Source: Alterinioella nitratireducens (GTDB lineage: Bacteria > Pseudomonadota > Alphaproteobacteria > Rhodobacterales > Rhodobacteraceae). From it: a DNA stretch of 64,000 nt. The notes under the pieces were generated by a model. That model worked only from the letters and a program-made list of their open reading frames with translations, did not search any database and was not told where the DNA came from. The stretch spans positions 1 to 64,000 of the forward strand of contig NZ_JABJVX010000006.1 in assembly GCF_013155465.1 (NCBI RefSeq), given 5' to 3'. The position numbers and the translations under genes were made by a program. Shown piece by piece: positions 1 through 64,000 of this stretch (positions are counted from its first letter, which is position 1; each line of letters opens with the position of its first letter).

Positions 1-138
1 CCTCGCTTCGCTATGCGAAGGCTCCGCTCAGCCCGCGCTACCGGCGGGAGTTACACCAACTGTTGGGACACTGCTGGTTTTTGGCAGAGACTGTGATCGT
101 TCGCGCCTCGTAGGGGGTATCCGCCGATACATACTCCC

Positions 139-486
139 TCAATCGCAAGGCGCATCCACGATAATCTCGACCTTCAGCACATCGCGCGCCAGCTTCGCCT
201 CGCCACATGCCCGCGTCGGCGCATGACTCTCCGGCACCCACGCATTCCAGGCTTCGTTCAGCCCCGCAAAATCGCTCATATCCGCCAGCCAGATCGTCGC
301 CCGCAGCATCTTCTCGCGGGACGATCCGTCCTGGATCAACAGCGCATCCAGCCGCCGCAGGCATTCCTCGGTCTGTTCCTGGATGGTCACACCCTCACTC
401 ACCCGGCCAGTGATATAGGCGACCCCGTTATCAACCGCCAATCCCCCCTCGCCTGCCCCCGCGACTTGCGCTAAACCCCCTCCCAT
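139..486 (-). CDS. RidA/YjgF-family protein
   Basis: The 115-residue frame reads as a RidA-family protein; these hydrolyse reactive enamine/imine intermediates to ketones in the cytosol. The core is recognisable: a GVAYITGRV strand, the segment around SSREKMLRATIWLADM, and the APTRACGEAKL segment carrying the substrate-binding arginine, then VEIIVDA at the C-terminus. The N-terminal 15 or so residues are Gly/Ala-rich and do not look like the usual RidA start. The ATG lies head-to-head on the start codon of the next gene. A TTG at 439-441, preceded by a G-rich Shine-Dalgarno-like stretch, is an alternative start giving about 100 residues. Family confident, start uncertain. Confidence 0.75.
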   Translation of the reverse strand: MGGGLAQVAGAGEGGLAVDNGVAYITGRVSEGVTIQEQTEECLRRLDALLIQDGSSREKMLRATIWLADMSDFAGLNEAWNAWVPESHAPTRACGEAKLARDVLKVEIIVDAPCD

Positions 487-1105
487 GGCCCAGATCTCCT
501 CCCTCTTCGTGACCCGCCTCTACCGCGCCGCCCTGTCGGAGCATGGCCCCGCCATCGACGCGGAGGAGCTTGAAGCCTCCTGCTATTCCATCGCCGAGGA
601 TGACGAGGCGGGACAGGAGTGGTGCGAGGAAAACGGCTATCCCGGCTATACCTCCTATGCCTCGCTGACCGACCTGCCCTGGCGCTTCCCAATCTTCGCC
701 GACCTCGTCGCGGCGCTCGATGCCCATGCTGCGGGGTTCGCCGAGGATCTGGAGTTCGACCTGGAGGACCGCAAGCTGGTGCTGGAGGATATCTGGATCA
801 ACATCCTGCCCGAGGGCGGCATGCATTCGAGCCATATCCACCCCCATTCGGTGATCTCCGGCACCACCTATGTGTCCATGCCCGATGGCGCCTCGGCGCT
901 GAAACTGGAAGACCCGCGCTCGGCCCGGATGATGGCGGCCCCCGGTCGCAGGAAAGACGCGCGGGAGGAAATGCGTGGCTTCGTCTATGTCAAACCGGCG
1001 GTCGGCGACGTGCTGCTCTGGGAAAGCTGGCTGCGCCACGAAGTGCCTATGAACATGGCCGAGGATGAACGCATCTCGGTCAGTTTCAACTACCGGTGGG
1101 AGTGA
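485..1105 (+). CDS. TIGR02466-family putative 2OG-Fe(II) oxygenase
   Basis: A 206-residue protein resembling the TIGR02466 family, thought to be 2-oxoglutarate/Fe(II)-dependent oxygenases of unknown substrate. A histidine-rich segment (MHSSHIHPHS, about residues 117-126) would supply the first metal ligands. A late LRHEVPMNM...ERISVSFNY segment supplies the distal histidine and the arginine expected to bind 2-oxoglutarate. It has no signal peptide and so is cytosolic. The start overlaps the start codon of the divergent RidA-like gene and has no clear Shine-Dalgarno sequence. Two long palindromes follow within 10 bp of the stop. The family call is good; the reaction is unknown. Confidence 0.75.
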   Translation: MAQISSLFVTRLYRAALSEHGPAIDAEELEASCYSIAEDDEAGQEWCEENGYPGYTSYASLTDLPWRFPIFADLVAALDAHAAGFAEDLEFDLEDRKLVLEDIWINILPEGGMHSSHIHPHSVISGTTYVSMPDGASALKLEDPRSARMMAAPGRRKDAREEMRGFVYVKPAVGDVLLWESWLRHEVPMNMAEDERISVSFNYRWE

Positions 1106-1114
1106 GGCGCTGGG

Positions 1115-1159
1115 CAAGCGCCTTCGAAGGCGCTTGCGTCCGATTTCGAAATCGGACGC
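1115..1159. repeat. TCGA-centred palindrome pair, locus 1
   Basis: Two abutting perfect palindromes: 1115-1136 (22 bp, core AAGCGCCTTCGAAGGCGCTT) and 1136-1159 (24 bp, core GTCCGATTTCGAAATCGGAC). They lie just after the oxygenase stop and before the AIM24-like gene. The CCTTCGAAGG and GATTTCGAAATC cores recur at three other sites in the window. RNA from either strand would form stable hairpins, but no U-tract follows, so classic termination is not evident. Confidence 0.85.
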
Positions 1160-1237
1160 GCCCCGAAACCGCCTTGACCCGTTTCCCATCTGCCCCGATC
1201 CTCCCCGGACAAATCATTCAGGGAAGGATATTTCGAC

Positions 1238-2023
1238 ATGCGATGCCACGAGGTTGATTACGAGATTTTCGGCGACGACATGCAGATCGTCGAGGTGGAA
1301 CTGGACCCCTCCGAGGTCGTCATCGCCGAGGCCGGCGCGATGAATTACATGGAAGACGGCATCGGGTTCGAGACCCGCATGGGCGATGGCGGCAAGCCTT
1401 CGGGCGGGTTCATGGACTCGCTCTTGAGCGCGGGCAAGCGGGTGCTGACCGGTGAATCCATCTTCATGACCCATTTCACCAATACCGGTCAGGGCAAGAA
1501 GCGGGTCGCCTTTGCCGCGCCCTACCCCGGCAAGATCATCCCGGTGGACATGGCCGAGATGGGCGGCGAGCTGATTTGCCAGAAGGATGCCTTTCTCTGC
1601 GCCGCTTTCGGCACCACGACCGATATCGCGTTCCAGAAGAAACTGGGCGCGGGGTTTTTCGGCGGCGAGGGCTTCATCCTGCAGCGCCTCAATGGCGACG
1701 GCATGGCCTTCATCCATGTCGGCGGCACCGTCATCCGGCGCGAATTGCGTGACGGAGAGGTGCTGCGCGTCGATACCGGCTGCCTTGCCGCGATGACCGG
1801 AAGCGTCGATTACAATATCGAGCGCTCCGGCAATCTCAAATCCATGATCTTCGGCGGCGAGGGGATATTCCTCGCCACCTTGCGCGGCCCCGGCACCGTG
1901 TTCCTGCAAAGCCTTCCATTCTCGCGCCTCGCCGACCGCGTGCTGCGCGCGGCGCGTCCGGGCGGGTCCAAGGGCGAAGGCTCGGTCCTTGGCGGCTTGG
2001 GAGATATGTTCGGGGACCGGTGA
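1238..2023 (+). CDS. TIGR00266 / AIM24-family protein
   Basis: A 261-residue soluble protein of the TIGR00266 (AIM24-like) family, a beta-rich fold of unclear function related to mitochondrial AIM24. Typical features are a start running into an [20 protein letters not shown]-like segment, a glycine-rich [11 protein letters not shown] stretch mid-protein, the [15 protein letters not shown] segment, and a C-terminal [22 protein letters not shown] motif. A GGGAAGGA ribosome site lies about 9 bp before the ATG. It converges on the end of the S10 operon; the region between holds a dense palindrome array and a terminator. No membrane segment or signal peptide is seen. Confidence 0.85.
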
Positions 2024-2030
2024 GGGGGGA

Positions 2031-2121
2031 CCGCGCATCGACGCGCGGTGGAAAAAGCGCCGTCGACGGCGCTTGAGACCCGATTTCGAAATCGGGTGAT
2101 CAAGACCGGTCGACCGGTCTT
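2031..2121. repeat. TCGA-centred palindrome array, locus 2
   Basis: After a short inverted repeat (CCGCGC/GCGCGG, 2031-2048) come three perfect 20-bp palindromes: 2055-2074 (AAGCGCCGTCGACGGCGCTT), 2078-2097 (ACCCGATTTCGAAATCGGGT) and 2102-2121 (AAGACCGGTCGACCGGTCTT). They are separated by 3 and 4 bp. All have length 20 and a TCGA centre but different arms. The second shares CCGATTTCGAAATCGG with locus 1. They sit between the convergent AIM24-like gene and rplP. Confidence 0.9.
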
Positions 2122-2146
2122 CCCCCGCGCCACACGCAAGCTATTG

Positions 2147-2192
2147 GAAAAGAGAAACCCCCGCCGATCTCTCAGCGGGGGTATCTCTTTTC
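2147..2192. terminator. Bidirectional intrinsic terminator after rplP
   Basis: Stem ACCCCCGC (2157-2164) pairs with GCGGGGGT (2175-2182). It is flanked by AAAAGAGA and TCTCTTTT, so both strands end in a T-rich tract. It would stop the S10-operon transcript coming from rplP and also the convergent AIM24-like transcript. Confidence 0.8.
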
Positions 2193-2212
2193 TCACCGGG
2201 GTGTGTTCTCAT

Positions 2213-2273
2213 AGCTTTTCCGAGGAAAAGCGACTGCCACACACTCGTCGTTTCCGCGTCGCGGAAACGACGG
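2213..2273. repeat. Two further hairpins at the rplP 3' end
   Basis: A hairpin GCTTTTCC-GA-GGAAAAGC lies around 2214-2231. A second, near-perfect one with arms CGTCGTTTCCGCG and CGCGGAAACGACG lies around 2246-2272 and touches the rplP stop codon. No U-tract follows the second. They may protect the rplP mRNA end or form part of the same palindrome-rich island. Confidence 0.65.
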
Positions 2274-2687
2274 TTACCAGTCTTCTCTCACGATCGTGCG
2301 GGTCTTCACCGGCAGTTTCATCGCCGCCAGACGCAGGGCCTCGCGGGCGATGTCCTCGCCGACGCCGTCGATCTCGAACATCACGCGGCCAGGCTTGACC
2401 TTGCAGGCCCAGAAATCGACCGAACCCTTGCCCTTACCCATACGCACTTCGACAGGCTTGGAGGTCACGGGCGTGTCGGGGAAGATCCGGATCCAGACCC
2501 GGCCCTGACGCTTCATGTGACGCGTCATGGCCCGGCGGGCGGCTTCGATCTGACGCGCGGTGACCCGCTCGGGCTCAAGCGCCTTCAGGCCGAATGTGCC
2601 AAAGTTCAGGTCGGACCCGCCCTTGGCTTCGCCCCGGATGCGGCCCTTGTGCATCTTGCGGAATTTGGTGCGCTTTGGTTGCAGCAT
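2274..2687 (-). CDS. rplP: 50S ribosomal protein L16
   Basis: A 137-residue L16, the large-subunit protein near the peptidyl-transferase centre and A-site tRNA. The sequence opens [19 protein letters not shown] and carries the family's GDMTPVTSKP-like segment ([20 protein letters not shown]) and [19 protein letters not shown] near the end. Length is normal. It is the last gene of the S10 block here: rpmC, rpsQ and rplN, which usually follow, are absent and a terminator plus palindromes follow instead. Confidence 0.98.
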
Positions 2688-2699
2688 CTGTTTAACTCC

Positions 2700-3418
<719 letters not shown>

Positions 3419-3419
<1 letters not shown>

Positions 3420-3799
3420 TAGGCTTGCTCCTCAACTTGACGCACGGTGATGGTCAGTTCCGAAAACGGCTTCACGATCTTGCCGAACCGGCCACGGCCC
3501 CGCGGGCGACCGCGCTTCATGACCATGTTCTTGCCGACGAAGGCCTCGGACACGACCAGTTCATCGACATCGAGGTTGTGGTTGTTCTCGGCATTGGCGA
3601 TGGCGGATTGAAGGCATTTCTTCACGTCAATCGCGATGCGCTTTTTCGAGAAGGTCAGATCGGTCAGCGCCTTTTCCACCTTCTTGCCGCGGATCATCTG
3701 CGCCACGAGGTTCAGCTTTTGCGGGCTGGTGCGCAGCATCCGCAGTTTCGCCATTGCCTCGTTTTCCGCCACACGGCGGGGATTCTTATCCTTGCCCAT
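3419..3799 (-). CDS. rplV: 50S ribosomal protein L22
   Basis: A 126-residue L22, whose beta-hairpin lines the nascent-peptide exit tunnel. Hallmarks are [17 protein letters not shown] in the N-terminal half and the C-terminal hairpin [15 protein letters not shown], the region where macrolide-resistance changes arise in other bacteria. Its stop overlaps the rpsC start by one base, and 3 bp separate it from rpsS. Slightly longer than the E. coli protein because of an N-terminal [13 protein letters not shown] extension. Confidence 0.98.
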
Positions 3800-3802
3800 G
3801 GC

Positions 3803-4081
3803 TTACTTCCTCTTCGCTTTCTTGTCGGCGGCGTGACCGTAATAGGTCCGCGTCGGGGAATATTCACCGAACTTCTGGCCGATCATGTCCTCGGTGATGT
3901 TCACCGGGATGTGTTTCTTGCCGTTGTAGACGCCAAAGGTGAGGCCCACAAACTGCGGCAGGATGGTGGAACGGCGCGACCAGATCTTGATGACCTCGTT
4001 GCGGCCGCTCTCGCGGGCTTTCTCGGCCTTCTTGAGGACGAACGCGTCGACAAAAGGGCCTTTCCAAACGGAACGCGACAT
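3803..4081 (-). CDS. rpsS: 30S ribosomal protein S19
   Basis: A 92-residue S19, a head protein of the small subunit. It starts [12 protein letters not shown] and contains the [13 protein letters not shown] segment and the C-terminal [14 protein letters not shown]. Length is normal. It sits 3 bp after rplB and 3 bp before rplV, in the standard S10 order. Confidence 0.98.
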
Positions 4082-4084
4082 CTA

Positions 4085-4927
4085 TCAGCGTCCTTTCTTC
4101 TTGGCGTGACGCGAGCGGATGATCAGCTTCTGCGACGCCTTGTTCTTGTTGCGGGTGCGGGCACCCTTGGTGGGCTTGCCCCAGGGCGTGACGGGGTGAC
4201 GGCCACCGCTCGTCCGACCCTCACCACCGCCATGCGGGTGATCGATCGGGTTCATCACGACACCGCGGACCGACGGACGCTTGCCGTAATGGCGGTTGCG
4301 CCCGGCCTTGCCGAGGTTCTGGTTCGAGTTGTCGGGGTTCGAGACCGCGCCAACCGTGGCCATGCACTCCTGGCGCACCATGCGAAGCTCGCCCGACGAG
4401 AGGCGGATCTGCGCGTAGCCACCGTCACGGCCGACAAACTGGGCGTAAGTGCCCGCGGCGCGTGCGATCTGGCCGCCCTTGCCCTGCTTCAGCTCGATAT
4501 TGTGGATGATGGTGCCGATGGGCATGCCCGAGAACGGCATTGCGTTGCCCGGCTTGATGTCTGCTTTCGCGGACGCGACCACCTTGTCACCGACGCCGAG
4601 GCGCTGCGGAGCCAGGATATAGGCCTGCTCGCCATCTTCATAGCGAATAAGCGCGATGAAGGCGGTGCGGTTGGGGTCATATTCGATGCGTTCGACGGTC
4701 GCGGGGACGTCGAGCTTGTTCCGTTTGAAATCGACGATGCGATAGAGACGCTTTGCGCCACCACCAATGCGACGCATGGTGATCCGTCCGGTGTTGTTCC
4801 GGCCGCCCGACTTGGTCAAACCCTGGGTGAGGGATTTGACGGGACGTCCTTTCCACAGCTCCGAACGGTCGATCAGAACCAGCCCACGCTGGCCCGGCGT
4901 CGTCGGCTTATACGACTTGAGTGCCAT
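4085..4927 (-). CDS. rplB: 50S ribosomal protein L2
   Basis: A 280-residue L2, needed for subunit association and peptidyl transfer. [15 protein letters not shown] at the start and the C-terminal [25 protein letters not shown] loop, with the conserved histidine, are diagnostic. The frame is open further upstream, but the ATG at 4925-4927 matches the family start and follows a GGAAGA ribosome site. In most bacteria rplW lies directly upstream; here a 1.3-kb gap with a foreign-looking gene intervenes. rplB has its own apparent promoter and leader hairpin. Confidence 0.97.
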
Positions 4928-5015
4928 GTTAACTGTCTTCCGTTTTCTGTGCGGGAGGCTTTCGCTTCCCTGATGTTCTAGGCCCCCGTAGGTGCCCGGG
5001 TAATGTGGTCTTGCG

Positions 5016-5047
5016 ACCAAAAACAGAGCCCCGGACGAATCCGGGGC
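5016..5047 (-). terminator. Attenuator-like intrinsic terminator in the rplB leader
   Basis: Perfect 8-bp stem GCCCCGGA (5028-5035) / TCCGGGGC (5040-5047) with a 4-nt loop. Read on the minus strand it is followed by CTCTGTTTTTGG. It lies between the inferred rplB promoter (-10 at 5062-5067) and rplB itself, so RNA from that promoter would meet it after fewer than 15 nt. It would either cap transcription of the upstream cassette or attenuate rplB expression. Confidence 0.65.
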
Positions 5048-5061
5048 CATGCCGATGGGGT

Positions 5062-5090
5062 CTCTTAGGGGAGGCCACCTTGAGGGTCAA
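5062..5090 (-). promoter_or_regulatory. Candidate sigma-70-type promoter for rplB
   Basis: On the minus strand TTGACC (5085-5090) and TAAGAG (5062-5067) are 17 bp apart. The start would fall near 5055, directly before the leader hairpin. Since rplW ends in its own terminator, rplB-rpsS-rplV-rpsC-rplP need a promoter and this is the best candidate seen. Confidence 0.45.
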
Positions 5091-5376
5091 TAGCCCCGCA
5101 AAAGAAAGCGCGTGAGGCCGCGCGATGGCCAGACCGCGGGATGGCGATGCAACGGGCGTTCGGAGCACTTTATCTCGGCCAAACCCGAACACCCTCCGAG
5201 CGATGCGCCTGCCTCACCAAATCGCCAACCCGGGGGGCGGTCTGGCGATCGCGCGGCGGCCTGACGGCCTTGATTCCGCTCCGAATGGCTACAGAGTATG
5301 AGGATTGAGAACTCAAGCAATACCCGGTGAGACTAGCGATGTTCATGGATCGCTAAAGTGCAATGCTGTGAGGGCG

Positions 5377-6009
5377 TTAGCCCCGCAAGTACTTTCTAGC
5401 ATCCTCAATTGTCGCAAACACTTTTTCTCCACCAGAAATCGTCTTCAACGAATAGTTGCCATCTGTTCCCCTCGTAAGAGTCCTTCTTCTGCCGGTAGCA
5501 TCGGCAATCTCGAACAAGTTTGGAGTTTCGTGCTCGACAACCGTAGTTGGGCATTCGCATTCCATGGCTCCGAGGCGTTCGTCGAGAATTTGGCTGACTC
5601 GGTATCTTACATAAAGCGACCGTGCACGATCCGTGTTTCCATCAGACGTCTCAGTGGCTCTTGCCATTGCAGCATGGTTCACCTCGTTTTTCTCAAGTTC
5701 GCTCCATGCTTGAGCGTATGCATCATCTTCGAATCTAGCGCGCATTTCCTCTTTCATTGCAAAGGCTTGTTGTTCTCTTTCTGCAAGACGCACTTGACGG
5801 CCCCTTGCTCTTCCTTCTTCCAATTGTTTGTCAATGTACTCCGGTGATGGCCCAATGATCAGCAACACGATCCCTGCCAATATAGGCGAACCGATCATTG
5901 CAAGAAGAACAAACGGTATTGGAGGACGACCAATTTCGTGAGCCCAGTACCCAATGCCCGCCCACCCGATTATCAACGCCAGAACAATTATAGTACTTAG
6001 TGGTTCCAT
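5377..6009 (-). CDS. Hypothetical two-helix membrane protein inside the S10 operon
   Basis: A 210-residue protein I do not recognise. The ATG at 6007-6009 is chosen over an earlier one because GAGGAGG precedes it by a few bases. It has two N-terminal membrane segments (about residues 2-22 and 27-50), then a charged helix likely to form a coiled coil (about 58-105), then a soluble C-terminal part with two cysteines in MECECPTT. The gene is clearly more AT-rich than its neighbours. It lies between rplW and rplB, which are normally adjacent, and is bracketed by terminators. This suggests horizontally acquired DNA. Function unknown. Confidence 0.7.
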   Translation of the reverse strand: MEPLSTIIVLALIIGWAGIGYWAHEIGRPPIPFVLLAMIGSPILAGIVLLIIGPSPEYIDKQLEEGRARGRQVRLAEREQQAFAMKEEMRARFEDDAYAQAWSELEKNEVNHAAMARATETSDGNTDRARSLYVRYRVSQILDERLGAMECECPTTVVEHETPNLFEIADATGRRRTLTRGTDGNYSLKTISGGEKVFATIEDARKYLRG

Positions 6010-6110
6010 GAATCCTCCTCGAACTGCATACTTGGCATCCACTTTCAGAACGATTGTTGCGCATTCTGTTCAGAAATACATCCCCTGAGGACAGTAGAGT
6101 CACATCAAGC

Positions 6111-6183
6111 GTAGGGTGGGCATTCTGACCACCATCCCAACCTGCACACATCGCCCATCGGTAGGCAGAACTGCCCACCTTAC
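6111..6183. repeat. REP doublet (REPIN-like), about 73 bp
   Basis: GTAGGGTGGGCA at 6111-6122 faces TGCCCACCTTAC at 6172-6183, giving terminal inverted repeats matching 11 of 12. Each end is itself a GTAG/GTAA head plus an imperfect palindrome built on GGTGGGCA...TGCCCACC. Two inverted REP units form a typical REP doublet. A second, cleaner copy occurs between fusA and tuf. No REP-associated tyrosine transposase is in the window. Confidence 0.75.
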
Positions 6184-6185
6184 CC

Positions 6186-6220
6186 AAAGAAAAACCCCGG
6201 CCACTCTCGCAGCCGGGGTT
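6186..6220 (-). terminator. Intrinsic terminator after rplW
   Basis: Stem AACCCCGGC (6193-6201) / GCCGGGGTT (6212-6220). The minus-strand transcript continues into TTTTTCTTTGGG, so it stops transcription coming from rplW, 28 nt after its stop codon. It divides the S10 operon into two transcription units. Confidence 0.85.
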
Positions 6221-6247
6221 CATTCCGTCACATATCAACGCACGCCC

Positions 6248-6544
6248 TTACAGCCCGGTCGACACATCAATCGTGTTGCCCTCTTCGAGCGTCACATAGG
6301 CCTTCTTCACGTCCTTGCGGCGACCCAGCTGGCCCCGGAAACGCTTCTGCTTGCCCTTGGTGATCGTCGTGTTCACCGCCTTCACCTTCACACCGAAGAG
6401 GCTTTCGACCGCCTCCTTGATCTGCGGCTTGTTGGCGTCGATCGACACTTCGAACACAACCGCGTTGGCGTCGGACGCCATGGTTGCCTTCTCGGTGATG
6501 ACCGGCTTGCGGATCACGTCGTAATGTTCAGCTTTGGCACTCAT
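6248..6544 (-). CDS. rplW: 50S ribosomal protein L23
   Basis: A 98-residue L23, at the exit-tunnel mouth and the docking site for trigger factor and SRP. Features are the N-terminal [14 protein letters not shown], the central [24 protein letters not shown] and the C-terminal [10 protein letters not shown]. The start overlaps the rplD stop by 4 bp. A strong terminator follows, instead of rplB. Confidence 0.98.
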
Positions 6545-7161
6545 TTCAGACGAGCCTCCAGTGCTTCGACACCCGCCTTCGTGATCACCAGGGTGTCACG
6601 CTTGAGGATGTCATAGACGTTTGCGCCCATCGACGGAAGCACATCGAGACCGTCGATATTGGCCGCGGCGAGGGCGAAGTTGGCGTCGATATCGGCCCCG
6701 TCGATGATAAGCGCGCGCTTCCAGCCCAACTCCTTGACCTGCTTGGCCAGGGTGGAGGTCTTGGCGGCGTCCATCGCGACGCTGTCGATCACGACCAGTT
6801 CGCCCGCTGCCGCCTTGGCGGACAGCGCGTGGCGCAGGCCGAGGGCGCGCACCTTCTTGGGCAGGTCATGGGCGTGGCTGCGCGGGGTCGGGCCCTTGTA
6901 GATACCACCCTTGCGGAAGATCGGCGCGTTGCGGTCACCGTGGCGTGCGCCGCCGGTGCCCTTCTGGCGATAGATCTTCTTGGTGGAATAGGACGTCTCC
7001 GACCGCGTCTTCACCTTGTGCGTGCCGGCCTGCGCCTTGTTGCGCTGCCAGCGGACGACGCGGTGCAGGATGTCGGCGCGCGGCTCCAGGCCGAAAAGCG
7101 CTTCGTCCAGGTCCACGGTGCCGGCGCTGCCGCCGTCCAGTTTGATCACATCAGCCTTCAT
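6541..7161 (-). CDS. rplD: 50S ribosomal protein L4
   Basis: A 206-residue L4, a tunnel-constriction protein that in E. coli also represses the S10 operon. The extended loop is recognisable: [18 protein letters not shown] (about residues 60-77), then the [22 protein letters not shown] segment. It overlaps rplC at its start and rplW at its end by 4 bp each. Whether L4 autoregulates here cannot be told from sequence. Confidence 0.98.
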
Positions 7162-7883
7162 TCTTCCGCTCCCTCAGCCGGAGCCTCGACAGGGGCTGCT
7201 TCCGATGCGGCGCTCTTCAGCGCGGCGGGGAAGGGCACACCCTCAGGCAGTTTCTTCTTCATGGCGTCCTTGATGGTCACCCATCCGCCTTTCGAGCCCG
7301 GAACCGCGCCCTTGATCATGATCAGGCCACGATCCGCGTCGGTGCGGACAACTTCCAGGTTCTGCGTGGTGACACGGGCAGCACCCATGTGACCGGCCAT
7401 CTTCTTGCCCTTGAACACTTTGCCGGGGTCCTGGCACTGGCCGGTGGACCCGTGCGAGCGGTGGCTGATCGACACGCCGTGCGAGGCGCGCAGACCGCCG
7501 AAGTTCCAGCGCTTCATCGCGCCCTGGAACCCCTTACCGATCGAGGTGCCCGACACGTCGACCTTCTGGCCTTCAAGGAAGTGCTCGGCCGAGATCTCGG
7601 CGCCCACTTCAATCAGGTTCTCGGCATCGACGCGAAACTCCACCAGCTTGCGCTTCGGCTCGACCGAGGCGGCGGCGAAATGGCCGCGCATGGCCTTGCT
7701 CACGCGCTTGACGCGGGCGGTGCCTGCACCGAGCTGAACGGCGGTGTAGCCATCCTTCTCGGAGGTGCGGTTGGCGACAACCTGCAGGGCATCCAGTTGC
7801 AGAACGGTGACGGGGATCTGACGCCCGTCCTCCATGAACAGGCGGGTCATGCCCACCTTCTTCGCGATCACTCCAGAGCGCAT
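7158..7883 (-). CDS. rplC: 50S ribosomal protein L3
   Basis: A 241-residue L3, an early assembly protein reaching the peptidyl-transferase centre. The ATG at 7881-7883 gives the canonical [16 protein letters not shown]; the frame is open upstream but unrelated. The [39 protein letters not shown] segment carries the methylated-glutamine region and the tip loop. An acidic/Ala-rich C-terminal tail of about 30 residues goes beyond the E. coli length, as is common in this order. Confidence 0.97.
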
Positions 7884-7897
7884 TTCAGTGCCCTCCT

Positions 7898-8212
7898 TCA
7901 AACCGAGATCTGGACGTCGACACCGGCGGCCAGGTCGAGCTTCATCAGCGCGTCCACGGTCTGCGGGGTCGGGTCCACGATATCGAGCAGACGCTTGTGG
8001 GTCCGAATCTCCCACTGGTCGCGCGATTTCTTGTCCACGTGGGGGCCACGCAGAACGGTGAATTTTTCGATCTTGTTCGGCAGCGGGATAGGCCCGCGAA
8101 CCTGCGCACCGGTGCGCTTGGCCGTGTTGACGATCTCCTGCGTGCTGGAATCCAGGACGCGATAGTCAAAGGCCTTCAGCCGGATGCGGATATTTTGGCT
8201 TTGGACTGCCAT
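7898..8212 (-). CDS. rpsJ: 30S ribosomal protein S10 (NusE)
   Basis: A 104-residue S10, first gene of the S10 operon and also NusE of the antitermination complex with NusB. It contains [37 protein letters not shown] with the characteristic long loop, and [13 protein letters not shown]. It follows a 366-bp upstream region with a candidate promoter. cspA is divergent; the str operon that often precedes rpsJ directly is separated by cspA here. Confidence 0.98.
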
Positions 8213-8578
8213 CTGTATCAGCCTTTCGAGGCGAGAGTTGATAGGACGACCGGCAGCTCATCCACCGGCCCTCATCGAACCCGAAAGGCGGGACTTGGAC
8301 CCCGCCTCTCAAGCGTCCGCATGTGCGAACTCGCGCGGGATACATGGGTGGGCGGAATCTATCAAGCGGAAAGTTCCGCGCGCGGGCACAAAGCCGGATT
8401 TCGCCCGCAGGGGGCATTTCGCAATAATCCACTTGCTTTTTGCGGGCCGGGGCCCCATGTGAGGGCTGCGACGTTACCACTATCGACCATACTGCTCCTA
8501 TCGGCTCAGTCCTTCGATCTTGCACTGACTTAGCCGACCTGCCGCATACTGCGGGCAGCACAAACAGGAGATACGACA
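8213..8578. other. Divergent rpsJ / cspA control region
   Basis: 366 bp without a gene between the divergent rpsJ (minus) and cspA (plus). A promoter-like pair for rpsJ lies at 8337-8365. For cspA, TTGCAC near 8532 followed by CATACT near 8557 (spacing about 19) is the only weak candidate. AGGAG precedes the cspA ATG. No other structure recognised. Confidence 0.5.
8337..8365 (-). promoter_or_regulatory. Candidate rpsJ operon promoter
   Basis: On the minus strand TTGATA (8360-8365) and TATCCC (8337-8342) are 17 bp apart. The same TTGATN/TATCC pattern at 17-bp spacing precedes the tRNA-Trp gene in this window. The transcript would have a leader of roughly 120 nt before rpsJ. Confidence 0.45.
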
Positions 8579-8785
8579 ATGGCAACTGGCACCGTCAAAT
8601 GGTTCAACGCCACCAAAGGCTTCGGCTTCATCGCACCCGATGGCGGCAGCAAGGACGTGTTCGTGCACATCTCTGCCGTCGAGCGCGCAGGCCTGACCGG
8701 CCTGGCCGATGACCAGAAAGTGACCTTCGACATCGAGCCCGGTCGCGACGGCCGCGAAAGCGCGACCAACCTCGCACTGGCGTAA
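8579..8785 (+). CDS. cspA: Cold-shock protein, CspA family
   Basis: A 68-residue single cold-shock domain protein, a nucleic-acid chaperone that melts RNA structure. RNP1 is visible as KGFGFI (residues 14-19) and RNP2 as DVFVHI (about 27-32), after the usual TGTVKWFN start. AGGAG lies 7 bp before the ATG and a good terminator follows. It stands alone on the plus strand between the str and S10 operons. Which member of the Csp family it matches cannot be settled from sequence. Confidence 0.95.
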
Positions 8786-8823
8786 GGCTCGGCCCTTCGG
8801 GGCAGATGTTGAGAGAAATGAAA

Positions 8824-8851
8824 GGGCGTGCTGGAAACAGCGCGCCCTTTT
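8824..8851 (+). terminator. Intrinsic terminator of cspA
   Basis: Ten-base stem GGGCGTGCTG (8824-8833) / CAGCGCGCCC (8838-8847), with one G-T pair, a GAAA loop, then TTTTCC. Confidence 0.85.
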
Positions 8852-8996
8852 CCTTTGCGCGGCTGCGGGTGAAAGGAAAAGGGCCGCCCCGAATTGGAGC
8901 GGTTTCCTTTGTCTGAGGGTCTGGCGGGGTGAACCCCGCCCTGCGAGGTCCTTGAGATTCGGGGACCGGATCAGTCTTTGCAACGATAGCACGGAA

Positions 8997-9025
8997 AAAG
9001 GCCGCCCCGGATTGGAGCGGCCTTT
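8997..9025 (-). terminator. Intrinsic terminator downstream of tuf copy 1
   Basis: AAAGGCCGC (8997-9005) pairs with GCGGCCTTT (9017-9025); the minus-strand RNA then runs into TTTTTCC. A decayed copy of the same hairpin (GCCGCCCCGAATTGGAGCGG) lies at about 8881-8902. Confidence 0.8.
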
Positions 9026-9101
9026 CCAATTCTCAACCGGAGTGGGTTCTCATCGCTCTTTCAGAGCGTCTGCCACCCACCCTGACACCGCAGTTGCGGT
9101 A

Positions 9102-10277
<1,176 letters not shown>

Positions 10278-10300
10278 GGGGGCCTCCTTGTCTGGTTCGC

Positions 10301-10354
10301 GGTGGGCAAACTGCCCACCCTACGGGGGTGGTAGGGTGGGCAATCCTGCCCACC
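10301..10354. repeat. REP doublet between fusA and tuf
   Basis: Two inverted REP units: 10301-10323 (GGTGGGCA-AAC-TGCCCACC plus CTAC) and 10331-10354 (GTAG plus GGTGGGCA-ATCC-TGCCCACC), with a 7-bp spacer. The GTAG head followed by a palindrome is the hallmark of REP elements mobilised by RAYT transposases. They occupy most of the 82-bp gap inside the str operon, so they are transcribed as hairpins. Confidence 0.85.
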
Positions 10355-10359
10355 GCTGT

Positions 10360-12483
<2,124 letters not shown>

Positions 12484-12546
12484 TTGGGTCAGTCCTTAGG
12501 CGGAAATTCGAGGGTTGCGCCGGGCCCCGAACGGGCCCGGGCCGGG

Positions 12547-13020
<474 letters not shown>

Positions 13021-13029
13021 TTATTCCTC

Positions 13030-13401
13030 TTACTTCGGACGCTTGGCGCCGTATTTCGAACGACGCTGACGGCGATCCTTGACGCCCTGCGTATCGAGAA
13101 CACCGCGCACGATGTGATAGCGGACGCCGGGAAGGTCTTTCACACGGCCGCCGCGGATCAGGACAACCGAGTGTTCCTGAAGGTTGTGGCTTTCACCACC
13201 GATATAGCTGATCACCTCGTAGCCGTTGGTCAGGCGCACCTTGGCCACTTTCCGCATCGCCGAGTTCGGCTTCTTCGGGGTCGTGGTGTAGACGCGCGTG
13301 CAGACGCCGCGTTTCTGAGGGCAGGCTTCCAGGTGCATCGACTTGGAGCGTTTTACTTTCGGCTGCCGCGGCTTGCGGATCAGCTGTTGGATCGTTGGCA
13401 T
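13030..13401 (-). CDS. rpsL: 30S ribosomal protein S12
   Basis: A 123-residue S12, a decoding-centre protein. The TTPKKPNSA loop retains lysine at position 43 and the [13 protein letters not shown] loop is intact, so no classical streptomycin-resistance change is seen. It heads the str operon rpsL-rpsG-fusA-tuf, behind a candidate promoter at 13527-13556. Confidence 0.98.
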
Positions 13402-13526
13402 TCGGTTCCCCGTCTTGCTCGTTCATGTCATCTGGCGCCCACGCATCCCGCGAAAACACCAATACCGCATGTGCCCTTTCCCTACCTGGAGGACACAGCG
13501 GTGGAAGTTCCAGAGGATCGGGGCAC

Positions 13527-13556
13527 ATAAAACCGGCCCGGATCATGACCACTCAA
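13527..13556 (-). promoter_or_regulatory. Candidate str-operon promoter
   Basis: On the minus strand TTGAGT (13551-13556) and TTTTAT (13527-13532) are 18 bp apart, in the otherwise featureless 254-bp region upstream of rpsL. The leader to rpsL would be about 120 nt. Confidence 0.45.
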
Positions 13557-13655
13557 ATCTGTTTGTATGACCGGACGGGACGACAGGCGCACCGGGGCCA
13601 GATGGCGCGGGTAATAGGGGGAATCGGATGGGGTGTCAACAGGCCCTCCCCGGCC

Positions 13656-14507
13656 CTAGCCGCCCGCTTCCTCCAGCCGCCGCATCAGGCTTGCCCACCC
13701 GGTCCGGAAGGCGTCGATATCGACCGCAAAGCGGCGCTGAAGCAGGTCCGGGTAGGCCTCCGGCGCAACCTTGTAGCGTCCGGTCCCGGCAAAGCCCACC
13801 TTGCTGTCATTGGTCTCATGCGCCCCGCGCAGGAACATCAGCCGGTCGGTATGCGAGACCAGCGGCATCCGCTGCCAGACCTTCTGATGCGGGAAGTCCA
13901 TGACGCAGGCGTCGTCACCGGGTTTCAGGAATACGGTCAGCGCCGCCGCCCAGCAATGCGTCAGAAGCGGCGTCAGCGTTACCGCCTCCCCCTTTGCCGT
14001 CACGACCACGCCTTTGCCCTGGTCCAGCGCCACCCGGCCCTTCTGGCGGAACATCGGCCGGACCTGTCCCAGGGACCGCCGGATCATCTGCACGTAATCC
14101 ACCGCCACCGCGTCATCATCGTCCAGCCGGAACTCGGCCACCATCTCGGCCTGGCTGTCGCGCGCCTCGTGCAGGATCTCGCGATAGACCTGCCGGTGCG
14201 GGCCAGTGGGCCGGGTGACGGGCCGGATCTGCGACACATCCGCGATCATCGCCATCAGCCGGTCGTGATATTGCCCCGGCATGTCATCGCCCATCAGCAA
14301 GAGCAGCGTGAAGTCGTCCCGCGTCTGCGCCCGCAGTCCCGGCAGGGCGATATGCTCGAACCAGAAGAGCCGCGTCTCCATCCGCGCGGGGTCATAGAGC
14401 GCGGCACGCCGCTCCTCCATCGTCTCATGCCGGGTCTGGAACCCCTCCAGCGCCGCCGGATAGGAAAACCGGCACAATCCCAGCACCTGCACCCGTGGAT
14501 CATCCAT
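13656..14507 (-). CDS. Putative rhamnosyltransferase family protein A
   Basis: A 283-residue protein of the family annotated as putative rhamnosyl transferases. It begins VQVLGLCRFSYPAALEGFQ, and a GT-A-like core ends in an acidic EFRLDDDDAVAVDYV motif (about residues 126-140) that would bind metal-sugar-nucleotide. It is a clear paralogue of the protein at 15378-16235, sharing the CRFSY start, the DDDDAVAVDY motif and a C-terminal domain. It overlaps the transporter gene by 8 bp, so the three form one operon. Substrate unknown; a cell-surface polysaccharide is plausible. Confidence 0.75.
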   Translation of the reverse strand: MDDPRVQVLGLCRFSYPAALEGFQTRHETMEERRAALYDPARMETRLFWFEHIALPGLRAQTRDDFTLLLLMGDDMPGQYHDRLMAMIADVSQIRPVTRPTGPHRQVYREILHEARDSQAEMVAEFRLDDDDAVAVDYVQMIRRSLGQVRPMFRQKGRVALDQGKGVVVTAKGEAVTLTPLLTHCWAAALTVFLKPGDDACVMDFPHQKVWQRMPLVSHTDRLMFLRGAHETNDSKVGFAGTGRYKVAPEAYPDLLQRRFAVDIDAFRTGWASLMRRLEEAGG

Positions 14508-15381
14508 CGCCTTGCCTCACCTTGCGTTCCCGGTAGAGCGTGAAGACCCCCGTTGCCACGACGATCACCGCGCCCGCCTGCGTGAAGGCGTTGGGCCAGT
14601 CCTCGAAGACCAGCCAGCCCAGCACCAGCGCCCAGATCAGCATCGTGTAGCGGAACGGCGCGACAAAGCCGATCTCACCCACCCGCATCACCATGATCGA
14701 GAAGACATAGCCGCCGATGATGAAGACCGCCGCGATGGCGACCAAAGCGCCCGCGCGCGGTTCGACCGGCGCCCATTCGCCCGTGACCAGCGTTGCGATC
14801 CCTCCGAAGGCGCAGACCGACAGCGCCGTGATCACCGCCACCGCCATCGAGGGCACCTCGGCCGAGAACCGCCGCGTGAACATCTCGCGCGCGGTGATCA
14901 GGATGACGGCGATCAAGGCCACCAGCGAATAGGCGTTGAACCCGTCTCCGCCGGGCTGGACGATCAGCAGGACGCCGATCATGCCGACCAGGATCGCCGA
15001 GAGCCGCTTCCACCCCACCGGCTCGTTCAGGACCACCGCGCCCGCCAGCGTCACGGTCAGCGGCAGCGCCGCCATCACCGCGCTGACATTGGCAATCGGC
15101 ATGTTGATCAGCGCGATGAGGAAGGCGACCATGCTGGCCACCTCGGTGCCCGTGCGCCCCGCCACCAGCCAGCGGTCGCCGCGCGGGATGGTCAGGCGGC
15201 GCAGCCCCATGACGCGGGCCAGCCCGATCATCATCCCCACGGTCAGGATACCGCGCAGGAACACGATCTGCATCAGCGGCAGGGTGCCCGCCAGCAGCTT
15301 GACGCAGACATCGTTGAAGGTGAACGCCGCCATGCTGGCCATCATGAAGCCAGCCCCGCGCATGTTGGGCGTCAGGATCAT
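14500..15381 (-). CDS. EamA/DMT-superfamily transporter
   Basis: A 293-residue inner-membrane protein with about ten hydrophobic helices in two EamA repeats; the first has FNDVCVKLLAGTLPLMQIVFLRG, typical of this drug/metabolite transporter family. The start forms an ATGA overlap with the upstream glycosyltransferase stop and the end overlaps the downstream paralogue by 8 bp, implying translational coupling. The substrate cannot be inferred; placement between two glycosyltransferases hints at export of a glycosylated or precursor molecule. Confidence 0.85.
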   Translation of the reverse strand: MILTPNMRGAGFMMASMAAFTFNDVCVKLLAGTLPLMQIVFLRGILTVGMMIGLARVMGLRRLTIPRGDRWLVAGRTGTEVASMVAFLIALINMPIANVSAVMAALPLTVTLAGAVVLNEPVGWKRLSAILVGMIGVLLIVQPGGDGFNAYSLVALIAVILITAREMFTRRFSAEVPSMAVAVITALSVCAFGGIATLVTGEWAPVEPRAGALVAIAAVFIIGGYVFSIMVMRVGEIGFVAPFRYTMLIWALVLGWLVFEDWPNAFTQAGAVIVVATGVFTLYRERKVRQGDG

Positions 15382-16235
15382 TCGTCGTCATCCGTCCCGC
15401 CGAACTTGCGCCACATCAGCGGCATGACCTCTTCGGGGTCCAGCCCGAAGCGCTCGCGCAGCAGCGCCTTGGCCTCGGGCTTGCCAATCGCCACCGCGCC
15501 GGGCGGAATGCTGCGGTCGCTGTCATTATGCTGGTGCAGGGTGCGCACGAACATCTGGTCGGTCGGATCGCTCCACATCCGGGCATAGGCCGCGACCCGG
15601 CGATGATTCCAGCGGAACATGTTGGAATGATCGTCCGGCTTCGTGATCATCGCGCTGGCCAGGCCAAGCGGCCCGATCTCGCGGAAATCGTAGAACGGGT
15701 CTTCCTTGTCGTTCATGTCCCAGTAGAGGCCGCGATGGAAGGCCACGACAACCGGGTGGTCCGCATCCGCCCAGCCCAATTCGATCAGTTGATCGGCGGC
15801 GGCGCGGGTCTTCTCGATATAGTCCACCGCTACCGCGTCATCGTCGTCGATGCGAAAGCCGGTGATGAAATCGGCCCCGTCGCCCAGCCCGCGCCGATAG
15901 GCGCGCTTGGTAGCGTTGAGCGGCCCATGCGGCTCCAGCGCGCAGATCTGCATGAAAGGGTATTGATCGGCCAGCCCCTTCAGCCGGGTGCGAAACCGCA
16001 TCGGCATCGAGGTGCCGATGAGGACCACCAGCCGGAAATCGGGATCGGTCTGCGCGGCCAGCGACGGCAGGCAGAGCTTCTCGAAAAACGCAAAGCGCCG
16101 GTTCATCCGCTGCTGGTCATAGAGGATCGCGGCCAACGCCTCCTCGTCCTTTTTCTTCGCCGTCTCGAACCCGCCCTGCCCGAGATAGGAGAACCGGCAG
16201 ACGCCGACGATCTCGTTGTTGAAGCTGGTGGCCAT
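15378..16235 (-). CDS. Putative rhamnosyltransferase family protein B
   Basis: A 285-residue paralogue of the 13656-14507 protein. It begins VGVCRFSYLGQGGFE, has ALAAILYDQQRMNRRFAFFEKLCLPSLAAQ where the sister has a matching segment, and the acidic GFRIDDDDAVAVDYIE motif near residue 130. It is first in the three-gene operon with the EamA transporter. Sequence divergence outside the motifs suggests different acceptors rather than a recent duplication. Confidence 0.75.
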   Translation of the reverse strand: MATSFNNEIVGVCRFSYLGQGGFETAKKKDEEALAAILYDQQRMNRRFAFFEKLCLPSLAAQTDPDFRLVVLIGTSMPMRFRTRLKGLADQYPFMQICALEPHGPLNATKRAYRRGLGDGADFITGFRIDDDDAVAVDYIEKTRAAADQLIELGWADADHPVVVAFHRGLYWDMNDKEDPFYDFREIGPLGLASAMITKPDDHSNMFRWNHRRVAAYARMWSDPTDQMFVRTLHQHNDSDRSIPPGAVAIGKPEAKALLRERFGLDPEEVMPLMWRKFGGTDDDE

Positions 16236-16547
16236 GGGTCTGCTCGCTTGCGGTTTTTTCTTGCCGGGATGCTAAGCCAAAGCACCCGCTTAGGGAATCC
16301 CAAAGGTGGCGGCACCCGGCGACCGGGTTCCCCGGCAAGGCGGCGCGATGAATTGCGTCGGTAACGCAACGTCACGCCCGGTTGTTGACATGGAACAAGG
16401 TTGGTCTGTCCAGGGCGGCCTATGGTTCCGGGGACAGGGATGCAGGCCGCAAGGTGGCGCGATCTTCCGGGCCATTTCGGCTGCGCATCCTGCCCGGACC
16501 GTCTCGGCCCGTAACAACCCGCGTTGCAACAAGTCACGGAGCACATC
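16236..16547. other. Divergent control region, glycosyltransferase operon / SHOCT gene
   Basis: 312 bp without a gene. A lone TTGACA at 16385-16390 has no matching -10 at a usual distance. A CGGAG site precedes the SHOCT-gene ATG. A modest inverted repeat (GCTAAGC...GCTTAG) lies near 16271-16293. Nothing else recognised. Confidence 0.4.
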
Positions 16548-16880
16548 ATGAAATCCTTCTTCTATTCAACCATCGCCCTGCCTGTCCTGTCGGCGGCAGC
16601 CTGGGCACAACAGGATGGCCTGCCGAATTACGGATATGGCTATGAGGGGCATATGTGGGGCGGCGGCGGCTGGTTCTTCCTCGGACCTCTGATGATGATC
16701 CTGTTTCTGGCCGGTATCGTGGCCCTGGTCGTCCTTGCCGTGCGGTGGGCCGGCGGAGAGGGGATGGGCCGGTCCCAGGCATCGGGCAGAGCACCGCTTG
16801 ATATCCTGCGCGAACGCTTTGCGCGGGGCGAGATCGACCGCGACGAGTTCGAGGAACGCCGCCGCGCGCTTGGCGAATAA
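16548..16880 (+). CDS. SHOCT-domain small membrane protein
   Basis: A 110-residue protein. The ATG at 16548 is preferred over an in-frame one 24 bp upstream because it gives a clean signal peptide (KSFFYSTIALPVLSAAAWAQ) and follows GGAG. A Gly/Trp/Tyr-rich stretch, one membrane helix (FFLGPLMMILFLAGIVALVVLAV) and a C-terminal SHOCT motif (LDILRERFARGEIDRDEFEER) follow. SHOCT motifs are thought to mediate oligomerisation. It stands alone with its own terminator; function unknown. Confidence 0.85.
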   Translation: MKSFFYSTIALPVLSAAAWAQQDGLPNYGYGYEGHMWGGGGWFFLGPLMMILFLAGIVALVVLAVRWAGGEGMGRSQASGRAPLDILRERFARGEIDRDEFEERRRALGE

Positions 16881-16910
16881 GACCCGCCGACATCCAACCT
16901 GGGTGCCGGA

Positions 16911-16941
16911 GGCCCCCCTTCCTTGGCGGCGGGGGGCTTTC
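16911..16941 (+). terminator. Intrinsic terminator of the SHOCT gene
   Basis: GCCCCCC (16912-16918) pairs with GGGGGGC (16931-16937), then TTTC. The loop is 12 nt. Confidence 0.65.
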
Positions 16942-16994
16942 GGTGGCCGTCGCGGGCCGAGGGTCGGCTGCCGGTCGCCAGTCGCGGGCATGCC

Positions 16995-18155
16995 TCAATC
17001 GCGGCGGTGGATCTCTGTGACCCCGGCAAAGCGCGCCAGCCGCACCAGTTCCGCCTCAAGCTTGCGATGCCGCGCGGCAGGCCATTTCACGCCCGGTTCC
17101 GGCCAGAGATTGAGCACGTTCAGGGCCGATGACCTGCGATCCGCCTTGATCTCGATCCGCCCGACAAACCGGTCGCCTTCGAGGATCGGAAACACGTAAT
17201 ACCCCCAGACCCGTTTGGCGGCGGGCACGAACATCTCGACCCGATACTCGAAGCCGAAGAGACGGGCCAGCCGGGTGCGGTCGCGGATCGCGGGGTCGAA
17301 CGGGTTGAGGATGCGCAACCGGCTGGTGGGGGGCGTCAGGCACGCCAGCCGCGTCTCGAAATCGGCGGGCGCGAGCGCCTTTGCCCATGTCCCGTCGGCG
17401 CATTCGATCTCGACCGGGACCAGCGCCGCCGCCTCGGCCCAGGCGCCCGCCTCACCGCGCGTCACGGCATCCCAGAACCGCTGCACATCGCCCGGTGTGC
17501 CAAAGCCCATCCGGTCCAGCGCCCCATGGCAAAGCCAGTCGATCTGCTGCGCCTCGCTCAGCCGTTTCTCGCGCAACTCCGCCGGGAACACCCGTTCCGC
17601 CAGGTCGTAGACCTTGGTGAAATTCAACCGGTGACAGGTCGCCAATTCGCCCGCATACCACATGTAATCCAGCGCCAGCTTGTGCGGGGGCCGCCGCCAC
17701 ATCGCCTTGTCACCCTCGACCCTGGTGTCGAAATCCTGCGTCGAAAGCGGGCCTTCCTCGGCGATCCGCGCCTTGATCCTCGCGCGGTCCTCCGGACCCG
17801 GCAGCCCCTTCACCCATCCCGCGCGCCCGTAATAGTCCCGCATCCGGTCGAACTGCCGCCGCCACATCGGCAAGAACTCCATCGGGATGACCGAGGCGTC
17901 ATGGGTGAAATGCTCGAACACGGCCCGGTCGCGCGTAAGCAACCGGTCCAGCATCGGCTCGCGGTAATTCTGGTTGCGGCTCCACAGGATATGGTGATGC
18001 GCGCGGGCGACGACCTGGATGGTGTCGAGTTGCACGAACCCGAGATCCCGGATCATCGCGGGCAGGTCCAGCGGCCCGGTCGGAGTCTCGCCCAGACCCT
18101 GCTGCGCCAGCCACAGCCAGCGGGCGGTGCGATTGTCGATCTTCAGTGTCGTCAC
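16995..18155 (-). CDS. YcaQ-like winged-helix DNA-glycosylase family protein
   Basis: A 386-residue protein of the YcaQ / HTH_42 (DUF1006) family; E. coli YcaQ unhooks DNA interstrand crosslinks. I place the start at GTG 18153-18155, which gives a TTLKIDNRTARWLWLAQQGL start after a G-rich ribosome site; upstream in-frame sequence is the rpoC terminator region. The LVQLDTIQVVARAHHHILWSR segment (near residues 35-60) and GYYVFPILEGDRFVGRIEIKADR near the C-terminus fit the family. Substrate and activity are inferred from homology only. Confidence 0.8.
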   Translation of the reverse strand: MTTLKIDNRTARWLWLAQQGLGETPTGPLDLPAMIRDLGFVQLDTIQVVARAHHHILWSRNQNYREPMLDRLLTRDRAVFEHFTHDASVIPMEFLPMWRRQFDRMRDYYGRAGWVKGLPGPEDRARIKARIAEEGPLSTQDFDTRVEGDKAMWRRPPHKLALDYMWYAGELATCHRLNFTKVYDLAERVFPAELREKRLSEAQQIDWLCHGALDRMGFGTPGDVQRFWDAVTRGEAGAWAEAAALVPVEIECADGTWAKALAPADFETRLACLTPPTSRLRILNPFDPAIRDRTRLARLFGFEYRVEMFVPAAKRVWGYYVFPILEGDRFVGRIEIKADRRSSALNVLNLWPEPGVKWPAARHRKLEAELVRLARFAGVTEIHRRD

Positions 18156-18207
18156 CCTGCCCCCCCTCGCCTCGCCGCTACCATAAGGCGACCCGCGCGC
18201 TGCCAGC

Positions 18208-18245
18208 AAAGAAAAACCCCCGCCGATCTGCACCGGCGGGGGTTT
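18208..18245 (-). terminator. Intrinsic terminator of the rpoBC operon
   Basis: Perfect 12-bp stem AAACCCCCGCCG (18214-18225) / CGGCGGGGGTTT (18234-18245). The minus-strand RNA continues into TTTTTCTTTG. It sits 22 bp past the rpoC stop. Confidence 0.92.
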
Positions 18246-18267
18246 GTTGTTCAAGCCTTCAGAAGGC

Positions 18268-22497
<4,230 letters not shown>

Positions 22498-22539
22498 TTA
22501 GATACCTCGAATATCGGGCGTGAAGGGAGGGGGGTGGGC

Positions 22540-22582
22540 GCCAGAGCCTTCGAAGGCTCTGGCAAGTCTCTTCGAAGAGACT
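22540..22582. repeat. TCGA-centred palindrome pair, locus 3, between rpoB and rpoC
   Basis: A 24-bp perfect palindrome at 22540-22563 (core CAGAGCCTTCGAAGGCTCTG) and an 18-bp one at 22565-22582 (AGTCTCTTCGAAGAGACT). Both lie inside the operon, between the rpoB stop and the rpoC start. The CCAGAGCCTTCGAAGGCTC stretch is repeated at 55622-55640. Confidence 0.85.
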
Positions 22583-22591
22583 GGGGCCCGC

Positions 22592-25500
22592 TTATTCCTC
22601 GCCCTCCGCATCCAGGAGTTCCATGTTGAGGCCGAGGCCCCGCACTTCCTTGACGAGCACGTTGAACGATTCCGGCACGCCGGCCTCGAAATTATCCTCG
22701 CCCTTGACGATCGACTCGTAGACCTTGGTCCGGCCCGCCACGTCATCGGATTTCACCGTCAGCATCTCCTGCAAGGTGTAGGCCGCGCCATAGGCTTCCA
22801 GGGCCCAGACCTCCATCTCGCCGAAGCGCTGACCGCCGAACTGGGCTTTACCACCCAGAGGCTGCTGCGTGACGAGGCTGTAAGGCCCGGTGGAGCGTGC
22901 GTGGATCTTGTCATCGACCAGGTGATGCAGCTTCAGCAGGTATTTCACACCCACCGTCACCTTGCGGCTGAACTGCTCACCCGTGCGGCCATCGTAGAGG
23001 TCGCTCTGGCCGCTGGTGTCGAACCCGGCCCGCGTCAGGGCGTCGTTCACATCGGCCTCTTTCGCGCCGTCGAAAACCGGCGTTGCGATCGGCACACCGC
23101 GCGTCACGTTGCCCGCGATCTCAACCAGGCGGTCTTCCTCCATATCGGCCATGATCTCGTCATAGACACCGCCATAGGCGATCTTCATGGCATCCTGCAC
23201 CGGGGTCAGGTCGCCGGTGCGCCGGTAGTCGTCCAGCGCCTCGTCGATCTTCAGCCCCATACCGCGCGCGGCCCAGCCCATATGCGTCTCCAGGATCTGC
23301 CCCACGTTCATGCGCGACGGCACGCCCAGCGGGTTCAGCACGAAATCGACCGGGGTGCCATCGGCGAGGAACGGCATGTCCTCCATCGGCACCACCTTGG
23401 AGATCACGCCCTTGTTGCCGTGACGCCCGGCCATCTTGTCGCCCGGCTGCAGCTTGCGCTTCACCGCGATGAAGACCTTGACCATCTTCATCACGCCCGG
23501 CGGCAGGTCGTCGCCGCGGCGGACCTTCTCGACCTTGTCCTCGAAGCGGTGATCCAGCGCGCGTTTCTGCAGGTCGAACTGCTCGTTCAGCGCCTCGACC
23601 TGGGCCGCATCCTGTTCGCCTTCCAGCGCCAGTTGCCACCACTGGCCACGGCTGAGCGTCTCCAGCAGATCCTCGGTGATCTCGGAGTTCGCCTTGACGC
23701 CTTTCGGCCCCTTCACGGCGGTCTTGCCCAGGATCATGCCTTTCAGGCGCGCATAGATGTTGCGCTCCAGGATATGCAGCTCGTCGTCGCGGTCGCGGCT
23801 CAGACGCTCCACTTCCTCGCGCTCGATCTGCAGCGCACGCTCGTCCTTCTCGACGCCGTGGCGGTTGAACACGCGGACCTCGACAACGGTGCCGAAATCG
23901 CCCGGCTTCACGCGCAGCGAGGTGTCGCGCACGTCCGACGCCTTCTCCCCGAAGATGGCGCGGAGCAGTTTTTCCTCCGGCGTCATCGGGCTTTCGCCCT
24001 TGGGGGTGATCTTGCCGACAAGAATGTCGCCCGGCTCGACCTCTGCGCCGATATAGACGATGCCCGCCTCGTCGAGGTTGCGAAGCGCTTCCTCGCCGAC
24101 ATTGGGGATGTCGCGGGTGATCTCTTCCGGCCCCAGCTTGGTGTCACGGGCGGCGACCTCAAACTCCTCGATATGGATCGAGGTGAAGACGTCGTCACGC
24201 GCGATGCGCTCGGAGATCAGGATCGAGTCCTCGTAGTTGTAGCCATTCCACGGCATGAAGGCGACGACGACGTTCTTGCCGAGCGCCAGTTCCCCCATAT
24301 CGGTCGACGGACCATCGGCCAGAACCTCGCCCTTGCCGATCTTCTCACCCACCTTCACCAGCGGACGTTGGTTGATGCAGGTGTTCTGGTTCGAACGCTG
24401 GAACTTGCGCAACCGGTAGATATCGACGCCCGCATCGCCCAATTCCAGGTCTTCCGTCGCGCGCACAACGATCCGCTGCGCATCGACCTGGTCGATGACT
24501 CCGCCGCGTTTCGCCATGATGGCAGCACCCGAATCCTTGGCCACGACGCTTTCGATCCCGGTGCCCACGAAGGGGGCATCGGCCTGCAACAGCGGCACCG
24601 CCTGACGCTGCATGTTCGAGCCCATCAGCGCCCGGTTGGCGTCGTCGTTTTCCAGGAACGGAATCAACGAGGCCGCGACCGAGACCAACTGCTTCGGGCT
24701 GACGTCGATCAGGTCCACGCTTTCGCGCGGGGCCATGGTGTATTCGCCCGAGCGGCGGGTGTTCACCAGGTCGTTCTCGAACTTGCCGTTCTCATCGAGA
24801 TGCGCGTTGGCCTGGGCCACCGTGTGCCGCATCTCCTCGGTCGCGGACATGTAGCGCACTTCGTCTGTCACCTGCGCATCCTTGACGGTGCGGTAGGGCG
24901 TTTCGATGAAGCCGTACTTGTTCACGCGCGCATAGGTGGCCAGGCTGTTGATCAGACCGATATTCGGGCCTTCCGGCGTCTCGATCGGGCACATCCGGCC
25001 ATAATGGGTCGGGTGCACGTCGCGCACCTCAAAACCGGCACGCTCACGGGTCAGACCGCCCGGCCCAAGCGCGGAGAGGCGGCGCTTATGCGTCACTTCC
25101 GACAGGGGGTTGGTCTGGTCCATGAACTGGCTGAGCTGCGACGACCCAAAGAATTCGCGCACGGCTGCCGCCGCCGGTTTCGCGTTGATCAGGTCCTGCG
25201 GCATCACCGTGTCGATCTCGACCGAGGACATACGCTCCTTGATGGCGCGCTCCATCCGCAGCAGGCCGACGCGATACTGGTTCTCCATTAACTCACCGAC
25301 GGACCGCACCCGGCGATTGCCCAGATGGTCGATATCGTCGATATCGCCCTTGCCGTCGCGCAGCTCCACCAGCGCCTTGATGCAGGCAATGATGTCTTCC
25401 TTGCGCAGGGTGCGCTGCGTGTCGTCGGCATCGAGGTCCAGGCGCATGTTCATCTTGACCCGGCCAACGGCGGACAGGTCATAACGCTCGCTGTCGAAGA

Positions 25501-26725
25501 AGAGCTGGTCGAACAGGGCCGAGGCCGCGTCCACGGTGGGCGGCTCGCCCGGACGCATGACGCGGTAAATATCCATCAGCGCGGTTTCGCGGTTCAGGTT
25601 CTTGTCCGCCGCCACGGTGTTGCGGATGTAGGGCCCGACATTGATGTTGTCGATGTCGAGGACGGGAATATCGGTAAAGCCCGCATCCAGCAGCTCTTTC
25701 AGCGTGCCGCCGGTCACTTCGCCTTCCTTGTCCAGCTCCCAGGTCAGCTCATCGCCGGCTTCCACGTAAATGGCGCCGGTTTCCTCATTGATGATGTCCT
25801 TGGCGACATAGCGGCCCACGATCTGGTCGAAGGGCAGCAGAAGCTCGGTCACCTCGCCCGCGTCGATCAACTGCTTGACCGCGCGCGGCGTGACTTTCTT
25901 GCCAGCCTCGGCAATGACTTCGCCTGTGGCGGCGTCGACCAGGTCAAAGGTCGGACGGGTGCCGCGCACACGCTCGGGGAAGAACTTGGTGGCCCAGCCC
26001 TTGTTCTTCTCCAGTCGGAAATTCACCGTGTCGTAATAGGCATCCATGATGCCTTCCTGATCCAGCCCCAGGGCATAGAGCAGGGTCGTCACCGGCAGCT
26101 TGCGGCGACGGTCGATACGGGCAAAGACGATATCCTTGGCGTCGAATTCGAAATCCAGCCACGAGCCGCGATAGGGGATTATGCGGCAGGCGAAGAGCAG
26201 CTTGCCGGAGCTGTGCGTCTTGCCCTTGTCATGGTCGAAGAACACGCCGGGCGACCGGTGCATCTGGGAAACGATGACCCGCTCGGTGCCGTTGACGACA
26301 AAGGTGCCGTTGGGCGTCATGAGGGGCATGTCCCCCATGAACACGTCCTGTTCCTTGATGTCCTTGACCGATTTCGCGCCGGTATCCTCGTCGATATCGA
26401 ACACGATGAGACGCAGGGTGACCTTCAGCGGCGCGCTATAGGTCATGTCGCGCTGCTGGCACTCCTCCACGTCGTATTTCGGGTGCTCAAGCTCGTATTT
26501 GACGAACTCCAGCACGGCGGTCTCGTTGAAATCCTTGATCGGGAAGACCGACTGGAACACGCCCTTGATGCCTTCCCCGTCCATCGGGGCTTCCTGATCA
26601 CCGGATTTCAGGAACAGATCATAGGAGCTTTTCTGAACCTCGATCAGGTTCGGCATCTCCAGGACTTCGTGAATCTTGCCATAAAACTTGCGGATACGTT
26701 TCTGGCCTGCGTAGGTCTGAGCCAT
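22592..26725 (-). CDS. rpoB: RNA polymerase subunit beta
   Basis: A 1377-residue beta subunit. The ATG at 26723-26725 gives [17 protein letters not shown]; earlier in-frame codons are unrelated leader sequence. The rifampicin-binding cluster reads [20 protein letters not shown] with wild-type Asp, His and Ser at the usual resistance positions, so sensitivity is predicted. The C-terminal [21 protein letters not shown] region that meets beta-prime is complete. It follows rplL after 249 bp containing a strong hairpin. Confidence 0.99.
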
Positions 26726-26909
26726 GCTCTCAAACACCTTTCCGTTTCTTCGCGTCGCACAACACCGCCGGGGCCGCGGGCGCGCGTCACATTGAAACAA
26801 ACGGGTCCGGACCAATTCGTGCCTGCCGTCCCACGGGCGGGCTCCCGATCCATTGAACCGCGCCTTAGGGAAGGTCCGTCTCTCCACGGGCCCTCGCCAA
26901 GACGAGGTT

Positions 26910-26941
26910 GGCTGGACCCGGAATTTCCTCCGGATCCAGCC
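26910..26941 (-). promoter_or_regulatory. Hairpin in the rplL-rpoB gap
   Basis: Arms GGCTGGACCCGGAA and TTCCTCCGGATCCAGCC form a long, slightly mismatched stem 34 bp after the rplL stop. No U-tract follows on the minus strand. E. coli has a partial attenuator and RNase III site at the same place; a similar role is inferred only from position. Confidence 0.45.
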
Positions 26942-26974
26942 ATGTTCAGGGACGCGTGCGAACACGCGATCCGA

Positions 26975-27355
26975 TTACTTGAGCTCGACTTCCGCGCCAG
27001 CTGCTTCCAGCTTGCCCTTGATGTCTTCCGCTTCGGCCTTGTCGACGCCTTCCTTGACGGCCTTGCCGCCGGCTTCGACCAGCTCTTTCGCTTCTTTCAG
27101 GCCCAGGCCGGTGATGGCGCGGACTTCCTTGATGACGTTGATCTTCTTGTCGCCAGCGGCTTTCAGGATCACGTCAAATTCGGTCTGCTCTTCGGCAGCC
27201 GCACCGGCGTCGCCGCCAGCGGGACCGGCCATCATCACAGCGCCGCCAGCGGCGGGCTCGATGCCATACTCGTCCTTGAGGATGGTTTTCAGTTCTTGTG
27301 CTTCCAGCAGGGTCAGGTTGACGATGCTTTCGGCAAGTGCTTTCAGATCAGCCAT
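26975..27355 (-). CDS. rplL: 50S ribosomal protein L7/L12
   Basis: A 126-residue stalk protein that recruits translational GTPases. The N-terminal dimerisation helix begins [24 protein letters not shown] long Ala/Gly hinge and the C-terminal domain ([38 protein letters not shown]-like) follow. The ATG at 27353-27355 is the family start, 11 codons inside the longer open frame. Confidence 0.98.
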
Positions 27356-27432
27356 TTTACAGGTTCCGTATCTAGGTATGTGTTCCAACGTCGCAAGGGG
27401 GTGCCCCTACGATATGGTCTCATAAGGTTGCT

Positions 27433-27951
27433 TTACGCGGCTTCCGCCTTCTCTTCGATGGTCGAAAGGATGCTCGCGATGTTCGAAGCAGGTGCGCCAA
27501 TGGCCCCGGCGATGTTCGATGCAGGCGCACCGATACAGCCAACGATGGAAGCGATAAGCTCCTCACGCGACGGCATCGCTGCGACGGCTTTCACACCGGC
27601 AGGATCCAGAGCCGTTTCGCCCATTGCGCCGCCGAGGATGACAAACTTGTCATTCGACTTCGCGTAATCCTCGGCAACCTTGGCCGCAGCCACGGGATCC
27701 TCGGAATAGGACAGAACGGTCATGCCCGTCATCAGGTCGGCGATGCTTGCGCAGGGCTTCCCTTCCAGGGCGATCTTGGCGAGCCTGTTCTTGGCGACAC
27801 GAACGGACCCACCCGCTTCACGCATTTGCGCGCGCAGGTCCTGCATCTCGGCAACCGTGAGGCCTTCGTAGTGTGACACCACGACGACGCCAGAGCTTTC
27901 GAAGATCTGGCCGAGTTCCTCGACCACTTTCTCTTTCTGGGCTCTATCCAC
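27433..27951 (-). CDS. rplJ: 50S ribosomal protein L10
   Basis: A 172-residue L10, the base of the L7/L12 stalk. It starts with GTG (27949-27951), 8 bp after a GGAG site. N-terminal [17 protein letters not shown] and the [19 protein letters not shown] segment are typical. Near the C-terminus an 11-residue unit is duplicated ([11 protein letters not shown] then [11 protein letters not shown]), just before the L7/L12-binding helix. A 241-bp leader precedes it. Confidence 0.97.
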
Positions 27952-28192
27952 AGTAGTACTCCAATTTGGGGGTTCCCCCCCGGCTCAAGTTTAGTGGGTT
28001 GCCCCACCTCTTCGGGTCCAAGTCAGGGTCCCGAGCCGTCAGATCGCCCGAAGGTTGCCCTTCGAAATTTCCTTGTCTCGCTTCCCATCTCAGGAAGGAA
28101 TTACCGGGCTTTCGCCCAACCCTCCGTCTCGGACAGGACGGGGCCGATCGTCTGGCCCCGCCATCCCCGCCGGAGACCCGGCGGGAAATCTC
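27952..28192 (-). promoter_or_regulatory. rplJ leader region (possible L10 autoregulatory leader)
   Basis: A 241-bp gap between rplA and rplJ. It holds several GC-rich inverted repeats, including CCCGCCGGG-TCT-CCGGCGGG on the minus strand near 28168-28190. In many bacteria L10-L7/L12 binds this leader to repress rplJL. The position is right but I cannot verify the kink-turn structure by eye. Confidence 0.35.
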
Positions 28193-28891
28193 TCAATTCC
28201 CGGTCGCGCTATCGACCGACACGGACACGCCCGGCCCCATGGTGGAGCTCAGCGAGACGCGCTTCATATAGGCGCCCTTGGCACCGGCCGGCTTGGCCTT
28301 GGACACGGCATCGACGAAGGCGCGCACGTTCTCGGTCAGCTTGGCCGCGTCGAAGCTGGCCTTGCCGATACCGGCATGAACCACGCCCCCCTTTTCGGCG
28401 CGGAACTGGACCTGACCGCCCTTGGCGGCCTCGACAGCCTCTTTCACATCCATCGTGACCGTGCCCACCTTGGGGTTCGGCATCAGGTTGCGGGGCCCGA
28501 GCACCTTGCCCAGACGGCCGACGATCGGCATCATATCCGGCGTCGCGATGCAGCGCTCGAAATTGATGTTGCCGGCCTGAACCTGCTCCATCAGATCCTC
28601 GGCGCCGACCACGTCGGCACCAGCGGCCTCGGCCTCTTCGGCCTTCGCGCCACGGGCGAACACGGCGACACGAACGGTCTTGCCGGTGCCGTTGGGCAGG
28701 GTGACCGTGCCGCGGACCATCTGGTCGGCGTGGCGCGGGTCGACGCCCAGGTTCATCGCGATCTCGACGCTTTCGTCGAATTTCGCGGTGGCGTGGCTCT
28801 TGACCAGGGCGATGGCGTCCTCGACGCTGATATCGTCCTTGCCGGAGAAAGCCTCACGGGCGGCGCGGGTGCGTTTACCTAGTTTGGCCAT
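28193..28891 (-). CDS. rplA: 50S ribosomal protein L1
   Basis: A 232-residue L1 of the mobile L1 stalk, often also a translational repressor of the L11 operon. It starts [15 protein letters not shown] and has [26 protein letters not shown], the [11 protein letters not shown] segment and [13 protein letters not shown] at the end. Three bases separate it from rplK, so the two are co-transcribed. Confidence 0.98.
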
Positions 28892-28894
28892 GAT

Positions 28895-29347
28895 TTACCC
28901 TTTCACCTCGATACCCATCGACTTGGCCGAGCCAAGGATGATCTTCATTGCCGCATCCACGTCATTGGCGCTGAGGTCCTTCATCTTGGCCTCGGCGATC
29001 TCGCGCAGTTGCTTGGTGGTGACGGTGGCGATGGTTTCACGACCGGGGGTTTCGGCACCGCGCGGGCGGTTGCGCTTGCCCTGGTTCTTCAGACCGGCAG
29101 CCTTTTTCAGGTAATAGGACGCGGGCGGCGTCTTGATGTCCATCGTGAAGGACTTGTCCTGATAATAGCTGATGATGGTCGGGCAAGGGCTGCCCTGCTC
29201 CATCTCCTGCGTCTTGGCGTTGAACGCCTTGCAGAATTCCATGATGTTGATCCCGCGCTGACCCAGGGCAGGACCCACGGGCGGCGACGGGTTGGCTTGA
29301 CCTGCAGGGATCTGCAGCTTCATCTTGCCAACGAGTTTCTTGGCCAT
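28895..29347 (-). CDS. rplK: 50S ribosomal protein L11
   Basis: A 150-residue L11, the GTPase-associated-centre protein also needed for RelA activation. The N-terminal domain has [23 protein letters not shown]. About 9 residues longer than the E. coli protein: a basic [13 protein letters not shown] insertion lies between the two domains, as seen in other Rhodobacterales. It starts the L11 block 180 bp after nusG. Confidence 0.98.
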
Positions 29348-29527
29348 CTGGCCTCTCCTTCATTCCAACACCCTCGGGGCGCGCCCCTCGGGTTTCGTTG
29401 CCCGTGGTCCGGTCCGGGGGCCGCGGCCCCCTCGCCTCCCACGGCTTTGCCGCTCCTCAAGCCGTTCCGGCTTTCCTCGCCATGATCGGGGCGAGGACGG
29501 CCCGCCAGGGGCCGGAAGAGCATTTCC

Positions 29528-30061
29528 TCACGCCTGTTTGGTCACCTGCGTGAATTCCAGTTCAACCGGGGTTTCCCGGCCAAAGATCGAGACCGTCACC
29601 TTGAGGCGCTGGTTCTCGTCGTCCACTTCCTCGACCATGCCGTCGAAATCCTCGAACGGGCCTTCGTTGACCTTCACCTTTTCGCCGATCTCGTAGGTGA
29701 TCGTGCTGCGCGGCGCGGCCTCACCTTCCTCGACACGGTTCAGGATCGCGTTCACTTCGCTGTCGCGCATCGGCATCGGGCGGCCCTGCGGACCCAGAAA
29801 CCCGGTGACGCGCTGGATCGAGTTGATCGCGTGATACGCGCGGTCGGTCATTTCCATGCGCACCAGCACATAGCCCGGCATGAAGCGGCGCGGCACGGTC
29901 ACTTTCTTGCCGCGGCGGATCTCGATCACTTCCTCCTCGGGGACCAGAACCTCCTCGATCTCCTCGTGAAGCCCGCCTTCTTCCACGGCAGTTCTGATCT
30001 GCTCGGCGATGCGCTTTTCGAAATTCGACAGCACAGAGACCGAATACCACCGTTTCGCCAT
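29528..30061 (-). CDS. nusG: Transcription termination/antitermination factor NusG
   Basis: A 177-residue NusG, which binds RNA polymerase and couples it to ribosomes or Rho. The ATG at 30059-30061 gives [20 protein letters not shown], the usual start; the frame is open upstream. [15 protein letters not shown] belongs to the NGN domain, and [21 protein letters not shown] is the KOW motif. It sits between secE (170 bp) and rplK (180 bp with several GC-rich hairpins). Confidence 0.98.
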
Positions 30062-30231
30062 GTCGCAGCCCGTTCCTCGTCCTCGGGCCTGACAGCCCTT
30101 GATTTCCTGTATTTCCAACGGTTTGCGAATGCAGAGCCGAACAAAAAACAGCGCGCATCACGAATCGACGCACGCCATTTCCGGGAAAGTTGCGCGTGAC
30201 CTACCGTTCCGGGGACCGGAATTCAAGGGGT

Positions 30232-30447
30232 TCAGCGAAGGTTTTCCGCACGTTCGCCAAGTGCCAGAACCTGTTCCAGCCCCATGCGGATCAGGATATC
30301 GACCAGCGAGAAGAACAGAGCGCCGATCATCGCCAACGCAAACACCATCAGCGTCGTCACCAGGACCTCGCGGCGCGTCGGCCAGACCACCTTGGACACT
30401 TCCGAGCGGGTCTGTTGCAAGAACGTAAGCGGGTTGGTGAAGGCCAT
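30232..30447 (-). CDS. secE: Preprotein translocase subunit SecE
   Basis: A 71-residue short-form SecE with a single membrane helix (VTTLMVFALAMIGALFFSLVDILI) after the amphipathic FLQQTRSEVSKVVWPTRREV segment, both family signatures. It anchors SecY in the inner membrane. A strong promoter lies about 40 bp upstream and tRNA-Trp precedes it, the standard tRNA-secE-nusG-rplKAJL-rpoBC order. Confidence 0.97.
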   Translation of the reverse strand: MAFTNPLTFLQQTRSEVSKVVWPTRREVLVTTLMVFALAMIGALFFSLVDILIRMGLEQVLALGERAENLR

Positions 30448-30485
30448 GGGTGCGGTATCCGGGAAATCATGCGTCTGACCGGGGG

Positions 30486-30514
30486 TATATACGCATGGAC
30501 GCGGCGCGTTGCAA
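30486..30514 (-). promoter_or_regulatory. secE-nusG promoter
   Basis: On the minus strand TTGCAA (30509-30514) and TATATA (30486-30491) are exactly 17 bp apart, the best promoter match seen in the window. The inferred start leaves a leader of about 30 nt to secE. An array of CTGACAG dyads begins 22 bp upstream of the -35. Confidence 0.7.
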
Positions 30515-30535
30515 GCGGCAGGACGGCGCGATATT

Positions 30536-30612
30536 CCTGACAGGATTGTCCGTTTTCCCTGACAGGGTTGTCAGGAATCCGCACGCCCCGATTTCCGGAC
30601 AAACCTGTCAGG
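30536..30612. repeat. CTGACAG dyad array between tRNA-Trp and secE
   Basis: CCTGACAGGATTGTCCG (30536-30552) is mirrored by CGGACAAACCTGTCAGG (30596-30612), 16 of 17 matching. A palindrome CCTGACAGGGTTGTCAGG (30558-30575) lies between them. It could end the tRNA transcript or be an operator array just upstream of the secE promoter. Confidence 0.75.
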
Positions 30613-30644
30613 TTTCGGGACGGGAGTCGGAACAAGCGGGACTC

Positions 30645-30720
30645 TGGCAGGGGCGGAGGGACTCGAACCCCCGACCGTCGGATTTGGAATCCGATGCTCT
30701 ACCAACTGAGCTACACCCCT
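30645..30720 (-). tRNA. tRNA-Trp (CCA)
   Basis: 76 nt on the minus strand, with CCA encoded at 30645-30647. Acceptor arms AGGGGTG and CGCCCCT pair, with a G discriminator. The D-arm GCTC-AGTTGGTA-GAGC, the anticodon stem TCGGA/TCCGA with loop TTCCAAA (anticodon CCA), and the T-arm with TTCGAGT loop are all intact. It precedes secE as in many proteobacteria. Confidence 0.97.
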
Positions 30721-30732
30721 AGGCCGAGGCAT

Positions 30733-30761
30733 CGGATATGCCATCGCCTGCGGCAAATCAA
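30733..30761 (-). promoter_or_regulatory. tRNA-Trp promoter
   Basis: On the minus strand TTGATT (30756-30761) and TATCCG (30733-30738) are 17 bp apart. Transcription would begin about 7 nt before the mature tRNA 5' end. The boxes resemble those upstream of rpsJ. Confidence 0.6.
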
Positions 30762-31432
30762 GTGCCCTTCGACCCCTTGCGCAAAGAAGCTGCCGCCGCC
30801 TCCAGCCGGGCGATGTCGGCCCCGCAGATCGCCGCCTCATTGGCCAGAATATGCTCGACCGTCCAATCCCACCACGCCAGCGCCTGCACGCGCGCAATAG
30901 TGGCCTCGTCGAAGCGCCGTCGCAGCACCCGCCCCGGATTGCCCGCTATGATCGCATAGGGCGGCACCTGCCCCGCGACCACGGCGCCCGCCCCGATGAT
31001 GCAGCCATCGCCGATCCGGGCACCGGGCAGGATGCGCGCGCCCTGCCCGATCCAGACGTCATTGCCGATCACCGTATCGGGACCGGGATCGGGCATCGAG
31101 GCGCGCCCCTCGCGCGCGCCGCCGAAGACCGCGAAGGGAAAGGAGGAAAACCCGTCATGGCGGTGATTGGCCGAGGCGGTGATGAACATCGCCCCGTCGG
31201 CGATCTGGCAGAACTTGCCGATCTCCAGCATTTCCGGTGAGAACTCATAGAGATAAGGGGCCAGGTGGGCCGCCCAATCATCGGGGGGCTTCTGCGCGCT
31301 GGCATAGCTGTAGTCGCCGACCTTCCATCGCGGATGGTTAATGGCGGCTTGCAGAAACACGGTGCCCTGATGGGACGTGCCATCGGGCAACAAAATGGGA
31401 TGCAAAGTGTCGGGTGCGGGGAATCCAGGCAT
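30758..31432 (-). CDS. CatB-related O-acetyltransferase (left-handed beta-helix)
   Basis: A 224-residue xenobiotic acyltransferase-like protein. The hexapeptide-repeat core is visible as TVIGNDVWIGQGARILPGARIGDGCIIGAGAVVAGQVPPYAIIAGNPGRVLR (about residues 120-170). The catalytic-type histidine lies in SANHRHDG (near residue 92). The family acetylates hydroxyl groups of varied acceptors using acetyl-CoA; the substrate here is unknown and antibiotic resistance should not be assumed. Its 3' end overlaps the tRNA-Trp promoter region. Confidence 0.85.
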   Translation of the reverse strand: MPGFPAPDTLHPILLPDGTSHQGTVFLQAAINHPRWKVGDYSYASAQKPPDDWAAHLAPYLYEFSPEMLEIGKFCQIADGAMFITASANHRHDGFSSFPFAVFGGAREGRASMPDPGPDTVIGNDVWIGQGARILPGARIGDGCIIGAGAVVAGQVPPYAIIAGNPGRVLRRRFDEATIARVQALAWWDWTVEHILANEAAICGADIARLEAAAASLRKGSKGT

Positions 31433-31605
31433 GACATTGGCCTTTCGATCTGGACATGAATGGGATCAGATCGCGGCGTTGGTCATGTCACCCTCCCTCG
31501 GTTGGTGGTGGCAGTCTACCCCGCGAAGGAAGCGAAGAAAACCCGGAACGCCGTGCTGACCGGCGGTGTTATCCTCTTTCGAGGCAGCGCAAGCGGAGGG
31601 TACGC

Positions 31606-32211
31606 ATGTTCGACTGGATAACGGCGGTGATCAACGCGATTGGCGCGCTTGGCGTCGGCCTGATGATGCTGCTGGAAAATGTCTTTCCGCCGATCCCCTC
31701 CGAGATCGTCATGCCGCTGGCGGGCTTCCTCGTGGCACGCGGCGAGATGTCCCTGACCCTGACCTTGCTGGCGGGAACGGCGGGGGCCGTCGCAGGCGCG
31801 GTGCTGTGGTACTGGATCGGCCTCAGGATCGGGGCGGAGCGGCTGAAGCGGCTCGCGCGCCGGCACGGACGCTGGCTGACGCTGACCCCGGCGGATGTGG
31901 CGCGCGCACAAGGCTGGTTCGACCGCCACGGGGCGGCGGCGGTGGCGTTCGGGCGGCTCATCCCCGGTGTGCGCACGCTGATCTCGGTCCCCGCCGGGAT
32001 CGCGGGCATGGGCTGGGGCCGGTTCCTGGCCTACAGCACCGGCGGATCGCTGGCCTGGAACTGCGTGCTGCTCGGCGCAGGCTATGTACTGGAGAGCCAG
32101 TATGAGAGGGTCGCAGGCTGGCTCAACCCGATCTCCACCGCCGTGGTGGTGGGGCTGGTGAGTTGGTATCTCTGGCGGGTGTGGAGCTATGAAGCGGGGG
32201 AAGCGGAGTGA
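31606..32211 (+). CDS. DedA-family membrane protein
   Basis: A 201-residue inner-membrane protein. I choose ATG 31606 over an in-frame upstream one because AGCGGAGGG precedes it and it gives the family start (FDWITAVINAIGALGVGLMMLLENVFPPIPSEIVMPLAGF). The conserved GR-x-IPGVRTLISVPAGIAGM motif is present near residues 115-132. DedA proteins are tied to lipid flipping and membrane-potential homeostasis. It converges on tuf copy 2. Confidence 0.92.
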   Translation: MFDWITAVINAIGALGVGLMMLLENVFPPIPSEIVMPLAGFLVARGEMSLTLTLLAGTAGAVAGAVLWYWIGLRIGAERLKRLARRHGRWLTLTPADVARAQGWFDRHGAAAVAFGRLIPGVRTLISVPAGIAGMGWGRFLAYSTGGSLAWNCVLLGAGYVLESQYERVAGWLNPISTAVVVGLVSWYLWRVWSYEAGEAE

Positions 32212-32301
32212 AATTTCGAGAGGGTTTGGCGGGGTGAGTCCCGCCCTGCGCGGTCCTTGGGATTCGGGGGCCGGATCAGTCTTTGCAACGATAGCACGGA
32301 A

Positions 32302-32330
32302 AAAGGCCGCCCCGGTTCGGAGCGGCCTTT
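32302..32330 (-). terminator. Intrinsic terminator downstream of tuf copy 2
   Basis: AAAGGCCGC (32302-32310) pairs with GCGGCCTTT (32322-32330), with a TTTTTCC tract on the minus strand. Same hairpin as copy 1, with the loop changed from GATTG to GTTCG. Confidence 0.8.
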
Positions 32331-32406
32331 CCAATTCTCAACCGGAGTGGGTTCTCATCGCTCTTTCAGAGCGTCTGCCACCCACCCTGACACCGCAGTT
32401 GCGGTA

Positions 32407-33582
<1,176 letters not shown>

Positions 33583-33698
33583 GGATTCTGGTGCCTTGTC
33601 TTCCGAGGGGCCCGTGCCGGGCCCGGTTACAATATCGCGCGCTCGTTACACGAGAAGGCTTGGGAAAATCAAGGGCAAGATGGGCCAAAACGCCCGCT

Positions 33699-34328
33699 TT
33701 ACTGCAATTCCGGCGGCAGGTCCTCGGGCGGCTGTTCGATGGCCTCGACCTCGGCAGCGAGCGCCGCGGCATTGGCGGCTGCGGTGTCCTCTTCGATCGA
33801 GAACCATTCGGGGTTTTCCAGCATCCACAGCTGCACCCGGCGCGCGGCATTGCGGGCCAGCACCTGCATCTGTTCCTCGCGCGAGCGGGTCAGGCCCGAG
33901 CCGATGATGGATTGCGCCGATGCGCCTTCGAAGATGGTCAACTGGCGCGGCTCCTCATGCAGCTTGGCCTGCAATTCATCGTCCCAGACATTGGCCGAGA
34001 TCACCAGGATCGACTTGGGCGACAGCACCACGGGGATACCCGGCACGGCCAGCGAATAGGCATCGACATGGATCGCGATGTGATAGAGCCGCTCCCCCTC
34101 ATACCCGCCGAAGCGGCGGTCGATCTCGGCGGTCAGCACCTCGATCCATTCCTCGCCGGTGGCGTTGCGCGAGGGCGGCACCTGCTGCATGTTGTCGGCC
34201 ACGACAATGTTGTAGGCGAGGCGGAAATCGCCCATGTCGGGCAGGTCTTCCTCAAGCGGGTCGCTTGCGGCACAGGCCCCCAGAATCAGGACAAGACCAA
34301 GGGTGGCAAGACGGGTCAGGGCGCGCAT
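33699..34328 (-). CDS. Hypothetical lipoprotein
   Basis: A 209-residue protein with a clear lipoprotein signal: [18 protein letters not shown], with cysteine at about residue 19 following L-G-A. The mature part has no family I recognise; it looks soluble and mixed alpha/beta, with an acidic, Ala/Pro-rich C-terminal tail. It would be attached to an inner- or outer-membrane leaflet in the periplasm. It lies between tuf copy 2 and the M48 peptidase gene on the same strand. Confidence 0.75.
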
Positions 34329-34431
34329 GAAGCTCCTCCGGAGGTTGGCAGCCCGTCTTCGTTAACAAAGCCGGGGCCGGGGCGCAATTGCGGTGCGGGT
34401 CACGGGTGGATGATCGGCGAAAACCCGTGGC

Positions 34432-35568
34432 CTAGATGCAGATCGCCTGTAACGCGGCCCACCCTGCGCTGCTGATCACCGGCGCGCCATTCGCGGCGCC
34501 GGTATCGGCCTGCATCGCCGCCTCGATCCGGTCCCGCAGTTCGGGATGCGAGGAGATGTGCCGGAAGACTCCCATATCCTCGCCCAGGCCCTGCGCCTGC
34601 ATGCGGGCGAACATGTCGCCCATCGCCGAGGGCGGCAGGCCCGCGCGGGTCAGTTGCCGGTGGGCAAAGGCATCGGCGGCGATCTCGGCCTCGCGGCTAT
34701 GCGCCGAGGAGATCAGGCGCTGGCTGACGCCCGCCGCCGCCGACATGCCGACCGCATCGCCGAAAAGCAGCCCGACGATCCCGAACGACCCCATCGAGCG
34801 GATCATGCTGCGGGTGCCGTCGCGATTGACGACATGGCCGATCTCATGCGCCAGCACGGCGGCCACTTCCTCGGGCGTCTCGGCGGCGTCGATCAGCCCG
34901 CGATAGATGGCGACCTGGCCGCCCGGCAGGGCGAAGGCGTTGATGGCGGGGTTGTCGATCACGCGAATCTGCAAGGGCCAGGCCAGATCCAGGCCGTCCG
35001 TGATCCGCGCCTGCATCTGCGCCAGCGCGGCGTCGCCCTCCAGCGATTTGCATTCGCGGAACTCCATCGTCTCGGACAGGCTTTCAAAGGTGGTGCGGCC
35101 AAAGGCAACCTCGGCCTCGGGCGGGATCAGGTCGGTGCCACGATCGGCCATGTAGGGGATGAGAACGAAGAGAATGAGCGCGATGGAAGCGACCGCCGCG
35201 GTGCCGAGCGCCAGGAGCTTGCCCAGGCTGCCTCGCCCGCTTCCCAGATCGGGCAGGTTCGGGCAGGCCGCCAGCAAGGCGCGGATCGCCTCGTGGTCGC
35301 GAAGGATCAGCCGCGCATCGCCCGAGCCCTGATGGGCCAGCACCAGCGCGTCGGTCCGGGCCTGGTCGGGCACCAGACGCAGGCCGTCCAGCTGCCAGAT
35401 CTCGGTGGTGTTCGTGGCGGTGTTGCGCAGCTCCAGCGTGCCGCCATCGCCCGACAGGCGCAGCGACACCCGTTGCAGGGCGGGGCGGATGCCGTCGAGG
35501 ATCTCGCCATAGGCCAGGGCCAGCTTGGCGGCGAATTTCGCGTCGCGTTGGGGGGTCATGGTCGCCAT
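34432..35568 (-). CDS. M48-family membrane metallopeptidase
   Basis: A 378-residue zinc protease. The HEIGH active-site motif is at residues 241-245, followed by the SHSREAEIAADAFA-like segment holding the third zinc ligand (glutamate, near residue 295). An N-terminal cytosolic domain of about 115 residues and one membrane helix (about 117-140) precede the peptidase domain. It starts one base into the stop of the DUF898 gene. Such peptidase/DUF898 pairs recur in this group and suggest a joint envelope quality-control role, which is inference. Confidence 0.88.
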   Translation of the reverse strand: MATMTPQRDAKFAAKLALAYGEILDGIRPALQRVSLRLSGDGGTLELRNTATNTTEIWQLDGLRLVPDQARTDALVLAHQGSGDARLILRDHEAIRALLAACPNLPDLGSGRGSLGKLLALGTAAVASIALILFVLIPYMADRGTDLIPPEAEVAFGRTTFESLSETMEFRECKSLEGDAALAQMQARITDGLDLAWPLQIRVIDNPAINAFALPGGQVAIYRGLIDAAETPEEVAAVLAHEIGHVVNRDGTRSMIRSMGSFGIVGLLFGDAVGMSAAAGVSQRLISSAHSREAEIAADAFAHRQLTRAGLPPSAMGDMFARMQAQGLGEDMGVFRHISSHPELRDRIEAAMQADTGAANGAPVISSAGWAALQAICI

Positions 35569-36761
35569 CAGAATGCCGCTCCTACATCGAGGGCCTCGGC
35601 AAAGCCGCCGGCCTCCCGGTTTCTGTCCACGTCGCGCTGGCGGATGCCCTGCAACACCGCGGGTTCTTCAAGCTCAAGGGTCGCGGCGACGTGGCGGACC
35701 GTGGGGTAGGTCACGAAAACCTGCCGGAAGACACCGTAGAGGATGAAGACCGTCAGCCAGGTCAGCGCGCCGAGAAAGGCCGCCAGGTTTGGGGGCGGGT
35801 TGGTGATCGCGCCCGCATCGACGCGCCCGATCAGGTAGAGGAAGCCCACCACGAGGCCCAGGATCACCGGCGAGACAAAGCTGATCAGGAAACCCGAGAT
35901 CAGGTTGCCGAAGATATGGATACGCAGCAGTTTGCCGGTGCGCGGCTCGATCCCGAATTCCATGCCGTCGCCAAGTTCCTTCAACCCGGCCATGGCGCGC
36001 AGCGAGGCGATGCGGAAATAGAAGCCCGACAGAACCAGCAGCACCGACAGAACGACGATCAGGATGATATACCAGCCGATCGTGGCCTCGTCGGTCTCAC
36101 CCGCGATCAGCACCAGCACGCCGACGATGGCCGCGCCGAGCACGTAGAAGGGGATCGCCAGCGGGTAGAGCATGAAGGGATTGCCGTGCTGGCGGAATTT
36201 CGCGGTGCCGTAATAGCTGCGGTCGGTCAGGTAGCGCTCCATCTGGAAGGTCATCAGCGGCCAGAGCAGGCCGAGCGAGAGGATCGCCAGCAGCCAATAC
36301 ATGCAGGCGCGCCAGGCATAGCCCCAGGCACCGGGGTCCATGCCGAAGCGAATGCCGAGCCAGGTGGAGCGCGACAGGATATAGCGCCGGGCGCGATAGC
36401 GCGCCGCGAAGATGACGGGGACCAGGGCCAGCGGGGCGGCCCCGATGGCGTAGGTCATGTAGGAGATGTCGTTATCGGCCATGTTGAAGGCGACGAACAG
36501 CCCGGCAAGGTTGAAGAGCGAGATATAGAGGGCCAGCACGATCACGGCGACGAAGAAGCCCATCAGCTTTTCCTGCGGCGTGCCGGTATATTCCAGAGGG
36601 ATCCCGCCCGGCCGGATCGAGGACCAGTACCAGCGTCGCAGCTTGGTCAGGCGCCAGAAGCGGTAGATCCCGAGCGTGATGACGGTCAGGAAAGAGGTGC
36701 GCAGCATGAGGGCGAAGAGATCGCCCCTGTCGCCGCCGAAATCCGTTTTTACAGTGCTCAT
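35568..36761 (-). CDS. DUF898 (YjgN-family) membrane protein
   Basis: A 397-residue polytopic inner-membrane protein of the DUF898/YjgN family. The family start is plain (ALMLRTSFLTVITLGIYRFWRLTKLRRWYWSS), and repeated ...LGIYRFW/WGYAWRACMYW-type helices continue through the protein. Function is unknown; in E. coli YjgN is uncharacterised. The stop overlaps the M48 peptidase start, and 8 bp separate it from parC, so the three are likely one operon. Confidence 0.88.
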   Translation of the reverse strand: MSTVKTDFGGDRGDLFALMLRTSFLTVITLGIYRFWRLTKLRRWYWSSIRPGGIPLEYTGTPQEKLMGFFVAVIVLALYISLFNLAGLFVAFNMADNDISYMTYAIGAAPLALVPVIFAARYRARRYILSRSTWLGIRFGMDPGAWGYAWRACMYWLLAILSLGLLWPLMTFQMERYLTDRSYYGTAKFRQHGNPFMLYPLAIPFYVLGAAIVGVLVLIAGETDEATIGWYIILIVVLSVLLVLSGFYFRIASLRAMAGLKELGDGMEFGIEPRTGKLLRIHIFGNLISGFLISFVSPVILGLVVGFLYLIGRVDAGAITNPPPNLAAFLGALTWLTVFILYGVFRQVFVTYPTVRHVAATLELEEPAVLQGIRQRDVDRNREAGGFAEALDVGAAF

Positions 36762-36769
36762 TCAGACCT

Positions 36770-39073
36770 TCATGTAAACCGATTGTCGCGTGGGAAACCC
36801 CGTGGCGCCATGCGCCCCGTGGCGGCTCTCTTGCCCATCCACTCGGTCAAATCGGCCTCGGTCCGGGTCCGGCCCGCTGGATCGTGCCAGCTGAGGCCTT
36901 CGGACAGAGCAAAGCTGCGGGCGTCTGACAGGCCCCCATCCTTGTATTTTTGCAGGCGCACCCCCTTGCCGCGTGCCAGTTCCGGCATCTCGGACAAGGG
37001 AAAGACGAGAACCTTGCGGTTTTCGCCGACACAGGCGACATGATCGTCGCCGGGGCGGATTTTCGTGCAGACCGACGCCTTCACATCGCCCTTCACATTC
37101 AGCACCTGTTTGCCTGCGCGGGTCTGCGCGACGACATCATCCTCGGCCACGATGAAACCGTCGCCGGCCGTCGAGGCCACCATCAGTTTCGTGCCGGGTG
37201 AATAAATCTGCAAATCCACGATCTCGACCTCGTTGGGCATGTCCACCATCAGGCGGACAGGCTCACCCATACCGCGGCCTCCGGGCAAATTTGTGGCGGC
37301 AATGGTATAAAACCTGCCATTATTGCCGAACATCAGCAGCTTGTCGGTCGTTTCGGCGTGGAACTGGAAGCGGCCTTCGTCGCCATCCTTGAATTTCAGC
37401 GGCTGGGACAGGTCGACATGGCCCTTCATGGCCCGGATCCAGCCCATTTTCGAGCAGACGACGGTGATCGGCTCGCGCTCGATCATCGCCTCAAGCGGCA
37501 CATCCTCGACCTCGCCCGCGATGGCGAATTGCGTGCGGCGACGCCCGAAATCCGTGCCCTTGCCGAACTGCTTGCGGACCTCGCGCAATTCGCTGGAAAT
37601 CCTGTCCCATTGCACGGCCTCGCTGGCCAGCAGATCCTCCAGCCCCGCGCGTTCCTCCATCAGCGCGGCCTGCTCCTTCAGCAGCTCCATCTCCTCCAGC
37701 CGCCGCAAGCTGCGCAGGCGCATGTTGAGGATCGCCTCGGTCTGCACCTCGGTCAGCTCGCCCTCGCCGGGGCGCGGCGTGACATAATCGGCCTCCGAGG
37801 TGGCGCGGATATGGTCCCGCCCCCATTCCTCGCGCATCAGCGCGGCCTTGGGGTCGTCATCATAGCGGATGATGTCGATCACGCGGTCGAGGTTGAGGAA
37901 GGTGATGATGAAGCCTTCCAGCACCTCCAGCCGGTGGTCGATCTTGTCCATCCGGTGCTGCGAGCGGCGCAACAGCACGTCGCGGCGATGGTCGAGGAAG
38001 GCGCGAAGAACCTCTTTCAGCGAACACACCTTGGGCGTGCGCCCGTCGATGAGCACATTCATGTTGAGCGAAAACCGCGTCTCCAGATCGGAATTGCGGT
38101 AGAGCATCCCCATCAGCAGATCCTTGTCCACGGTCTTCGATCGCGGCTCAAGCACGATGCGGATGTCATCGGCGCTTTCATCCCGCACATCGGCGAGGAT
38201 GGGGATCTTCTTGGTCTGGATCAGTTCGGCGATCTTCTCGATCAGCTTGGACTTGGCGACCTGATAGGGAATTTCCGTCACCACGATCTGCCATTGGCCG
38301 CGGCCAAGCTCCTCGACCTCCCATTTCGCGCGCAGGCGGAAGGCGCCGCGTCCCGTGCGGTAGGTCTGGGCCATGCTCTCGGGCGGCTCGACGATGACGC
38401 CGCCGGTGGGGAAATCGGGCCCTTCGATATAGTTCAGCAGCGTGTCGTCACGCGCATCCGGCGTCTTGATCAGGTGCAGCGAGGCGGCAATGAGTTCGTC
38501 CAGGTTATGCGGCGGGATGTTGGTGGCCATGCCGACCGCGATACCGCTAGACCCGTTGGCCAAGAGGTTCGGCAGGGCGGCGGGCAGCACCTCGGGTTCG
38601 CGCAGGGTGCCGTCGTAATTGTCGCGGAAATCCACGGCGTTCTCGGCCAGCCCCTCCATCAGGGCCTCGGAGATTGCGGTCATGCGGGCCTCGGTGTAGC
38701 GCGAAGCCGCCGGGTTGTCGCCGTCGATATTGCCGAAATTGCCCTGCCCGTCGACCAGCGGGTAGCGGATGGTGAAATCCTGCGCCAGCCGCGCCATCGC
38801 GTCATAGATCGCGGCGTCGCCATGAGGGTGGTAATTGCCCATCACGTCGCCCGAGATCTTGGCCGATTTGCGGAAGCCGCCCGTCGAGGACAGGCGCAAT
38901 TCCCGCATCGCGTAGAGGATGCGGCGATGCACCGGCTTCATCCCGTCGCGGGCATCCGGCAGGGCACGGTGCATGATCGTGGACAGCGCATATTGCAGAT
39001 AGCGCGCGCCAATGGCGCGGCTCAGCGGCTCCGATGTCTCGCGGGGGTCGTGTTGGTCTGACTGCTCGTTCAT
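36770..39073 (-). CDS. parC: DNA topoisomerase IV subunit A
   Basis: A 767-residue ParC, which decatenates daughter chromosomes with ParE. The catalytic tyrosine is Tyr126 in RYTEARM. ParC rather than GyrA is chosen because of length and lack of a clear GyrA box. The quinolone pocket reads [13 protein letters not shown], with Ala87 and Asp91 where E. coli ParC has Ser80 and Glu84. The start is uncertain: ATG 39071-39073 gives MNEQSDQ, and in-frame ATGs lie 9 and 21 bp upstream; none has a strong ribosome site. Confidence 0.93.
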
Positions 39074-39318
39074 TATGGCCATGGTGATACTGCACATTTC
39101 GCGGGAGGGTAAAGCGGCCTCTGGCGGTCGGCGTGGAAAAAGTGATTCGCGGGGCTTGGCCCGGATTTTGCGAAAGTGTGGCAACAATCCGGGCAGATTC
39201 GCATGATTGTTGTCGAGACGTCGGAAATCGCAGGCAAAATTTCGTGCGCGCGGCAAGGTGCGGTAACACTTCCATCCGTTAACCATTTGCCATCGCCACG
39301 AGGGGGCCGCCCAAGACG

Positions 39319-39963
39319 ATGCTGCGCCTGTCCCTGTTCCTGATTGCGCTCGCCGGATTCGGCGCGTTGGTCGCGCTGCCCGATACCAGCCCGCGCGCCA
39401 CCTTGCCCGCGGACACAAGCAGCGCGCTGGTCTATGGCACGCAAGCGCCGCCCGCCTCGCAGCCCCAGGCCCGGGCCAGACCGCCGGTCCGGCCCACCGC
39501 CGCCCTTGGCGCGTTCCTGTCCGAGACGATGCGCCGGGAGGAAAGCGACGCCAATGACGACCTGCTGACCATCACCACCGCCGACGGCGAGGTGATCCGC
39601 ATCGCGGCCGAAGTGCCCCCCGGCATGATCCGCGACAGCCTGATCCGGATCGAGGCCGATGACCGCCACGCCGAGGCCCGCCGCCTGGAAGAGGCCAATG
39701 CCCGCGCTCGGGACGCCGTCGCCGCCGTCACCCGCGCTGCCGCCGACCCGGAGCTGCCGCCAGATGTCGTCTATGCGACCGGGGCCTATATCAACCTGCG
39801 CTCCGGCCCCTCGACCTATTACCCGGCGGTCGGGTACATGAACTACGGAATGGCCGCCGAACGGCTGGAGGCGCTGGCCACCGGCTGGACCCGTATCCGC
39901 ATCCTGGAAACCGGGCAGGAGGGCTACATGTCTTCGGCTTTCCTGACCACCCGCGCGCCCTGA
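39319..39963 (+). CDS. SH3-like domain secreted protein 1
   Basis: A 214-residue protein with an N-terminal signal or anchor segment (LRLSLFLIALAGFGALVAL), a Pro/Ala-rich linker, a TTADGEVIRIAAEVPPGMIRD segment and a C-terminal bacterial SH3 domain (INLRSGPSTYYPAVGYMNYG...GWTRIRILETGQEGYMSSAFL). Such domains often bind peptidoglycan. It is a paralogue of the next gene, sharing the order of both C-terminal modules, and diverges from parC. Function unknown. Confidence 0.82.
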   Translation: MLRLSLFLIALAGFGALVALPDTSPRATLPADTSSALVYGTQAPPASQPQARARPPVRPTAALGAFLSETMRREESDANDDLLTITTADGEVIRIAAEVPPGMIRDSLIRIEADDRHAEARRLEEANARARDAVAAVTRAAADPELPPDVVYATGAYINLRSGPSTYYPAVGYMNYGMAAERLEALATGWTRIRILETGQEGYMSSAFLTTRAP

Positions 39964-40033
39964 GCAATAATAATCGGGAACCCAAAGGGGTCACATCGGT
40001 TTTGTTTACATAACAGACCCGGAGGACCCCGCC

Positions 40034-40603
40034 ATGATACGCATCACGATCGCCGCTTCCATGATCGTCGGCCTCGGTGCCACCATTCCGGGCGATCCGA
40101 ATGATGACGAGACTGCCGCCGCCGCGCGCCATGCGCCCGCGCCCGCCATCGCCGCGCCATCCCCGGCCCTTGAGGCCGCCGCGCCGATCACCCGCCCCTC
40201 ACCTGACCCGCAAATGTCGATCACCACCGCCTCGGGCGAGGTCATCCCCATCGCGATGCGCCTCAGTCCCGGCGACCTGGGCGCAGGCGTCATCCGCGTG
40301 GCCGCGCCCGACCCCGCCGCGCTGGCCGTCGAGATCGCCGCCCGCAACGCCCTGATCCGCAGCCGTTTGGCCGCATCCGCAGAACAGCCCGGGCCCGACG
40401 CGTCCCTCTTCGAGGTTGCGGGCAATGCCGTGAACTTGCGCGCCCGCCCCTCGGCGGAGGCCGTCGTTCTGGGCACCGCCCCGCACGGCGCGCAAGCCCG
40501 CCGGATCGAGGATATGGGCAATGGCTGGAGCCGGATCGAAATCGTCGAGACGGGGCAGACGGGTTTCATGGCCACGCGCTTCCTGCAGGCCGCCGCGCCC
40601 TGA
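40034..40603 (+). CDS. SH3-like domain secreted protein 2
   Basis: A 189-residue paralogue of the preceding protein: signal-like start, Ala/Pro-rich linker, TTASGEVIPIAMRLSPGDLGAG segment and a C-terminal SH3-like domain (VNLRARPSAEAVVLGTAPHGAQ...GWSRIEIVETGQTGFMATRFL). GGAGG precedes the ATG. The pair looks like a tandem duplication followed by divergence; the shared TTA-GEV module outside the SH3 domain is unnamed to my knowledge. Confidence 0.82.
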   Translation: MIRITIAASMIVGLGATIPGDPNDDETAAAARHAPAPAIAAPSPALEAAAPITRPSPDPQMSITTASGEVIPIAMRLSPGDLGAGVIRVAAPDPAALAVEIAARNALIRSRLAASAEQPGPDASLFEVAGNAVNLRARPSAEAVVLGTAPHGAQARRIEDMGNGWSRIEIVETGQTGFMATRFLQAAAP

Positions 40604-40670
40604 GGCCGCTTGCCCTCGCCCCTGCCCTGCCCTAACTGATGGCGGCGGGCGGGAAAGAAGGGCCAGGCAC

Positions 40671-41501
40671 GTGACACGCAGCGTTCTCATCACCGGATGT
40701 TCGTCTGGCATCGGCTATGCCTGTGCCCACGCCATGCAGGCGCGCGGCTGGCAGGTGCTGGCCACCTGTCGCAAGGCGGAAGATACCGGCCGCCTGCGCA
40801 GCGAAGGGCTGACGGCGGGGGTGCTGGATTACACCGATTCCGCCAGCATCGAGGCGGGACTTGCCTGGGCGTTGGAGCAGACCGGCGGCAGGCTGGATGC
40901 GCTGTTCAACAACGGCGCCTACGGCATGCCCGCGGCGGTGGAAGACCTGCCGATGGACGGGCTGCGCGCGATCTTCGAGAGCAATTTCTTCGGCTGGCAC
41001 GACCTCACCCGCCGCGTCATCCCGGTCATGCGGGCGCAGGGGCACGGGCGCATCGTGCAGAATTCGTCGGTCCTGGGCTTCGTGCCCCTGCGCTGGCGCG
41101 GGGCCTATGTGGCCACGAAACACGCGCTGGAGGGGCTGACCGACACGCTGCGCATCGAGATGCGCGGCACGCCCATCCATGTCAGCACGATCCAGCCCGG
41201 CCCCGTCACCTCGCGGTTCCGCGCCAATTCGCAAAAGCAGTTCGAGGCCTGGATCGACTGGGAAAGCTCGGCCCGCGCCGATCAATACCGCGACTGGCTG
41301 ATCCCGCGCTTCGAGGGCGAAAGCGACAAACCGGCCCCGTTCGAGCTGCCCGCCAATGCGGTCGTGGTCAAGCTGATCCACGCGCTGGAGGCCCGCCGCC
41401 CCCGCGCGCATTACCATGTGACCACGCCGACCTATGCCCTGGGCGCGCTCAAGCGCATCCTGCCCACCCGTCTGATGGATTGGGTCATCGCCCACGGGTG
41501 A
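40671..41501 (+). CDS. SDR-family oxidoreductase
   Basis: A 276-residue classical short-chain dehydrogenase. Start GTG at 40671 is chosen because the Rossmann motif TGCSSGIG (residues 8-15) then falls at the usual distance. The catalytic Ser-Tyr-Lys set is present: Ser132/133, Tyr146 and Lys150 (YVATK). NAD(P)H-dependent; substrate unknown. It sits 23 bp before the small twin-helix protein and may share its operon with the adenosyltransferase gene. Confidence 0.9.
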   Translation: MTRSVLITGCSSGIGYACAHAMQARGWQVLATCRKAEDTGRLRSEGLTAGVLDYTDSASIEAGLAWALEQTGGRLDALFNNGAYGMPAAVEDLPMDGLRAIFESNFFGWHDLTRRVIPVMRAQGHGRIVQNSSVLGFVPLRWRGAYVATKHALEGLTDTLRIEMRGTPIHVSTIQPGPVTSRFRANSQKQFEAWIDWESSARADQYRDWLIPRFEGESDKPAPFELPANAVVVKLIHALEARRPRAHYHVTTPTYALGALKRILPTRLMDWVIAHG

Positions 41502-41524
41502 CATCAGGCCCGAAAGGAACCGAA

Positions 41525-41728
41525 ATGGAAACGCTCTTCTTCATCCTGGCGCTGATCGCCACCGTCGCCGTCGCGATCATCCTGCTCTTCGGGATCGGCA
41601 CCTTCCGGCGCGGCGGCGAATTCAACAGGCGCAACGCCAACAAGATCATGCGCTGGCGCATCGCCGCGCAATTCGTGGCGGTGATGCTGATTGCCGCCTT
41701 TGTCTATATCCGCAACTCGGGAGGGTAA
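41525..41728 (+). CDS. Twin-transmembrane-helix small protein (HIG1-type)
   Basis: A 67-residue protein with two helices (LFFILALIATVAVAIILLFGI and IAAQFVAVMLIAAFVYI) joined by a basic loop FRRGGEFNRRNANKIMRWR, resembling bacterial HIG1-domain proteins associated with cytochrome oxidase. AAAGGA lies 5 bp before the ATG at 41525. Only 3 bp separate it from the adenosyltransferase gene, so they are co-expressed. Confidence 0.85.
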   Translation: METLFFILALIATVAVAIILLFGIGTFRRGGEFNRRNANKIMRWRIAAQFVAVMLIAAFVYIRNSGG

Positions 41729-41731
41729 GCC

Positions 41732-42304
41732 ATGGTTGTCCTGAACAAGATCTACACCCGCACCGGCGATGGCGGCGACACCGCGCTCGGCAATGGCGAT
41801 CGGGTCGCGAAACATTCCCCCCGCGTCACCGCCTATGGCACGGTGGATGAATTGAACGCGACCGTCGGGCTGGCCCGTCTTCATGCCGAGGGCGAGATGG
41901 CCGGTCAATTGGCCGCGATCCAGAACGACCTCTTCGATCTCGGCGCGGATCTCTGCCGCCCCGAGATGGAGAAGGATGCCGAGGCCGAATATCCGCCCTT
42001 GCGGCTGGACCCGGCCCAGATCGACCGGCTGGAGCGCGAGATAGACGCGATGAATGGGGGGCTTGAGCCGCTGCGCAGCTTCATCCTGCCTGGCGGAACA
42101 CCGGCCAGCGCGCATCTGCATCTGTGCCGCACCGTCGCACGGCGGGCCGAGCGGCTGGCGGTGGAGTTGAGCGGCATCGAGGAGGTCAACCCGGCGGCGG
42201 TCAAGTTCCTCAACCGGCTGTCGGACTGGTTCTTCGTCGCGGCGCGGGTGGCGAATGACCAGGGCCGGGCTGACATCCTCTGGCAACCGGGCGCGAACCG
42301 GTAA
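41732..42304 (+). CDS. Cob(I)alamin adenosyltransferase, PduO type
   Basis: A 190-residue PduO-type ATP:cob(I)alamin adenosyltransferase, making adenosylcobalamin. The N-terminal KIYTRTGDGGDTALG ATP loop, YGTVDELNATVGLAR, and the C-terminal FLNRLSDWFFVAARVAN helix are diagnostic. Adenosylcobalamin would serve mutases such as those of the ethylmalonyl-CoA pathway, in which mcd of this window also acts; that link is inference. Confidence 0.92.
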   Translation: MVVLNKIYTRTGDGGDTALGNGDRVAKHSPRVTAYGTVDELNATVGLARLHAEGEMAGQLAAIQNDLFDLGADLCRPEMEKDAEAEYPPLRLDPAQIDRLEREIDAMNGGLEPLRSFILPGGTPASAHLHLCRTVARRAERLAVELSGIEEVNPAAVKFLNRLSDWFFVAARVANDQGRADILWQPGANR

Positions 42305-42385
42305 GCTTTACGTGTGCTTCCGTAACGTAACCCTCGGCGGCATATAGGTTTCTTAACCAAGGCACCCTAGGCTTGGAGCCCACTC

Positions 42386-43057
42386 ATGAAAGGCGGCCCC
42401 ATGGTCTTGCAGCGTCATCCCCCCGTCTATTCCCGCGCCGAGTATTTCTCGGATGCGGCGATCCATGTCTCGGGTATCGCCATTGCCGTGGTCGCGGTGC
42501 CGGTGCTGATCGTTCTGGCCGCGATCTGGGCGGGCGATGCGGGCACGCTGACCGCGATTGCCATTTACGGGGCCTGCCTGCTGGCGATGCTGACCTGCTC
42601 GGCACTTTACAACATGATCCCGAAACCCGCCTGGAAGGACCGGCTGCGCCGCCTCGACCAATCCGCGATCTACCTCAAGATCGCGGGCACCTACACGCCG
42701 CTGGTGGCCCTGACCGGGTCACAGGCCTGGCTGCTTCTGGCGGGCATCTGGGGCGTGGCGCTGGCCGGCGCGTCGCTGATCCTGTTCGGGCCGCTCTGGC
42801 TGAAACCGCTCAGCACCGGGCTCTATCTGGCGCTTGGATGGGCGGGGGCGATCTGGGGCGGGCCGCTGGTCAGCCTCGTCAGCGGCGCCAGCTTCCTGCT
42901 GCTGCTCATCGGCGGGCTGCTCTACACGATCGGGGTGCCGTTCCTACTGTGGCAGCGCCTGCCGCATCACAACACGATCTGGCATGTCTTCGTGCTGGCC
43001 GCAACAGGGCTGTGTTACGGCGCGGTCATCGTGGAACTGATCAGCCGCGCCGCGTAG
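42386..43057 (+). CDS. Hemolysin III family (TrhA/PAQR-like) membrane protein
   Basis: A 223-residue seven-helix membrane protein of the hemolysin III/PAQR superfamily. The SALYNMIP segment after helix two, DQSAIYLKIAGTYTPLVAL, and the late PHHNTIWHVFVLAA histidine motif give the metal-binding set typical of the family. GGAG precedes the chosen ATG; another in-frame ATG lies 15 bp later. Members affect membrane homeostasis; haemolytic activity is not implied. Confidence 0.92.
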   Translation: MKGGPMVLQRHPPVYSRAEYFSDAAIHVSGIAIAVVAVPVLIVLAAIWAGDAGTLTAIAIYGACLLAMLTCSALYNMIPKPAWKDRLRRLDQSAIYLKIAGTYTPLVALTGSQAWLLLAGIWGVALAGASLILFGPLWLKPLSTGLYLALGWAGAIWGGPLVSLVSGASFLLLLIGGLLYTIGVPFLLWQRLPHHNTIWHVFVLAATGLCYGAVIVELISRAA

Positions 43058-43063
43058 GGCCGT

Positions 43064-43888
43064 TCACGCAGGTTTAAGGGGAATGCACACCGCCACGTTC
43101 CCCGGCTTCTCGGGCTCGAAATCGGCGCTGTAATGCTCGATCTCCGGCCCCCCGCCGATCTCGTTTCCGGCCTGCGGCGCCCAACTTTCGAAGATCGCGG
43201 CCCAGGTGTCCGAGATGGTCGAGACATGGCCCGCATGATCGAAACAGGCATAGCGTCCGGCAGGCAGGTGCAGCGTCTCAAGGCCGGTCTCGTCGGCCAC
43301 ATCCGCGACGCCGCAGAAATAGGCAAAGCCACCCTCCTCGTCGAATTCGTAGCAGATGCCAAAACTCTCCTGCCGTTCAATCTGCTCGCCCCATCCATCG
43401 GCGAAGCGTTGCCATTGCGCGGGGATGCGGGCGCGGTCGGCGGGGCTGTAGCGCCCCGAGAGCCCGTGGACCTTGCGCGCGGGCATGTCCACGATGCGCG
43501 GTTCGGGCAATGTCTTGCTGCTGGTCGTCATGTCGATGGCCTCCTGTAGCTGGTCGTCTGTCAGGGCGGGGCCAAGCACGCTTGGCGGGCCGCCAAAGAA
43601 GGACCGGAAGGCGCGGGAGAACGCCTCGACACTGTCATACCCTGCGTCCAATGCCGCCTCGGTCACGCTCGCGCCCGCCCGCATCTGCAATGCGGCCTCG
43701 CTCAGCCGTCGTGCGCGGACATAGGCCATGAGCGACCACCCGGTGCGCAGGCTGAACGCTCGGGTCAGGTGAAAGCGGCTGACCCCGGCGGCCCTGGCCA
43801 GCCGGTCCAGATCGGGCCGCTCGGCACGGGTGATTTCCACCCGCCAGAGCGTCTCCACCACGATATCCCTATGCGTCATTCCAGTCAT
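43064..43888 (-). CDS. AraC-family regulator with GyrI-like effector domain
   Basis: A protein of about 274 residues. The N-terminal part carries two helix-turn-helix motifs (LDRLARAAGVSRFHLTRAFS and VTEAALDAGYDSVEAFSRAF). After a linker the C-terminal half is a GyrI-like small-molecule binding domain (RIVDMPARKVHGLSGRYSP to FEPEKPGNVAVCIPL). This domain order is typical of Rob/SoxS-like multidrug sensors. Start ATG 43886-43888 follows GGGG; neighbouring in-frame ATGs lie at 43879 and 43906. Target genes unknown. Confidence 0.88.
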   Translation of the reverse strand: MTGMTHRDIVVETLWRVEITRAERPDLDRLARAAGVSRFHLTRAFSLRTGWSLMAYVRARRLSEAALQMRAGASVTEAALDAGYDSVEAFSRAFRSFFGGPPSVLGPALTDDQLQEAIDMTTSSKTLPEPRIVDMPARKVHGLSGRYSPADRARIPAQWQRFADGWGEQIERQESFGICYEFDEEGGFAYFCGVADVADETGLETLHLPAGRYACFDHAGHVSTISDTWAAIFESWAPQAGNEIGGGPEIEHYSADFEPEKPGNVAVCIPLKPA

Positions 43889-43939
43889 GAGCCCCAGGTT
43901 ACGCAACGCGCGGCGCGCCCGCCTGACCGTTCTTGCGCG

Positions 43940-44299
43940 TCACGCGGGCTCCCACACCTCGATCGGATTGCCCTCGGGGTCGCGCAGATGCGCAAACCGG
44001 CCGATGCCCTCCATCTCCTGACGGTTGTAGATATCGATGCCCGCCCGTTCCAACTGCTCGATCATCGCATCCAGATCGCGGACCCGGAAATTCAGCATGA
44101 AGGACTTGTCTGGGGCGAAATAGTCCGTGTCGGCGGCAAAGGGCGCGAACACGGTCGCCCCGGCCTCGGTCATCCAGGGGCTGCCGGTTTCATCGCCCGG
44201 CACAGGGTCCACCCCCAGGTGATCGCGATACCAGCCCGCCAGCGCCCCCGGATCCTCCGCCCGAAAGAAGAACCCGCCGAATCCAAGCACTTTCTCCAT
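43940..44299 (-). CDS. VOC-family (glyoxalase-like) protein
   Basis: A 119-residue protein of the vicinal-oxygen-chelate superfamily. It shows the paired beta-alpha-beta-beta-beta modules: GFGGFFFRAEDPGALAGWYRDHLGV at the start, and RFAHLRDPEGNPIEVWEPA with the metal-ligand glutamate at the end. The ATG at 44297-44299 follows AGGAAACGG. Substrate unknown. It is just downstream of the divergent etfB region. Confidence 0.9.
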   Translation of the reverse strand: MEKVLGFGGFFFRAEDPGALAGWYRDHLGVDPVPGDETGSPWMTEAGATVFAPFAADTDYFAPDKSFMLNFRVRDLDAMIEQLERAGIDIYNRQEMEGIGRFAHLRDPEGNPIEVWEPA

Positions 44300-44513
44300 G
44301 CCGTTTCCTTCCCTGAAATCCGGCACCATCCTAACATGGCCGGGGCGATTTCCCGGCTCTGTCGCCCGAAAATGAAAAAAACGCGGCGTCCTTTCGCCGG
44401 GACGCGTCGATTTTGCCCTGTTGCGGGGGCCGCGGAAACGATAACACGCAAGGGATGAGATCGCCCTGGGGCCACCCCCCGCGGCGAAGATACACAAGAG
44501 GAGAGACGTTGCG

Positions 44514-45272
44514 ATGAAGGTGCTTGTGCCCGTCAAACGCGTGATCGACTACAACGTGAAGGTTCGCGTCAAGGCGGATGGCAGCGGGGTCGATCTTGCC
44601 AATGTGAAGATGTCGATGAACCCGTTTGACGAGATTGCCGTCGAAGAGGCCATCCGCCTGCGCGAAAAAGGCGCCGCGGAAGAGGTCGTCGCCGTCTCCA
44701 TCGGCGTAAAGCAGAGCCAGGAAACCCTGCGCACCGCGCTGGCCATGGGCGCGGACCGCGCCATCCTGGTCATCGCCGCCGACGATGTGCATCAGGATAT
44801 CGAGCCGCTGGCGGTTGCCAAGATCCTCAAGGCCATCGTGGATGAGGAACAGCCCGGCCTGGTCCTTTGCGGCAAGCAGGCCATCGACAATGACATGAAC
44901 GCGACCGGCCAGATGCTGGCGGCCCTTCTGGGCTGGTCCCAGGGCACCTTCGCCTCCGAACTTGACATCGAGGGCGACCACGCCAAGGTCACGCGCGAAG
45001 TGGATGGGGGCCTGCAGACCATCAAGGTCAAGATGCCCACCATCGTCACCGTCGATTTGCGCCTGAACGAGCCGCGCTATGCGTCCCTGCCCAACATCAT
45101 GAAGGCGAAGAAGAAGCCGCTGGACGAGAAAACCGCCGCCGATTACGGCGTCGATGTCACGCCGCGCCTAGAGGTGGTCAAGACCGCCGAGCCCGAGGCG
45201 CGCAAGGCCGGGGAAATCGTCGGATCGGTCGATGAACTGGTTGCGAAACTCAAAGAAGCGGGGGTTGTCTGA
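44514..45272 (+). CDS. etfB: Electron transfer flavoprotein subunit beta
   Basis: A 252-residue ETF beta subunit. [20 protein letters not shown] opens the AMP-binding domain; [27 protein letters not shown] and the [25 protein letters not shown]-type recognition loop (for binding dehydrogenases) are present. ETF carries electrons from acyl-CoA dehydrogenases to ETF-quinone oxidoreductase. An AGGAG site precedes it. The stop codon abuts the etfA start. Confidence 0.97.
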
Positions 45273-46199
45273 ATGTCTGTTCTTCTTCTGGCAGAAGTTA
45301 CCAATGGCGAACTGGCGCTGGACGCCACCGCCAAGGCCGTCACCGCGGCGGTGAAACTGGGCGATGTGACCGCGCTCTGCTGCGGGGCGTCTGCCGCCGC
45401 GGCAGGTGAGGCCGCGGCCAAGATCGACGGTATTTCCAAGGTGCTGGTCGCCGAGGATGCCTCGCTCGGCCACCGCCTGGCCGAATCCACCGCCGCCCTG
45501 ATCGTGAGCCTCGCGGGCGATTACGACCACATCGTCGCGCCCGCCACCACGGATGCGAAGAACGTGATGCCGCGTGTCGCGGCGCTTCTGGATGTGATGG
45601 TGATCTCGGATGCCTCCGGCGTTGTCGACGCCGACACGTTCGAACGCCCGATCTATGCCGGCAACGCGATCCAGACGGTGAAATCCTCGGATGCGAAAAA
45701 GGTCATCACGATCCGGACCTCCACCTTTGATGCCGCAGGCGATGGCGGCTCGGCCACGATCGAGACCATCGGCGCGGCGGAAAACCCCGGCCTCTCCGAA
45801 TGGGTCGAGGACAAGGTGGCGGCAAGCGACCGCCCCGAACTGACCTCCGCCGGTGTGGTGGTCTCGGGCGGGCGCGGTGTCGGCTCGGAGGAAGACTTCG
45901 CTCTGATCGAGAAGCTGGCCGACAAGCTCGGCGCCGCTGTCGGGGCCTCCCGCGCGGCGGTCGATTCCGGCTACGCGCCGAACGACTGGCAGGTCGGGCA
46001 GACCGGCAAGGTCGTCGCCCCCGATCTCTACGTCGCGGTCGGCATCTCCGGCGCGATCCAGCACCTCGCGGGCATGAAGGACAGCAAGGTGATCGTCGCG
46101 ATCAACAAGGACGAAGAGGCACCGATCTTCCAGGTCGCCGATTACGGACTGGTCGCCGACCTCTTCACCGCGGTGCCGGAACTGACCGAGAAACTGTAA
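45273..46199 (+). CDS. etfA: Electron transfer flavoprotein subunit alpha
   Basis: A 308-residue ETF alpha subunit. The C-terminal FAD-binding domain shows [53 protein letters not shown] and DLFTAVPEL. It is directly joined to etfB, and an intrinsic terminator follows. The pair would accept electrons from Mcd (57.8 kb) among other acyl-CoA dehydrogenases. Confidence 0.97.
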
Positions 46200-46240
46200 C
46201 CGGCGTGGCGGGAAGGGACCCCGCCCTACCGCATGAAACG

Positions 46241-46275
46241 AAGGCCCGCCCGGCTAACGGACGGGCCTTTTTTCT
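46241..46275 (+). terminator. Intrinsic terminator of etfBA
   Basis: AAGGCCCGCCCG pairs with CGGACGGGCCTT (one mismatch), followed by TTTTTTCTTT. It ends at the stop of the convergent gene. Confidence 0.88.
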
Positions 46276-47100
46276 TTATCCCAGAAGCTCCGCCAACACC
46301 TGGCTGACCCGCTCATGATCGGCGGGCCCCGGCATCACGCTGGCCGCCGCCTCCTCGCCCCTGCCGAAGGACAGCCCGCGGTCTTCGGGCGCGCGGCCGT
46401 CATCCTCCCAGACCGCCACGCTGAGGCTGTCGGCCAGCGGGGCCACCTCGTCCAGCATGGTCGCGGTGACGAAGAGGGGGTCATATCCCAACTCCGCCAT
46501 CACCTCATCCGAGGGCGCGCGATGCGACAGCCACAGCAGATGCACCGGCACCGGGCTCCGCTCGATCAGTTGCGCCATGCGGGCGACCCAGGCCGCGCGC
46601 AACTCCTCGACCACGACTGCGAACCGGTCGGCGGACCGCGCCTTGAGCGCGCTGAGCATGTGGCGCGTGAAATGGAACTCGGTGAAATCGACCTCGCGGA
46701 AGATCGTGCGCATCATGGTCGAAGCCTTCAGGAACCGGTCGTTGCGGCGCGGATGCACCGTGAAGAACCGGTTCGACATGTTGGCGGCACCCGGCACCTG
46801 CAGCACCACGGCCTGCGCCCGGCCTATCGCCGCCTTCACCGCCGCATCGTGCAGGAACAGATCGACCCCCGCATTCATCGCCCCCATGTTCACGACCCGC
46901 CGCCCCAACCGGTCCCCCAACCGGTCCGGAAACGGGTCGGTCGAGAACTTGCCAAAGGTCTCGGACCCGCCAAGACAGAGGATATAGGGCTCCTCCAGAT
47001 CGCATTTCGGCCCCCGGAAGGTCATCGGCGACCCCGGATACTGGCACGGCTGATAGTCCAGGGCATCCCTGCCCAGTTGTGCATAGCTCATATGGTTCAC
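46276..47100 (-). CDS. DUF6473-family protein
   Basis: A 274-residue protein resembling the DUF6473 family, found mainly in Rhodobacterales. Recognisable parts are [32 protein letters not shown] at the start, the [15 protein letters not shown] segment and [26 protein letters not shown]. The arrangement hints at an SGNH-hydrolase- or sulfotransferase-like fold, but no catalytic set is certain. A second in-frame ATG lies 9 bp inside. Function unknown. Confidence 0.72.
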
Positions 47101-47281
47101 CCACCATGTTTCGACTCACCCGGACCCAGATTGCAAAGCCCCGGTTGCCAATTGGCTAAAGCGACAAGTTGTGCGGTTTTTTCGCACAATCCGCGCGGGT
47201 CTTTCGCCTTGTATGGCCCCGCCCCCCGCGCCTAGAGTGCGCCCAGATGACGGCCCAGAAAGCGCCCGGAGGCAGCAGGAC

Positions 47282-48157
47282 ATGAGCATTCAATCAATCG
47301 GTATCGTCGGCGCGGGCCAGATGGGCAACGGCATCGCGCATGTCTGCTCGCTTGCAGGCTATGATGTTGTGATGACTGACATTTCCCAGGAAAGCCTGGA
47401 TGCCGCCATGGCCCTGATCGGGCGTAACCTGGATCGCCAGGTCAGCCGCGAGAAGGTCAGCCAGGCAGACCGCGACGCCGCCCTCGACCGCATCACCACC
47501 ACGCTGACGCTGACCGACCTGGGGCGCTGCGACCTGATCATCGAGGCCGCGACCGAACGCGAAACCGTCAAGCAGGCGATTTTCGAAGACCTTCTGCCGC
47601 ATCTCAAGCCCAACACGATCCTGACCTCGAACACCTCCTCGATCTCGATCACCCGGCTCGCCAGCCGCACCGACCGGCCCGAGAAATTCATGGGCTTCCA
47701 CTTCATGAACCCGGTGCCCGTGATGCAGCTGGTCGAACTGATCCGCGGCATCGCCACCGACGAGCCCACCTTCAAGGCCTGCCAGGAGGTCGTCGACCGC
47801 CTCGGCAAGACCGCCGCCACGGCGGAAGACTTCCCCGCCTTCATCGTCAACCGCATCCTGATGCCGATGATCAACGAGGCGGTCTACACGCTCTATGAAG
47901 GGGTCGGGAACGTCAAATCCATCGACGAATCGCTGAAACTGGGCGCAAACCACCCGATGGGGCCGCTGGAACTGGCAGATTTCATCGGGCTGGACACCTG
48001 CCTTGCGATCATGAACGTTCTGCATGAGGGGCTGGCCGACACCAAGTATCGCCCCTGCCCGCTGCTCACCAAATATGTCGAGGCCGGCTGGCTCGGTCGC
48101 AAGACGCAACGCGGCTTCTACGACTATCGCGGCGAAACGCCCGTCCCGACGCGCTGA
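47282..48157 (+). CDS. 3-hydroxybutyryl-CoA dehydrogenase
   Basis: A 291-residue NAD(P)-dependent 3-hydroxyacyl-CoA dehydrogenase. The Rossmann motif GAGQMGNGIAHVCSLAGYDV is at residues 10-29. The catalytic histidine lies in GFHFMNPVPVMQLVELI (near residue 140), with the conserved ENTSSI-like SNTSSISIT and NRILMPMINEAV motifs. The ATG at 47282 gives the family start. It can act in beta-oxidation, butanoate or polyhydroxybutyrate-linked acetyl-CoA metabolism; which one is not decided by context. Confidence 0.92.
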   Translation: MSIQSIGIVGAGQMGNGIAHVCSLAGYDVVMTDISQESLDAAMALIGRNLDRQVSREKVSQADRDAALDRITTTLTLTDLGRCDLIIEAATERETVKQAIFEDLLPHLKPNTILTSNTSSISITRLASRTDRPEKFMGFHFMNPVPVMQLVELIRGIATDEPTFKACQEVVDRLGKTAATAEDFPAFIVNRILMPMINEAVYTLYEGVGNVKSIDESLKLGANHPMGPLELADFIGLDTCLAIMNVLHEGLADTKYRPCPLLTKYVEAGWLGRKTQRGFYDYRGETPVPTR

Positions 48158-48184
48158 TCTCTTTCATTTTGGTAAAAATACTTC

Positions 48185-48236
48185 GGGGGGGGTTTGGGGG
48201 GCTGGCCCCCCAACCGGTCGGATTGCCGAAGGCAAT
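48185..48236. repeat. G-tract and hairpins between the hydroxyacyl-CoA dehydrogenase and acyltransferase genes
   Basis: A run of eight Gs (48185-48192), then a 20-nt palindrome TTGGGGGGCTGGCCCCCCAA (48194-48213) and a short hairpin ATTGCC-GAA-GGCAAT (48222-48236). They separate two convergent genes and may act as a two-way transcription block, although neither strand has a clean U-tract directly after the stem. Confidence 0.6.
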
Positions 48237-48253
48237 TCGAAACCACACGGGCG

Positions 48254-49171
48254 TCACCCCCGATCGGGATCGCTCTTCAAGGACAGCGTGCGCTCACGCA
48301 GCCAGGCCATGAACTGGCGCGGATGGGTGATGCGGTCTTCCCATTCCTCCGGCCCGATCGGCTTGCCGATGATCGGGGCTTGCGGCTTGTCGAAGCTCTT
48401 GACCACCTCGTGCAGGAGCAACCCCTGCCGGATCGCGGGCGAGACGCGGTTGGCGATCTGGTAGGCGCGCGAATTGGTGCCCTGGAAATAGCACGGCACG
48501 ATGGTGGCACCCGATTTGCGGATCATCTTGGCGGTGAAGACATTCCATTCCGCCTCGATCACGGGGCCGAACATGGTCTCCGAGGTCGCCACCACGCCCG
48601 AGGGAAACAGCGCGATCAACCCGCCCTCGCCCAGGTGTTCCATACATTGCCCGCGCATCCGGATCATCTCGCGCTGCGCGTCGGGCTGGTGCGGGAAAGG
48701 CACCGGGATCATGTAGCTGGCGGCACTCTCGTCGATGCCGGTCAGGATCGAGCGGGTCAGGATCCGGTAATCGTTGCGCCGCCGCCCGATCAGGTCGGCC
48801 AGGATCATGCCATCGACCAGCCCATGCGGATGGTTGGCCACGAAGACCACCGGCCCGGTGGCGGGGATGCGGTCCAATTGGTGCTGCGGCGTCTGCAACT
48901 CGATCCCCATCACCTGCATCGTCGCGGGCCAGAAGGCCTGCCCCTTGAAGGTGCCCAGGTTCTCGAAGGCGCGGACCCGGCGGATGATGGTGATCTTGCC
49001 GGTCATCCACTCGATCGCGTTGATCACGAAGCGGACCAGGGGCGTGTCGAAGCTGTTGGCATAGGTCAGCGACCGGCGGTCATAGACAACCGGCGAGCCC
49101 TGATCCTGCGCCGGGCCCTGGGTCCGGTCATTTGGCGTTGTGGTATCCGTCAATCCCACGAAACCCCTCAT
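48254..49171 (-). CDS. Lysophospholipid acyltransferase family protein
   Basis: A 305-residue protein of the PlsC-like acyltransferase family. The catalytic histidine motif appears as VANHPHGLVDG and the substrate-binding motif as LFPSGVVATSETMFG. It differs from housekeeping PlsC in length and in carrying an N-terminal region of about 90 residues with a helix near FVINAIEWMTGKITII. ATG 49169-49171 follows AAAGGA. It lies 20 bp after the HPr gene, so it may be the last gene of the phosphorelay operon. Acyl acceptor unknown. Confidence 0.82.
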   Translation of the reverse strand: MRGFVGLTDTTTPNDRTQGPAQDQGSPVVYDRRSLTYANSFDTPLVRFVINAIEWMTGKITIIRRVRAFENLGTFKGQAFWPATMQVMGIELQTPQHQLDRIPATGPVVFVANHPHGLVDGMILADLIGRRRNDYRILTRSILTGIDESAASYMIPVPFPHQPDAQREMIRMRGQCMEHLGEGGLIALFPSGVVATSETMFGPVIEAEWNVFTAKMIRKSGATIVPCYFQGTNSRAYQIANRVSPAIRQGLLLHEVVKSFDKPQAPIIGKPIGPEEWEDRITHPRQFMAWLRERTLSLKSDPDRG

Positions 49172-49190
49172 TCCTTTGCCGAGAGCCGCC

Positions 49191-49469
49191 CTACATCCCT
49201 TCGCCGAACTTGTCTGCCACAAGGGCGGCCAGGGCTTCGGCCAGCGCAGCCGCCTCCGGCCCGCTGATCTCGACCTCAATAGTGGTTCCGACCGATGCTG
49301 CCAACATCAAAAGGCCCATGATCGAATCCCCGGCGGCACTCAGCCCATCCTTGTAGACGGTTGCCGTTGCGTCATGTTCCTCGACCGCCTCGACGAATTT
49401 GGCCGAGGCGCGGGCATGCAGGCCCTTGACGTTGACGATCTTCAACTCCTGGCGAATGGGGCCGCTCAT
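49191..49469 (-). CDS. HPr-family phosphocarrier protein
   Basis: A 92-residue HPr. The phosphohistidine is His18 in KGLHARASAKF, and the regulatory serine is Ser49 in GDSIMGLLML, the site used by HprK. The start overlaps the EIIA stop by 4 bp. No enzyme I gene is in the window, so the phosphate donor must be encoded elsewhere. Function is likely regulatory rather than sugar uptake, as no permease is nearby. Confidence 0.94.
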   Translation of the reverse strand: MSGPIRQELKIVNVKGLHARASAKFVEAVEEHDATATVYKDGLSAAGDSIMGLLMLAASVGTTIEVEISGPEAAALAEALAALVADKFGEGM

Positions 49470-49858
49470 TCCGGGCTGCCGTCGAAGCTGTTGATGTAGC
49501 GGCGCCCGGCCTCGGCGGCCATCTCGACGGCGCGACCCACGGGCTGGTTGCGCGATTTGGCCAGCTTGATCAGCATCGGCAGGTTCACCCCCGTCAGGAT
49601 CTTGCGATTGGAGGGCCGGCAGGCGCGCAGCGACAGGTTCGAGGGCGAGCCGCCGAACATGTCCGTCACCACCACCACGCCGTCGCCCTCGTCCACCGCA
49701 TCCGCCGCGTCGCAGATCTCGCGCTGGCGGCGGCTCCGATCGTCATCGGCCCCGATCGAGATCGACAACATGCCCGCCTGGCGGCCGACGACATGTTCGA
49801 CAGCCTTGTGCAGCTCCCGCGCCAGGCCCCCATGTGCCACGATCACGATACCGATCAA
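49466..49858 (-). CDS. PTS EIIA component, mannose type
   Basis: A 130-residue EIIA-Man-like domain. The phosphorylated histidine is His9 in GIVIVAHGGLA; VVVVTDMFGGSPSNLSL and the GVNLPMLIKL segment are family signatures. It appears to start with TTG (49856-49858). A lone EIIA with HPr, HprK and RapZ and no transporter subunits is the regulatory, incomplete PTS of alphaproteobacteria. Confidence 0.92.
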   Translation of the reverse strand: MIGIVIVAHGGLARELHKAVEHVVGRQAGMLSISIGADDDRSRRQREICDAADAVDEGDGVVVVTDMFGGSPSNLSLRACRPSNRKILTGVNLPMLIKLAKSRNQPVGRAVEMAAEAGRRYINSFDGSPE

Positions 49859-49876
49859 TTGGATTTATCCCAAGTT

Positions 49877-50773
49877 TCACAAGGGGCCCGCGGCCCCCCG
49901 TCGTTCGATCTCCCGATGTCGTTTAGACACCTGCCAACCGTCTTGTGCAAGGTGGGCGGCCAGCTTTTCGGCCATCGCGACGGATCGGTGTTGCCCTCCG
50001 GTACACCCGAAGGCGATGGAGAGATGCGCCTTTCCCTCATCGCGATAGGCGGGCAGCAGCGTTTCAACCAGCGCGGTCACCTGGGTCAGGAAGGGCGCAA
50101 AGCGCGCATCCTCGGCGATATGGGCGACCACGGCCGGGTCGCGCCCGTCGAGGCCGCGCAGGGCGGGTTCCCAATAGGGGTTGCGCAGGAACCGGCAATC
50201 CAGCACGAGGTCGGCCCCCGAGGGCAGCCCCCGCTTGTAGGAGAAGGACTGGATCGACAGCGCCAGCGCCTGTTGCCCGCCCGGTGCGAACCAGCGATGG
50301 ATCTCGGCGCGCAGGTCATGCGGGCTCATGGTCGAGGTGTCGATCAACAGCCCCGCCCGCGCCCTTACCGGGGCCAGCAGGTCGCGCTCCAGTTCGATCC
50401 CCAGGATCGGGCGGTCCTCGGGCGCCAGCGGATGACGGCGCCGGGTCTCGGAATAGCGCCGCACCAGCACCTCGGGGTCACAATCGAGGTAGACCAGGTC
50501 GGTCAGGTAGGTGGGGTTTTCCGCCAGCCGGTCCACCGCCCCGATCAGCGCCTGCGCCGAATAGTCCCGGTTGCGCGTATCTGTGCCCAGCGCCAGTGGC
50601 CGGGCCAGCGGCGGGCCGTCCAGAAGGCGCGGCAGCAGGGTCAGGGGCAGGTTGTCGATCGCCTCATAGCCCAGATCCTCCAGCGCCCGGATCGCGGTCG
50701 AGCGTCCCGCGCCCGAAGGCCCGGAGACGAAGACGATGCGCATCGCCTCTTCATCTTGGCTGGATTGTGTCAT
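49877..50773 (-). CDS. rapZ: RapZ-family nucleotide-binding protein
   Basis: A 298-residue RapZ (YvcJ) protein. The Walker A motif is GPSGAGRST (residues 18-26). The C-terminal domain has the [10 protein letters not shown] motif near residue 265, which binds small RNA or a metabolite in E. coli RapZ. The ATG at 50771-50773 follows GGAG. In E. coli it directs RNase E to GlmZ; GlmZ is not known in alphaproteobacteria, so the partner RNA here is unknown. Three bases separate it from hprK. Confidence 0.93.
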
Positions 50774-50776
50774 CGC

Positions 50777-51235
50777 CTACTCCGCGCGTCCCTGGGCCAG
50801 ATATTGGCAGAGCGCGGGCCCCAGACAAGGGTGCGCCCTGCCACGGATCAACGCGACGGGACCGCCGGGGGCATCCGTCACGCGCCAGGGCGGCAGGCGG
50901 TCGGGCTCCTCCCGGTCCAGATCGACCACGGCGATCAGCGCGGCACCGGCGACCGGCTCGGCCTGCAGCAGCCCGATGCCCCGCGCCTCGATCATCGCGG
51001 GCGCGGTCCGGGGCCGGTGCATCCGGTTCGCCCCGTCCAGCCACAGCCCGTCATCCGAAATGAGCCGCGCCCCCCGCGCCATCATCTCCAGCGCGAGGCT
51101 GGACTTGCCGCTGCCCGAGGCGCCGATGATCGCCAGCCCGCGATCCCCCATCGCCACCCCGGTGGCGCGCAGGTAATCGCCCTCTTCGCTGCGGTGAAGA
51201 AAGGCCGCAAGCCGGGTCCAGTCGGCGTCAGACAC
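50777..51235 (-). CDS. hprK: HPr kinase/phosphorylase, short form
   Basis: A 152-residue HprK consisting only of the catalytic C-terminal half, as is usual in alphaproteobacteria. The P-loop is GASGSGKSS (residues 38-46); LISDDGLWL follows, where the acidic residues bind metal. It starts with GTG (51233-51235), 5 bp after the chvG stop. It phosphorylates the regulatory serine of HPr in response to energy state. Confidence 0.92.
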   Translation of the reverse strand: MSDADWTRLAAFLHRSEEGDYLRATGVAMGDRGLAIIGASGSGKSSLALEMMARGARLISDDGLWLDGANRMHRPRTAPAMIEARGIGLLQAEPVAGAALIAVVDLDREEPDRLPPWRVTDAPGGPVALIRGRAHPCLGPALCQYLAQGRAE

Positions 51236-51240
51236 CCGGC

Positions 51241-52974
51241 CTAAAGCGGCAGGCCGACGACGAAACGCGCGCCCAGCGGGTCCGAGGTCATGTCGGCCTC
51301 GGTCGGGCGGATGTTCTCGGCCCAGATGACGCCGCCATGCGCCTCGACGATCTGCTTGGAAATCGCCAGCCCGAGGCCGGAATGGTCGCCGAACTGCTGC
51401 ACCGGGCGTTCCGAATAGAAACGGTTGAACACCTTTGTCAGGGCGGTTTCCGGAATGCCCGGCCCGGTATCCTCGACCACGACCAGCACCCGGTTGTCGC
51501 GCTGCCGCGCCCAGATGCGCACGGCATCGCCGGTATCGCAGAAGGAGATCGCGTTGGTGATCAGGTTGACGAAGACCTGTGCCAGCCGCCCCTCAAGCCC
51601 CTGCACACGGATCGGTTCGGCGGGCAGGTCCGAGATGAACTCGATCCCGCGCCCGCGCGCATCCTCGGCATTGTATTCGGCCAGGTTGGTCAGCATCCGG
51701 ACCAGGTCGAACTCCTCCTCCTCCTCCTTCACCAGCTCACTGTCGAGCCGCGAGGCGTTGGAGATGTCCGAGACCAGCCGGTCCAGCCGCCGCACGTCAT
51801 GTTCGATGACCTCCAGGAGGCGCTTGCGCTGATCGTCGGTGCGCGCGACATGCATGGTGCCGACGGCCGATCGCAACGAGGCGAGCGGGTTCTTGATTTC
51901 ATGCGCGACATCGGCGGCAAACTGTTCATTGCCGTCGATCCGGTCATAGAGTGCCGCCACCATTCCGCGTAACGCCCCCGAAAGACGCCCGATCTCGTCG
52001 GGGCGCCCCGTCAGGTCGGGAATGCGCACGCGGGTCGGGCTCATCTTGCGGGCGTTCTTGTCGCGGCCCAGTTCGGCGGCGGCGGCCAGGTCGGCCAGCG
52101 GATTGGCGATATTGGCGGCCAGCAGCAGGCTGAGCCCGATGGCGACCAGAAGCGCCACGAAGAAGATCTGCAGCACCTGTTCGCGTTCGGCGCGCACAAG
52201 CTGGTCGATCTCACCCGCCGCGGTTGCGACAGTGACGACACCGACGATGCCATTCGGCCCCTCGATCGGGGTTGCCGCGATAAAGACCGCGCCCGGATGA
52301 CTGGCACTGCCGCGCAGCACGGTGACACCCTCCAGCGCCTCGCCGATCATCGCCTCGGCCATGTCCTGGGCCGACACAGGCTCACGCGTCGTGTCGGACG
52401 AGGACAGCGCGCCCGCGATGACATCCCAGAACCAGTTCAGGAAATCCGTGATCGGCTGGGTGGTGAAATTCGGGTCGGTAATGCCCTCGATGGGCGGGGC
52501 CTGTGCGGTCTCGATGCTGTCGGTGGAGGCCACAAGGCTGGCATCGGGCGCGTAGACATAGACATCCAGGCCCCGGTCCAGGCCGATCCGGCCCAGAACC
52601 TCCTCGGGGTCGATCCCGTCGCGGGTGACCAGGTTGGCCGGTGCCGTGCGCGGCAGGCTGGCCTCGAAGATGTCGGCGACAAGCTGCGCCTCGACCGCCA
52701 GCGCGCGTTCGCGTTGCAGCACCAGGCTGTCGCGGAAGGAATTGACGAAGAGGACGCCGCCCACCAGCACCACAAGGGCGATGGTGTTGAAGACCAGGAT
52801 CTTGCGCGCCAGCGGCGAGCCACGCAGCGCCACGAAGCCGCGCTTGGCACGGGCATCGCGCAGCTCGGACTCGACTGCCCCCGCGGGCCGGTCCCAATCC
52901 TCGCCCAGCACGATCTCGGAGCCCTGATCGCTGCGTCTGGTCGGTTGCATGCCGATATCCGAGGCCAGTGTCAT
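51241..52974 (-). CDS. chvG: Sensor histidine kinase ChvG
   Basis: A 577-residue inner-membrane kinase. An N-terminal helix (about residues 58-78), a periplasmic stimulus-sensing domain of about 190 residues, a second helix (about 270-292), HAMP, and the HisKA site with His358 in DVAHEIKNPLASLRSA are visible. The ATPase domain has DTGPGIPE and GLGLAISKQIVEAHGG. In rhizobia and Agrobacterium, ChvG senses acidity or envelope stress and controls exopolysaccharide and carbon genes. Its stop lies just before the GTG of hprK and it directly follows chvI. Confidence 0.94.
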   Translation of the reverse strand: MTLASDIGMQPTRRSDQGSEIVLGEDWDRPAGAVESELRDARAKRGFVALRGSPLARKILVFNTIALVVLVGGVLFVNSFRDSLVLQRERALAVEAQLVADIFEASLPRTAPANLVTRDGIDPEEVLGRIGLDRGLDVYVYAPDASLVASTDSIETAQAPPIEGITDPNFTTQPITDFLNWFWDVIAGALSSSDTTREPVSAQDMAEAMIGEALEGVTVLRGSASHPGAVFIAATPIEGPNGIVGVVTVATAAGEIDQLVRAEREQVLQIFFVALLVAIGLSLLLAANIANPLADLAAAAELGRDKNARKMSPTRVRIPDLTGRPDEIGRLSGALRGMVAALYDRIDGNEQFAADVAHEIKNPLASLRSAVGTMHVARTDDQRKRLLEVIEHDVRRLDRLVSDISNASRLDSELVKEEEEEFDLVRMLTNLAEYNAEDARGRGIEFISDLPAEPIRVQGLEGRLAQVFVNLITNAISFCDTGDAVRIWARQRDNRVLVVVEDTGPGIPETALTKVFNRFYSERPVQQFGDHSGLGLAISKQIVEAHGGVIWAENIRPTEADMTSDPLGARFVVGLPL

Positions 52975-53676
52975 CTACTCTTCGTTATATCTGTAGCCGA
53001 TACCATAGAGCGTCTCGATCGCCGAGAAATCGCCGTCAACCTCGCGCATCTTCTTGCGCAGCCGCTTGATGTGGCTGTCGATGGTGCGGTCATCGACATA
53101 GACCTGCTCGTCATAGGCCACATCCATCAGCTGATCGCGGCTTTTGACGAAACCGGGGCGCTGCGCCAGAGCCTGCAACAGCAGGAATTCCGTGACGGTC
53201 AGCGACACATCCCTGTCCTTCCACTTCACCGCGTGGCGCAGCGGGTCCATGGTCAGCTGGCCGCGGCTCATGATCTGGCTTTCCTCGGGCGCGTCGCCCG
53301 AATCCGAGGCGATCGCCTCCTGCCGCCGCAGGATGGACCGGATGCGTTCGACCAGCAGGCGCTGCGAAAACGGCTTGCGCACGTAATCGTCGGCGCCCAT
53401 GCGCAGGCCCATCAACTCGTCGATCTCATCATCCTTGGAGGTCAGGAAAATGACCGGCACCGCGCTTTTCTGGCGCAACCGCTGGAGCAGGTCCATGCCG
53501 TCCATGCGCGGCATCTTGATGTCCAGAACGGCCAGTTCCGGCATCCGCCGGGTGAACGCCTCAAGCGCCGATTGTCCGTCATTGTAGGTTTCAACTTCAA
53601 AGCCTTCGGCCTCCAGTGTCATGGAGACGGAAGTCAGGATATTCCTGTCATCGTCGACAAGCGCGATCCTCGACAT
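52975..53676 (-). CDS. chvI: Response regulator ChvI
   Basis: A 233-residue OmpR-family regulator. The receiver domain has the acidic pocket VDDD (residues 7-10) and phospho-acceptor Asp52 in [10 protein letters not shown]. The winged-helix C-terminal domain includes [31 protein letters not shown]. It is the first gene of the operon and abuts chvG. A candidate promoter lies at 53730-53758. Confidence 0.95.
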
Positions 53677-53989
53677 TGTGATGTGTCCTTATGCTGCCCG
53701 ATTAGTCTTATTTTTGACTTGTTTCGGCCATTGTCCCGTTTTCGGGCTTTAGAATCAATCTCTAAGTTGCGAATCACCTCATTGGGTGTGGTCGATTTTT
53801 CCCCAAACCGGCTTAAAGGGGTCCTAACAGCGTGAAATAGGTCACACTTGGTTGCGCTAACTGTGCGTTTGCGTCCTGTTCACCGCCGAAATCGCCATGT
53901 TATAGGAAGGCTGTCGCGGGCCGGTCCGCCCCGGTTGCGCATCAGGATTAACCCACCAGACGCCGCATCTTGGCGCAGGAGCTTGCCAT
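53677..53989. other. Divergent chvI / pckA control region
   Basis: 313 bp without a gene between chvI (minus) and pckA (plus). A chvI promoter candidate is listed separately. For pckA only a weak TTCACC / TATAGG pair (about 53879-53906, 16-bp spacing) is visible. An inverted GTCACAC...GTGTGG-type element may be regulatory but is not convincing. Confidence 0.4.
53730..53758 (-). promoter_or_regulatory. Candidate chvI operon promoter
   Basis: On the minus strand TTGATT (53753-53758) and GACAAT (53730-53735) are 17 bp apart, leaving a leader of about 45 nt. Confidence 0.45.
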
Positions 53990-55588
<1,599 letters not shown>

Positions 55589-55597
55589 CCCAAGGCG

Positions 55598-55662
55598 GGC
55601 GAGACTTTTCGAAAAGTCTCGCCAGAGCCTTCGAAGGCTCCGACGCGATATCGAAATCGCGT
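55598..55662. repeat. TCGA-centred palindrome triplet, locus 4
   Basis: Three palindromes in the convergent pckA/oxygenase gap: a perfect 26-bp one at 55598-55623 (core GAGACTTTTCGAAAAGTCTC), a 16-bp one at 55625-55640 (GAGCCTTCGAAGGCTC) and a 20-bp one at 55643-55662 (ACGCGATATCGAAATCGCGT) with one mismatched pair. The second is the same sequence as the core at 22540. The third looks like a one-base decay of the GATTTCGAAATC class. Confidence 0.88.
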
Positions 55663-55677
55663 GGACACGCTGCCTTC

Positions 55678-56736
55678 CTAATCCAACGGCGCGTGCAACC
55701 GCGTCTCGGGCGTGATGATGCCGCCGCGCTGGCCCACCTCCAACGATCCGTAGCGTTCGGCAAAGACCGGCGGCAACTCCCGATCACCGGGCAGCGACAG
55801 CCACAGCCGAAGCAGGTGCCGCCGATCCTTCGGGTCGGGCCAGTCCGTGAACCCGGTCCGGTCATGCAGCTGCGCGTGGTTGTAGACGAATTGCATGTCG
55901 CCCGGCTGCAACTGCATTTCGAAATGCAGCGCCGGATCGTTGGCCAGCGCATCGAACATGTCCAGCGCCGCGACATGGGTAGGCGTCAGCCGCATCGCCC
56001 CCTCGAAGCGCTGCGCAGAGTCGATATATTGCCGCTGGTAGAACACGGTCAGCTTGCCCCCATGCCAACTCAGCGGCGGGATCTCCATATAGGGCTTCGC
56101 CCCCTCCGGCACCTCGCCGCGCCGGTCGGTCGCAATGGGATCGAAGAGCCGCACCAGCAGGTCCGGGCGGCGCGCGCGCATGACATTATAGATGCTTTCG
56201 GCGCTGACCAGCAGGGATGTCCCCCCCTCCCGCGCCGTCTTTAGGCACAAAAGCCCGACCACATCGGCGCTGTCGGTGTGAAAGCTCTGCCGCGCCGAGG
56301 TCTGGTAGATGCGCGTCTTCGGATCATCGGCTTTCGCGCCGGTATCGCGGACATGGCCCAGGATATGCCCCGCCGCATTCTGTGATCTTGCCGAGCCCAG
56401 ATGCGCCCCGACGCCGCAAAAGATCGTGGCGGCCATGCGCTGATCGTAGCCCGCGACAGGCAACCCGCGCAGAACCTCGACGCCGACACCATGCAGGAGT
56501 TTCTCCCGCAACGCCGCAAGATGCGCGCCGAACCGGGGCAGCGGAAACGCCGCCGCCGTGATCTCTCCCACATCGCGGCCCAGCGACAGGTAGTGCCTGG
56601 CGGCGCCCTCAAGCTCCGCGATGTCTTCAGGCGCAAGCGTCGCCAGCCAGCGCTCGGGATCGGCGGCCATCTCGGGGCCCGCCCACGCGCCGGGGCCGGT
56701 GATGCGGTCGGGCAATTCGCTCAGGTCAATGCTCAT
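55678..56736 (-). CDS. TauD/TfdA-family dioxygenase
   Basis: A 352-residue 2-oxoglutarate/Fe(II) dioxygenase. The HxD iron motif is in SFHTDSADVVGLLCL (near residue 175) and the distal histidine in NHAQLHDRTGFTDW (near residue 290), followed by the arginine of HLLRLWLSLPGDR. These enzymes hydroxylate varied small substrates. A sulfite-exporter-like gene follows 9 bp upstream on the same strand, which might suggest sulfonate metabolism, but this is weak. Confidence 0.88.
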   Translation of the reverse strand: MSIDLSELPDRITGPGAWAGPEMAADPERWLATLAPEDIAELEGAARHYLSLGRDVGEITAAAFPLPRFGAHLAALREKLLHGVGVEVLRGLPVAGYDQRMAATIFCGVGAHLGSARSQNAAGHILGHVRDTGAKADDPKTRIYQTSARQSFHTDSADVVGLLCLKTAREGGTSLLVSAESIYNVMRARRPDLLVRLFDPIATDRRGEVPEGAKPYMEIPPLSWHGGKLTVFYQRQYIDSAQRFEGAMRLTPTHVAALDMFDALANDPALHFEMQLQPGDMQFVYNHAQLHDRTGFTDWPDPKDRRHLLRLWLSLPGDRELPPVFAERYGSLEVGQRGGIITPETRLHAPLD

Positions 56737-56745
56737 GCGCGCATC

Positions 56746-57507
56746 TCATGCGAAAAACGCCCGCCGCACAAGGTTGAGCCCCGCGATCAGCAGCACCATC
56801 AGCGTCATGCGCAGGAATTGCGCGCGGTCCATGCGGTCATTCATCCTCTGCCCGACCCACATGCCCAGCATGGCGGGGAGCACAAGGGTCGCCGAAAGCG
56901 GCACCGTCCCGGCGTTCAGCACGCCCGACCGCAGATGCGCCGCCAACAGCACGAGGCCGCCCAGGAAATAGACCATGCCCTGCACCCGCACATGCTCGCG
57001 CTTTTCCACGTCGAGCGAGGTCAGGTAGGCCACGGTCGGCGGCCCCCAGATCGCGGAGAACCCGCCCATCACCCCGCCGACCGCCCCGAAAAGGACGGTG
57101 GCCAGGCGGCGGCGATGCGGGGCCACGCGCAGCGGCACGCCCATCAGTTGCAGCGCCGAGTAGAGAGAGATCGGCACCCCGATCAGCGCAAAGAACAGCC
57201 ATTGCGGCAGGTCCAGCACGATCTGCGCGCTGACCATCATCACCGACATGCCGATCACGATGAACGGCCAATGCCCCCGGATCGAGTTCAGCGCCCCGCC
57301 AAGCCCCTGCCGGAACGCCTGCCAGCAATTGGCGACCACGGCGGGCAGGATCAAACCGGCCAGCGCGACCTCGGGCGGCAGGATCGCGCCCAGCCCCGAC
57401 ATCATGATCAGCGGCAGCGCAAAGCCGACCGCGCCCTTGACGAAACCGCCCAGGAAGGTGATGGCCAGCGCCAGCGCGAAGACCGGGACCGGGACCAGAT
57501 CGAACAT
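56746..57507 (-). CDS. TauE/SafE-family sulfite exporter-like permease
   Basis: A 253-residue inner-membrane protein with about eight helices. The GGFVKGAVGFALPLIMMSGL and GAVGGVMGGFSAIWGPPTVAYL repeats are the family signature. The ATG at 57505-57507 follows GGAGAGC; the open frame extends further but into the G-rich repeat region. Substrate unproven. The gene runs 9 bp before the TauD-like gene, so they are probably co-transcribed. Confidence 0.9.
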   Translation of the reverse strand: MFDLVPVPVFALALAITFLGGFVKGAVGFALPLIMMSGLGAILPPEVALAGLILPAVVANCWQAFRQGLGGALNSIRGHWPFIVIGMSVMMVSAQIVLDLPQWLFFALIGVPISLYSALQLMGVPLRVAPHRRRLATVLFGAVGGVMGGFSAIWGPPTVAYLTSLDVEKREHVRVQGMVYFLGGLVLLAAHLRSGVLNAGTVPLSATLVLPAMLGMWVGQRMNDRMDRAQFLRMTLMVLLIAGLNLVRRAFFA

Positions 57508-57624
57508 TGCGCAGCTCTCCGGAATTTGCCGCTGATACCGCTCCAGCCCTACCGTGTCCGCCCCGCGCCCGCACCCCCTTTTCGCGGGGGGCAAGACTGG
57601 TGCGGATTCGGGCGAATGTGCCGC

Positions 57625-57664
57625 GGGGGGTGTACAGGGGGTGCATCGGGGGGTGTACGGGGGG
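57625..57664 (+). repeat. Four-run G-quadruplex motif upstream of mcd and tauE
   Basis: Runs of 6, 5, 6 and 6 Gs at 57625-57630, 57637-57641, 57648-57653 and 57659-57664, with loops TGTACA, TGCATC and TGTAC. It also reads as a tandem repeat of a GGGGGGTGTAC-like unit. It lies in the divergent control region of the tauE-like gene and mcd. Confidence 0.85.
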
Positions 57665-57803
57665 TGACATGGGCAAATGGCGGTCATGACGCAGATCACA
57701 ACGCGACATTTTTGATCCGAAACAGGCCCTCTTTCGAATTAATCTTGCGCTGCACCTGCGAAAGGATTATCCCGGCCCAAAGCCCGAGAGACGGAGTTGC
57801 CCG

Positions 57804-59492
57804 ATGCCCCATGACGGAGCCCCCATGCCCGAAACCGCCCCCGCCGCCCTTCTGGATGACCTGCTGCGCCTCACCGGCGCCGCGATCCGCCCGCTCGAGG
57901 ATCTGCTGACGCTGGCCACCGCCCGTGTGCGTGAGGCGGTCAGCACAGAGGGGCGCGTTTCCGCCGCAAAACTTGAGGAAAACCAATGCGCCGCGCATGG
58001 GCTGGCCTGGCTTGCCACTTACGTAGAGGCGCTGCGCCAGATGCAGGCCTGGGCCGGGAAACTGACCGCCGAGGACCAGTTCGGCGAGATGGAGGCCCTG
58101 CTGCACCAGATCGCCTTCGGCGAGTATCTGTGGCAGATCTATGGCGGTATTCCGATGAGCCAGGGCGAAATTCTGCGCCTGCAAGATATCGGCCTGACCC
58201 AGGACGACCAGCGCGCGATGATGACGCCCGAGATCATGACGCTGACCCAGGCCGGAAACACGCAAGCAGCGCGCACAGAACTGGTAAATCTCATGCAAAA
58301 TCAACCCGGTGCCGCCACCTACGGCGCGACCGGCCTGGACGACGAGCTTGAGATGATCCGCGATCAGTTCCTGCGTTTCTCCCGCGAGAAAGTGGACCCC
58401 CACGCCCATGACTGGCACCTCAAGGATGAGCTCATCCCGATGGAGATCATCGAGGAACTGGCCGATATGGGTGTCTTCGGCCTGACCATCCCCGAGGAGT
58501 TTGGCGGCTTCGGCCTGTCCAAGGCGTCAATGGTCGTGGTGTCGGAAGAGCTCAGCCGCGGCTATATCGGCGTCGGTTCCCTCGGCACCCGGTCCGAGAT
58601 CGCGGCGGAACTGATCCTCTGCGGCGGCACAGAAGAACAGAAAAATCAGTGGCTTCCCAAGATCGCCAGCGCCGAGATCCTGCCCACGGCCGTCTTCACC
58701 GAACCCAACACGGGCTCGGACCTCGGCAGCCTGCGCACCCGCGCCGTCAAGACCGATGACGGATGGGAGGTGACCGGCAACAAGACCTGGATCACCCATG
58801 CCGCGCGCACCCATGTGATGACGCTTCTGGCGCGCACCGATCCCGACACGACCGACCATCGCGGCCTCTCGATGTTCCTCGCCGAAAAAACCCCCGGCAG
58901 TGACGCCGACCCCTTCCCGACCCCCGGCATGACCGGCGGCGAAATCGAGGTTCTCGGCTATCGCGGCATGAAGGAATACGAGCTTGGCTTCGACGGTTTC
59001 AAGGTCGCCGATGGCAACCTTCTGGGCGGCGAGACCGGACAGGGCTTCAAGCAATTGATGCAGACCTTCGAGTCCGCCCGCATCCAGACCGCCGCCCGCG
59101 CCATCGGCGTCGCCCAATGCGCGCTGGACATCGCCATGCAATACGCGCTGGACCGCAAGCAATTCGGCAAACCGCTGATCGCCTTCCCCCGCGTCTCGGG
59201 CAAGCTGGCAATGATGGCGGTCGAGATCATGGTGGCCCGCCAGTTGACCTATTTCTCGGCCTGGCAGAAGGACCATGACAAGCGTTGCGATCTCGAGGCC
59301 GGGATGGCCAAGCTCTTGGGCGCGCGCGTGGCCTGGGCCGCCGCCGATAACGGGTTGCAGATCCATGGCGGCAACGGATTCGCGCTGGAATACAAGATCT
59401 CCCGCGTGCTCTGCGACGCCCGTATCCTCAACATCTTCGAGGGTGCCGCCGAGATCCAGGCCCAGGTAATCGCGAGAAGGCTATTGGGCTGA
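57804..59492 (+). CDS. mcd: (2S)-methylsuccinyl-CoA dehydrogenase
   Basis: A 562-residue acyl-CoA dehydrogenase with an N-terminal extension of about 170 residues that ordinary family members lack; such an extension marks Mcd of the ethylmalonyl-CoA pathway, which oxidises (2S)-methylsuccinyl-CoA to mesaconyl-CoA. The dehydrogenase part has FTEPNTGSDLGSLRTRAV for FAD binding, DRKQFGKPL, and the IFEGAAEIQ motif, with the probable catalytic base Glu546. GGAG precedes the ATG; a second ATG lies 21 bp later. Electrons would pass to ETF, encoded 13 kb away. Confidence 0.85.
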   Translation: MPHDGAPMPETAPAALLDDLLRLTGAAIRPLEDLLTLATARVREAVSTEGRVSAAKLEENQCAAHGLAWLATYVEALRQMQAWAGKLTAEDQFGEMEALLHQIAFGEYLWQIYGGIPMSQGEILRLQDIGLTQDDQRAMMTPEIMTLTQAGNTQAARTELVNLMQNQPGAATYGATGLDDELEMIRDQFLRFSREKVDPHAHDWHLKDELIPMEIIEELADMGVFGLTIPEEFGGFGLSKASMVVVSEELSRGYIGVGSLGTRSEIAAELILCGGTEEQKNQWLPKIASAEILPTAVFTEPNTGSDLGSLRTRAVKTDDGWEVTGNKTWITHAARTHVMTLLARTDPDTTDHRGLSMFLAEKTPGSDADPFPTPGMTGGEIEVLGYRGMKEYELGFDGFKVADGNLLGGETGQGFKQLMQTFESARIQTAARAIGVAQCALDIAMQYALDRKQFGKPLIAFPRVSGKLAMMAVEIMVARQLTYFSAWQKDHDKRCDLEAGMAKLLGARVAWAAADNGLQIHGGNGFALEYKISRVLCDARILNIFEGAAEIQAQVIARRLLG

Positions 59493-59537
59493 GCCACGCG
59501 CGAAAGCCTCCAGTGGAGGGTTTCGGACCGGCGGCAC

Positions 59538-59590
59538 GCCGAGATCCAGGCCCCGGGTGATCGCGTGGTGATCGCGTGGCGATTGTTGGG
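59538..59590 (+). pseudogene. Decayed duplicate of the mcd 3' end
   Basis: About 50 bp repeating the last codons of mcd, found 45 bp after its stop. It reads AEIQAPGDRVVIAWRLLG against AEIQAQVIARRLLG at the true end, with a GTGATCGCGTG unit doubled inside. It is not expressed as a protein. It looks like a trace of a lost dehydrogenase gene or of a short tandem duplication. Confidence 0.7.
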
Positions 59591-59603
59591 ATCACCCGGA
59601 CAC

Positions 59604-59630
59604 GAAAACGCCCGGCATCCGGTGCCGGGC
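59604..59630 (-). terminator. Intrinsic terminator of the glycine-zipper protein gene
   Basis: GCCCGGCA (59610-59617) pairs with TGCCGGGC (59623-59630); the minus-strand RNA continues GTTTTCG. Confidence 0.75.
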
Positions 59631-59658
59631 ATGTCCATGTTCGATCCGTCGGAACGCA

Positions 59659-59925
59659 TCAGCAGGGGCGGATGTCCACCCCGCCATCGGCCCGCTTGTA
59701 GGCGCATTCGCCGGTCTGGCTGTTGCGCGCGACCTCTGCACCAATGGCGGCACCGGCCAGCGACAGGCCAATGGCCCACCCGGCATTGGTGTCGAGCAGT
59801 TCGGACAGCAGGAAGCCGCCCGCCGCCCCGACACCCGCGCCCGTGTAGATCTGTTGCTCGCTGGTGGTGCAGGACGCACCGGCCAGCGCAATGACGCAGG
59901 CAGAAATTGCCAGATATTTCTTCAT
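59659..59925 (-). CDS. Small glycine-zipper putative lipoprotein
   Basis: An 88-residue protein with an N-terminal signal KKYLAISACVIALAGASC, whose cysteine could be a lipidation site (the residues before it are a loose lipobox). A glycine-rich hydrophobic segment (YTGAGVGAAGGFLLSELLDTNAGWAIGLSLAGAAIGAEVA) resembles the glycine-zipper repeats of small outer-membrane lipoproteins. Two later cysteines (GECAYKR, DIRPC) may form a disulphide. Function unknown. Confidence 0.82.
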   Translation of the reverse strand: MKKYLAISACVIALAGASCTTSEQQIYTGAGVGAAGGFLLSELLDTNAGWAIGLSLAGAAIGAEVARNSQTGECAYKRADGGVDIRPC

Positions 59926-60123
59926 GTCAAACTCCTTCCCATGATGGACAGGTTCTTCGGGTCACGAGGTCAGTCTAACAGCCAACGCCCATATGTCCTG
60001 AATTGTTCCCGTCCCCCCTTGCGCGTGGCGGGACCTTGCCGCATCGGGGACGCCACCAGCCTGGCGCTCCCGGAACGGATGGCGCTGGCCGAGGTCTCCG
60101 GGGCCCCTCCTGCCGGCCTGCGC

Positions 60124-60849
60124 TCACACCCCGCGCTGACGCGCCAGCAGGTCCACGAACCGGGCGCGCGCGGCGGGCAAACTGCGATCGCCCAGGGCCG
60201 GGGCCAGGTGATCCGCCAGGAAATGCCCAGTAACCTGCAATCCGCCCAGGACATCCCCGCCCTCGCCACCGCCCGGCCGCAGGCTGTCGGGCAAGGGCAG
60301 AAGCCGGTCGGCCCACTCGCCCGCCGCCTCCGGGTGCACCGCCCGACCCGTGCGCGGCGAGATATAGGCCAGCCCGTCGCGCCGCCCGGTCAGGGCGCAT
60401 CGGGAAAGGTCGAGGCCAAAGCCCATCTCATCGAGCAGGGCCAGTTCCCACCGCAGATAGGCCCTTGCCCACCCGTCGGCCCCAAGCGCATCCAGCAACG
60501 CGACCGACCGGTCATAGAGCGCCGCATGGGCCTCGCGCTCGGGCAAGGTAAAGCTCAACAGGGCGCAGACCGCGCTCAAGCCCGCCAGCGCAAGCCGATC
60601 CTCCAGGACACTGGCCGCCCGCGCCGCCACGGGCTCCACGCCGAACGCGCCGAGGTGATCCTCCAGCCGCGCCCGCCAGGTCAGGTCCAGTTGCGCGCCG
60701 GGTTGCAGAACGGGCCCCATCCGCCGCCCCGCCCCGCCGCGCACGACGCCCGCGTGACGGCCATGGGCGCGGGTAAACACCTCGATGATCGCAGCGTTCT
60801 CGCCGTGCCGCCGCACCGCCAGCAAGACGCCGTTTTCACGCCATTCCAT
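60124..60849 (-). CDS. recO: DNA repair protein RecO
   Basis: A 241-residue RecO, which with RecR loads RecA on SSB-coated DNA. The OB-fold start is [43 protein letters not shown]; the helical C-terminal part has [22 protein letters not shown]-like sequence. It lacks the usual CxxC-type zinc pairs except one cysteine, as often in alphaproteobacteria. The ATG at 60847-60849 gives the normal length. It lies downstream of era and DUF1491. Confidence 0.93.
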
Positions 60850-60993
60850 GACCTGCCATCTCCTGCGCCCTGCCCATCTTCTTGGTCCAAATACTCCAAT
60901 CCGACCAACCGGAACAGCGATACTGACCAGGATGATCACAGACACCGCGCCCGTCAGGGCGCGCGGATCGACGCGTCAGCGGCGACACCGCTC

Positions 60994-61320
60994 TCAACTC
61001 AACCCCGGCTCATCCAGCAGATCCCGCCCGGCCCGGTCCTCGACCTCGATCACCCAGAGGTCGGGATCGAAGGCCCGCTGCCGCGCCACCGAGGCATCCA
61101 CCTCGGCCTCATCGCCCGCCGCCAGTTCCACCCAGGCCCGTTCGCCGCTCATCAGGTCGAAACTGCGCTGCATCAGCCGCGCCTGCCCGTCCAGCGTACT
61201 GACCTTGATCAGAACCGCGCCGCCAGTGTCATCGCCATGCGCCACCACGAAGCCCGGAATATCGGCCAGTCGCAGCCGCGTCAGGTAGGCCTTGACCCAG
61301 AACTCGGCGGTCAGGCGCAT
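60994..61320 (-). CDS. DUF1491-family protein
   Basis: A 108-residue cytosolic protein of the DUF1491 family, known mainly from alphaproteobacteria. It begins RLTAEFWVKAYLTRLRLADIPGFVVAHGDDTGGAVLIKV, with ARLMQRSFDLMSGERAWVELA and DLWVIEVEDRAGRDLL. It sits 3 bp after era and is presumably co-transcribed with era and recO. Function unknown; the link to ribosome maturation is by position only. Confidence 0.88.
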   Translation of the reverse strand: MRLTAEFWVKAYLTRLRLADIPGFVVAHGDDTGGAVLIKVSTLDGQARLMQRSFDLMSGERAWVELAAGDEAEVDASVARQRAFDPDLWVIEVEDRAGRDLLDEPGLS

Positions 61321-61323
61321 GGC

Positions 61324-62229
61324 TCAGCCACCGTCGCGGATGTCGAGGCCCATCTCCGAATAGCGCTCGGCCTCGTCCAGCCAGCCGGGGCGGACCTTCA
61401 CCTGCAGGAAGAGATGTACCTTGTGGCCCAGGAACCCCTCCAGCTCCTCGCGCGCGGCGCGGCCCACGGCCTTGATCGTCTCGCCCTTGCGGCCAAGCAA
61501 GATGCCCTTGTGGCCGTCGCGGATGACATAGACGATCTGGTCGATCTTGACCGACCCGTCCTTGCGTTCTTCCCAGCCTTCCGTCTCGACCGTCAACTGG
61601 TAGGGAAGCTCCTGGTGCAGCCGCAAGAGCAGCTTTTCGCGGGTAATCTCGGCGGCGATCATGCGCATCGGCAGGTCGGCGATCTGGTCCTCGGGGTAGA
61701 GCCAGGGCCCCTGCGGCACCGCGCCCGCCAGCCAGGCGCGCAGGTCGTCCACCCCATGCCCCTTCTCGGCCGAGATCAGGAAGGTCTCCTCGAAGGTGAA
61801 ACGCTCGTTCATCGCTTGCGTCAGCTTCAGCAGCACTTCGGCCTGCACCCGGTCGATCTTGTTGATGGCCAGCGCCACGCGCGATCCTTGCGCGCGCTCC
61901 TTCAGCCCCTCCAGGATGGCCTCGACCCCTTCGGTGACGCCGCGATGCGCCTCGATCAGAAGCACGACCACATCGGCATCCGCCGCCCCCGACCAGGCCG
62001 CCGCCACCATCGCCCGGTCCAGCCTGCGGCGCGGCCGGAAGAGGCCCGGCGTGTCGACAAAGACGATCTGGCTCTCGCCCTCGATCGCAACGCCGCGAAT
62101 GCGGGCGCGGGTGGTCTGCACCTTGTGGGTCACGATCGAGACCTTGGCCCCCACCATCCGGTTGAGAAGCGTGGATTTGCCCGCATTGGGCTCACCGATC
62201 AGGGCGACAAAGCCCGCGCGTGTGGTCAT
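61324..62229 (-). CDS. era: GTPase Era
   Basis: A 301-residue Era, the GTPase that binds the 3' end of 16S rRNA and helps 30S assembly. The P-loop GEPNAGKST is at residues 12-20; DTPGL and NKID complete the G-domain. The C-terminal KH domain shows VIRDGHKGILLGRKGETIKAVGRAAREELEGFLGHKVHLFLQVKV. The ATG at 62227-62229 is the family start. In most alphaproteobacteria rnc lies directly upstream; here it is separated by a gene on the other strand. Confidence 0.97.
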   Translation of the reverse strand: MTTRAGFVALIGEPNAGKSTLLNRMVGAKVSIVTHKVQTTRARIRGVAIEGESQIVFVDTPGLFRPRRRLDRAMVAAAWSGAADADVVVLLIEAHRGVTEGVEAILEGLKERAQGSRVALAINKIDRVQAEVLLKLTQAMNERFTFEETFLISAEKGHGVDDLRAWLAGAVPQGPWLYPEDQIADLPMRMIAAEITREKLLLRLHQELPYQLTVETEGWEERKDGSVKIDQIVYVIRDGHKGILLGRKGETIKAVGRAAREELEGFLGHKVHLFLQVKVRPGWLDEAERYSEMGLDIRDGG

Positions 62230-62372
62230 CCGATCATCCAGTCTTTCAAGGCGTCCGCGGCCATAGCCTATTTCGGGTCCGCTGGCTAGGCGTGGTATCT
62301 TTGAACGACACCGGCCCGTCGGCCGACCCATGGATGCCGCAGGTCCCGGCACCCTCGAACCCAGGTTATCCC

Positions 62373-63791
62373 ATGCCACACGCCCTTCGCCACCTATTCA
62401 CCAGCGCCGCCCTGGTCGCGTTCATGGCCCTCGGCTCAACGCTGACGGCCAGCGCCCAATCCGCCGACGACCCCGCGCGCCGGGCGCTGATTGCGCGCGC
62501 AACCGAAATGGCGATCGCCATTCAGCATGACGACTACAGGCAGCGGCTCCTGCTTGCCTTCATGCACTCCCTGCCTCGTGCGGGGGCCCAAACCGAGGCC
62601 GAAGCCCTCGCCCGGTTGCAACCCGATCCGGAGGTCCGGGCCCGGATGCTGACGGAACTGGCCGGGTCGGCGGCGGGGACCGGTGACGTCACACTCGCAA
62701 CGCGTCTCGCCAACGAAGTGGCGGGTCAGTTGGACAGCACAGGCGACCCCGTCGCACATGCTCCGCTCCGCGCCGCTCTCGCCACGGTGTTTGCACAAAT
62801 CGGAGCATCCGATCGGGCGCTGAACATGGCACTCGCGATCCCCGGCGCCGAGGCTCGCGTTGAGACCCTGAACGACATGGCCCCCTACCTGGCCGATCCG
62901 GACCGGTTCAGGGCCGCCCTGGCCGCGTTGCTGCAACTGCGCGACGACCCGACTCTCACCGCGCCCCTGTCCGTCGAAGGGTTCGTGGTTACGCTGGTGC
63001 AGGCCGGTCAGGTCGACGCGGCGATTGACCTGCTGGGACCACCCGGCAACAGCGAGCCGAGCCTGAATACCGTCATCGCGCTGGCCGAGGCACTCATCGA
63101 ACGCGGCCAGACAGATGCCGCCCTGGACCTGCGGCAGCGTCTCGGCACCGCGTATCTGCGCGATATCGCCACGCTGCGCCTGCTGCCCGCACTGGCCGAG
63201 GCAGGCGAAGGCGATCGCGCCGCGCAGCTGGCGGAGGGCATTATCGCCGAGATGGAAACCGCCGAGATCACGGTGGATACGATCGCAAGACTGCTCTGGC
63301 TGGTCGATGTCCTGCCCCATCTCGGGCTGGAGGCCGCAATGGACGGGTTACAGGCCATCGCGGTTCTGTCCACGGACATGAAACATGCCGGGTTGCTGGC
63401 CGATATCGCCGCCGAAATGGACCTGTTGGGTCGGGAACGGCTGGCGCTTGCCACTTTCAGCACGGCCCTGCGGCTGGCCGCCGAAAGCGACACGCTGGCC
63501 TTGCAGTCGCAAGCATTGGTCACGATCTCACGCGGACTGCGGCGCGCCGGGCGAGACATCACCGCCGATGAATTCCTAGCAAACGCTCTGAGTCTGGCAC
63601 AGCAGTCCCGCCACCCCCTCGGCGACGGTTCGTCACTGGTCTACATTGCGCGCGCCCAGTTCCAGGCCGGCCGACCGTCCGAAGCGCTGGCAACCTTGTC
63701 GGCCGCCCTGACCGCCGCCGAGCAGTATACCAGCCTGGGCCAGTTCGTCATCCTGCGCGACGCACTCCAGGCCCTCGCGGACGCGACCTAA
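62373..63791 (+). CDS. Secreted alpha-helical repeat protein, function unknown
   Basis: A 472-residue protein with a signal peptide (PHALRHLFTSAALVAFMALGSTLTASAQ, cleavage likely after SAQ). The rest is almost all helical, with repeated A/L-rich units such as AALATVFAQIGASDRALNMAL, ALAEALIERGQTDAALDLRQRL and YIARAQFQAGRPSEALATL that resemble TPR or similar solenoids. It is expected in the periplasm or outside. I do not recognise a named family. It lies between rnc and era on the opposite strand, breaking up that usual gene pair. Confidence 0.75.
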   Translation: MPHALRHLFTSAALVAFMALGSTLTASAQSADDPARRALIARATEMAIAIQHDDYRQRLLLAFMHSLPRAGAQTEAEALARLQPDPEVRARMLTELAGSAAGTGDVTLATRLANEVAGQLDSTGDPVAHAPLRAALATVFAQIGASDRALNMALAIPGAEARVETLNDMAPYLADPDRFRAALAALLQLRDDPTLTAPLSVEGFVVTLVQAGQVDAAIDLLGPPGNSEPSLNTVIALAEALIERGQTDAALDLRQRLGTAYLRDIATLRLLPALAEAGEGDRAAQLAEGIIAEMETAEITVDTIARLLWLVDVLPHLGLEAAMDGLQAIAVLSTDMKHAGLLADIAAEMDLLGRERLALATFSTALRLAAESDTLALQSQALVTISRGLRRAGRDITADEFLANALSLAQQSRHPLGDGSSLVYIARAQFQAGRPSEALATLSAALTAAEQYTSLGQFVILRDALQALADAT

Positions 63792-63830
63792 TAACCAGCT
63801 TCCTGCAAGCCCCGTCAGCGGCAAATATCT

Positions 63831-64000
63831 TCAAGAAGATTTTTCGGCCGCGAGCCGGTCCAGCAGCGCCCGCGCCGCCGCCTGTTCCGCCTGCCGCTTG
63901 GACCGCGCCTCGGACCGTGCCGCCGCGCCCGATTGCATCCGTGCCTCGACCGTGAAGACCGGCGCGTGATCGGGGCCCGAGCGGCCCAGCTCGGCATAGA
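63831..64000 (-). CDS. rnc: Ribonuclease III, C-terminal part (cut by window edge)
   Basis: The last 55 codons before a TGA at 63831-63833, running off the right edge. It reads YAELGRSGPDHAPVFTVEAR, then SKRQAEQAAARALLDRLAAEK: the double-stranded RNA-binding domain of RNase III. The rest of the gene lies outside the window. An ATCTTC/GAAGAT inverted repeat overlaps the stop codon and may serve as terminator for the facing gene. Confidence 0.92.
   Translation of the reverse strand, partial: YAELGRSGPDHAPVFTVEARMQSGAAARSEARSKRQAEQAAARALLDRLAAEKSS

Follow-up and report, generated by a model that had tools for sequence, protein, structure and literature searches.

Unrelated genes recurrently occupy the rplW-rplB joint of the S10 ribosomal operon in Rhodobacteraceae

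Gene order in the S10 operon is a textbook example of conservation, and the operon is among the most conserved in bacteria. Integration hotspots are known between conserved core genes, where diverse and fast-changing genes lie between fixed neighbours without sharing an integrase. The joint described here, between rplW and rplB, likewise holds diverse guest genes, with no shared integrase among the families listed for them, but it lies inside a highly conserved operon, at a predicted promoter boundary.

The closest described system was found in the same bacterial group. For Ruegeria pomeroyi, proteogenomic work (Christie-Oleza et al., 2012; PMC3305630) described expressed orphan genes in the interval from rpmD to rplO, a region that varies among roseobacters. 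According to the RT-PCR evidence presented there, these orphans are transcribed apart from the ribosomal genes, with a terminator situated before them, and similar insertions are described in sucCD and sdhCDAB. A second relevant element is the RNA motif RF03142, predicted by Eckert and Weinberg (2020; PMC7247131). It is graded as borderline by its authors, who name rplB, rpsS, rplV and rpsC as the genes under its control and whose assignment of the ligand was drawn from the nearest gene alone.

As in the rpmD-rplO region, orphans of variable size and content are found at rplW-rplB between what are likely separate ribosomal transcription units and, on the account given in PMC3305630, the kind of phenomenon is already known. 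That account concerns rpmD-rplO, however, and describes neither a displaced promoter nor an L2 leader, nor does it compare the joints one by one. Separate transcription of the guests is supported there by RT-PCR; at rplW-rplB the corresponding signs are in the sequence, a terminator-like hairpin at 6192-6221 and a predicted promoter at 5062-5090, and the guests may be transcribed separately. The RNA predicted as RF03142 is the same as that lying directly before rplB in the genome studied here and its relatives, although the main text of PMC7247131 does not link it to operon splitting or insertions. No report of the rplW-rplB joint, of a survey of joints or of a displaced promoter with an L2 leader was found in the open-access papers searched.

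The window analysed is a stretch of 64,000 nucleotides from Alterinioella nitratireducens (NZ_JABJVX010000006.1, positions 1 to 64,000). An initial annotation had placed 1.3 kb between rplW and rplB; the gap is confirmed and measures exactly 1,320 bp (4928-6247; GC 0.535). The features in and around it are:

4085-4927, minus strand: rplB (L2), which opens the downstream unit rplB-rpsS-rplV-rpsC-rplP
4930-4997, minus strand: L2 ribosomal-protein leader RNA (RF03142), Rfam covariance match of 62.2 bits
5027-5048, minus strand: leader hairpin H (GGCCCCGGATTCGTCCGGGGCT), terminator-like, from a hairpin scan
5062-5090, minus strand: predicted promoter of the rplB unit, from a comparative test
5117-5257, no strand assigned: 140-bp palindromic dispersed repeat with 21-nt arms, 95% complementary
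5377-6009, minus strand: gene X, an orphan of 210 aa, with its ATG at 6009 and its stop at 5377
6014-6019: Shine-Dalgarno sequence AGGAGG of gene X, a perfect match
6110-6132 (ending CCCACCCTACG) and 6160-6178, no strand assigned: two short palindromes (REP-like doublet)
6192-6221, minus strand: hairpin T1, intrinsic-terminator-like, directly after rplW, with a 13-bp stem and a T-rich tail
6248-6544, minus strand: rplW (L23), which closes the upstream unit, identified by its open reading frame and by homology to 171 Rhodobacteraceae genomes

These features support the earlier proposal that the S10 operon is split here into two likely transcription units. The REP doublet that had been noted corresponds to the two short palindromes, and units resembling them are present after rplW in many relatives. 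A scan of the region for terminators gave five sites, against 1.4 expected. Terminators had been proposed on both sides of the insert, and a terminator-like hairpin in the operon direction is present on each side. The one next to rplW stands, as T1 (6221-6192); the other, at 5048-5027, more probably belongs to the rplB leader. It lies downstream of the predicted promoter at 5062-5090 and so would be a leader element instead of, or in addition to, a terminator for gene X. The dispersed palindrome, the promoter and the leader RNA had all been missed. The match to RF03142 covers the full-length model, exceeds the gathering score of 37.8 and lies directly upstream of rplB.

Gene X, which is oriented like the operon, has a GC content of 0.49 and a GC3 of 0.45, below the mean GC3 of 0.73 (sd 0.10) of the 39 long open reading frames in the window. 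At its composition, an open frame of 210 codons would arise by chance with a probability of about 3e-5. A single-sequence structure model of modest confidence (mean pLDDT 72, pTM 0.33) predicts that the product begins with two hydrophobic (transmembrane) helices, continues as a long coiled coil and has a small beta domain at its C-terminus. Composition and prediction agree with the description of an unknown two-helix, coiled-coil membrane protein of lower GC. No homologue was found in 198 Rhodobacteraceae genomes at an E-value of 0.001, nor in 385 genomes of the class Alphaproteobacteria, in plasmids or in viral contigs; the suggestion of foreign DNA is supported insofar as gene X combines this lack of relatives with a foreign composition. 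Several candidate matches were set aside. Three in Rhodobacteraceae (E 0.003-0.006) are partial and at chance level; those to phages cover 24% of the length, in the transmembrane region (E 5e-3 to 9e-3), and a PHROG of unknown function matches the same part (1.4e-4), all of them too weak to use. Sequence matches in the PDB are to calcium-channel membrane segments and are taken as coincidental, and a fold search with the model gave nothing below an E-value of 0.25 and no useful structural match. Gene X is best explained as one recent, AT-rich guest at the rplW-rplB joint, and its predicted product would most probably be an accessory protein that is anchored in the inner membrane and comes from a mobile source.

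In 122 Rhodobacteraceae genomes, each of a different genus by genus codes and with both genes on one contig and strand, the rplW-rplB gap ranges from 30 bp to 5.8 kb. At 66 named loci of the family, the window included, it measures 63-8015 bp with a median of 1,429 bp, whereas the neighbouring joints rpsJ-rplC, rplC-rplD, rplD-rplW, rplB-rpsS, rpsS-rplV, rplV-rpsC and rpsC-rplP are all 152 bp or shorter. Across the tuf-S10-spc cluster, just four of 22 joints ever exceed 300 bp: tuf-rpsJ (above 700 bp in 12/34), rplW-rplB (49/65), rplP-rpmC (above 700 bp in 58/64) and rpmD-rplO (19/26). Several genomes carry the two genes on opposite strands or with over 10 kb between them, and the seven separated loci that were read keep the hairpin, the L2-leader hairpins and the conserved start region before rplB. 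Comparison establishes that insertion recurs and that it is confined to few joints. The view that insertion into this operon is rarely tolerated is not supported for Rhodobacteraceae, where the joint is a recurrent insertion site: the gap exceeds 700 bp at 46 of the 66 named loci, and a rooted tree requires at least 18 changes between split and joined states, a rough count, as many branches are weakly supported, which makes it uncertain how many splits were independent.

In the window the tuf-rpsJ joint is also enlarged, to 889 bp (8213-9101) and holds a cold-shock-like open reading frame (8579-8785, plus strand). In this genome the rpmC and spc genes lie about 233 kb inside another contig, and rplP and rpmC (window end 1-2273) appear to be physically separated too.

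The predicted promoter in the window is of the sigma-70 type, with a -35 element TTGACC (5085-5090) and a -10 element TAAGAG (5062-5067) separated by a 17-nt spacer. Of 109 split gaps, 47 contain the pattern TTGAC-N17-TA, where dinucleotide shuffles give 3.6, and with -35 variants taken from separated loci (TAGACA, TTGCCA) such a promoter pattern is present in 91 of 113 against 3.5 expected; the patterns were picked after inspection of the sequences, and counts from related genomes, which share ancestry, do not equal independent trials. The spacer is 17 in 75 split gaps and 16 or 18 in none, and it would be hard to find another explanation for such conserved spacing. Hexamers, fixed spacing and above-chance conservation, as expected of a sigma-70-type promoter, were all seen in this comparative test; a generic scan based on the TATAAT consensus missed the window promoter. 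Within the first 110 nt of the gap, a terminator-like hairpin is found in 86 of 113 split gaps and in 41 of 73 compact gaps, where the leader hairpin is included in the count.

Conservation of the promoter is accompanied by that of the hairpin and the leader. In split relatives a fixed block stands beside rplB, made up of hairpin H, UNCG-type hairpins and AACGGAAGACAGAAAGCATG, and a conserved AACGGAAGACAG precedes the start codon. Among the loci scanned for the L2 leader, it scored above threshold at 32 of the 40 that are split and at 13 of the 20 that are not. We infer that L2 is the ligand, and it probably represses its own mRNA through this RNA. Elsewhere in the window, at 26756-26851 on the minus strand, there is a match of 61 bits to the Rhodo-rpoB RNA (RF03074).

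On the strength of these sequence comparisons, it is likely that the S10 cluster of this family consists of separately transcribed modules, in which rplB has its own promoter and L2 leader and the joint before it serves as a tolerant landing site for quickly replaced guests. The rpsJ-rplC-rplD-rplW module would stop at the terminator after rplW. The rplB-rpsS-rplV-rpsC-rplP module would start from its own sigma-70-type promoter, and its transcript would carry the 5' hairpin and the L2 leader. With rplB driven from a promoter and leader of its own, and transcription of rplW ending at a separate terminator, inserts would no longer interrupt ribosomal expression, and DNA landing between that terminator and that promoter would harm neither module. 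The independence of the modules would also explain why rplW-rplB takes inserts while neighbouring joints do not. The joint would then gather unrelated genes with a fast turnover, and the simplest guess is that these enter when the conserved genes on either side recombine, not through a dedicated integrase.

The inserts themselves are mostly unrelated between genomes and lie in both orientations. Their open reading frames match dozens of families, nearly each of them once, including desaturases, AIPR, AbiU, Fic, MatE, YceI, DUFs, the phosphatase PhoX and a ParE toxin. In its varying length and its unrelated contents, enclosed by ribosomal genes that stay in place, rplW-rplB resembles the variable region of roseobacters. 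In Nioella nitratireducens, which represents the sister lineage of the window genome, the gap is 821 bp and holds a different gene, and one insert gene is common to Ruegeria species, in differing surroundings.

A site-specific mobile element could be imagined that targets the sequence after rplW, either the terminator hairpin or the REP palindromes, and carries the guests as cargo. This would account for the restriction of insertions to one joint within the S10 unit, where palindromic repeats are frequent. The 140-bp palindrome, which has no Rfam match in the window scan, recurs at the rplW-rplB joint in several other genera; its roughly seven copies in the window genome, however, place it elsewhere as well, and three further joints are affected. 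No common integrase or transposase is present among the families listed for 168 insert ORFs (the 25 commonest per scan), and one IS1595 transposase occurs among the insert ORFs. Nor does the window gap hold an integrase or transposase gene with defined ends, its sole open reading frame of 90 aa or more being gene X, which matches no Pfam or NCBIfam family. Such an element therefore seems improbable. There is about as little likelihood that the insert is selected, with gene X and other guests drawing an expression or gene-dosage benefit from a highly transcribed site, or regulating ribosome synthesis from it. Gene X has an excellent ribosome-binding site, and a guest at another ribosomal joint of R. 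pomeroyi is reported in PMC3305630 as an abundant protein, but the lack of relationship among most guests and their mixed orientation speak against a shared benefit, and the terminator after rplW would part gene X from the ribosomal transcript. That the operon is still one unit, with leaky terminators and an insert that is a recent, mildly harmful accident, agrees with the direction gene X shares with the operon but is very improbable, since splits recur and persist in many genera, separated loci retain the rplB leader block and the promoter is conserved.

A possible origin of the promoter is suggested by the unsplit genomes, in which a comparable signal straddles the stop codon of rplW. In these genomes (gaps of 80-240 bp), T[AG]ATA is present at the rplW stop in 57 of 63, against 1 of 113 split genomes, and TTGACN-N17-TA spans the stop in 21 of 63, against 0 of 112. 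Close to the end of rplW, 23 of the 63 use ATT for the Ile that precedes the Asp, compared with about 9% elsewhere in the gene. Stop and Ile codon choices are coupled in unsplit relatives, TAATA occurring with ATT in 18 of 18 cases and TGATA mostly with ATC, often after the rare Thr codon ACT. In the ATC/TGATAG class the -35 element is weaker and the promoter reading only suggestive. An RNA stem across the stop (CTATC/GATAG) was considered for the unsplit genomes and is not claimed, since the codon coupling could represent two lineage-specific promoter variants.

The gap measures 6-34 bp in five outgroup genomes from other families and 31-49 bp on the deepest branches of Rhodobacteraceae; the compact and split states come after these branches. 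Reversals may have occurred by deletion or by whole-allele recombination. We lean towards a history in which the S10-spc cluster of Rhodobacteraceae came apart step by step, always at the same few joints, the steps at rplW-rplB being visible in living species. A tight junction would have acquired a leader and a promoter across the rplW stop; the promoter would then have been displaced into intergenic DNA behind a new terminator, guests would have entered, and rearrangement would finally have separated the two parts, in a sequence repeated independently many times.

In this family one internal joint of the S10 operon breaks repeatedly while its neighbours never do, and a plausible reason is legible in the DNA: the downstream genes have a promoter and leader of their own. 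Such joints provide places where foreign genes settle naturally, and what holds operons together becomes directly testable in easily grown marine bacteria.
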